A stretch of DNA of 41,641 bases from Candidatus Hydrogenedentota bacterium (GCA_030432675.1 JAUIMA010000003.1:1-41641); one strand, 5' to 3'; shown: positions 1 through 41,641, counted from the first letter of the stretch. A program made the numbers and translations. The notes: a model not told the origin generated them from the letters alone.

Positions 1-2
1 CT

Positions 3-425
3 TATATTGCCGCCATTCCGACCCGCCCCGATGGTGAACCCTTCGGGTACAATCCCATTGAAGGGACCATCTACGAGAACAATAAGGGGCCGTCTACCGC
101 AGATTACCTCTTAATGGAAGACATCAAAGTCGCCATTAACAATTTCGGACATGCGACGGGACTTTATCCCCGCACACTCGACGACCTTTACCCCAATTAC
201 ATGCCGATCTTGCCCCGAACATCCACCGGGGCGCCCTTCGGATATGACAATCAAAACGGGGCCCTGACCCATCCGAGTGAAGGCCTGCAATATGCTTCGG
301 AGACGGTGGCCGAAGGCGGAGAGAGTGGCTCGGTCAAACCGGTAAATGCCCTGGGCTCTCTCGACAAGAGCGACCTGAAAGATTCCAACAGCCTGAACAA
401 CGCCCTGGATCGCATCGGCTACTAA
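3..425 (+). CDS. Type II secretion/pseudopilin-like protein, C-terminal fragment (5' end outside window)
   Basis: Frame is open from position 3 through the listed ORF 114-425. Encodes '...YIAAIPTRPDGEPFGYNP...DLYPNYMPILPRTSTGAPFGYDNQNG', the Y-[IL]-P..-P-G.PFGY pattern typical of GspG-like C-termini, present twice. Confidence 0.6.
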   Translation, partial: YIAAIPTRPDGEPFGYNPIEGTIYENNKGPSTADYLLMEDIKVAINNFGHATGLYPRTLDDLYPNYMPILPRTSTGAPFGYDNQNGALTHPSEGLQYASETVAEGGESGSVKPVNALGSLDKSDLKDSNSLNNALDRIGY

Positions 426-459
426 CGTCGCGCCCTTTCGATCCCGTTCAATGGTAATA

Positions 460-494
460 CGTCCCTCAAGCTCCCTCAGCGTGCTTGGGGGACG
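460..494. terminator. Stem-loop between convergent genes (possible terminator, weak U-tract)
   Basis: CGTCCCTCAAG (460-470) pairs with CTTGGGGGACG (484-494), 11 bp with one G-T wobble. No clear T-run on either side. Confidence 0.35.
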
Positions 495-526
495 CGTTGT
501 GTCTGGGGCGGGAAAAGCGCGGGCAC

Positions 527-1615
527 CTACTCCACTTCCGTGTCGCTTACATACACATCCGCGGGTACCGGCTCCTCCAGGCTCATCACAAAAGGACATT
601 TCTCCTGCAGTTCCCGGGCCTCCAACTGGGCACGAAAATTCGCACGCAAGGACCCGCGTAGCAGCGATTCCCGGATGGCCTCCAATTCCCGATCATAGGC
701 GTGTTCTTCACCATCTTCCTCGTCCTCATCCTCCTCGGGGAAACCGGCCATCTCCATGAGCTGATAGGCCAGGGAGTTAAGCTCCGATTCTTCATGAACG
801 AAGAATACCCGGCCCTGCTTTCGATCCCACTCCAGGGCGGTCCAACCGGATTGCTCGAGGAAGGCCACCCGCAACGCTTTTTGCCGCTGTTCCTGCAGTT
901 CACTATCGCCAAAAAGCCAGACCCGACGGGACCGAACGTAGGCGAAAAACAGCGTGGAAAACGCATCGACGGACGGTGTAGCGCGGTCGGCGGGGGCTAC
1001 AAGTGCTTCGGCGGCCGCAAGCACATCGGGGGCATCCATATCTTTGCAACAAGCAACCGGGGCGTTTCGGGCATTCTCCACCATCAAATCCGGCACCCCA
1101 TTAGTTGCCGCGAAGAAGGTCTCATCCGACTTCTGCCCGAACACATCCAATACACAGTCCGCTTCATAGTCATAGACCAGGGCCCAGAGACGCTTGTCGG
1201 AATGGCAAAACACGGAGAGCGAGAAATCATCCACCTGCTCCACCTGAAAACTCCCGACGCCGACGAAGCCCAACGCGCCGAGAGCCTCCCGGTAGCCAAT
1301 GGCCTCTCGGGGGTGGTGCAATTTCGCCTGCGCTGCGGGCAGGAGAATCATATCGTCGTCCAGCAAGGCAAAGGGCCCATAGGCTGTCGCTATCCCTCCC
1401 ATGGCTTCCCCGAGCTGCTTAAAAAACTTTCTGAACTTCCATTTAACGAAATACCAGAGTGCTGCCGCGAGAATAATCAGCGCGAGTAAGGCACCGCCCA
1501 CCACCTTGGGCCACAGCAGCAGGGGCGCCAGCAACACGGCCCACACGATAAGGCGAATCGTCCACTTTCGGAGGGGTGATATAGGCGCGCGGGGCGAAGA
1601 ATCATCGTCGGACAT
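527..1615 (-). CDS. Hypothetical membrane-anchored protein with acidic cytoplasmic region
   Basis: Listed ORF 527-1720; start trimmed to 'MSDDDSSPRAP' (ATG at 1615), preceded by GGGAG. Two hydrophobic stretches (RLIVWAVLLAPLLLW, GGALLALIILAAALWYFV) near the N-terminus. Confidence 0.75.
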   Translation of the reverse strand: MSDDDSSPRAPISPLRKWTIRLIVWAVLLAPLLLWPKVVGGALLALIILAAALWYFVKWKFRKFFKQLGEAMGGIATAYGPFALLDDDMILLPAAQAKLHHPREAIGYREALGALGFVGVGSFQVEQVDDFSLSVFCHSDKRLWALVYDYEADCVLDVFGQKSDETFFAATNGVPDLMVENARNAPVACCKDMDAPDVLAAAEALVAPADRATPSVDAFSTLFFAYVRSRRVWLFGDSELQEQRQKALRVAFLEQSGWTALEWDRKQGRVFFVHEESELNSLAYQLMEMAGFPEEDEDEEDGEEHAYDRELEAIRESLLRGSLRANFRAQLEARELQEKCPFVMSLEEPVPADVYVSDTEVE

Positions 1616-1842
1616 GACAGGTAACTCCCAATTTGTGATTCCATGCGTCAGGGGGGACACTATGCCAAATTTTGTTGCTGCCCGCAAGCGCCCATGGCGC
1701 CCATAGGATTCTATTTCCATTCGCGTTATAATGGGAAGATAGCAAGGACCTGAGGCATCTGTGGAGGCTCTTCCAGGCAGGACCCCCTCCCGCCGATAAG
1801 CGTCCGCAGTCCATCAACCCAGAACGAGAGGAGTCTTCCTTC

Positions 1843-3441
1843 ATGACGGCACAACTTGGTCAATCCGACGGCGAGCGCTGGAAACGATTGGGCGATATGC
1901 TATTGGATGCGGGCCTTATTACCAGCGGTCAATTGGCAGAGAGCCTCGCGGAAAAAGAGCGTTCCAAGTGCTTTCTCGGGCAAGCGCTGGTCAAGCTGGG
2001 CTATCTGTCGCAAGACGAACTTATTTCCTTCCTGGTGAAACAATGTAAAATCCCCCACATCAATCTGAATGACTACGCCATCGATCCCCAGATTGTGCGG
2101 ACCCTTCCCAACGATCTTTGCCTCCGTTACAAGCTCATCGCCATCGATCAACTCGGCAAGATCCTCACCGTCTGCATGGTCAACCCCCTGGATATCGATG
2201 CCTTGGAGCATGCCCGGGATGCCTGCCCAGCGCTGAAAATCAAGCCCATCCTCTGCACACCCGAGCATTTTGAAAGCGTCGCGAAGCGATTTTTGGTGCA
2301 CCGCGATGAGCCGTCGGAAGACGCGGCACCCAAAGCACCGGACATGTCCCTGGCTTCACTGGGCCTCAGCAGCACGGCCCCGGTGGTCGCATCGGTGGTT
2401 TCCCGCCCCTCGGCGCCAGGTGCCCCGGAGACGCCTATTGAGACGGCGGCCGTATCGCAAGAAACCTTCTCCGCCATCGTGCGGGACGTACTTGGAGAGT
2501 TGTTAAACACCTTCCAGGGCCCGGTTCAGGGGCAGCCCGAGTCGGCAGAACAGATCTGGTCCTCGACAGAAAGTCAGTCTGCCCAGTTTTCCTTCACCCT
2601 GGACCTGGGAGGTGAACTCTGTTATGTCAGCCCTTCGGTAACCGGAATCATGGGCTATCCGGCACAAGAATTTCAGCAGCAATTCGTCCATCTGTTTACG
2701 GACCACCCGGCCAACTCCAAATTACGACAGGCAATCCGGCTGAGCCTCTCCGGCCACCAGCGAAGCCCCATCGAAGCGGAGTTTTTTGCAAAAGACGGAT
2801 CCATGCGAACGCTCATGATCGCGCTGATTCCGGTGTTCGATGGCACCAAGAAACTGGTCGCCGTACAGGGAGTTGCCCGCGATGTTACCCGGCGTGCTGC
2901 GACCGAACAGTCGCTATACTACGCCGCTACACACGATACCCTGACCGGCCTCTTGAATCGGCGCAGTTTCATCACCCGTCTGGAGGAGGCCATTCAACAC
3001 GCACGCCGCTACGGCACCCCGGTGAGTATTGCCATCGTGGACATAGACGATTTCACCCAAATCAATGAGACGTATGGCCATCAGGAGGGGGACGCCATCT
3101 TACGGCACGTGGGACAAACCCTGAAGCAGTCACTCCGGAGCGAGGACATCGTTGCCCACTCAGGGGGCGACGAATTCTGCATTCTCATGCCCCAGGTCGC
3201 ACCGGAGCAAGCGCAGAACGGGATTCGGCGCTATGTCGATGCGATCACCCAGGCCAATTTTTCGACTTCAGGTGGTGAAGCCCTATCCCTCACCGTCACC
3301 GCAGGCTTTTCGACGGTGGCAGAAGGGGCAGAACAATACGAAATGCTATTGGAGACGGCCCGTAGCCTCGTTCGGCGTGGCAAAGAGGCCGGAGGCAATC
3401 GGGTGGTCGTTGGTGAAGAGAGCCCTGCTGCCGAGACCTGA
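1843..3441 (+). CDS. MshEN (GspE_N)-PAS-GGDEF diguanylate cyclase
   Basis: N-terminus RLGDMLLDAGLITSGQLAESLAEK-5aa-FLGQALVKLGYLSQDELISFLVKQ fits the tandem MshEN motif. PAS-like 'LGGELCYVSPSVTGIMGYPAQEF'. GGDEF motif 'HSGGDEFCILMP' with RxxD I-site 'RSED' five residues upstream. Confidence 0.9.
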   Translation: MTAQLGQSDGERWKRLGDMLLDAGLITSGQLAESLAEKERSKCFLGQALVKLGYLSQDELISFLVKQCKIPHINLNDYAIDPQIVRTLPNDLCLRYKLIAIDQLGKILTVCMVNPLDIDALEHARDACPALKIKPILCTPEHFESVAKRFLVHRDEPSEDAAPKAPDMSLASLGLSSTAPVVASVVSRPSAPGAPETPIETAAVSQETFSAIVRDVLGELLNTFQGPVQGQPESAEQIWSSTESQSAQFSFTLDLGGELCYVSPSVTGIMGYPAQEFQQQFVHLFTDHPANSKLRQAIRLSLSGHQRSPIEAEFFAKDGSMRTLMIALIPVFDGTKKLVAVQGVARDVTRRAATEQSLYYAATHDTLTGLLNRRSFITRLEEAIQHARRYGTPVSIAIVDIDDFTQINETYGHQEGDAILRHVGQTLKQSLRSEDIVAHSGGDEFCILMPQVAPEQAQNGIRRYVDAITQANFSTSGGEALSLTVTAGFSTVAEGAEQYEMLLETARSLVRRGKEAGGNRVVVGEESPAAET

Positions 3442-3577
3442 TACGGATGTTCCGCAACCAAGCCCGGCACGAAAGAGGCTTACGGGGAGCGCACCCGCCC
3501 TGTGACTTACCATCTGGAATGCAAAGCGGCAATTTTCCTGCCATTTCGTCACATAACGTCACATCGGCGGCGAAAAC

Positions 3578-3607
3578 TTGACATCTACAGGGCGCATTTC
3601 CTACAAT
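3578..3607 (+). promoter_or_regulatory. Sigma70-type promoter for the sigma-54 activator gene
   Basis: TTGACA (3578-3583), 18-nt spacer, TACAAT (3602-3607), about 43 nt before the ATG at 3650. Confidence 0.7.
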
Positions 3608-3649
3608 TTGGTCACTTCAAACCCAACCAATGGATGGATTTGCCCCCCA

Positions 3650-5200
3650 ATGACAACAACGACCCCCAAAGTGAAGAGCAAGATTTCGGAACTCTCACTT
3701 TTATTCGAGATTAGCCGCATCCTTGACCGAAGTATGGACCTCCGCGACGAGCTTGGTCCCGTGCTCAAAGCAATTGCTAAACACACCGGCATGCTGCGCG
3801 GCACCATCACCTTGGTCAACCGTGAAAACGGAGAACTATTTATTGAGGCGGCCCACGGCCTGTCCGGTCGTGAATTAGAGCGGGGCCACTATAAGCCCGG
3901 CGAAGGCGTCGTCGGCAAAGTCGTCCAGACGGGCCGTCCCGTCGTCGTGCCACGCATTTCGGAAGAACCCCTCTTCCTGAACCGCACGAAGGCCCGTGAA
4001 AATGCGAGCCGAGATGATATCTCCTATGTCTGCGTCCCTATTAAAATGGAAACGCAGGTAATCGGGGCGCTCAGTGCCGACCGACTCTTCTCGGAGGAAG
4101 ATTCCCTCGACGAAGAGTTGCGACTCATGACCATCATCGCCTCCATGGTGGCCCAGGCGGTTCGCCTGCGGCAGGAGCATCAGGACGAGCGCAATCGGCT
4201 CCTGAAAGAAAACAGTCGCCTTCAAAACGCACTCCAGGAACGATTCCGCCCCGCAAATATCATTGGGCGATCCGGATCGATGCAGGAAGTTTTCGACCTC
4301 ATTGCCCAGGTGGCCCAAAGTGATGCGACGGTGCTGGTGCGCGGCGAAAGTGGCGTGGGTAAAGAACTCGTCGCCCATGCCATCCACTACAACAGCCAAC
4401 GTGCCGCTAAACCATTTATCCGGGTGAACTGTGCCGCACTCCCCGACTCGGTCATCGAAAGTGAGCTCTTCGGCCATGAGAAAGGCGCATTTACGGGTGC
4501 GACCCAAATGCGTCAGGGCCGTTTCGAGCTGGCCCATGGCGGCACTATCTTCCTGGATGAAATCGGTGACCTGGCCCCCCAGACCCAGGTGCGGCTACTC
4601 CGTATTCTCCAAGAACGGGAATTTGAACGGGTGGGCGGACAAGAGACGTTGAAGGTGGATGTGCGGGTTATTGCGGCGACAAACCGCCACCTGGAGTCCA
4701 TGATCACGGACGAGAGTTTCCGTCAGGACCTCTATTATCGACTTAATGTGTTCCCCATTCACATTCCCCCGCTCAAAGAGCGGCGCACCGATATCCTGGA
4801 ACTTGCCAACTTCTTCGTAGAGAAATACAGTAAAGGCAATCACAAATACGTCCGCCGCATTTCGACCCCCGCCATCGATATGTTGATGAGCTACCACTGG
4901 CCGGGCAATGTACGTGAGTTGGAAAATTGCATCGAGCGTGCCGTACTCCTTACCAATGACGACGTAGTCCACGGGCATCATCTCCCCCCCACGCTCCAAA
5001 CCGCCGAAGCGTCCAACACGCCCATCAAGGGCACGCTGGAGGAGTGTCTGGAGCGGGTCGAACGGGAACTCATCGTAGAGGCCCTCAAGGTCGCCAAAGG
5101 CAATAAAGCCAAGGCGGCCCGGGAGCTGGGCATCACCGAACGCCTGATGGGATTGCGGGTCAACAAGTACACCATCAACACCCGTGAGTTTCGCGCCTGA
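3650..5200 (+). CDS. GAF-AAA+-Fis sigma-54-dependent transcriptional activator, NifA-like
   Basis: Start placed at [11 protein letters not shown] because upstream codons overlap the promoter. GAF domain ([30 protein letters not shown]), Walker [38 protein letters not shown]-terminal Fis-type [26 protein letters not shown]. Confidence 0.92.
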
Positions 5201-5321
5201 TCCGCCCGGTTCCGTTGCAGGAAAGGCTGCTCGCGAGCACGCGTAACGTCAAGGTAGTCGGCGTTCCCGTGGACGGCCCCCCATATCTGGTGGTTTCCGT
5301 CGCTTTACCCCCTGTAAAGAC

Positions 5322-5350
5322 TTGACAAGCCGTCTACACTCTAGTAAACT
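5322..5350 (+). promoter_or_regulatory. Sigma70-type promoter with palindrome overlapping the -10
   Basis: TTGACA (5322-5327), 17-nt spacer, TAAACT (5345-5350); GTAAAC-t-GTTTAC at 5344-5356. Confidence 0.65.
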
Positions 5351-5410
5351 GTTTACAAAAGTAGTAGCTTTGTGGTTTGTTGCGCAGCAGAAACCACCTC
5401 AACTGAAAGC

Positions 5411-5623
5411 ATGCGGAGAACCCGACTCGTGAAACACCTCAAAAAAATCAGCCAAGTGCAACCCGCCCCGGCCGACGCCGTTCAGGATTTCCTTTGCTTT
5501 GCCGCAGAAGCCTTGAATGCTTTTCTTTCGGTTATTGGGGGAACGCTTCCGATCACGACCTACGTGGAAGACAAGTGCATCATTCCCGTGGCGAATGATT
5601 CAGGCGGCGACACAACCGCATAA
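5411..5623 (+). CDS. Short hypothetical protein (about 70 aa)
   Basis: In-frame ATG inside the listed ORF 5372-5623, just downstream of a strong promoter. No recognised domain. Confidence 0.35.
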   Translation: MRRTRLVKHLKKISQVQPAPADAVQDFLCFAAEALNAFLSVIGGTLPITTYVEDKCIIPVANDSGGDTTA

Positions 5624-5712
5624 CGTATTACCGTTACTCCCGCACTGCGCGCCACTATTTCATACAAAGTACTGTATGACAGGTGGTTACGCACCATGCG
5701 GGGGGAAGATTG

Positions 5713-5741
5713 TTGACAGAATGCGCCCCTTAGCGCATAAT
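5713..5741 (+). promoter_or_regulatory. Sigma70-type promoter upstream of the lipoprotein genes
   Basis: TTGACA (5713-5718), 17-nt spacer, CATAAT (5736-5741). Spacer contains ATGCGC-N6-GCGCAT. Confidence 0.7.
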
Positions 5742-5842
5742 ACAATCACTGGAATTCCGGCGTCCGCGCGTGACGTCTTTCTGTTGTTTTGCACCACAGT
5801 ACTCAGACCTATCAGTGCGACCGTGACCAGAAGGTGGTTATC

Positions 5843-6466
5843 ATGATCCGACAACACTTAGCAAAAATGTTTCTGCCCACGCTGATCGTGGCTCTCGCGG
5901 CCACTCTCTCCGGCTGCCCTGGGGGTAACATTGTCTACTTTCAGGATGCCGCCCTGGAATCAGCGGTCCGCGCAAGCATCGGTAAACCGCTCGGTTTTCT
6001 GACCACCACGGACGTGTTGGCCATTACCGAGGTGGACGCATCCGGACTGAACATTCAAAACCTGGATGGCATAGAGTCCCTGCGCAACCTGACCGTGCTG
6101 AATCTGCGCAGCAATGGCGTGCGCACTATCACCCCACTGGAAAATCTGGTAAATCTCCGGGTATTGGATTTGGGCGACAACAACGTTGCCCAGATAACGG
6201 CCATTTCCGGATTGTTCCTCTTAGAAGAATTGACCCTCTCTGGTGCGCAAATGGATATTGTTGACTGGTCTCCCCTGTCTGCCAATGCGACCAATGGTGG
6301 TTTGGGCAATGGGGACATTGTGGTCCTCCCTACCAACACGACCCTGGATTCCGATGGGAACGTGCTGAACTATTGGGAAGACGACTATCTGACCTTGCTC
6401 AACCTGGGCGTTTCCGTACTCTTTGACGAGATGGGAACGACGGACACCAAAACCGCATCGAACTGA
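5843..6466 (+). CDS. Leucine-rich-repeat lipoprotein
   Basis: Signal peptide with lipobox 'ALAATLSGC'. SDS22-type LRR units: 'LDGIESLRNLTVLNLRSNGVRTITPLENLVNLRVLDLGDNNVAQITAISGL'. Confidence 0.85.
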   Translation: MIRQHLAKMFLPTLIVALAATLSGCPGGNIVYFQDAALESAVRASIGKPLGFLTTTDVLAITEVDASGLNIQNLDGIESLRNLTVLNLRSNGVRTITPLENLVNLRVLDLGDNNVAQITAISGLFLLEELTLSGAQMDIVDWSPLSANATNGGLGNGDIVVLPTNTTLDSDGNVLNYWEDDYLTLLNLGVSVLFDEMGTTDTKTASN

Positions 6467-6549
6467 TCCACACGACACGAGCGTGACACGGTGGCGCGGC
6501 CCGCATGCACAACTTGCGAATCATTAAACGGTAGACTGAGGTAGGCACT

Positions 6550-9500
6550 ATGGCTGAATGGAAATCGCGTGTTGGTCAACTGGCGCTACTGCTGGCGGCA
6601 ACCATAATCTCCGGCTGCCCGGTTTCAGTTGTTACGGCCCCTCAACTGAATGCTTCCCCCGCGGCCACGGACTTCGGCACCACCCAAACCACACGCGATC
6701 TCGCCCTGGAGAACACGGGCGGCGGCACGTTGGAATGGACGGCTCAGGAAGTGACACGGGTAGACGTAGATTCTCCCTGGGTCGCTGCAGACGTCCCCTG
6801 GCTTACCTTGAGTGTCGCCTCCGGTGCCATCACGACCGATCTTGACCACATCACCCTGATGGCCTCCCGCACCGGTCTTTCCTCTGGCCTCTACACCAAT
6901 ACGGGCGTTCAGATAACCAGTAACGGCGGCACGGTCACGGTGCCCGTTTCGCTTACCGTGGAAGCCCAGCTACAGGTAACCCCGCAGCGCCTCGCGCTTT
7001 CCGCCACAGAGACGTCGGGCACCTTCTCTGTGGTTAACAATGGCACCACACCGCTTTCATGGACCATTTCCTATCTCACTGACCCAAATGACCGCAACTC
7101 CACCGGCACACTGCCCAGCGGATTTACCGTCAATCCGGCCAGTGGCACGAATCAATCACTTGCAAGCACCTCCATCAACGTCACCTTCCCTGCCGGCACG
7201 GATGATTTCGCGTTGCTGGTAGACTCAGCCTCCGGCCAGGAAGTGGTCACCTTTTCGGTGGGCTCAGCACTGACCCAACTGCTCGTCAGCCCCACAACAC
7301 TGACGCTCTCCATTGCGAGCAATTCGGAAACGACGACTGAGCAGCCGGCCTCGACCTTACGCCTCGAAAACGTGGGCAACCTTCCGGTCTCCTGGACCAT
7401 TGACCTTTCAGAGCGCATTAACCCCAACGCCTCACCGCCCCTTTCCGCCGATCCGATTCTTGGCACGACCCAGATTGGAAGCACCTCAGAAATCGCCGTT
7501 CGCGTAACGGACCCCGATACCATCATTCAGGGAGACGGCATCTACGAACTTGCGGTTCGTGTAGGCGACTCATTCCAGACCGTGCCGATTATTGTCGACG
7601 TACTCCCCCTACCGGAAATCACGTTGGCGCTGCCACCCGAAACGGAATTTCTCCAGCCCCCCGTGGTAGAGACCGACCTCCTGGACTTTGGCGATGATCT
7701 GGTGCAGGACCAGTTTTTCGTGGTCAACACGGGGAGCCGCGATTCCGAGCTCTTCTTCCAGGTAACCTATGACGAGCAGGGTCAGGACAACGCCCTGATT
7801 GCGGCGATAACCCCACTCCGTGGCAATACCAACGGTTCAGACCGCGACTATTATCTCTTTGACCAACAGGTCTATACGGATGGCGTACCGGTTTCAGTCA
7901 CCATCAATCGCAACAACCTGGTCGAAGATCTCGAAACCCGTCTTATCACCGTGCGCGCCTTTGAGAGCAACAACTTCGTCTCCCAATTGACGGCCGTTGC
8001 GGAAAAGACCATCGAGATTCGCGTTGCGAAACCGCCTTATACCATTACCGGTGCCACGAACCGTGCACGGGCACCCAGCATGCTTCGCTTCGTCTTCAGT
8101 AACCGGGACGAATTGGGCCAGGTCATTCCCCTTCAGAGCGAAGCCGACCGCGAGCGGGTTGCTTACGAGATTTTCGAAAACGAAATTGCCCTCGATCTCA
8201 ATGAAACCAGTCAGTTCCTGACTTTTGACTACCGTGGAAACGTGGTGCTAATCCTCGACTTCACCGGCAGTATGTACAACGCAGGCACGACGGGCCCCAA
8301 TCCCCTTCAGCCCGGCGATGCGGTCGCACTGATGCGCGAAGCCGCCAAGGCCTTCATTGACGACCTCCCCCCCAACTTCAATCTTCAGATCATGTATCAC
8401 ACCGATCGCGTCCCCGAAGAACGCATTATCCAGCGCTTTACGAATGACCGCACCCAGCTTAAGGACGCTCTGGACCGCTTCACCGTCTCTCCCGCACTAT
8501 TCGGTGACTCCGACATTGTAGAAACACTGGAGATGGCCATTGACTCGCTGGTGGCGGAAGACCCGGCCGGCACGCTGCCCTTTGACGATGCGGACGTCCG
8601 CGCAGTCGTATTCATTACCGATGGCAAAGAGACGGTTTCGGGCAACACCGTGACCGGCGTGGATGGCCTTGCCGAAGAATCCCGGACCCGGCTCTATCCC
8701 GTTGCCTACAGCCCCAACGGCGATCCGGCCCCCCTTGCTGACCTGATTGTCTCGGCCGAGTCTTCGGGTGGTTACCTCTACACCGCAGGTAGCGTGCGCA
8801 ATCTCTCCACGGTATTTGGCACCCGGAGTTCCATGGAAGTTCTGGCAACGACCAGTGCCATCCCCAATACGGCTGCATTCACCATTCGGAACGTAGGCAC
8901 GTCGGCCTTCACCTACGAAATTACGCCCGACGACTCCCCATGGCTAGGCACCGTCAGCCTGCCCGAAGGGAACGTGAATGGCGGCGCGAGCCAGGCCATC
9001 ACCTTGACCTTGGATCCCACCGGTATCGACGCCAACACACGGCTTCGTGCGACGGTCAATGTTATTGCATCCAATGGCGATGAAGCCGAAGTCGTGGTGC
9101 ACTTCCTTACCACCAACGCTGCCGCCACCAACATCGAAACTACGGTGCGCGATGAAACGGGCACCATCTGGGAAGAACTCAACAACCAATCGGTGCTCAC
9201 CTATACCACCCCGAAGGAAGTCGACTTTCAGTACTTGCTCTCCGGCACCTATCGTCTCCCCGACGATACGATTATTGAAGGCCCCTTCCAACGCAATGCC
9301 GTCTTCACCTTGGGCGACCCCCGCATTGGACAGGTCTCCCTGCGCTCGGCCGGCATCGTAGAAGACTTGAGCACTGTAGACCCCGAACAACGCTTTCGGG
9401 CTGAAGTCTATGTGTATGCCGACTACGTGCCGCGGAACATTCGCTCTTTCTCCTTCCGCTTCATGCCGCAAGCTGCAACGGACCTCAGCGCCGCCAATCA

Positions 9501-10371
9501 GGCCCTGCTTGGTAACGCGCTCATGCAAATTGAACGGGCGGACGGTGGTCTCTTGGATGACGATAACGTGGGCACGTCCGATTGGCGACTGATCACCGAA
9601 GCCGATGGGCGGGTGCGCATCTTTACCGATGACGACAACTTCCTCCCGGTCGGCTCGTTCGGCGCCTTGCTGAAAATCACCTTCACCAACCTGACGGACT
9701 ACGTGGGCGCCTTTGGAACTGGTGCACGGCAACCAGAGTTCTTCCTCAGCATGCGCATGGATAACCGCCCCTACATCTCGCCCCAATCAGAAGGACAACC
9801 GTCCAGCACGAAGTTCTTCCTGTACCCTGGCGGCATTGCCCACGATGGGCGTGCACTTTCCATTGCTCTGGGCGAAAGCGACCTGGCATCCCCCGCGCAG
9901 TTTGTCGAGTTCCTCTCGGAAATCCCCGGCTTTGACCCCGAAGACGAGATCGCGCTCGACACCGACATGGATACCATCCCGAACTTCAATGACCCCGTTC
10001 CTCTGGATGAAGAGTTGCCGGCAAGTCGGGTAACGCCCAATCCCATTGATGTGGATGCGGACGACAACATCTTTACGCTTACGATTCGAAACAACTTGCT
10101 CGATAGTTTCGAATGGAATATCGACACAGCCTCCCTTCCCAGCTGGATTCCGGCGGCCAGTATTCGCTATGGCGCCGGTGCGACCAGCACAACGCAAATA
10201 CGAACCCTGCTGGCTCCGGGTGAGACCGAGGCCGTTCAATTCAGCGTCGACCGGACGGGCCTAACACCGGGTACGGCAATCACCGACTCCGTAGTATTCA
10301 ATATTACCAACAGTGAGTACGCCTTCATCGTACCGGAAAGTGTGTCAGTAACGATGGAGATAGCGCCATGA
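6550..10371 (+). CDS. Large lipoprotein with BACON/ASH-like beta-sandwich repeats and vWA domain
   Basis: Lipobox 'AATIISGC'. Repeated 'FGTT...L.L.NTG.G.L.W......PWL' units. vWA MIDAS 'VVLILDFTGSM' and 'DVRAVVFITDGKETV'. TSP3-like 'DTDMDTIPNFNDPVP' near the C-terminus. Confidence 0.85.
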   Translation: MAEWKSRVGQLALLLAATIISGCPVSVVTAPQLNASPAATDFGTTQTTRDLALENTGGGTLEWTAQEVTRVDVDSPWVAADVPWLTLSVASGAITTDLDHITLMASRTGLSSGLYTNTGVQITSNGGTVTVPVSLTVEAQLQVTPQRLALSATETSGTFSVVNNGTTPLSWTISYLTDPNDRNSTGTLPSGFTVNPASGTNQSLASTSINVTFPAGTDDFALLVDSASGQEVVTFSVGSALTQLLVSPTTLTLSIASNSETTTEQPASTLRLENVGNLPVSWTIDLSERINPNASPPLSADPILGTTQIGSTSEIAVRVTDPDTIIQGDGIYELAVRVGDSFQTVPIIVDVLPLPEITLALPPETEFLQPPVVETDLLDFGDDLVQDQFFVVNTGSRDSELFFQVTYDEQGQDNALIAAITPLRGNTNGSDRDYYLFDQQVYTDGVPVSVTINRNNLVEDLETRLITVRAFESNNFVSQLTAVAEKTIEIRVAKPPYTITGATNRARAPSMLRFVFSNRDELGQVIPLQSEADRERVAYEIFENEIALDLNETSQFLTFDYRGNVVLILDFTGSMYNAGTTGPNPLQPGDAVALMREAAKAFIDDLPPNFNLQIMYHTDRVPEERIIQRFTNDRTQLKDALDRFTVSPALFGDSDIVETLEMAIDSLVAEDPAGTLPFDDADVRAVVFITDGKETVSGNTVTGVDGLAEESRTRLYPVAYSPNGDPAPLADLIVSAESSGGYLYTAGSVRNLSTVFGTRSSMEVLATTSAIPNTAAFTIRNVGTSAFTYEITPDDSPWLGTVSLPEGNVNGGASQAITLTLDPTGIDANTRLRATVNVIASNGDEAEVVVHFLTTNAAATNIETTVRDETGTIWEELNNQSVLTYTTPKEVDFQYLLSGTYRLPDDTIIEGPFQRNAVFTLGDPRIGQVSLRSAGIVEDLSTVDPEQRFRAEVYVYADYVPRNIRSFSFRFMPQAATDLSAANQALLGNALMQIERADGGLLDDDNVGTSDWRLITEADGRVRIFTDDDNFLPVGSFGALLKITFTNLTDYVGAFGTGARQPEFFLSMRMDNRPYISPQSEGQPSSTKFFLYPGGIAHDGRALSIALGESDLASPAQFVEFLSEIPGFDPEDEIALDTDMDTIPNFNDPVPLDEELPASRVTPNPIDVDADDNIFTLTIRNNLLDSFEWNIDTASLPSWIPAASIRYGAGATSTTQIRTLLAPGETEAVQFSVDRTGLTPGTAITDSVVFNITNSEYAFIVPESVSVTMEIAP

Positions 10372-10448
10372 GGGTGAGACGAGTCTTAGAACGGAAGAGC
10401 AGTCTGATGGCGGCACGATTGAGTCAACGTGATGATAAGGAGTATGGA

Positions 10449-13400
10449 ATGCTACGCACAGCGCGCTGCATAAGCTTGATGGGTCTATTGCTGACCATCG
10501 TCACCCTGACTGGCTGCCCCACAGCAACCACACCGGGCCTGTCTGTCACGCCGCTTGCGTTAAATTTCGGGGCGGGCGAAACATCAAAGACGATTCGGGT
10601 CCAGAATTCCGGAGGCGGCACCCTGACGTGGGCGGCCGAAGTATCCGAGAATGCGCCTTGGCTGACCCTCGAGGTCGCCAAATCCACCAAACAGGCGGGT
10701 ATGGTTGAAGGGGAAACGACCTCCGAAGTAGACGTCGTCACCCTGCTACTCAATCGGACCATACTGGACCAATCCTCGTCACGCAACGCCACGGTTACGA
10801 TCACATCCAACGCGGGTAATCAGACCGTCAGTGTGGGTGTCTCCGAGTCCGGACCGGCCCAACTTACGATAGCTCCGACATCCCTGGCCTTTGGCACCAC
10901 AGCCACCTCCATGGACGTGGCTATCAGTAACTCGGGCTCCGAAGGCCTGGACTGGGTGCTGGGCGTTCCCGATGATGCCCCTTGGCTGAGCGCATCCCGC
11001 ACCAGCAATTCTGGCGTCATTGGCACCACCGTAGATTCTGTAACACTGACGGTTGATCGGACTGGTCTTCCAGGCGGGGACTACGAGGCCACCGTGACTG
11101 TCGCATCGAATGGCGGTACGGGCGAAATTCTTGTGACGGCAAGCGTACCTCCCCTTGTTGTCTCTACCGCAGAAATCGACTTCGGGAGCCGACTTGCCGG
11201 CGCATCCCGCTTTGTCAATATATCGAACCCCTCCGAAACGGTTGCGGGCCTCCAAATCACGGCCAGCGTCCAGGGAGCCGCCACTGAATGGCTGAGCCTC
11301 GGCGAAAACCTCACGGTGCTCGACCCACGGACGACCGGCACCATTCGTGTGGATGCCGATCCGGACGGATTGGCCCCCGGCACCTACACCGGAACGGTTA
11401 CCGTTTCCTCGGCCAACCTCAATTTCACCCATCTTATTACAGTCCGCCTGGAAGTACCTGGGCTCTCCGTGACACCCGACGCGATTGCCTTCGGTGAAAT
11501 TACCGAGCTTCAACAGCGGGACTTCACCTTGGAAAACCTTACGGGTGCGCCGCTCTCCTACAGCATCGCCATTCCCGAGAGCGCGCCCTGGGTGCTCCTC
11601 TCCTCCACTTCCGGAACGGTGAGCACCACGACGACCATCCAGCTGAGCGCAGACCCCGATCGCATTGGTGCAGGAAGTCATGAAGCCGAACTCGCTATCA
11701 CCTTTGGCGACGATGGCAATGCGCCGACACAAACCCTGACGGTAACGATGAGCCGTCCCGAACCCGCGCGCCTGGAAGCCTCGCCCAAGTCTATACTCTT
11801 CGGCACGGCACTCCTGGAACGTCGGGTGGCGCTGTGGAATGTAGGCATCGGATCGGTCAATTGGACTATCGACGCCTCCGGATTTCCCGCCTGGCTCTCC
11901 TTGGATGTGGTGCCCGGCTCGGGAACACTTGCGGGTGGCGTAGCCAATGGCACCGTAGCTGGAGAAGAGACGGACGAAGTAATCCTGCGCGTTGACCGCA
12001 GCATGGCTCCATCCGGTCAATTCGAATTCACCCATACCTTCAACGCCGTTGCATCGGGCGACTACGATAACGTGGTACCAATCACGTTGTCCATGTCCAT
12101 TGCCCGGGTTCCCGTATTCGTGCTGGAAGCTGACGATGTGGATGACCGTGGTATCAGCACCCTGGCGGTCCCCGTGACGGAAGACACGCTTACCTTCGTG
12201 GTTCGTAATGAGGGCACGGGCCCCCTCAATTGGGGCTTCAACAATCTGCCCAGCTGGATTTCTTCCCTGGAGCCCTCCCAAGGCACGCTCCAGCCCAACG
12301 TGCAGCAAACTGTTACCTTGACGGTTAATCGCAGCGGTCTGGTCACACCCGGTGCCCAGGCATTCCTGGAAATCACGACGAATGACCCTGCAAACGAATT
12401 GGTCTTCCTCGACGTGGCCGTGGCCGTACCCCCCGTGATTTTGATCACCACCGACCGGCCCAGTCTTGGCTTTGCCGACGATGAAGCAGCCACGACCATT
12501 GGCATTGCCAATAATGGCGATGCAGGCACGTTGCTGAATTACCAGGTCGTAACCAATCAGGATTGGCTGTCCATTGCCCCCTCCAACGGGGTCAGTGAGG
12601 GCACCTCCTCCCCCATCAAAGACTTCCAGGAACACAGCGTGACCGTAGATCGGTCACGCTTGGACGGCGCTGGCGCGTCGGCACGGCTCATCATCTCTGC
12701 GTTCATCGTGGAAGACGGCATGGCTGTTCCTGACCCCACCGTGCCCCCCTTGGAAGTAACCGTTACGGTGGAAGCAGCCCCCCTTACCATCGAATCCGCA
12801 CTGCCACGCAAACGCGTTCCGTCTCTGTTGCGCAATGTGCTCAGCCTGCGGAATATCCGCTCCGAGTCCATTCCGATTCCGAACAGTCGTTTGCAGCAAG
12901 TGGGTGATCTCTTCCGAATCTCTGAAACCGAAGTACCCCTGGAACTGACCGAATCAAATCAGTTCCTCAAGAAGGACTACTCCGCCAACGTACTCATCAT
13001 GCTCGACTTTTCCGGCAGTATGTTGGATTCGGCGGAAGAGGCCGTGGAAGATGGTCAGCTGGGCGATCCGGCGGCCCTTACCGAAGATGCCCTCAAGAGT
13101 GTCTATGCCCAATGCATTGGTGACCTGATTGACGAGATGCCCGATCACTTCCGCGTCGGTCTGAGCGTCTTCAATGATCGCCCCACTCCGGACAGCGGTG
13201 CCGTGCGGGTCATCAATCCTGCCGACGGTGAAGGCGCCTTCACCCGCGACAAAAACATCCTGAACACGCGCTTCACCCAACTCGTAGTCAATGACAACGG
13301 CGCCACCGAGCTACTCCCCGCCATCCAGGCGGGTGCGAGCCGACTGGTTCGTGAAGACACAAACAGCAATCTCCGCCCCTTCGATGATGCCGACGTTAAA

Positions 13401-15083
13401 GCGCTAATCGTCATCACCGACGGACGTGACACCAGTTTGGAACGTGTCACCGAGACAGCCAACGCCATCGTGGCGCAGGGCGTCCGCCTCTTCATCGTGG
13501 GTTGGGGTGCCAAAGTGGAAGCGGATCCAATCATTCGTCTGACCACGACCACGGGTGGCCACTACTACTCGACACCAGCGCGGGATACGGGCGTCCAGGA
13601 TGCCTTCGGCGTGCCCATCCGTGTCCCAGAAGTAGCTCAGCTTGCCGATTGGTGCAGCTTGGACCCGGCCGACGAATGTGACGAGTCCATACCCAACGAC
13701 TTGGCATCCCAGGTGATTCTCAGCTACACCACGCTGAACGCTCAGCCGAGCGTGGTCGTAACGGCGGATCTCACTTTCAACGACCCGAACGACCAGAACT
13801 CTATCTGCCTTCCCGAACAGGGCGAAATCACCAGCAGTGTGGAATACCGGCAACAGGACTTCCTCGCGATACAAGGTGACGTACGAATGGGGCAGGCATC
13901 GATTCGCACGGAGGGTGTCTCCAATGGCGACGCCACACTTATCGTTCGGGCGGATTATGTCCCCCGCAACATCACCCAACTCACCTTTGAGCTTACGGTG
14001 AACAGTTTAGAAAACCCCACTGTCACCGTGGACACTGTGAATCAGATCGCCGGTGGCCTCATTTCTAACTGGACGCAATCGCAGGCAGGTAACTTCTTTA
14101 CGTTTACCTCCCCCGACGGTGAGCCCATCCGCTTCTCAGATTTCGGTGACCTTATCGAAATCACCGTTTCGGGTGTTACCCAGGCCTTTGATGTGGATTT
14201 TGAAATCACCGATCCGGTCTATATGTCCGACAACTTTGAAACCAAGTATTTCACCCACCCCACCGGTATCACCGTGGGCGGCAGTGAATTTCTGGCGACG
14301 TCGTTCCCCTCCCCCTTCTTCGACTCTCGTCCCGGCCCCTTGGATGTGGATGGTGAATTCATCGTCGTCGCGGACGCTGATACGGACCAGGTGGAAATCG
14401 ATGTCTTCAACCTTGGTGGCTCCCACGTGGCACCGGGCTCGGTAGCCGATATCGTAACCGGTGAGTTTAATCCGGAAGGTCTCGTCAACGTTGGGTTGTT
14501 CTGGGAGGCTATCGTAGGTGCCTCCGACAACTTCCTTACCTTTGAGGATGACACCCAGACGACGGGATTCGTAACGGATTACATGACACCTTCCACCATG
14601 TTTGTTAATCTCAACCGGGCTGTAACGCCTCCCGGAGAACGGGAAGGAGAGATTTCGGTCACCTACGGTTCCGGCTCGGTAAACAACACCGGCACCTTGG
14701 ATCCCATCATCATCCGCTATACCGTCGAGCTCCCTGAGTTTGATATCGATATCTACAATGACGACACCGACCAGTTTGAAGACCTGCCGGGCCTCTTTAT
14801 CAATTTTGAGGCCACACCGGACGCGCAAGACATCCGCATCACCAATGTGGGTCAAAGCACGTTGCAGTGGGAAGTGGACCCCGACAGCCTTCCCGCCTGG
14901 GTGGTACTCAGCAGTCTGGTGGGCGCTCCTGGTCCGGATCAGAGCGATATCATCACCATCAGTATCAATCGGGCCAGCCTTCCAGAGGGTAATCAGTTTG
15001 CGGATATCGTATTTACGGCAGACTTTACCGACCCCATCACCTTGACCATCAGTGCCGAAGGCCTTCCCCCCGGCGCAAAATAG
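10449..15083 (+). CDS. Giant lipoprotein paralogue: BACON/ASH-like repeats and vWA domain
   Basis: Start at MLRTARC (AAGGAG about 7 nt upstream) rather than 10368. Lipobox 'IVTLTGC'. Multiple 'PLALNFGAGETSKTIRVQNSGGGTLTWAAEVSENAPWLTL'-type repeats. MIDAS 'LIMLDFSGSM', 'DVKALIVITDGRDTS'. Confidence 0.85.
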   Translation: MLRTARCISLMGLLLTIVTLTGCPTATTPGLSVTPLALNFGAGETSKTIRVQNSGGGTLTWAAEVSENAPWLTLEVAKSTKQAGMVEGETTSEVDVVTLLLNRTILDQSSSRNATVTITSNAGNQTVSVGVSESGPAQLTIAPTSLAFGTTATSMDVAISNSGSEGLDWVLGVPDDAPWLSASRTSNSGVIGTTVDSVTLTVDRTGLPGGDYEATVTVASNGGTGEILVTASVPPLVVSTAEIDFGSRLAGASRFVNISNPSETVAGLQITASVQGAATEWLSLGENLTVLDPRTTGTIRVDADPDGLAPGTYTGTVTVSSANLNFTHLITVRLEVPGLSVTPDAIAFGEITELQQRDFTLENLTGAPLSYSIAIPESAPWVLLSSTSGTVSTTTTIQLSADPDRIGAGSHEAELAITFGDDGNAPTQTLTVTMSRPEPARLEASPKSILFGTALLERRVALWNVGIGSVNWTIDASGFPAWLSLDVVPGSGTLAGGVANGTVAGEETDEVILRVDRSMAPSGQFEFTHTFNAVASGDYDNVVPITLSMSIARVPVFVLEADDVDDRGISTLAVPVTEDTLTFVVRNEGTGPLNWGFNNLPSWISSLEPSQGTLQPNVQQTVTLTVNRSGLVTPGAQAFLEITTNDPANELVFLDVAVAVPPVILITTDRPSLGFADDEAATTIGIANNGDAGTLLNYQVVTNQDWLSIAPSNGVSEGTSSPIKDFQEHSVTVDRSRLDGAGASARLIISAFIVEDGMAVPDPTVPPLEVTVTVEAAPLTIESALPRKRVPSLLRNVLSLRNIRSESIPIPNSRLQQVGDLFRISETEVPLELTESNQFLKKDYSANVLIMLDFSGSMLDSAEEAVEDGQLGDPAALTEDALKSVYAQCIGDLIDEMPDHFRVGLSVFNDRPTPDSGAVRVINPADGEGAFTRDKNILNTRFTQLVVNDNGATELLPAIQAGASRLVREDTNSNLRPFDDADVKALIVITDGRDTSLERVTETANAIVAQGVRLFIVGWGAKVEADPIIRLTTTTGGHYYSTPARDTGVQDAFGVPIRVPEVAQLADWCSLDPADECDESIPNDLASQVILSYTTLNAQPSVVVTADLTFNDPNDQNSICLPEQGEITSSVEYRQQDFLAIQGDVRMGQASIRTEGVSNGDATLIVRADYVPRNITQLTFELTVNSLENPTVTVDTVNQIAGGLISNWTQSQAGNFFTFTSPDGEPIRFSDFGDLIEITVSGVTQAFDVDFEITDPVYMSDNFETKYFTHPTGITVGGSEFLATSFPSPFFDSRPGPLDVDGEFIVVADADTDQVEIDVFNLGGSHVAPGSVADIVTGEFNPEGLVNVGLFWEAIVGASDNFLTFEDDTQTTGFVTDYMTPSTMFVNLNRAVTPPGEREGEISVTYGSGSVNNTGTLDPIIIRYTVELPEFDIDIYNDDTDQFEDLPGLFINFEATPDAQDIRITNVGQSTLQWEVDPDSLPAWVVLSSLVGAPGPDQSDIITISINRASLPEGNQFADIVFTADFTDPITLTISAEGLPPGAK

Positions 15084-15106
15084 CGTCATTCGAGCTCCCC
15101 TCGCGC

Positions 15107-15144
15107 ATGCCGCCCTCCTGAATTCTGGAGGGCGGCATTTTTTT
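15107..15144 (+). terminator. Rho-independent terminator
   Basis: ATGCCGCCCTCC / GGAGGGCGGCAT 12-bp perfect stem, 8-nt loop, followed by a run of seven T. Confidence 0.93.
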
Positions 15145-15156
15145 CTTCGGGCTAAG

Positions 15157-15187
15157 TTGTCAGATAACACGGATTCTGAGTTATAAT
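15157..15187 (+). promoter_or_regulatory. Possible sigma70 promoter
   Basis: TTGTCA (15157-15162), 19-nt spacer, TATAAT (15182-15187). Confidence 0.45.
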
Positions 15188-15238
15188 ACGGCCCGTCTGA
15201 ATCCCAAACTAATCTCCTCATAACTGAAGGTGCCCGAT

Positions 15239-15484
15239 GTGAATCCAATCATTCTAAACCTGGTCGTCGCGGTCGGTGCCCTGGTACTCATTTTCGGTGT
15301 CTGGATTGGCGTTCACCTGCTTGCACGATTTCGAATGGGGGTTCGCCAGATTGGATGCCGAGGGCCTATGACCGATGATTTCGGTAACGAAGTATGCTGC
15401 CACACCGGCGAGCCGTGTACCGGCGACACCACGTGCAGCACCGACGACGAGGCCCCCGCTGCCCCGTGTCAGGAAAAGCACTGA
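15239..15484 (+). CDS. Small single-TM protein with cysteine-rich C-terminal tail
   Basis: GTG start after GAAGG. 'NPIILNLVVAVGALVLIFGVWIGVHLLARF' TM helix, then 'GNEVCCHTGEPCTGDTTCSTDDEAPAAPCQ'. The ORF track start is 15230. Confidence 0.6.
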   Translation: MNPIILNLVVAVGALVLIFGVWIGVHLLARFRMGVRQIGCRGPMTDDFGNEVCCHTGEPCTGDTTCSTDDEAPAAPCQEKH

Positions 15485-15543
15485 CTATCTGTAACGATTG
15501 CTGGTCCCCCCTGCGGGATCATTGATGAGACCATGAGAAAGGA

Positions 15544-15885
15544 ATGGCGCTGATGCCACTCAAGTATTACTGCCCGAAATGTAGCAAACGTTTTGTGGAC
15601 TGGGGTGCGGAAAAGCTCGCTTTTAAATGCCCTGATTGCGACGGCGAGACCCTCTACCGCGTCGGCACACAGCCGGAAGGAGAAGATGGCAAACCGTCGC
15701 TTTCCAAGACCGCTGCAAAACGCAAGACCAAAGCGAAGGCCAAAGCAAAGCCAAAGGCCAAGGCGAAAGCCAAAGCGAAGGCGGATGACGTGGTCATTAC
15801 AGATGATGATTCGTCGCTGGACGTTCCTGATCTCGATAGCGTAGACGAGGTAGTCGACACCGACGTCGCCACCGACGACGACTGA
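15544..15885 (+). CDS. Zinc-ribbon protein with Lys/Ala-rich tract and acidic tail
   Basis: CPKC...CPDC zinc-ribbon pattern, then KAKAKAKPKAKAKAKAKA, then D/E-rich C-terminus. Confidence 0.65.
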   Translation: MALMPLKYYCPKCSKRFVDWGAEKLAFKCPDCDGETLYRVGTQPEGEDGKPSLSKTAAKRKTKAKAKAKPKAKAKAKAKADDVVITDDDSSLDVPDLDSVDEVVDTDVATDDD

Positions 15886-15958
15886 TCAGAAATCCAAAAG
15901 TCGAGCGCCTGATGTGTGTATCGGTCGAAAATTCGGCCGACGTCACGCCGGGCGATTC

Positions 15959-15997
15959 CCCCTCAATGATGCCCTTTGGCACATTGAGGGGTCTTTT
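15959..15997. terminator. Terminator between convergent genes
   Basis: CCCCTCAATG (15959-15968) / CATTGAGGGG (15982-15991) with an inner GCC/GGC pair, followed by TCTTTT. Confidence 0.75.
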
Positions 15998-16667
15998 ATC
16001 TTACGTCCGGAGCGTCGGGACGTAACGAAACCCGCACTTCGTCAAATTGAATTTCGACCCGAAGCCAAGGTGCCGTTTCCGTCAGATAGTGCCCGAGAAA
16101 GTCCTCCAGGCTTTGCTCCGGACTCATGATCAGTGACACCCCCCGTTTGGCGGATGGCAAGGAACGAACCCCTTCACCGATCACAATGTTAATCTGGTGT
16201 TCCGACGCGACCCCCTCCAGCAACGTCACGATATCGTGTTCCCGGTAAATTTGGATGCGGGTGCTCACCGAGGCCGCCAGCTCCTTCGAAAAGCTGGGAC
16301 TCATCTTATGGGCCGGGAGCAGCTCCGGTGCGGAAGAATCACGCACCGCACTGCTCGAGACCTTATCTGCGGCAAGGCTCCCATCGTCAGGCGCGTAAAT
16401 TACCTCGACAACCTGACGGGCCGGCAAAATAAGGGGTTCCTCGCCCGGCACCACCTCCACCCGCACATCGATTACGGTCTCGCTCAATACTTTCAGGCCC
16501 CGCAGAGAAAGGCCGGAACGTAATAGAATGTGGTCGCCTCTTGACACAGCACTGCCCTGCACGCTGGTGGGAGAAGAAGGCTGGTTGGATTGGGCGGCCT
16601 CTTCCCCGTACGCATGCGCAGCACATGCCAGTAGGATTGCCAATACGGTCCGCATTTGTCGATACAC
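15996..16667 (-). CDS. Exported protein with secretin/STN-like C-terminal domain
   Basis: Signal peptide 'MYRQMRTVLAILLACAAHAYG'. C-terminal 'VTLLEGVASEHQINIVIGEGVRSLPSAKRGVSLIMSPEQSLEDFLGHYLTE' resembles the short N-domains of secretins. Confidence 0.55.
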   Translation of the reverse strand: MYRQMRTVLAILLACAAHAYGEEAAQSNQPSSPTSVQGSAVSRGDHILLRSGLSLRGLKVLSETVIDVRVEVVPGEEPLILPARQVVEVIYAPDDGSLAADKVSSSAVRDSSAPELLPAHKMSPSFSKELAASVSTRIQIYREHDIVTLLEGVASEHQINIVIGEGVRSLPSAKRGVSLIMSPEQSLEDFLGHYLTETAPWLRVEIQFDEVRVSLRPDAPDVR

Positions 16668-16722
16668 CTCAGTTCCAGCATCTCATTCTAAGAGAGCGGC
16701 ACACAGGTGTCAAACGGCCTCC

Positions 16723-16751
16723 TTGTAAACAGCAACCGTTCCCCCTACAAT
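16723..16751 (+). promoter_or_regulatory. Possible sigma70 promoter for the receiver gene
   Basis: TTGTAA, 17-nt spacer, TACAAT. Confidence 0.5.
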
Positions 16752-16812
16752 AAACAGAGCAAAGGGCGTTTCCCGGCACGTGTCACATGGGTCCTTTGCA
16801 CGGGAGGCCTGG

Positions 16813-17181
16813 ATGGCAACGATACTGATAGCAACAATGGACAGCACGGACTATGCCACGCTCGCAGCAGAAATCGAGGGAGAAGGCTACGACGTGCTGT
16901 GGGCCAGCGATGGACAGGAAGCCGTTGAACTCACCTTGGAACACCGTCCGGCCATCGCCTTCATAGACAGCAGCCTGGCCCTCTTCAACGGCTTCGAGGT
17001 TGCCGAAATACTTCGGGGCGACCCGGAAGTTCCGAGAGATATGCCGCTCCTGTTGTTCAGCGACGAAGCCGTTGAGCCACACCGCTTCGATGCGGTCGGT
17101 TTCACTGCGCAGTTCCATAAGACGCACTCCCACGAATCCGTGCGGGAACTATTGAGTGCTCTGGCCTACCAGGCCGGTTAG
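16813..17181 (+). CDS. Stand-alone CheY-like receiver domain protein
   Basis: Start at MATILIATMDS (GGGAGG upstream). 'RPAIAFIDSSLALFNGFEVAEILR' carries the phosphoacceptor Asp; 'FTAQFHKTHS' carries the conserved Lys. Confidence 0.75.
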   Translation: MATILIATMDSTDYATLAAEIEGEGYDVLWASDGQEAVELTLEHRPAIAFIDSSLALFNGFEVAEILRGDPEVPRDMPLLLFSDEAVEPHRFDAVGFTAQFHKTHSHESVRELLSALAYQAG

Positions 17182-17318
17182 CGTACAGTCTTGCGAACAA
17201 GAGCACGTCTGTCCGCGTATTGAGGCGGATTTTCAGCGTCAAGCAGAATTTATGATTCCGCTGCCCAAATCTAGTCGCTCGCGGGCTATGGCCGTCGGGA
17301 GCGTGCTGCTTGAGTGGC

Positions 17319-19274
17319 TCACGGTCCGAAATTTCGGGTCACGGTCGACTTGCCAGAGAGAATGTCACCCATACGTTTCCGGAGGCTTGAGCGGAGCTTC
17401 GCGCCGTTGGTCGTAAGGTCAAAGGACTCCGGCCCTGCTCCCGGGTAGAATCCTGCTGGCAGCGAGAGTTCTTTTCGGGAAACCCGCTCCCAGAGAATCT
17501 GAAGGTATTCGTAGTCTTCCAATCCATCCCGAAACGCGAATAGCCGCCGGGTGGGATAGAGGCCTTCGTGTCCTTGCCCGACCAAGGCACCTGACCCCGC
17601 CTCGGGGGCGTTCAAAACAGGACCCAAGACACCATGAAACCCCAATGTCCAACAACGCCACGGCATGGCCCGTGTGGCCCTCCCTTGCCCTGCCTGCCAC
17701 GGAGAACCGGTGCATGGAGTGGCATCGAGCCAAGGCGACTGCGCGGGAACGGCAATTTGGATGGTCTCCAGGGCGGGATTGTTGAAAAGCACCTCAGCAA
17801 CGGACGGAAAGGCCCCATCCTCCGAGGGCCTGTCAAAGCGAATGCGCACGGCGAGGCACTCCCGGGGATAACGAAACGATCCACGTGCGATGTTTCGGCC
17901 CAAAGGACTCATCTCCACGTCAACGTCCCAGTCCACCGTCGCATGGGTAAACTCACCCGGAATATAGGCGGTCTCTACCTCGATTCCTTCCCAGGCACTT
18001 TCGTTGCCATGCAACACCGTCAGGTCGGCCAGTCGAAAATGGGTCCGAAACGTCATCTCCAGCCAGGGAATGGGCACGTTCGCCGAAGCCCTGGCCTGCC
18101 AATGGGTCACCTCGCTACCGTCCACGACTTCCGATGCCAGCGTCTGATACGTACCCGTTGCATCGGGTGCACCTACACTGCCGAGGCAGACGGCGATGTT
18201 CTCCTGCGCATAGTGTGTCAGTGATTGGCCGGAAGCCAGACGACTGAGGATAGCGGGGTCCGTCTGCACGGGGAGTGCCCAGATTTCTGCGTAGCGTTCA
18301 AAATACGGATGGGCTGGTGCCGCGAGGATACGCTGCACGTGCTCATCGGCCCGGGAGAATCGGGCATAACCCTGACGAAGCGCATGCCACGTTTCGCGGG
18401 GACCAAAGGCTGCAGGTTGGGCAACGCGCTTTAATGTTCCAGCGACGGCAGGCAAACGGGCCTGGGTCTTATACAATTGAAGTTGCAATCCATCCTGAGG
18501 CTCCGTGACGGTAGGTTCGGGAAAATGGGCCAGCATGGTCCCTTCGCGCCCTCCCACGTCGACGAGGTTCGCCGTCCCGGTTGCGCTCACATAGTTCCGA
18601 TGGGCCTGCAGGTCGGCCTCATCCGCACGGGCTCCCGCTGAAAGGGTATCGAACCATACCCGATAGGCGATGTCCAGCTCCTGCAAGGTATCGTACACCG
18701 GAATCCAAGCGTCCACATCCGAAAAGGAACGATTGTACGCACTGGCGAGGGCGTGAAGGTCTACATCGAACAGCGTGGCGAGACTCCGTGCTTCCGGTAG
18801 CGCAAACTCATATACTACAAAGGGGAAATCTCGGACGGCTTCTTTGCCCCCATCGAACTCCAGTCGGAGCTCCGCGCGGTAATCGCCCGCTTCCTGGTCG
18901 TTCGGAACGTCCAACTGAAGCAGAATCTCCATGGAATCGTTGGCGCGAATGGCAACCGGTGTGAGGGGGACGAGCGCATCTGCCACCTGTGGCGCGCCAG
19001 GAAGAAAATCAGTGGCGATCGCTGGACGATACCACGTGGCCGGTGGTCCTTCCTTCCCCTTCCAAACAAGCTGCCACGAAACGAGTTCCCGGTCCCGCTT
19101 TTCCGGGGCAAGGTGAAGTGCGATTACCTCATACTCACCGGCCGCCGCCGCCGGAGCAATGCCAGAATCCCGGGCCAACCCGTCGCCATCCGGTTCGAGA
19201 TAGTCCTCAGAAAGGGTAAAAGAGGCGCCGGAGATAAAAAGCAACAGAGAGACTGCTGTTGAGCCAAACATCAA
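17319..19274 (-). CDS. DUF4091/GH123-like exported protein
   Basis: Signal peptide. C-terminal 'RRLFAFRDGLEDYEYLQILWERVSR' is characteristic of DUF4091/GH123 proteins. An internal segment resembles a discoidin/F5-F8C module. Confidence 0.7.
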   Translation of the reverse strand: MMFGSTAVSLLLFISGASFTLSEDYLEPDGDGLARDSGIAPAAAAGEYEVIALHLAPEKRDRELVSWQLVWKGKEGPPATWYRPAIATDFLPGAPQVADALVPLTPVAIRANDSMEILLQLDVPNDQEAGDYRAELRLEFDGGKEAVRDFPFVVYEFALPEARSLATLFDVDLHALASAYNRSFSDVDAWIPVYDTLQELDIAYRVWFDTLSAGARADEADLQAHRNYVSATGTANLVDVGGREGTMLAHFPEPTVTEPQDGLQLQLYKTQARLPAVAGTLKRVAQPAAFGPRETWHALRQGYARFSRADEHVQRILAAPAHPYFERYAEIWALPVQTDPAILSRLASGQSLTHYAQENIAVCLGSVGAPDATGTYQTLASEVVDGSEVTHWQARASANVPIPWLEMTFRTHFRLADLTVLHGNESAWEGIEVETAYIPGEFTHATVDWDVDVEMSPLGRNIARGSFRYPRECLAVRIRFDRPSEDGAFPSVAEVLFNNPALETIQIAVPAQSPWLDATPCTGSPWQAGQGRATRAMPWRCWTLGFHGVLGPVLNAPEAGSGALVGQGHEGLYPTRRLFAFRDGLEDYEYLQILWERVSRKELSLPAGFYPGAGPESFDLTTNGAKLRSSLRKRMGDILSGKSTVTRNFGP

Positions 19275-19300
19275 TGTGAAAACCCCAGAATAGTAAAACG

Positions 19301-19336
19301 TAAAAAATAGCCGAGGACCAATCAGTCCTCGGCTAT
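19301..19336 (-). terminator. Rho-independent terminator downstream of the prepilin gene
   Basis: ATAGCCGAGGAC / GTCCTCGGCTAT 12-bp perfect stem, 6-nt loop; on the minus strand it is followed by TTTTT. Confidence 0.92.
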
Positions 19337-19373
19337 ATCGTACACCAAGTGATGCAATCTCGCTTAACGCGAA

Positions 19374-20390
19374 TTAGAACAGGGATACCAAGACGCCGAA
19401 GGCGCGGGTGGTCGGGAAGTCAGAAGGATACTTCTGAAACTCGACGTGCCCGTCCATGAAGAGCCAGTTGGAGCCGCCGGGAACGTGGTTGTAGTCCACC
19501 GTATCGAGGCTGACCAAATCACCCAGAACCGGAATCGTGCTCTGCGCCTGGGCCGATGCGCCCGGGTTGTTGATGTCCGTGATAAAGAAGCGCTCGATAC
19601 CTTCGCGAGTACGTTGCACTTCGATACCCGAGTCATCGATATTCTCGTCATAGACATTTTCGAAATTAACCGGATCAGCCACCCAGGCACCGATGTTGGC
19701 GGCGACCGTGTTCTGAAGTGCAGCTACGAAACCGGCCTGAATATAGGGTCCAACTGCCGCCGGGCCCGCTGGAATGGCACCGTCATTGGGGTCCACGCCA
19801 TCGACCAGGTAGTCGTTGCCATTCTTGCCGTTCATCGCCCATCCGAGATAGAGATAGGATTCTGCCGTCAGCCCGCAGGGGTCAACCGTGCCTTCCAAAG
19901 GCTGGCCGGCTTCTTGTTCGTACCAGTAGCCCGCTCCCTCGAGGACTTCCGTACCACCACCATCTGAGGGACAGACCATCGTGTTGACATCCGTGAGATA
20001 CTCTGGATAAACGAGGGGGCCATCAAAAACAAATTCGGTATCGGGTGAATGGCCGCCCGGCTGGCCCAATCCGGGAGGAGCCGGGTTGGGATACTGACAC
20101 TCCAGATCATTTGGACGCACATAGCTGGCAGTTGAGCCACCACCTGCCGGTGAGCTAATCACCCAGGACTGGCGTTGGGCCATGGGCGGAAACTTTTCGC
20201 CCTTGGATTCGTTCGCGTACATTTTGAAGACTACGCCCAGCTGCTTGAGATTGTTTTGACAACTGGCACGTCGGGCCGCTTCGCGTGCCCGGGACAGCGC
20301 CGGAAGTAAGATAGCGGCAAGAATGCCGATGATCGCAATAACGACCAGCAGTTCGATCAGGGTGAAACCTTGTTTTTTCATCGTATTCAA
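19374..20390 (-). CDS. Prepilin-type N-terminal cleavage/methylation protein, DUF1559-like
   Basis: N-terminus '[49 protein letters not shown]'; C-terminal '[17 protein letters not shown]'. Confidence 0.95.
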
Positions 20391-20596
20391 AGCCTCCTAA
20401 GCCTTATGAAGATGAATGGGGTCTACAACAAAACACTTGGATATTGACGGGTCATAGCGTTGGGTCCAAATCTCCTTTCGCCACGTGGCGGTTTTGCTCA
20501 CTGTGTTTTAATTCGCGCCGAACCACACCCTAATGTCATGAGAGCACTACTTAACGTCCGGTATAGAGTTACTATGTAGTAGGCGCTTACATAATC

Positions 20597-20625
20597 AATG
20601 TATCCCACGCAATAGGTTTTGTCAA
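20597..20625 (-). promoter_or_regulatory. Sigma70-type promoter for the prepilin gene
   Basis: Minus strand TTGACA (20625-20620), 17-nt spacer, TACATT (20602-20597). Predicts a 5' UTR of about 200 nt. Confidence 0.65.
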
Positions 20626-20832
20626 CGGGACAAAGACGGCTATTCCCACTATTCTCATTACAATCCCCCAGATCGCGCAAATATCACGTGTTATTCATGA
20701 TTCCGCAAGCACTTCTTCACTTATTTCTGTGTCACTTAGAGAATGTGCTCCAATATGAAATTATTTCTGGCAAGAGGAGCCCGAGAGCGTGCAATACAAT
20801 CTGTAGCTGCGTAATTTTACGCAGTCGAAGCC

Positions 20833-21228
20833 TCACGTGGCGGAAACCTGTACCCAGACCCGGCGTCGGCGAGGACCATCAAATTCGCAGAAATAGATGG
20901 ATTGCCACGTACCGAACTGCAGTTTACCCTCGCGGACGAAGATCATTTCTGAGAAGCCCATCATGCTGGCCTTGACGTGGGCGGCCGCATTCCCTTCCGC
21001 GTGGGCGTAGCCCCCCTCCCATGGCACGGCCCGCTCCAGAATGAGTTCCATGTCGGCGACCACATCGGGATCGGCGTTTTCATTGATCGTTATTCCAGCA
21101 GTCGTATGGGGCACGAAGAGCTGCACCATGCCGTCACGGATACCAGACGCATCCACGCAGCGCTGAACAGCCGCATCGATATTTACGAACTCCGTGTGCT
21201 GGTGGGTGACCACTTCCAATTCCTTCAT
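20833..21228 (-). CDS. yjbQ: YjbQ/UPF0047 family protein
   Basis: 'MVQLFVPHTTAGITINENADPDVVADM' and 'GYAHAEGNAAAHVKASMMG...GKLQFGTWQSIYFCEFDGPRRRRVWV' are diagnostic of the family. Confidence 0.93.
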   Translation of the reverse strand: MKELEVVTHQHTEFVNIDAAVQRCVDASGIRDGMVQLFVPHTTAGITINENADPDVVADMELILERAVPWEGGYAHAEGNAAAHVKASMMGFSEMIFVREGKLQFGTWQSIYFCEFDGPRRRRVWVQVSAT

Positions 21229-21235
21229 CGATGAC

Positions 21236-22930
21236 TCAAAGCTCCATTTGATTCAAGTTGCGCAGCCCCAGACGCATTGGCAACCAGGTGCAGAGAACCC
21301 CTAACGCCGTGATGGTTACGACGGCCGCGGCAAGCGCCCATTGAAACTGCTGCTCCGTGTGAAAAAGGCCCAGCACCTTCCACTGTAGTACCAGTACCTG
21401 AAGCGCGACCAGGAAAATAACAAACGCCACGCTGGATAAAAGGTTCAGGGTTCCGCCCATGCCAGACACAATTCGGGCCGGATTGTCTTCGGTGAACGTC
21501 GGATACAGGGCCCCAAATCCTACGGCCATACCCGAAAGCCCCATATTGGCCACGAGCACACTGTAGACGGTCAGTCCATAGTGGAGGGGCTGCAAGGCCA
21601 GCATATACCCCGAGAGCAAGGCCAGTCCCACCGTAAATGCGGAAGTGAGTGAAACACTCAGCCAGAATTTTTGCCAAATCAATTGGCGGAACGTCAGCGG
21701 CGCGAGTCCCAAAATCCAGATTCGCCGGCCCTCCAGGCTGATCAAGGGAAAAACGAAGCGGCTTGTGAGCGTGGCCACGATTAGCGTGACGGCCCCAACA
21801 TTCAGACAGGCAATCCACCCGCGCCAGAACTCGTTTTCATAGAGCCTCGTGGTATTCCGAATGTTCGCGATATAGATGGCCATGATGCCGAAAAAAATGG
21901 CAAATTGAGACCATTGGGTAGGGTCCCGCCAGAACAACTTGATGTCCTTGTGGAACAGGGCCCGATAGGGTTCCCTTACGGGTGACAAGACACGGTCCAG
22001 CCAGGCCAGCGCGCCCTTATCCATGGGCTTGATGCGCTGCTTGTCTTGTCCCATAAGATAGGACCACCCCGAATAGAAAATAAGGTCGGCCAGTCTCCCG
22101 GCGAGAAAGACGACAAAGAGGGCCGTGGACAGGAGCATGCCGAACCAGAAAAGGGCCTCGGTGTAATTGCCATCTCCGGCCATACGCAGGCCCTGGGCCG
22201 CCCAGTGGCTGGGTAAGAACGGTGACTGGGTACGATCCATGGCCTGCAGAATTGCGGGCATGGTGGTGGACTCCGAGAATCGCGCTTCCCGAATAACCGT
22301 TCGGATGTAGGCGAAAAAAGAGAGAACGGCGACGGCCCCCATGACCGCAATCGTCAACGTATTCATCCGAGGGAAAAAACGAACCAGTAGCATGGTGATT
22401 GCCGAACCCAGACACGCCGGAATGACAACGAAGGGTAGAAAGAAGAAGACAATCGCCACATAAAAAACAGCGTTCGCCTGGGTATTCCACGCGTAGGCCA
22501 CCATCATCGGCGAACCCAGGTAGGCCAACGACCATGAACTGAACGACACACTCTCGATAAATCGCGCGTAGAAGAAGTCGGTATAGCTGATAGGCCCCTG
22601 GAGAAGGTAGACCACTTCCTTCGAGCGATAGAGCGTGGAGAAAGCCACCAACGTGTTGGAGAAAACCAGCAGGACGAATATAGAAAGGGCAAAGATATTC
22701 AAACTTTGCCGTAAGAGGGCCTTTCCAAACACAAATTCACCACCACCCTGACCGCCGAAGTAAATCAACCACCCAAACCCGGTATCGAAAAGGAACAAGG
22801 CCGCAAACCAAAGAGCGAGCGCGGCGAAAGTCAATACGCCGACTTTCAATTTCGATTGGTGCCGGACCGAGGCAATCTGGTGTCCGGCAATCCGGGCCTT
22901 CATGAGGATAACCGTCCAGACCTGATTCAT
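21236..22930 (-). CDS. ABC-2-type exporter permease, large polytopic
   Basis: Multiple TM segments. Start codon overlaps the stop of the ABC ATPase gene by 4 nt. Confidence 0.8.
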   Translation of the reverse strand: MNQVWTVILMKARIAGHQIASVRHQSKLKVGVLTFAALALWFAALFLFDTGFGWLIYFGGQGGGEFVFGKALLRQSLNIFALSIFVLLVFSNTLVAFSTLYRSKEVVYLLQGPISYTDFFYARFIESVSFSSWSLAYLGSPMMVAYAWNTQANAVFYVAIVFFFLPFVVIPACLGSAITMLLVRFFPRMNTLTIAVMGAVAVLSFFAYIRTVIREARFSESTTMPAILQAMDRTQSPFLPSHWAAQGLRMAGDGNYTEALFWFGMLLSTALFVVFLAGRLADLIFYSGWSYLMGQDKQRIKPMDKGALAWLDRVLSPVREPYRALFHKDIKLFWRDPTQWSQFAIFFGIMAIYIANIRNTTRLYENEFWRGWIACLNVGAVTLIVATLTSRFVFPLISLEGRRIWILGLAPLTFRQLIWQKFWLSVSLTSAFTVGLALLSGYMLALQPLHYGLTVYSVLVANMGLSGMAVGFGALYPTFTEDNPARIVSGMGGTLNLLSSVAFVIFLVALQVLVLQWKVLGLFHTEQQFQWALAAAVVTITALGVLCTWLPMRLGLRNLNQMEL

Positions 22931-23670
22931 TGGGCGGGCACTTCCTCGTCGGTGCGGGTCAGGGTCAGGAAGATATCCTCAAGCGAGCCGGGGCGTTCAT
23001 GCAGCGCCTTGATTTCCTCCACACTCCCCAGCTGCAGGAGCTTGCCGTGGTTGATAATCCCAATTTTGTCGGCCACTTCCTCCGCGATGCTAAGCGTGTG
23101 GGTCGACATGAACACCGTGAGGCCCTCCGTGCGAGTTTTCTCCTTGAGAAAGTCCTTTACAAAGCGGATGTTTTTGGGATCAAGTCCCACCCACGGCTCA
23201 TCCACGATGACCACTTTGGGATCGTGCAAGAAACACGAGGCGAAGGAAAGTTTCTGCCGCATCCCGTGGCTATAGTCTTCCACGAGCTGATCGCCCACGT
23301 GGGCAATTTCAAACATCTCGAGAAGTTCTTCGCAATGGGTCTGGTAGTAATCTTCCGGCACCTGATAGAGTCCGGCAACAAAGCGCATAAACTCCCGCCC
23401 CGTAAGCTTGTCATAGAGAAAGGGGTGGTCGGGCACATAGCCCATGAGCTGTTTAGCCCCGACGGGATCTTTCTGCACGTCAATCCCCCCCACGCAAACC
23501 GTACCTGAACTGGGTCGCAGGAGGCCCGTCATCATTTTGATGGTCGTTGTCTTCCCGGCACCATTGGGGCCAAGAAAACAAAAGAACGTGCCCGACTCGA
23601 TATTCAGGTCCAACGGAGAGACGGCAATCTTTTCACCGAAATGCTTGGTCAACTGCGTGGTTTGGATCAT
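22927..23670 (-). CDS. ABC transporter ATP-binding protein
   Basis: Walker A GPNGAGKTTT, signature YSHGMRQKLSFA, Walker B VVIVDEPWVGLDP, STHTLSIAEEVADKIGIINHG. Confidence 0.96.
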   Translation of the reverse strand: MIQTTQLTKHFGEKIAVSPLDLNIESGTFFCFLGPNGAGKTTTIKMMTGLLRPSSGTVCVGGIDVQKDPVGAKQLMGYVPDHPFLYDKLTGREFMRFVAGLYQVPEDYYQTHCEELLEMFEIAHVGDQLVEDYSHGMRQKLSFASCFLHDPKVVIVDEPWVGLDPKNIRFVKDFLKEKTRTEGLTVFMSTHTLSIAEEVADKIGIINHGKLLQLGSVEEIKALHERPGSLEDIFLTLTRTDEEVPAQ

Positions 23671-23717
23671 AGAATTCCTTCCCGCCGCCGGGGGTTTTTC
23701 CCTGGCTAAACGACCGG

Positions 23718-25199
23718 TTATTCGCAGGCGATGACGTCAAGTTCAATTTGCCCGATAAAGGTAATGAGTTGGGCCCAAGCGCTGATGCTTCCGTTAAGCA
23801 ACTTAATGTGGGTTGCATCGGCCGTCTCCTGGCCCAGCGTCGGGTCCATGGGGTACCACTGTCCCCCCAGATACACTTCCGGCCAGGCGTGGTACCCGAA
23901 TCCGTTCAACACATCACTGTAAACCAGGCCAATGGCGATACGGGTCGGAATGTCCACGGCGCGGGCCAGGGCCGTATAGAGCACCGTATGATCATTACAA
24001 TCTCCCGTGCGTGTACGCAGCACATCCACCGCATTGGGCACACTCAGGACCGGTACCTTTTCGATCTCTTCATAGACCCAAGTGTAGAGCAACCGTGCCT
24101 TGCGGGCGGGATCACGTTCCTCCCCGACGATAGCCCGGGCTTCCGCCTGAATCACCGGGTGATCCGTCGCGACAAAGGCGTCTCCGCCCAGAAAGGCCGA
24201 CATATCCGCCGTAGTGTCCTCCGGTGCTTCTGCAGGAAACCCTTCAGGCTGCTGCATGGTCAACTGATCACCGTCTCGCAGTTGCCAGGGAGGATCGTGG
24301 GGAAACGCTGCTTCTGGTACACCGTTCACGCGGACGCGCAGCCGGGAGGCATCAATTCTTACGGGCTCGCCCGAAGGCACGATGGCCAGACTCTGAATCA
24401 AGTCGCTGTTGGCATCCGGAGTCTCCGCGTCAATCAATTCTTTCGGATCGATTTTTCGGAGGGTAAAACCGAAGGGTGTGCTGGCCTGCAGCACTTCGCC
24501 TGCAGCATCCACCCAGGCCTCACTGGTCATGGCTCCCAACACCGTCTCATAGACCCGCGCCTCCACGGACTCTCCACTGATCTCCAGGGTGTCCATACGG
24601 GTACAGGTAATGGTGGCATCAGCAATTTTCATGGCCACGGGGTCGAAGGATTCCACGGTGGTCGACTCCCCCACCTCCAGAATCGGCATCGAATCAGATG
24701 GCAGTCCCATTCCACTGCCGAGAACGAGGCGGGTGTCTATGGGCAAATCCAAGGGAACCGCTTCCCCACCTGTATCGAGAAAGCCTTTCAAATGCCCATC
24801 GGAAACGGTGCCGCGTAACCCCATGTGGGTATCTGAGGCGTCCATCGAAAAGTCGAATTCTGCCCGCTCCCCGGACTGTGCCGTCCAGGCATCGCCCGAT
24901 ATATCCATTCCGACGACAGTACCGAATAACGCGGTCTCCAGTGAGGCGTCCAGCAACATCCGATAGCCTGGTATACCGTCCCGAAGTGCTTCTTCACTCC
25001 GCATCCGCAGGTACCCGACACGGGAATCCCCGTTCAGATATATCCCCATCCACTGGTCACGGGCGACAAAGGCCCCCGCCCCGCCAGAGGCTTCCGGGCT
25101 TGCGCTCCCCCCGAATTCCCGCTGAAGGAATAGTCCCATCATAACGAGCCAGAAGCCCGTTATGAGGAGCGCGATTATACGACGTTGCTTCCGCAACAC
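23718..25199 (-). CDS. Transglutaminase-like domain protein, membrane-anchored
   Basis: N-terminal TM helix. Catalytic triad context 'RTGDCNDHTVLYTALARAVDIPTRIAIGLVY', 'FGYHAWPEVYLGGQWYPMDPTLGQ'. Confidence 0.9.
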   Translation of the reverse strand: MLRKQRRIIALLITGFWLVMMGLFLQREFGGSASPEASGGAGAFVARDQWMGIYLNGDSRVGYLRMRSEEALRDGIPGYRMLLDASLETALFGTVVGMDISGDAWTAQSGERAEFDFSMDASDTHMGLRGTVSDGHLKGFLDTGGEAVPLDLPIDTRLVLGSGMGLPSDSMPILEVGESTTVESFDPVAMKIADATITCTRMDTLEISGESVEARVYETVLGAMTSEAWVDAAGEVLQASTPFGFTLRKIDPKELIDAETPDANSDLIQSLAIVPSGEPVRIDASRLRVRVNGVPEAAFPHDPPWQLRDGDQLTMQQPEGFPAEAPEDTTADMSAFLGGDAFVATDHPVIQAEARAIVGEERDPARKARLLYTWVYEEIEKVPVLSVPNAVDVLRTRTGDCNDHTVLYTALARAVDIPTRIAIGLVYSDVLNGFGYHAWPEVYLGGQWYPMDPTLGQETADATHIKLLNGSISAWAQLITFIGQIELDVIACE

Positions 25200-27919
25200 T
25201 TCTTGTACTTCTTACCGCTACCGCAGGGGCACTTTTCATTGGGACCCACTTTAGTCTCGGCGCGGATAGGTTTGGGTTTGGCCTTGGAGCGAGCCTTCGT
25301 TTTGACCGTAGACTCAGAACCCGTTGCGGGCTCGGCCTCATCGGGCCCAGCCAAATCGAAACGAGTCGTGTCAAAGCTCGCAAAGCTACTGTCGGCCTGT
25401 TTATCGGCCGCCACATAGCTATATTGATTCAGCTGAGCGAAGGGGTCCTCCTGCTGGGTCAGGGTTCCGCGTTGAATACTCGCAGCCCGCTTCTTGCGGA
25501 CGTCCGGGTCGGTCAGGCGGAACAACGTGGTAATTACGCTTTCCTCAATGGACTTCACCATGTTCTGGAACATCTCGAAGCCTTCCTGCTTATACTCAAG
25601 CAGGGGATCTTTCTGACCGAAGGCACGCAGCCGAACGGATTCCCGGAGATAGTCCATCTCATACAGGTGGTCGATCCACTTGTCATCTACGGCGCGCAGG
25701 AGCGCCATGAGCTCGAGGTCATGCACCCGTTTCCGGGCAATCCCCGCAAAATCAATCGTCGACTCGTCGCCACCGATTTCCTGACGGAAACTCTCACGAA
25801 TTTCTTCGGCCATGGCATCTTCACGACGCTGATAGTCGGCAAGCACCTGGTCATAGAGTTGGGCCACCAGATCGCCGCCCTCTTCCACCTCAAGGGTTAC
25901 GGGGAAGTGAAAGAGCACTTCCATGCGTTTTTCCAGGCCTTCGAGATCCCACTCCGCAGCAGGCACCGCCTCCGGCGCGTACTCGTCCACGGTATCGGCG
26001 ATGGTATTTTCAAACATCTCACGGAGCTGTTCCGTCACATCATTGTCTTCGAGCACGTTGCGGCGCATGGCATAAATATACTTACGCTGCTTGTCCATCA
26101 CCTGGTCATAGTCGAGCACGTGCTTCCGACTCTCGAAGTGAAACTCTTCGACCTGACGCTGGGAACGTTCAATGGTACGGGTCACCATGCGCTGACTGAG
26201 AGGCTCTTCATCCATCTCTTCGCCGCCCATGAAATCAACGAGTTTCTTGACGCGATCGCCGCCAAACAAACGGGCCACATCATCTTCCAGACTGACATAG
26301 AAGCGGGTCGTTCCCGGGTCACCCTGGCGACCGCAACGACCCCGAAGCTGGTTGTCGATGCGTCGGGACTCGTGGCGTTCTGTACCGATGATGAACAGGC
26401 CGCCATTTTCCCGGATACCTTCCGCGAGCTTGATGTCGGTACCGCGACCGGCCATATTGGTGGCAATCGTGACGGCACCGGCTTTACCCGCGTTAGAGAT
26501 GATTGCCGCTTCCCGCTCATGGTGCTTGGCGTTCAGGACCTGATAATTTTCGACGCCCTCTTCCTCAAGCATACTGGCAAGCAACTCGGATTTCTCAATC
26601 GACACCGTGCCCACGAGGGTCGGGCGATTCTGCTCCTGTACCTTCTTGATATCATTGATGACGTAGCGGAACTTACCCTTCTCGGTAGCGAAAATAAGGT
26701 CTGTTTCGTCCACGCGAGCGGCAGGCAGGTTGGTGGGAATCTGGGTCACCTCGAGACCGTACACCTTGTCAAACTCGGCGGCCTCTGTGACCGCCGTACC
26801 GGTCATGCCGGCCAGTTTGTCATAGAGACGGAAGTAGTTCTGATAGGTGATGCTCGCCACAGTCTGAGACTCAAAACGAAGCGGTACGCGCTCTTTGGCT
26901 TCCAGCGCCTGGTGCAGGCCGTCCGAATAGCGCCGCCCCTCCATGGTGCGCCCCGTGAACTCATCGACGATAAGCACTTCGTTTTCTTTGACCATGTAGT
27001 CTTTATCGCGCTTGAAAAAATTGTAGGCTTTAAGCGACTGCTCGATCATATGGGCCCAACCGAGGGTCTCGTCGGTGTAGAGGTCTTCAATGCCCAGCAG
27101 GCGCTCCACCACTTCCATCCCCTCATCGGTAAGGATAATGTGGCGCTGCTTCTCATCCATTTCGAAGTGTTCATCCTTGCGGAGTTTCCGCACGGCTTCG
27201 TCCACTTTCAGATAGAGGTCGCTGCTCTTCTCCGGACGGCCCGAAATAATCAGGGGTGTACGGGCTTCGTCAATAAGAATGGAATCCACTTCGTCGACGA
27301 TGGCGAAGTTTAATTCGCGCTGCACCCGGTGATCGGGGTGTTTCGCCATGTTATCGCGCAGATAATCGAAGCCAAACTCGTTGTTCGTACCGTAGGTAAT
27401 ATCAGCGCGATAGCCCACTTTTCGTTCGAGGTGGTCCATGTCCGATTGAATCAGACCGACGGTGAGACCCAGGAATTCATAGATGGGGCGCATCCACTCC
27501 GCGTCACGCTGGGCGAGGTAATCGTTCACGGTGACCACGTGGACACCACGACCGGTGAGTGCATTGAGGTAAACAGGAAGAATACCCACGAGGGTTTTAC
27601 CTTCACCCGTGGTCATTTCCGCGATGTTGCCCCGGTGCAGCGTCGTGCCGCCAATAATCTGCACATCGAAGGGGCGCATGCCCGCGACTCGTTTCGCCGC
27701 TTCCCGTGCCACAGCGAAGGCTTCGGGAAGCAAGTCTTCCAGACTGTCCCCGTCGGCAAGGCGCTGCTTGAACAGCCCCGTCTGCTTGCGCAATTCATCG
27801 TCCGTCATGCGGGTGACGCGGGCTTCCTCTGCACATACGGCGGCAACCACGGGCAGGAAACGCTTCACTTCACGGTCTTTTTCAGTCCCGAAAAGGGCTG
27901 TCAGTACTTTCTGAAACAC
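25175..27919 (-). CDS. secA: Preprotein translocase ATPase SecA
   Basis: 'MTTGEGKTLVGILPVYLNAL', 'VDEVDSILIDEARTPLIISG', 'NMAGRGTDIKL', 'GGLFIIGTERHESRRIDNQLRGRCGRQGDPG', C-terminal zinc motif 'CPCGSGKKYKKCC'. Confidence 0.99.
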   Translation of the reverse strand: MFQKVLTALFGTEKDREVKRFLPVVAAVCAEEARVTRMTDDELRKQTGLFKQRLADGDSLEDLLPEAFAVAREAAKRVAGMRPFDVQIIGGTTLHRGNIAEMTTGEGKTLVGILPVYLNALTGRGVHVVTVNDYLAQRDAEWMRPIYEFLGLTVGLIQSDMDHLERKVGYRADITYGTNNEFGFDYLRDNMAKHPDHRVQRELNFAIVDEVDSILIDEARTPLIISGRPEKSSDLYLKVDEAVRKLRKDEHFEMDEKQRHIILTDEGMEVVERLLGIEDLYTDETLGWAHMIEQSLKAYNFFKRDKDYMVKENEVLIVDEFTGRTMEGRRYSDGLHQALEAKERVPLRFESQTVASITYQNYFRLYDKLAGMTGTAVTEAAEFDKVYGLEVTQIPTNLPAARVDETDLIFATEKGKFRYVINDIKKVQEQNRPTLVGTVSIEKSELLASMLEEEGVENYQVLNAKHHEREAAIISNAGKAGAVTIATNMAGRGTDIKLAEGIRENGGLFIIGTERHESRRIDNQLRGRCGRQGDPGTTRFYVSLEDDVARLFGGDRVKKLVDFMGGEEMDEEPLSQRMVTRTIERSQRQVEEFHFESRKHVLDYDQVMDKQRKYIYAMRRNVLEDNDVTEQLREMFENTIADTVDEYAPEAVPAAEWDLEGLEKRMEVLFHFPVTLEVEEGGDLVAQLYDQVLADYQRREDAMAEEIRESFRQEIGGDESTIDFAGIARKRVHDLELMALLRAVDDKWIDHLYEMDYLRESVRLRAFGQKDPLLEYKQEGFEMFQNMVKSIEESVITTLFRLTDPDVRKKRAASIQRGTLTQQEDPFAQLNQYSYVAADKQADSSFASFDTTRFDLAGPDEAEPATGSESTVKTKARSKAKPKPIRAETKVGPNEKCPCGSGKKYKKCCGSNVV

Positions 27920-28170
27920 TACGCTTGGTTCTCCGCCCGTAATGGGCCTTGTTATCTATTCCAACCACACCGGGATGTGGTGTCGGTTTTATGCTATCTG
28001 TTACTATCGCATGATACCAAAGGGGGAAGAAGTAATTCTATGAACGCCCGGGCCAGAGGATCGAGAAGTAGTCTATTATGAAGGACTTCCATCAACACAC
28101 GCGGGGGCTTGTCCCCAATATCCACCACATGACGCCGCCAAATCGAATAACTATTCCGGGGGGCCACTGA

Positions 28171-30333
28171 ATGTTCTTCCCGCTCTATCTCGCCGCATTG
28201 GGCATTTCTGCCGGTATTATTGGTGTTTTCGGCCGACGTCTGCTGGTGCTGGCCGGTTATGTGCCCGACTTCGATGCCGGCCTTTCAGCGACCCTCATGA
28301 TCGCCTGTGGCTATCTTCTGGTGCAAATCGCCTATGGTGCCCTGATCCAGCTCATTAAGCCCCACAAGGGCACGGGGCCCCATATCACCGAGATTCTTTC
28401 TCTCTTGTCGGCCATCGTCCTGATTCCCTACCTCCTGAATGTCGTCATTCCCTGGCCCCACCCAAAGCTGGCGGAGATGGAACCCCTCATTTTTCTGGCT
28501 GTTTTTGGGGGACTACACGGATTTTTCAAACTGGCAACCCTCTTTGCGGCCACCCAGGCGCCACCCGCAACCCAGGTTCGCGTCGTACCCTACATCATCG
28601 TGGGCGCCCTCGCCTTGTTCGGCGTGCAACACGGTTTTCAGACCTGGTATACCTCCCTTACCGGCGTTCGCAGCGCGGCACTGCGCCCCCAGGAACCCAA
28701 GCGAGTCGGAGATACCTACGCCTGGGGCCGCGCCCTGACGGAAGGGCTCCAATACACCCTGGACGCGCGCCGTGCCGAGGGCGAGCACTTGACCCTGCGC
28801 TGGGCCAACCCCGATGAAGAAGGGCAATCCGTGGAAACCATCCACGTGACGGGAACGTTCCTGGACGAGGCCGGCGAGACCTTGCCGGGTGTCTGGAAGA
28901 ATGAGGTAACACTACAGACCCACAACTGGACCACCCAACGTATCCCCGAGGACGCCATCCCCACGGGCGCAGCGCAGGTCGCCCTTTCCTGGAGTCTGGA
29001 AGATGAATCGGAATGGGTGCGCCAAACGGGACTACGCCCGACCCATTCTTCGGGAACGACGCTCCTGCTCTCGGGACCCTATGTGCACAGCGCCCCTGAG
29101 GCCTTCGAGCGGCCGAACCTTGTGATTGTCCTGGTGGAAGGGCTCGGGGCAGACCACATGGAGCTGTTTGGTTACAGCCGCCAGACCAGCCCCGGTCTCA
29201 CCGCCCTGGCAAAACGCAGTTCCGTCTGGGAAAACACCTTTACGGCTTGCCCGGATGCCTTCAGCACAGCCGTCACCCTCATGACCGGGGTATCGCCCCT
29301 GGTGCACGGTGTGACAGACACGCAGCGCCCGGCAATTCCCGAAAACCTGGCGACCCTGCCTGAGCGCATGCGGGAAGCGGGCTACGTCACCGTCGCGTTC
29401 ACTGAAGGGGAAGGAAGCGATGGCGAAGACCTCGTTTTTGGCAGTGGATTTGAGCGGGGTTTCGAACTCTTTAATCCCGCCTATCCCGAAACGGCCCGTA
29501 GCACGGCCGATGATGGCCCCGCGCCACTTGTCCCCCAAGGTTCCCGCGTAACCCTTCAACGGGCTGCGGACTGGATAGCCAGACACCGGGAAGAAGAGCG
29601 CTACCTGGTTTTCATTCGCCTCCGGGAACTCAGCAAACCCTTTGAACTGAAACGCTACGGGCCCGGCTTCATCAAGCCCTGGGAAAACGTCCCTCAGCCC
29701 ATTGATGTCTATGACACGGCTGTCGTGGATGTGGATAAGCAACTGGGGCTCTTCACCGAGCGACTTCGTCAGATGGGCAGCTTCGAAGATACCTGCCTGG
29801 TCTTCACGTCCCCTTACGGGCTGGATTTCTCCGAGCCCGACCGGGGAGTATGGCGACGGGGCGGCCCGGGAGTTCCCCGTTTGACCGAAGAGAGCATTCG
29901 CGTCCCCCTTATCATGTCACTCCCGGAAGGCATCGGCCGCACGCGACGCCCCCTCGTTTCCCTAAACGCCGTGGGTCGGACCCTCGGTGATTTCGCGGGG
30001 GTGAGCCTCTCCCATAGCGCCGATGTCCGCAGTCTGCTGGATTACACGGCAGGCGAGGAACCGGTCACAATTATGGGCGATCCCTTGGCGATGTCCCTTC
30101 GCACGGAAGAGTGGCGCTACAACTGGCAGTCGGGCCTTCGCGCCAGCGACTTCTCCGATACGGGGTCCGCTACCACCTTGGGGCTCTACAATATCGCCGA
30201 CTATCACGAGACGTTTCAGAATAAGAACTACACTTCCCGTGAGCCCGGCGTGGCCACCCGGTACCGCGAGCAACTTGCCACCTATGTACACGGATTCGCC
30301 GAAGCCGCAACCGTAAGCTCTTCATCACCCTGA
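28171..30333 (+). CDS. Inner-membrane sulfatase/LtaS-fold protein with substituted active-site motifs
   Basis: About four or more N-terminal TM helices. Sulfatase landmarks 'VIVLVEGLGADHMELFGYSRQTSPGLTALAKRSSVWENTFTACPDAFSTAVTLMTGVSPLVHGV' and 'VFTSPYGLDFSE...ESIRVPLIMSLPEG'. Confidence 0.8.
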   Translation: MFFPLYLAALGISAGIIGVFGRRLLVLAGYVPDFDAGLSATLMIACGYLLVQIAYGALIQLIKPHKGTGPHITEILSLLSAIVLIPYLLNVVIPWPHPKLAEMEPLIFLAVFGGLHGFFKLATLFAATQAPPATQVRVVPYIIVGALALFGVQHGFQTWYTSLTGVRSAALRPQEPKRVGDTYAWGRALTEGLQYTLDARRAEGEHLTLRWANPDEEGQSVETIHVTGTFLDEAGETLPGVWKNEVTLQTHNWTTQRIPEDAIPTGAAQVALSWSLEDESEWVRQTGLRPTHSSGTTLLLSGPYVHSAPEAFERPNLVIVLVEGLGADHMELFGYSRQTSPGLTALAKRSSVWENTFTACPDAFSTAVTLMTGVSPLVHGVTDTQRPAIPENLATLPERMREAGYVTVAFTEGEGSDGEDLVFGSGFERGFELFNPAYPETARSTADDGPAPLVPQGSRVTLQRAADWIARHREEERYLVFIRLRELSKPFELKRYGPGFIKPWENVPQPIDVYDTAVVDVDKQLGLFTERLRQMGSFEDTCLVFTSPYGLDFSEPDRGVWRRGGPGVPRLTEESIRVPLIMSLPEGIGRTRRPLVSLNAVGRTLGDFAGVSLSHSADVRSLLDYTAGEEPVTIMGDPLAMSLRTEEWRYNWQSGLRASDFSDTGSATTLGLYNIADYHETFQNKNYTSREPGVATRYREQLATYVHGFAEAATVSSSSP

Positions 30334-30364
30334 ATCTACCTCCACGTAACAAGGACGCCCTAAC

Positions 30365-31222
30365 GTGACGATTTTTCGCCTCCATTCATTTGCCCCAATG
30401 CACGTTGCCCTCTGTCTGATGGGGCTGTTTTTTGCCCTTCCTCACCTCACTGCAACCGCCGCTCCCTGCACCTTCGTGCAAGTGTGCGACACCCAATTGG
30501 GGATGGGGGGCTATGATGAGGACAAGGCCCGATTCCGCGCGGCGGTCAAGGCCATCAACGCGATGGATGTAAACTGGGTCGTCATTTGCGGCGATCTGGT
30601 GGACAATGGGGGCGACGAAAAAGCGATTGCCGACTTCCGGGAAATCGTGGAGACTTTCACGGTGCCTTGCTACCTGGCCCCCGGAAACCACGACGTAGGC
30701 GGTGTACCCACGGAGGCCACGCTGGCCCGCTATCGTAAGGCCCACGGCCCGGACTACTTCGCGGTGGAAAACTCCGGATTCAAGATCATGATTTTGAATA
30801 CCCAGTTCTGGAAGGGCCCCATGGCCGGTGAAACGGAGAAGCATGACGCCTGGTATCTGGAAGAGTTGGCCAAAGCGAAAGAGACTGAAACGCCGGTCTT
30901 GCTTGTGAGTCACTATCCCCCATTTCTAAAAACCGCAGACGAGGAAGAAATTTATTACAATCTTCCCCTCGAAGCAAGGGCACGGGTTCTAAGCGCGGCC
31001 AAAGAGAATGGCGTCCGCGCCTGGCTCGCCGGCCATGCCCACAAGAATGTACTGACGGAGTACGAGGGTATCCCGATTGTAGTTTCAGCCACTACCAGTC
31101 GGAACTTTGATGGGGCACCCTATGGCTTCCGCGTGTGGTCCGTCGATGAACAGGGCGCATTGAGTCACACCTATAAGGCCTTAGAACTCCCCGAGGAATT
31201 GCAGAAGCCCAAAAAGAAATAA
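30365..31222 (+). CDS. Exported calcineurin-like metallophosphoesterase, CPPED1-like
   Basis: Signal peptide, then 'VQVCDTQLGMGGYDED', 'VVICGDLVDNGG', 'PGNHDVGG', 'VSHYPPF', 'AGHAHKN'. GTG start; an alternative ATG lies at 30398. Confidence 0.9.
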   Translation: MTIFRLHSFAPMHVALCLMGLFFALPHLTATAAPCTFVQVCDTQLGMGGYDEDKARFRAAVKAINAMDVNWVVICGDLVDNGGDEKAIADFREIVETFTVPCYLAPGNHDVGGVPTEATLARYRKAHGPDYFAVENSGFKIMILNTQFWKGPMAGETEKHDAWYLEELAKAKETETPVLLVSHYPPFLKTADEEEIYYNLPLEARARVLSAAKENGVRAWLAGHAHKNVLTEYEGIPIVVSATTSRNFDGAPYGFRVWSVDEQGALSHTYKALELPEELQKPKKK

Positions 31223-31261
31223 GTCGCGACTACCCGGCACGTATTCAGGAAGGATGGCACC

Positions 31262-34027
31262 ATGGGTCTCTTAACGTTCGGCATGCTTATGGCAGCAGGG
31301 CTGCTGACCACGCCGGGGGCCGTTCAGTATATAGACCTGCAAGACGGATGGACCGTGGAAAATACAGGGGCCTGGCAGAGCCGGGTAGATCATCGCAACC
31401 TTCTCGCCATGCACCACCCCTGGACGCCCAGTGAAGCCAATCGATTCTCGATGGCCCAGAAGACAGTCGTCGTTCCCACCGATTGGGGAAACACGGTAAC
31501 CCTTCATTTTTACAGCAGCGACGACTACCACGGTGTCCCGGTAAAGGACACACCGGGTACGGGCTTCGTGGGGCACCGCCGGAAACAAATCCTGGTCAAC
31601 AGCAATCCGATCTGGACCCACGATGTGGCGGATGCGGTTGTGCCGGGCGTGTCCTCCACCTATCAGGTAACGATCCAAGTTCCGGAAAGTGATCGTTCCC
31701 TGCGCATCGCCTTGCTGGCCTATGACGCCGTGGCCTCAAGCACGGTGTTGAAGGAAGATTTCTATACCCCCCGCAAACCCGGCATGGGTCGGGAAGATGA
31801 CCCCGAGGCCAATCGCTTTCGGACCACCATCTACTGGGGCGATCTAACCCTGGTTTCCGGCAATTCCGCGACAGGCTCCCCACCGAGACCCTCGGAACGA
31901 CTCGTCTTGAAGCGTCACAACCGCTATTGGCCACCTGCCCCGCCCGAATCAAACGTGTGGACTAAGGAAAAGACGAAGTTCACCCTGTCCGCTCCCGGCG
32001 GTCTCCCCAAGGCGGGCTTCCCACTCGAAATGGGTATTCCCTTGCCGCTCGGTGCGGCGGATTCGCCGGAGTCCCTTCGCTTTACACGAGGCGACGGGCA
32101 ACGCATTTATACGCAGAAGCAGGTCACTGACAATTGGCCCGACGGCTCTCTTCGATGGCTATTGGCCCAGATGCCTGTAAAGCCGTCTACCGGGGATATC
32201 GCGCTGGCTTTTACGAAGGATGGGGCGTCCCCCGCAGGCTCCGTTAAGGTCGTTGAGCGCGACGCCGGGTTGAAAGTTTCCAGCGGAGCAGTATCGTTGG
32301 AGCAGGGTGGCGTCGATCCGATTGACACCCTATCCTACCGTGGGAAGGTGGCCTTCACCGGCCTGCAACTCGCGCTGGAAGTGGCCGGAAAGGTTATCCC
32401 CGGCACCAATGACAACGGCCAGGTTGTAGAAGAGGGCCCCTTTCACACCCGGCTGGTTATGGAAGGGCGCTTTGAAGGACTGGATACCGCTTACGGCACC
32501 TACGCCCTTTATTGCTCGGTCTACCACGATCTACCCTATGTGAAATTCTGGTTTCGCTATTTCAACGACACCCCATCCCCCCAATCACTCTCTCAGCTGA
32601 ACTTCACACTGGCACTCCCCGCTCCCCTGGACACCCTCACGCTCCCCCACGGCACGGTGGATGCTCCCTTGGAGATGGACTTGCAGCAGCCCGACGTATA
32701 TCGGGCCAATGGAGCTTCCCATGTATTAAGCAAGCCGTTTTTTCTACAGTGGTCCCAAGGGGCCCTGGTGGTCAAAGATTTCGCCCAACTCCACCCGAAA
32801 GGTCTCCAGGTGGACGCGGAACGGCTAACCCTTTCGCTGGTGGCCGGAGGCCCGTCGCCCGTGACCTTCGCGCCGGGCGAAGCCAAGAGCCATGAAATCT
32901 GGCTGGCACTGGGCCCCACCGATGGGGCACAACTCGCCGCCACCGTGGCGCGACCACCCTTATTGATAAATGCCAACTATTTCAATCGTACCGGAGTTTT
33001 CGGACCGGCTGCCCCCGTGGGCGCAGACAATCCGTGGGTCACCTTCGCCCAAAATACGTATGGAGAAAAGTCGCTCTCGGAGATCGGGATGCACACGGGT
33101 CTGCGTCACTACCCCGATGAGCCCTATCTCGGACGTAGCGGTGCCTGGTCCAACAACTACAATGGGCGACTGAGCAGTCTTTGGAGTACGTGGCTCGCTA
33201 CGGGAGACCGTGCCTGGTTTGACCGCGCGGCAGCCTTCTCCAGCCACCTCATGGATGTGGCAATTGTCCATTCGGAGGTCCCCGGACAGGACTGGCTGGG
33301 TGCGCTCCATGGCCCTGGCGCCAATCACGTGGCGGGCCCTTGGAATCCCCTTTTACGCGGCGAGGGCTTCGCCCACTTTGCCCGATGGACGGGCAACCCG
33401 GAAGCCGAATCGGCCTTCCTGGGAATTGCGGACTTCTGTGTACGGACCCATGCCGGACGCCGCGGTCCCAACGTGCGCCATTGGGCAGGCCCTTTTTCGA
33501 GTATCGTCGCGGCCTACCGGGATACGGGTGAAATCGGCCTGCTGGAAGCGGGTACGGAGCGGCTGACGGGGATGCTTCGACAGGTGGACCGCCGACGGGG
33601 CACGTGGATCGACTGGCACGGGGACAGCACCTACCCCGGAAATATTCCGTGGATGACCGCCCAATTGGCCCAGCCACTCTATACGTGGTACCACGAAACC
33701 GGCGATGTGGAAGCCGCCCAACTCCTCGTGGGATTGGCGGAATCCCTCATCTGTGAGAATACGCCGTGGGATGGGCCAGGTCGCATGGATACCTACTCCC
33801 CCGCGCCGTGGTTTCCCAAAACGACCGCTTATGACCCCTTTATCATCCCCCTGATTGGCGCCGCCTACGAACTGACGGAAGACCCCTTCTTCAAAGAAGC
33901 GGCGTTAGCCCAGTGGAAGCGTTGGCGGGATCAGCCCGAGTTTCAATCGGCATTCAACCTGTCGTGGCACTTGCCCTGGCTCAATGCCGTGCTGGCAGAA
34001 TGGGATGCGGAGGCTTCCGAGCCCTAA
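31262..34027 (+). CDS. Exported PcRGLX/YetA-like (exo-rhamnogalacturonan lyase-type) protein
   Basis: Good SD (AGGAAGG). 'FPLEMGIPLPLGAADSPESLRFTRGDGQRIYTQKQVTDNWPDGSLRWLLAQMPV' matches the RIFT-barrel N-domain of this family. C-terminal alpha/alpha-toroid-like region. Confidence 0.65.
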   Translation: MGLLTFGMLMAAGLLTTPGAVQYIDLQDGWTVENTGAWQSRVDHRNLLAMHHPWTPSEANRFSMAQKTVVVPTDWGNTVTLHFYSSDDYHGVPVKDTPGTGFVGHRRKQILVNSNPIWTHDVADAVVPGVSSTYQVTIQVPESDRSLRIALLAYDAVASSTVLKEDFYTPRKPGMGREDDPEANRFRTTIYWGDLTLVSGNSATGSPPRPSERLVLKRHNRYWPPAPPESNVWTKEKTKFTLSAPGGLPKAGFPLEMGIPLPLGAADSPESLRFTRGDGQRIYTQKQVTDNWPDGSLRWLLAQMPVKPSTGDIALAFTKDGASPAGSVKVVERDAGLKVSSGAVSLEQGGVDPIDTLSYRGKVAFTGLQLALEVAGKVIPGTNDNGQVVEEGPFHTRLVMEGRFEGLDTAYGTYALYCSVYHDLPYVKFWFRYFNDTPSPQSLSQLNFTLALPAPLDTLTLPHGTVDAPLEMDLQQPDVYRANGASHVLSKPFFLQWSQGALVVKDFAQLHPKGLQVDAERLTLSLVAGGPSPVTFAPGEAKSHEIWLALGPTDGAQLAATVARPPLLINANYFNRTGVFGPAAPVGADNPWVTFAQNTYGEKSLSEIGMHTGLRHYPDEPYLGRSGAWSNNYNGRLSSLWSTWLATGDRAWFDRAAAFSSHLMDVAIVHSEVPGQDWLGALHGPGANHVAGPWNPLLRGEGFAHFARWTGNPEAESAFLGIADFCVRTHAGRRGPNVRHWAGPFSSIVAAYRDTGEIGLLEAGTERLTGMLRQVDRRRGTWIDWHGDSTYPGNIPWMTAQLAQPLYTWYHETGDVEAAQLLVGLAESLICENTPWDGPGRMDTYSPAPWFPKTTAYDPFIIPLIGAAYELTEDPFFKEAALAQWKRWRDQPEFQSAFNLSWHLPWLNAVLAEWDAEASEP

Positions 34028-34935
34028 TCGCTCTCTGGGGCGCGTTGACTCCATAGACCCGGCAGGGCGGCGCTCGCAAGCAATACCCCGATGAGTATCC
34101 AGCCGAGGTTACCTGTCCATGGCGGTGTCTGCTGTTGGAAGAGATGCTCCCAGATACCGCAGGCCTGACCTGCGATGCCGCCCAACGCGAGGGCACACAG
34201 GCCCAGGTGCTCCGTGCGGTGCTTTATCGTGCCCAGCACCAGACTCAAGACCATGCACAGGACAATGGCCCGCAACTGGGTCTCCCATAAGCCGCTGTAG
34301 TCCCCAAGTTCCCGGTGCCAGCTATAGAGGAGGGGAAAAAACCACAGCCCCCAGCACAGACCGACAAGGAGATGGGCAGGCAGGGCCCCCAGGGGCATGA
34401 GCCGAGGCAGCAAATAGCCGCGCCAACCGAACTCTGAGCCCAGGGCAATTAAGGCGAAGAGCGTTGCGCCAAGCCCGATGCTCACCAATGGATAGGTTAC
34501 GAAGATAATCCCCGGTGCCAGTGCGCGCACGTTGGGCGCCAGGGGCTCGGTGGAAACGGCCTCCACCTCATTCAGCAGGCCCGCCAGGTTCCATTGGGGA
34601 TAGGTCAGACCGAGCAGGGTCGCCACGGTATAACTGAGTGCAAAAACGGCCAGGGGCATGAGCAGCACCCGAAGGGCAGCCACTCTTGAGACTGGCCAGA
34701 GTTTCGCCGGCGGTGATGTCTCGGCGGACGGCACCATGAAACCAGCCGCGAGGGCGGCCAGCGCGGGAATACCCATGAGCAACACTTGCGCCAGGTATTG
34801 AAAGGCGTTGGGCGACTGAAAGGCCAATGCGCCCTCGGCCAGCAGAACAAAAGTCAGCACGAATATGAGTAGAAAACTCAGGCCCAGATAGAGGGCAATA
34901 CCTTTGAAATCCATCAAGAACGGTTCACTTCCCAT
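34024..34935 (-). CDS. CPBP (CAAX/Rce1-like) family membrane protein
   Basis: Polytopic. 'IALGSEFGWRGYLLPRLMPLGALPAHLLVGLCWGLWFFPL' matches CPBP motifs 1 and 2, with Ser in place of the first motif Glu. Confidence 0.8.
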   Translation of the reverse strand: MGSEPFLMDFKGIALYLGLSFLLIFVLTFVLLAEGALAFQSPNAFQYLAQVLLMGIPALAALAAGFMVPSAETSPPAKLWPVSRVAALRVLLMPLAVFALSYTVATLLGLTYPQWNLAGLLNEVEAVSTEPLAPNVRALAPGIIFVTYPLVSIGLGATLFALIALGSEFGWRGYLLPRLMPLGALPAHLLVGLCWGLWFFPLLYSWHRELGDYSGLWETQLRAIVLCMVLSLVLGTIKHRTEHLGLCALALGGIAGQACGIWEHLFQQQTPPWTGNLGWILIGVLLASAALPGLWSQRAPESD

Positions 34936-37900
34936 TAATTTCTGGCCCGCGGTGGCGGTGGTGCGACGGCTCCCGCTGCCGTTCCCTCTTCCACATCCAC
35001 GGATGCGGCACCGGTAACCCGTTGATACGCCACCAGGCCGTTGGCCGCGAGTTTCATGACAACGGGAAAGGCGGCATCGGGGTCACTCAGTGAAAATACG
35101 ATATTCTGACTCTTGAAGGGCGCCACGGAAACGGTCGCGCGGCGGGGCGCCACGGTAAATTCGGGAAAATTCCGCCCTTCGCCCCAGTGCTCAGGCGATG
35201 CGATGGCATCCAGATAACCCTTGGCGTAAACACTGCTGTTGTTGCGGATAGAGACCCGAATCTGGGCGCCATTGCGGCTCGTTTCCATCACATAGGGTGC
35301 TTCATTGGTCATGAGTACATCGCGGTAGGTCTGCCGCTCAAAGACCGTTTCGGCGACGACCGCCATCTCGTCTTCCATATCGGGAGAGCGTGCCAGTTGA
35401 ATCGTCTCCACCTGTTGCTCGCCCGCCCCAAGGCTATAGTAGACGCTCTGGGGTCCGAATGTCAGGCCCGAGGTGGCCTCGAGATTGACCGTTCCCTGCA
35501 CCGTGCGGTCGGTGGTGTGGTTACTCACGACCACTTCGATGGCGGGGGTATCGCCGGTCAAGGAGCCCCGCAGCAGGAGGCCAATTGGCATTTTCCGGAC
35601 CGGTGCCGCACCCCGCCGCTCGTCCCAGTAACGGGTTTCCAGCACGCCGTGGGGCTCGGCCTCCCGACCAAGGCGGGCAAGTCCGTCGAGGGGTTTGGTC
35701 ACGTTGGGTAAAAACCACAGAGGCAATACCTGAAAGCCGTTCGCCTCCAGCGAGACACCGCCACCGGCGACCGACCAGGGCGTCTGAGGCCGCTCCAATA
35801 CATCGGTGCCCTGGGCTTCCAACATGCCGGTACTGCTTTGCAGGGTACCCGACCAGCGCGCACCCGTCGGCTCCCATGCGAGGAGGGTATACCCATCGCG
35901 GGGATGAAAGGCGGTACGGGTATTGGTGGTCGTGGGGAATCCGGCCGGCTTCAACCCGCCCACCCGCACTCCTGGTGGGCTCACCTCGAGGAAGGCCTGC
36001 GTGGCGGGCAGCTCCCCCGGATGCATCTCGGTCCGCGCCACCACGGGCTTCACGGTGAATCGGGCGGCCATCTCGGGCACCCGGGCGGACCGCCAATCGC
36101 CCTGGAAGGGAAAAATTCCATAACGAAAGCGCGTCACGTCGAGCAATTCGGCCCCATCGCCCCCCTTTCGTTCCAGGGGGGTGCGATGCTGCAACCCCAG
36201 CAAGAGCCGTCCATCTTTCTGTTGGGACACGGAAAGGGTGCCGGGAAAGAGCAGGGCATTTCCACGGGCGGGTTCCTGCTGAATGCGCGCAGGCACGTAG
36301 GCCGAGGGAGGCAGCAGGTAACGCTGCCCCGTGCGCACAGCGCGGGTGAGTTGGTCGGCAAGATCGGCGCTCTGGGCAGGGGTAAGGCCACCGAGCAACA
36401 GGGTCGGCACCGGAGCCACCCCGTCGGGCACCTGCACATCATGAAGGAGAAGGCGCGCACCGCTGGGAATCCGGTCTACATAGTCCTGTAAGGTCCCTTC
36501 GGGAACCTGAGCGAGCAACGGCCCACAAAATCGATTTTGATCCGGCGTGCCCAAGACGACCCGCATGCGATAACCGGCACGAAGGTAGTCGTTGCTATCC
36601 TGCTCGGTCGTGCTGTCGGTCCACAGAAAATCAGGCTTCTCCGGGGCGTCGGATTGGAGGATGCTGGGAATACCGCGGGAAATAAGGGCCTGCTGCAACT
36701 CACGGGCGGGCCGTTCGAGTTGCTCGTGACCATAGACGATGATCGTGGGCTCCCAGGGCACAACGCCCCCCGATCCCACCTGTATGGCGTCATTGGCACT
36801 CAGGGCTACCCACTCATTAGCGGGATAGGGCACCGTGCCCCCCACGTTTTCGCCGCCCCGGGTGCGCAACACAAAGTCGTCCTGTCCCCGAGCCCCCACC
36901 ACGGTACCGAAACGCTCGCCCACAAGGAAGCTGGCACCGTCGGGCCGAAATGCAAAGGAAGCCGCGGCCGCTTTTCCAGAAAGGTTTACGCCATCCAACG
37001 TGGTCTCACACTCGACCCACGGAATGCCCGCATAGAGCGAGTAGTCTTGCGTCAGCGTGCCGCCGCCCAGCGGTGTCTCCACGCGAATGCGCTGGCGGAA
37101 GGCGGTAACTTCGGCCTTAATAGAAGAAGGGGCGGGACCTCGACTACTGGGAGGGCCCGTCCAGAGTTCCTGGGCACCGCGATTCTCACTTTCACGCTCC
37201 GTAAGCAACACGATCTCATTGAGCGGTCCGGCCGCAATCTCATCGCCCGAAACCTTATCCAGCAGCGAACGTATCGCACCCGTCGCCGGGTCCACAAACA
37301 GCGCCAGGTGTTCGTTTTCGATTTGCATGTCTTCCGTGACTAATGCGCGGGATGCCCGCTCGGCGGCCTGCACAAAATAGGTGGCGTAGCCGTAAGGCGG
37401 CAAGTCTTCCGCCAGGAAGTCGAGACGCTGTTCCCCCTGATAGGCCTCGGCGACATGGGCGACCGGACTCCCCGCCTCGTTTACGAGATTGAGTCCGGCA
37501 TTGGGCGCTACGGGCAGCTGCACCGACACAGGAACGGTGCCACGACTACCTGTTGGATTAACGACTACGAGGGCATCAAAAAGTCCCTGGTTGAGGGGGA
37601 CCGTGCCCGCCGTGTCCACCAGCCCCGCCAGATACTCACTGCTGCGCCGGAGACTGTCATCGGTCCATTCGGCCACTTCGCGGTAGGCTGCAAGGGCATC
37701 GAGGACATGCTCTTCGTCTGCTGGCACACCCAATGTTTCGGGGGTGCTGTAGTAAAGCAACTGACGCCACGCGAACTCCATGGCGCTGTGGGGATAAACG
37801 GCCCCCTGCAAACTGGCGAGCGTGGCCAGGCTTTCCGCGTCTTCCAACTGGCGGGCCAGCTCGGTGTGGACCCGTTGAAGCGCGGGCTGACTGAGCAGGG

Positions 37901-39794
37901 CACCCGGCTGTCCGAGGTTCAGGTTGACCGCCAACGCAGGAATCGCAGCCTTCACCTGATCGCTCGCCGCACCTACTTCTTCAAAAAAGGCCGCTGCACC
38001 GCCATCGTCCAGACGGATGCGGGGAAAGGCCCGGGCCAGTGAATCGACATTGCCCCGGTAAAAAGGCTCGGGCGGCGCCACCACGTTTTCGACAACCAGC
38101 ACATCGGTGGGCAGGGACATGTCGGCCAATTCCCGACGCTGAAGGGCAACCGCTTCCCGCAAGTCATCCAGGGTAGCGGGACCGACCGACTGCTGTTTTC
38201 GGCGCAAGTAGCGGGTATTTCCGGTGAGATCGTAGAGCCGGTTCATGGGGGCTATCCCCGGTGCCGTCAGATCGGTGACGATACCTTCCATAGGCGTCAT
38301 CCGCAGGAGCTGGGGAGTCTGGAGGGCAATGCCGGGCCGTTCCCAGGCCAGATAGTGGGGTGTGGTGCTATTGAGTTGGCTGCCCGCCATATGGAGACCC
38401 AACTGGAGATTCCGCCACAGGGCGGTCCCGCCCACGATGCGCTCATCGATAGGGGCATAGTTTCCCTGGACGGTGACGGCCCCCCGTTGGGCGGCATTTT
38501 CCAGGCTATCGCGCAAAGCCGGCATCGCCACGTACGGCTTGTACCAGGACCGGGCGTAGCCCAGGTCAAAGCCGTAACCCAGGGCCTGTTGGGAAAAAAG
38601 CAGCTGGCGCTTTACGCTGTCCAGATAGACTTCGTCGGTAGGCGGCATTTCGTCGATGGCGCTGGTATGGCCTGTAATCAGCCGAACGATTCCATCGCCT
38701 CCTCCCCCCGCGGTAACGGGCACCTGGGCAGTAAACTGTGAGGTGTCATCCCCACTCGCCAGGCGCACCGAGACGTCGATGGTGCTCCCCGCCGTGGCCG
38801 CGCCAATCGGGAGCGCGATGGGCACCTGGCGGGTCTCGCCGCCATCCAGGGCCTGGATTTCGACCAAATCAGGGAGGGGCATTCCGGGAACCGTCACAAT
38901 GGCTTCCACGGGTTCGGAGATATCCTCCAGCGGATTGTGGATAGTCAGCAAGACATCTTGCTTCAGGTCACCGGCAAAGCCCGAGACGGTGCCCGCGTTT
39001 TCCAGTTTCGGCACATAGAGCAATCGTCTCCCGATAGGCCGCGCATGGTGGAGCGCCACGGACAAAGCAAAGCCACTGGTCTTACGCAGTCGGGGCCGAT
39101 TGGCCATGGCACCCGCCGTCAACTGGGGCGTGCTGAGCCCCCGCGCCTGGGCCATGGCATTGTAATCCGCCCCGGGCACCTCGAAAACCACCAAGTTGTT
39201 TCCAGCGCGCAGGCCGATAGCGAGATAGTCTTTCCCCACAGCCTCCAGCGGGCCGGGCTCGTATTCTGCCACGGGAAATCCGTTTGCCCAGGCGCGCACT
39301 CCCAAGGGAGATTCAATGTCGAGCAGTATCTGGGTGAGTATGGGCGAGTCGACATAAAAGGCGGCATAGGCCACGCCGGAAACATCGTCGGGAAAGAAGG
39401 GGGCCAGGTCCAGCTCAGGCCCCGTCGTACCGGCCTCTTGCCAGAGGGCATCTTCCCCGCCCTCCCGGGGAATCCGCATGAGGTGGCGGGGACGAAGGCG
39501 GGCAATCGGGATATTGGTCGCCATAAAGTCCGTGTCGCTCAGGGCCGGGGCATCATCCCGAATCGCTGCCAGTACGCCACCCGGCACATCGGGTTCGAAA
39601 GGTCCACACACAAGCCAGTGGGCGATATATCCCCGCTCCAGAATAGGTGCGAGGCCCTCGTACTGCTCCTGCGCCGACCCCGTATGAGCACTGAGGAGCG
39701 TTAGGAGCAACACCACGTGGGATGCTATGCGAAAGGGACCTTTCACGTCAGCGGGACTCCGTGGCTTCGGCAGCGCCATCGTTCTGAGCGACAT
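34935..39794 (-). CDS. 1619-aa exported protein with GH38-like (alpha-mannosidase) regions
   Basis: Signal peptide. C-terminal region 'IENEHLALFVDPATGAIRSLLDKVSGDEI' typical of GH38 C-terminal domains. Degenerate N-terminal match around 'HTSAIDEMPPTDEVYLDSVKRQLLFSQQ'. Confidence 0.65.
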   Translation of the reverse strand: MSLRTMALPKPRSPADVKGPFRIASHVVLLLTLLSAHTGSAQEQYEGLAPILERGYIAHWLVCGPFEPDVPGGVLAAIRDDAPALSDTDFMATNIPIARLRPRHLMRIPREGGEDALWQEAGTTGPELDLAPFFPDDVSGVAYAAFYVDSPILTQILLDIESPLGVRAWANGFPVAEYEPGPLEAVGKDYLAIGLRAGNNLVVFEVPGADYNAMAQARGLSTPQLTAGAMANRPRLRKTSGFALSVALHHARPIGRRLLYVPKLENAGTVSGFAGDLKQDVLLTIHNPLEDISEPVEAIVTVPGMPLPDLVEIQALDGGETRQVPIALPIGAATAGSTIDVSVRLASGDDTSQFTAQVPVTAGGGGDGIVRLITGHTSAIDEMPPTDEVYLDSVKRQLLFSQQALGYGFDLGYARSWYKPYVAMPALRDSLENAAQRGAVTVQGNYAPIDERIVGGTALWRNLQLGLHMAGSQLNSTTPHYLAWERPGIALQTPQLLRMTPMEGIVTDLTAPGIAPMNRLYDLTGNTRYLRRKQQSVGPATLDDLREAVALQRRELADMSLPTDVLVVENVVAPPEPFYRGNVDSLARAFPRIRLDDGGAAAFFEEVGAASDQVKAAIPALAVNLNLGQPGALLSQPALQRVHTELARQLEDAESLATLASLQGAVYPHSAMEFAWRQLLYYSTPETLGVPADEEHVLDALAAYREVAEWTDDSLRRSSEYLAGLVDTAGTVPLNQGLFDALVVVNPTGSRGTVPVSVQLPVAPNAGLNLVNEAGSPVAHVAEAYQGEQRLDFLAEDLPPYGYATYFVQAAERASRALVTEDMQIENEHLALFVDPATGAIRSLLDKVSGDEIAAGPLNEIVLLTERESENRGAQELWTGPPSSRGPAPSSIKAEVTAFRQRIRVETPLGGGTLTQDYSLYAGIPWVECETTLDGVNLSGKAAAASFAFRPDGASFLVGERFGTVVGARGQDDFVLRTRGGENVGGTVPYPANEWVALSANDAIQVGSGGVVPWEPTIIVYGHEQLERPARELQQALISRGIPSILQSDAPEKPDFLWTDSTTEQDSNDYLRAGYRMRVVLGTPDQNRFCGPLLAQVPEGTLQDYVDRIPSGARLLLHDVQVPDGVAPVPTLLLGGLTPAQSADLADQLTRAVRTGQRYLLPPSAYVPARIQQEPARGNALLFPGTLSVSQQKDGRLLLGLQHRTPLERKGGDGAELLDVTRFRYGIFPFQGDWRSARVPEMAARFTVKPVVARTEMHPGELPATQAFLEVSPPGVRVGGLKPAGFPTTTNTRTAFHPRDGYTLLAWEPTGARWSGTLQSSTGMLEAQGTDVLERPQTPWSVAGGGVSLEANGFQVLPLWFLPNVTKPLDGLARLGREAEPHGVLETRYWDERRGAAPVRKMPIGLLLRGSLTGDTPAIEVVVSNHTTDRTVQGTVNLEATSGLTFGPQSVYYSLGAGEQQVETIQLARSPDMEDEMAVVAETVFERQTYRDVLMTNEAPYVMETSRNGAQIRVSIRNNSSVYAKGYLDAIASPEHWGEGRNFPEFTVAPRRATVSVAPFKSQNIVFSLSDPDAAFPVVMKLAANGLVAYQRVTGAASVDVEEGTAAGAVAPPPPRARN

Positions 39795-40902
39795 GCGCAG
39801 TCTCCGCCGGGTAGTAATCGCGCAGGGCGTTTACCGGGCTGTAGGCACGGTTCGCCTGAAACTGGAGTACAAACAGAATAAGGCACAAGATGGTGGTGAT
39901 GGCCACGGTGGGCCTCCCCCACGCTTCAAAACGCATGAGCCACGCACTCAGGGCGGCCAGGGCCACGCCACACATCGCCAGGGGAAAGAAAAGCTGTCCC
40001 GCGTTCTCCAGGGTCACATAGTTAATCGGAAGGGCACCGGGGTACACTCGGAAGAACAACACGGCCAACACGGCGAAACGGAAGGGAGCCGATTTCACCT
40101 TAAACAGTGCCCAACCCAGCACAAGCATCACCCCAATACCCCATGCCCACCCCTGCCAGGCGTGGGCTTCAGCGTGGGCCACCGTTTCGGGCAACAGTCC
40201 AATGGGATAAAACACGAGCAAGAGGGGTCCCACGATGGAATCAAGCGTGGGCATCTGGGCGTAGAGAATATCAAGATGGAACCAGTTCGCCACCATGGTC
40301 ACCCCGAGGAATGGTAGCAGGCGGAGCCAATTGCGTTCCTCACTATCGCCGACAAAGAACTCCATCAGAATCAAGACGCCCAACAGGGCCGCATTCACGG
40401 CGAAAATACCGTTTGCGACGGCGAAGCACAACAGCGCGATGGCATAGGGCGCCACGCCCCCCTCTTGACGTAATCGCGTGTACGCCAGCAGGGTGGCCAA
40501 CGCCATGAAGGCAGCCATACCGTAGTAAATGCCCGTGGCGCTGAACAGCACCTCCGTCTTAACGGGATGGGCCATGAGGAAGGTGCCCGCCAACGAGCCC
40601 AACCAGGCCGGTCCGCCCACCAGCCGCCGGGTGAGCAAGAACACCAGCGCCATGCAACCAAAGAGAATGGGTAAGGCCAACACGGCCACCTCGACAATTG
40701 GACTACGTGCAAATCCGTCGAACCACATGGAAAGCCATGGCCACACGGCCGGATAGTCAAAATCCCGAGTGGTCATGCCCCCATTGGGCAGCACAATAAG
40801 ACTCGAGCCGTAGACCAGGATTAGATAGAAGGTCATGGTGACGAAAAAGAATCCGGCACCGGGCTTCTTGCGGGCTTGTTGGCTGTCGTGTGTATCATCC
40901 AT
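39748..40902 (-). CDS. Polytopic membrane protein, possibly GT39/PMT-like
   Basis: Listed ORF 39748-41295; start trimmed to 'MDDTHDSQQARKKPGAGFF' (40902). At least eight hydrophobic segments. Confidence 0.7.
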   Translation of the reverse strand: MDDTHDSQQARKKPGAGFFFVTMTFYLILVYGSSLIVLPNGGMTTRDFDYPAVWPWLSMWFDGFARSPIVEVAVLALPILFGCMALVFLLTRRLVGGPAWLGSLAGTFLMAHPVKTEVLFSATGIYYGMAAFMALATLLAYTRLRQEGGVAPYAIALLCFAVANGIFAVNAALLGVLILMEFFVGDSEERNWLRLLPFLGVTMVANWFHLDILYAQMPTLDSIVGPLLLVFYPIGLLPETVAHAEAHAWQGWAWGIGVMLVLGWALFKVKSAPFRFAVLAVLFFRVYPGALPINYVTLENAGQLFFPLAMCGVALAALSAWLMRFEAWGRPTVAITTILCLILFVLQFQANRAYSPVNALRDYYPAETAHVAQNDGAAEATESR

Positions 40903-41000
40903 GATGGGGCCAAGTATAGCCCTTTTAAGGGGATTAACTACAACCAATGCGCGCAACTCGCCCTGAAAATCCTCCCCGACAAACGAAGGAGAACACGGCC

Positions 41001-41060
41001 ATGGCAGAAAGCAAAGAATCCTGTGCGGCCCATGGAGCGCGGTGTGTCTGCACCTGTTGA
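41001..41060 (+). CDS. 19-aa Cys-rich peptide MAESKESCAAHGARCVCTC (candidate sORF)
   Basis: ATG preceded by GAAGGAG with a suitable spacer. Not in the ORF track because of its length. Four Cys. Confidence 0.35.
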   Translation: MAESKESCAAHGARCVCTC

Positions 41061-41079
41061 TTCCAGGGAGACCGGTCGC

Positions 41080-41238
41080 ATGGACACGGGGCATGACGCG
41101 CTGGAATCTTGGAAGAAAACGCACGAACCGGAGTACCGGGTCGCGCGGCACAGCCGGAGAATCTACATGAGTCGTTGGGGAGAGAGGGGTTGCGGCCTCT
41201 CCGAAACAAAGCCCCCTCATCGGGCACATGACCAATGA
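41080..41238 (+). CDS. 52-aa basic small ORF (candidate)
   Basis: 'MDTGHDALESWKKTHEPEYRVARHSRRIYMSRWGERGCGLSETKPPHRAHDQ', preceded by GGGAG about 9 nt upstream; in frame with listed ORF 40876-41238. Confidence 0.3.
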   Translation: MDTGHDALESWKKTHEPEYRVARHSRRIYMSRWGERGCGLSETKPPHRAHDQ

Positions 41239-41244
41239 GGGGGC
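41211..41244 (-). terminator. Stem-loop terminator for the leftward EF-hand gene
   Basis: GCCCCCTCAT / ATGAGGGGGC perfect 10-bp stem; on the minus strand followed by TTTGTTT. Confidence 0.7.
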
Positions 41245-41266
41245 GCGATTGCTATAGGGGCTGGTA

Positions 41267-41641
41267 TTAACGCTGGGGGCGCCGTCCGAACGCAACCAGG
41301 GTCAACAGCGTAAGACTGAAGAGGAAGAACTCTTCTACTTTGTCGGCCAGGGTCTGTGCAACGCCCTGTTTCGAGGGCGCGCAACCCGGCGTCGTTACTT
41401 CGACGCGGGCCTCAAGCTCTGCCTCCGACAGAAAGCCATCGCTGTTGGTGTCCAGCGCATCAAACTGGGTGGTTGTCACCGCAGACAAGGACGCCATGGC
41501 CTCTGCCAATGACAGCTGCCCATCATTATCCACGTCCGCAACAGCGAACAGGTTCAAGAGCGCCTCGGCGGCGGCATCCAGCGTCACTTCACCTTCACCT
41601 TCACCTTCACCTTCACCTTCACCTTCACCTTCACCTTCGCC
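41267..41641 (-). CDS. EF-hand protein C-terminus with (Gly-Glu)n linker and C-terminal TM/Arg-Arg tail (5' end outside window)
   Basis: Frame is open to the window edge: GEGEGE...VTLDAAAEALLNLFAVADVDNDGQLSLAEAM...DTNSDGFLSEAELEARV...GCAPSKQGVAQTLADKVEEFFLFSLTLLTLVAFGRRPQR. Confidence 0.8.
   Translation of the reverse strand, partial: GEGEGEGEGEGEGEGEGEVTLDAAAEALLNLFAVADVDNDGQLSLAEAMASLSAVTTTQFDALDTNSDGFLSEAELEARVEVTTPGCAPSKQGVAQTLADKVEEFFLFSLTLLTLVAFGRRPQR
41591..41638. repeat. Hexanucleotide tandem repeat (ACCTTC)8 = (GAAGGT)8 on the coding strand
   Basis: Eight perfect contiguous copies read directly from the sequence; encodes (Glu-Gly)n. Confidence 0.97.

Follow-up and report, generated by a model that had tools for sequence, protein, structure and literature searches.

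A recurrent gene order in Candidatus Hydrogenedentota linking a putative GT-C-fold membrane protein with mannosidase-like and protease-like proteins that have lost catalytic residues

We found that three genes, encoding a polytopic membrane protein (MEM), a GH38-like protein predicted to be exported and a CPBP-family membrane protein, stand in the same order in at least eight genomes from four family-level lineages (f1, f3, f4 and f5) of Candidatus Hydrogenedentota, and partly so in about ten more. From this recurrence across families, the order of the cassette is ancestral in the phylum and more than a product of chance. Furthermore, the GH38-like and CPBP proteins lack catalytic residues of the enzyme families that they resemble. 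In the window (the whole stretch of DNA analysed, 41,641 nucleotides), the three open reading frames (ORFs) were confirmed as a co-directional trio, MEM to GH38-like to CPBP, on the minus strand from 40902 to 34024. The trio and its surroundings are as follows:

41267..41641, minus strand: upstream exported protein, C-terminal part, with a GEGEGE linker, EF-hand-like repeats and a GC-TM-RR tail; truncated where the contig ends
41211..41244, minus strand: terminator-like stem of 13 pairs with a T-rich tail
39748..40902, minus strand: MEM, polytopic membrane protein of 384 residues, predicted GT-C fold (AlphaFold model of the orthologue L077 and Foldseek)
34935..39746, minus strand: GH38-like exported protein, about 1603 residues from the GTG at 39746 (1619 residues from the longest-ORF ATG at 39794)
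34024..34914, minus strand: CPBP (Rce1-like) pseudo-protease (PF02517, E = 2.5e-7; 4cad profile, E = 1.9e-6; start placed as in relatives)
31262..34027, plus strand: PcRGLX-like protein, convergent (Pfam E = 7.4e-6)
28171..30333, plus strand: membrane sulfatase-superfamily protein (Pfam Sulfatase E = 3.6e-26; synteny)

The three genes are real and coding. Against the congeneric genome G003, with 58-69% protein identity across the trio, the differences per codon position were 0.35/0.22/0.63 for MEM, 0.24/0.17/0.58 for GH38-like and 0.32/0.16/0.57 for CPBP, and none of the three contained a stop. The pseudogene reading was therefore rejected, since substitutions track codon positions and the frames are open across relatives. 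The stem at 41211..41244 is the strongest terminator-like site of the region, where the overall number of such sites is at chance level; its position between the upstream gene and MEM suggests that the transcript probably begins at MEM.

The preliminary description had drawn strict overlaps of 47 nt and 1 nt between the genes. Its ORF positions and the TAATG at 34935 are present in the window, but the overlaps rest on longest-ORF starts and were not retained. The ATG at 39794 falls within MEM, has a GGAG upstream and would add 16 residues inside MEM. We prefer the GTG at 39746 as the start of the GH38-like gene, because both the predicted signal peptide and its spacing to the conserved RGYIAHWLVCGPF block are then placed as in the orthologues. 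The features at this junction are:

39746..39750, minus strand: junction of MEM stop and GH38-like start, TGAcGTG (orthologues start at or just past the MEM stop)
39672..39746, minus strand: predicted Sec signal peptide MKGPFRIASHVVLLLTLLSAHTGSA, read from the sequence (hydrophobic stretch at the same place in orthologues)

The window reads ...CCGCTGAcGTGAAAGGTCCC at this point. For comparison, the GH38-like ATG overlaps the MEM stop as ATGA in G003, G002 and G009, a junction that was found in two families, and lies 1-2 nt past the MEM stop in two f7 genomes (G020 and G025). For CPBP, the longest ORF is 34935..34024 (303 residues); the family N-terminus, MDxKGI, points to the ATG at 34914, which is 20 nt past the GH38-like stop, and the corresponding spacing in relatives is mostly about 24-340 nt. 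The TAATG at 34935 is real as sequence, although CPBP probably starts elsewhere. Relatives share the close coupling of MEM and GH38-like, and do not share the 1-nt overlap of GH38-like and CPBP; with the preferred starts, the junctions in the window would be tight and without overlap.

Gene order was read from whole-genome searches and fetched neighbourhoods in 68 Candidatus Hydrogenedentota genomes. The full trio in order was found in four genomes of one genus (G000-G003), over two contigs with consistent ends in each of G004 and G008, in G009 with MEM cut at the contig end, and in G036, where one small gene on the opposite strand separates MEM from GH38-like. Partial forms varied. For instance, GH38-like and CPBP stood in tandem in G017 and in G005, where MEM is inverted and about 4 kb off; MEM adjoined GH38-like without CPBP in six genomes (G012, G018, G020, G025, G027 and G034), was near it, again without CPBP, across a gap or small gene in G013 and G063, and adjoined CPBP in G064. 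GH38-like and CPBP lay at separate loci in G013, G015, G021 and G026, and in the remaining genomes one or the other was solitary. The conserved cassette proposed in the preliminary description thus recurs in other genera and families; an order unique to this genome, the outcome it had set against its own proposal, was ruled out by the same observation.

However, an obligate three-gene partnership did not hold. By a hand tally from the genome searches, the 38 high-quality genomes comprised 13 with GH38-like and CPBP, 8 with GH38-like only, 4 with CPBP only and 13 with neither (Fisher p = 0.02, kinship ignored), and over all 68 genomes the same association gave p = 0.10, with kinship again ignored. 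Co-occurrence was only moderate, each of the two was found elsewhere singly, and these counts exclude an obligate three-gene system. MEM itself had strong matches (E <= 1e-25) in 57 of the 68 genomes, many of them without GH38-like and CPBP. Nevertheless, the tight coupling of MEM and GH38-like persists between families whose proteins share 22-35% identity, and neighbours outside the cassette change much faster than the cassette does. The cluster is ancient and partly dissolving, and the link between GH38-like and CPBP is loose. In one pattern-limited scan outside the phylum (about 85,000 species), the named matches were all Hydrogenedentota and the others were labelled 'uncultured bacterium'; a search for MEM in plasmids found none.

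Some of the surroundings are also shared. In several families, the cassette genes are found past secA and a gene of the membrane sulfatase type, arranged as in the window (L040, L041, L066, L101 and L108); the secA-sulfatase-cassette neighbourhood is old, because this arrangement is common to several families. In addition, the PcRGLX-like gene adjoins CPBP in G001 and G004, and homologues of the protein at 41267..41641 lie upstream in G001, G002, G021 and G035.

Searches of Pfam and PDB sequences with a MEM profile gave nothing useful, so that a fold search was needed, and no PMT-type Pfam match was present in 14 MEM members. An AlphaFold model of the full-length orthologue L077 had a core pLDDT of about 80, and Foldseek matched this model, made for the orthologue and not for the MEM of the window, to STT3, ArnT, PglB, Emb and PMT with probability of about 1.0, E from 4e-3 and TM of about 0.4. 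Thus, the GT39-like assignment in the preliminary description holds at the level of fold, with GT-C transferases as the best PDB fold matches, and modelling points to MEM as a GT-C-fold protein. TPRs are present in weakly similar proteins of the phylum, one of which has a PMT_2 match. In GT-C enzymes, the first juxtamembrane helix has the catalytic Asp at its apex (PMC12041525). The corresponding region of MEM is:

40753..40788, minus strand: first extracytoplasmic loop of MEM, PNGGMTTRDFDY (44-sequence alignment)

In most of the 44 MEM relatives this loop carries the motif P-L/M-G-R-D-Y/F. In the window the motif is shifted, with TTRDF four residues later, and in three congeners the GRD motif and its aspartate are absent. 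MEM also has 384 residues in the window versus about 510-540 in most relatives; the C-terminal soluble domain is missing, as it is throughout the genus of the window. Compared with the GT-C glycosyltransferases (ArnT, PglB/STT3 and PMT/GT39, and the TMTC-like TPR proteins), MEM is alike in predicted fold, in the loop-1 Asp and an HPxKxE-like motif of most relatives, and in a weak sequence match to the TPR proteins of the phylum. However, it has no Pfam family match, and the genus of the window lacks the C-terminal domain and a clear loop Asp motif. The cassette of this genus may be largely non-catalytic, because the C-terminal domain of MEM is gone and the loop aspartate is gone in three congeners.

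The GH38-like protein has the domain architecture of GH38, with Pfam GH38C, mid and 38N matches across the orthologues. Its relevant parts in the window are:

37995..38705, minus strand: equivalent of the GH38 catalytic domain, residues about 364-600 (profile alignment to 3lvt/6lz1 and column counts)
36993..37322, minus strand: Glyco_hydro_38C match, residues 825-934 (Pfam E = 2.7e-6)

A profile of 17 orthologues matched GH38 structures over the catalytic, helical and beta regions (3lvt, E = 1.1e-20; Ams1 6lz1, E = 1.7e-20), and the predicted fold had GH38 proteins as its top Foldseek matches (3lvt, E = 4.8e-14). In the AlphaFold model of residues 40-1200, most of the catalytic-like domain had a pLDDT of less than 50; therefore, no pocket was read from it. 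In SpGH38 the zinc ligands are His13, Asp15, Asp125 and His351, and Asp125 is the nucleophile (PMC2815779). At the positions of His13, Asp15 and His351, all 17 orthologues have other residues, so three of the four ligands are lost: the HxD site reads GHT, GAR, GQR and similar, without the motif, and the NHPHD of the helical bundle reads xSxPxx. The Asp125 column is unconserved (D8 N5 E2 G1 S1; Glu485 in the window). In the region of the acid/base Asp232, GDGGGGPT of Ams1 is aligned to the family consensus ESVVSPPEP, and the alignment is loose there. As a control, the canonical GH38 paralogues in the genome of the window retain the HxHxDxxW and DxFG motifs. The f5-family GH38-like paralogues L050-L054, located outside the cassette, keep a DVFGH motif and have no HxD.

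Judged from these alignments, the GH38-like protein keeps the mannosidase scaffold and has lost the catalytic residues of its family. Profile, fold and lost residues all agree with the degenerate exported mannosidase-like protein of the preliminary description, for which export is predicted. The protein shares catalytic-like, helical-bundle and beta domains with GH38 alpha-mannosidases (S. pyogenes SpGH38, E. faecalis 3lvt and fission yeast Ams1); unlike them, it is without His13, Asp15 and His351, does not conserve Asp125, and has about 1600 residues rather than about 900-1130, with extra N-terminal beta domains and a C-terminal extension. Among the 17 orthologues, conservation peaks in the N-terminal beta domain (residues 45-205), with 46% mean pairwise identity and 21 invariant positions; the catalytic-like domain has 36% and 13. 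D450, R452, E555, D564 and Q492 are invariant, and the first four of these would be compatible with sugar binding or with a re-tooled site.

PF02517 was above the cut-off in the CPBP of the window and in 8 of 12 orthologues, and the family profile aligned to MmRce1 (4cad), whose catalytic residues are Glu140, His173, His227 and Asn231 (PMC12067869). The alignment placed two motif positions in the window:

34420..34437, minus strand: CPBP motif 1, SEFGWR instead of EExxxR
34339..34341, minus strand: CPBP motif 2 position, Phe199 versus His173 of MmRce1

The residue at the Glu140 position is S167, as the preliminary description had recognized in noting the missing first motif Glu, and F199 stands at the His173 position, so its degenerate CPBP has neither catalytic Glu nor His. 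Both are lost in 28 of the 29 family members (S, N, G, L or other for Glu140; F, L or other for His173). The motif-3 residues His227/Asn231 are lost too, with LGGIAGQ in the window versus HGAFNGQ in L114. L114 (from G042) is the sole member with catalytic residues (GEELGWR, WHAP and HGAFN), and the losses in the family are probably derived because it keeps these motifs. Thus, the protein resembles the CPBP/Rce1 proteases in PF02517, in the profile match and in the retained second Glu of motif 1 (Glu141), motif-1 Arg and Trp, but not in the catalytic residues. Three other CPBPs in the genome of the window retain EE and His.

Taken together, we tentatively propose, as a plausible reading and by analogy, that the ancestral cluster of Hydrogenedentota serves as an envelope-glycan module, with the dead GH38 binding glycan and the dead CPBP acting as a membrane scaffold. 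In most of the phylum, MEM would probably transfer sugar from a lipid-linked donor on the outer side of the inner membrane. Synthesis of the GH38-like protein would be kept in step with that of MEM by the tight stop-start coupling, and the protein would be exported by Sec as a scaffold without mannosidase chemistry; because the scaffold is kept and the chemistry is lost, its most likely role is to bind or present a surface glycan, alongside MEM and without catalysis. CPBP, with its Rce1-like fold and Glu/Arg/Trp core, would most likely be a scaffold or anchor for the envelope proteins of the locus, because fold and core are kept and the catalytic pair is lost. The moderate co-occurrence of GH38-like and CPBP and their separate loci in several genomes count against the module, and there is no obligate complex. 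The nearest working analogy is S. aureus SpdC (LyrA)-SagB, in which a CPBP with dispensable protease residues is bound to a glycosidase (PMC10482373). The proposed module would share with it a membrane protein of CPBP fold that does without its protease residues, an extracytoplasmic glycosidase-type protein and an envelope glycan; here, the link is by gene adjacency. However, SagB is an active, unrelated N-acetylglucosaminidase of a Gram-positive, whereas the GH38-like protein has lost its catalytic residues, and the cassette also includes a GT-C protein. We regard SpdC-SagB as an analogy rather than a homologous system, and claim no homology of the partner proteins. A stricter form, a phylum-specific surface glycosylation complex of largely retired enzymes, with a GT-C transferase, a pseudo-mannosidase that holds or reads the glycan and a pseudo-protease scaffold, appears unlikely.

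The main competing explanation is synteny alone: the three envelope genes would do unrelated jobs and adjoin one another by descent, near secA, where the chromosome would rearrange slowly, and they would form no machine. We consider this doubtful, yet a serious possibility. The modest GH38-like/CPBP co-occurrence, the presence of MEM mostly without the other two, the separation of cassette genes in several families and the secA-sulfatase neighbourhood common to some cassette loci all favour it, and the conserved order may partly be this old synteny rather than a machine. Nevertheless, MEM-GH38-like pairs that stay tight, with ATGA junctions, at such low identity, and the much faster turnover of neighbours outside the cassette, count against residual synteny.

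It is also conceivable, and quite improbable in our view, that the GH38-like protein has been re-tooled into another enzyme, whose new site (D450, R452, E555 and D564) needs no metal and acts on a glycan that MEM makes. The five invariant residues, the 13 invariant positions of the catalytic-like domain and a D, N or E at the nucleophile-equivalent position in 15 of 17 orthologues are in line with this, but that column is not conserved as such, and the N-terminal beta domain outranks the catalytic-like domain in conservation. It is very unlikely that CPBP takes part in sorting or maturing the tailed surface proteins encoded next to MEM (EF-hand GC-TM-RR and CFI-box-CTERM). Such proteins are encoded upstream of MEM in G001, G005 and G021, a c17 homologue in G035 has CFI_box_CTERM, and each genome has about one copy of the CFI-box DNA pattern. 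However, the catalytic Glu and His of CPBP are gone, most CFI-box genes are not close to MEM (near it in only 3 genomes), and an exact CFI-box match is absent from the genome of the window itself.

For annotation, the protein of 1600 residues should not be called an alpha-mannosidase, and CPBP should not be called a CAAX protease. If the envelope-glycan module is true, a whole phylum has retained an operon that puts two hydrolytic folds to non-catalytic use, and MEM would be a near-universal marker of a conserved, unstudied surface-glycan system of the phylum. Furthermore, the theme of SpdC-SagB, a non-proteolytic CPBP as the partner of a glycosidase, would then extend far beyond Firmicutes.

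Further features of the window are the following:

25175-30333, divergent pair of secA and a membrane sulfatase-superfamily gene
41267-41641, minus strand, C-terminal part of an exported protein, truncated by the contig end
6550-15083, plus strand, two large ORFs in succession (1273 and 1571 aa)

The secA/sulfatase-superfamily pair adjoins the gene for the polytopic membrane protein (MEM), the GH38-like gene or the CPBP gene in five loci (L040, L041, L066, L101, and L108), and this recurring pair is the mark of an old chromosomal neighbourhood. In addition, the truncated protein combines a GEGEGE linker with EF-hand-like repeats and a GC-TM-RR tail; its homologues precede the cassette in G001, G002, G021, and G035, and one of these homologues matched CFI_box_CTERM (E = 1e-13). 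The two large ORFs overlap by 4 bases, as the start of the second (10368) lies inside the end of the first (10371), and their sequences look like those of exported proteins that contain multiple repeats and a VWA-like segment.

Meanwhile, proteins of cluster c6 (about 225-280 aa; L094, L095, L086, L092, L037, and L093) had no match in Pfam. Their gene is convergent to MEM in many genomes of family f5, whereas in G036 and G063 it separates MEM from the GH38-like gene. Furthermore, f5 has a distinct GH38-like subfamily outside the cassette (L050-L054), in which DVFGH is present and the HxD motif is absent, and which is usually followed by a 210-250-aa gene (cluster c14).

Only one of the 29 CPBP family members kept every catalytic motif:

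L114:5933-7411, minus strand, CPBP family member with complete catalytic motifs

This intact member is a handle for dating the loss of activity in the CPBP family.
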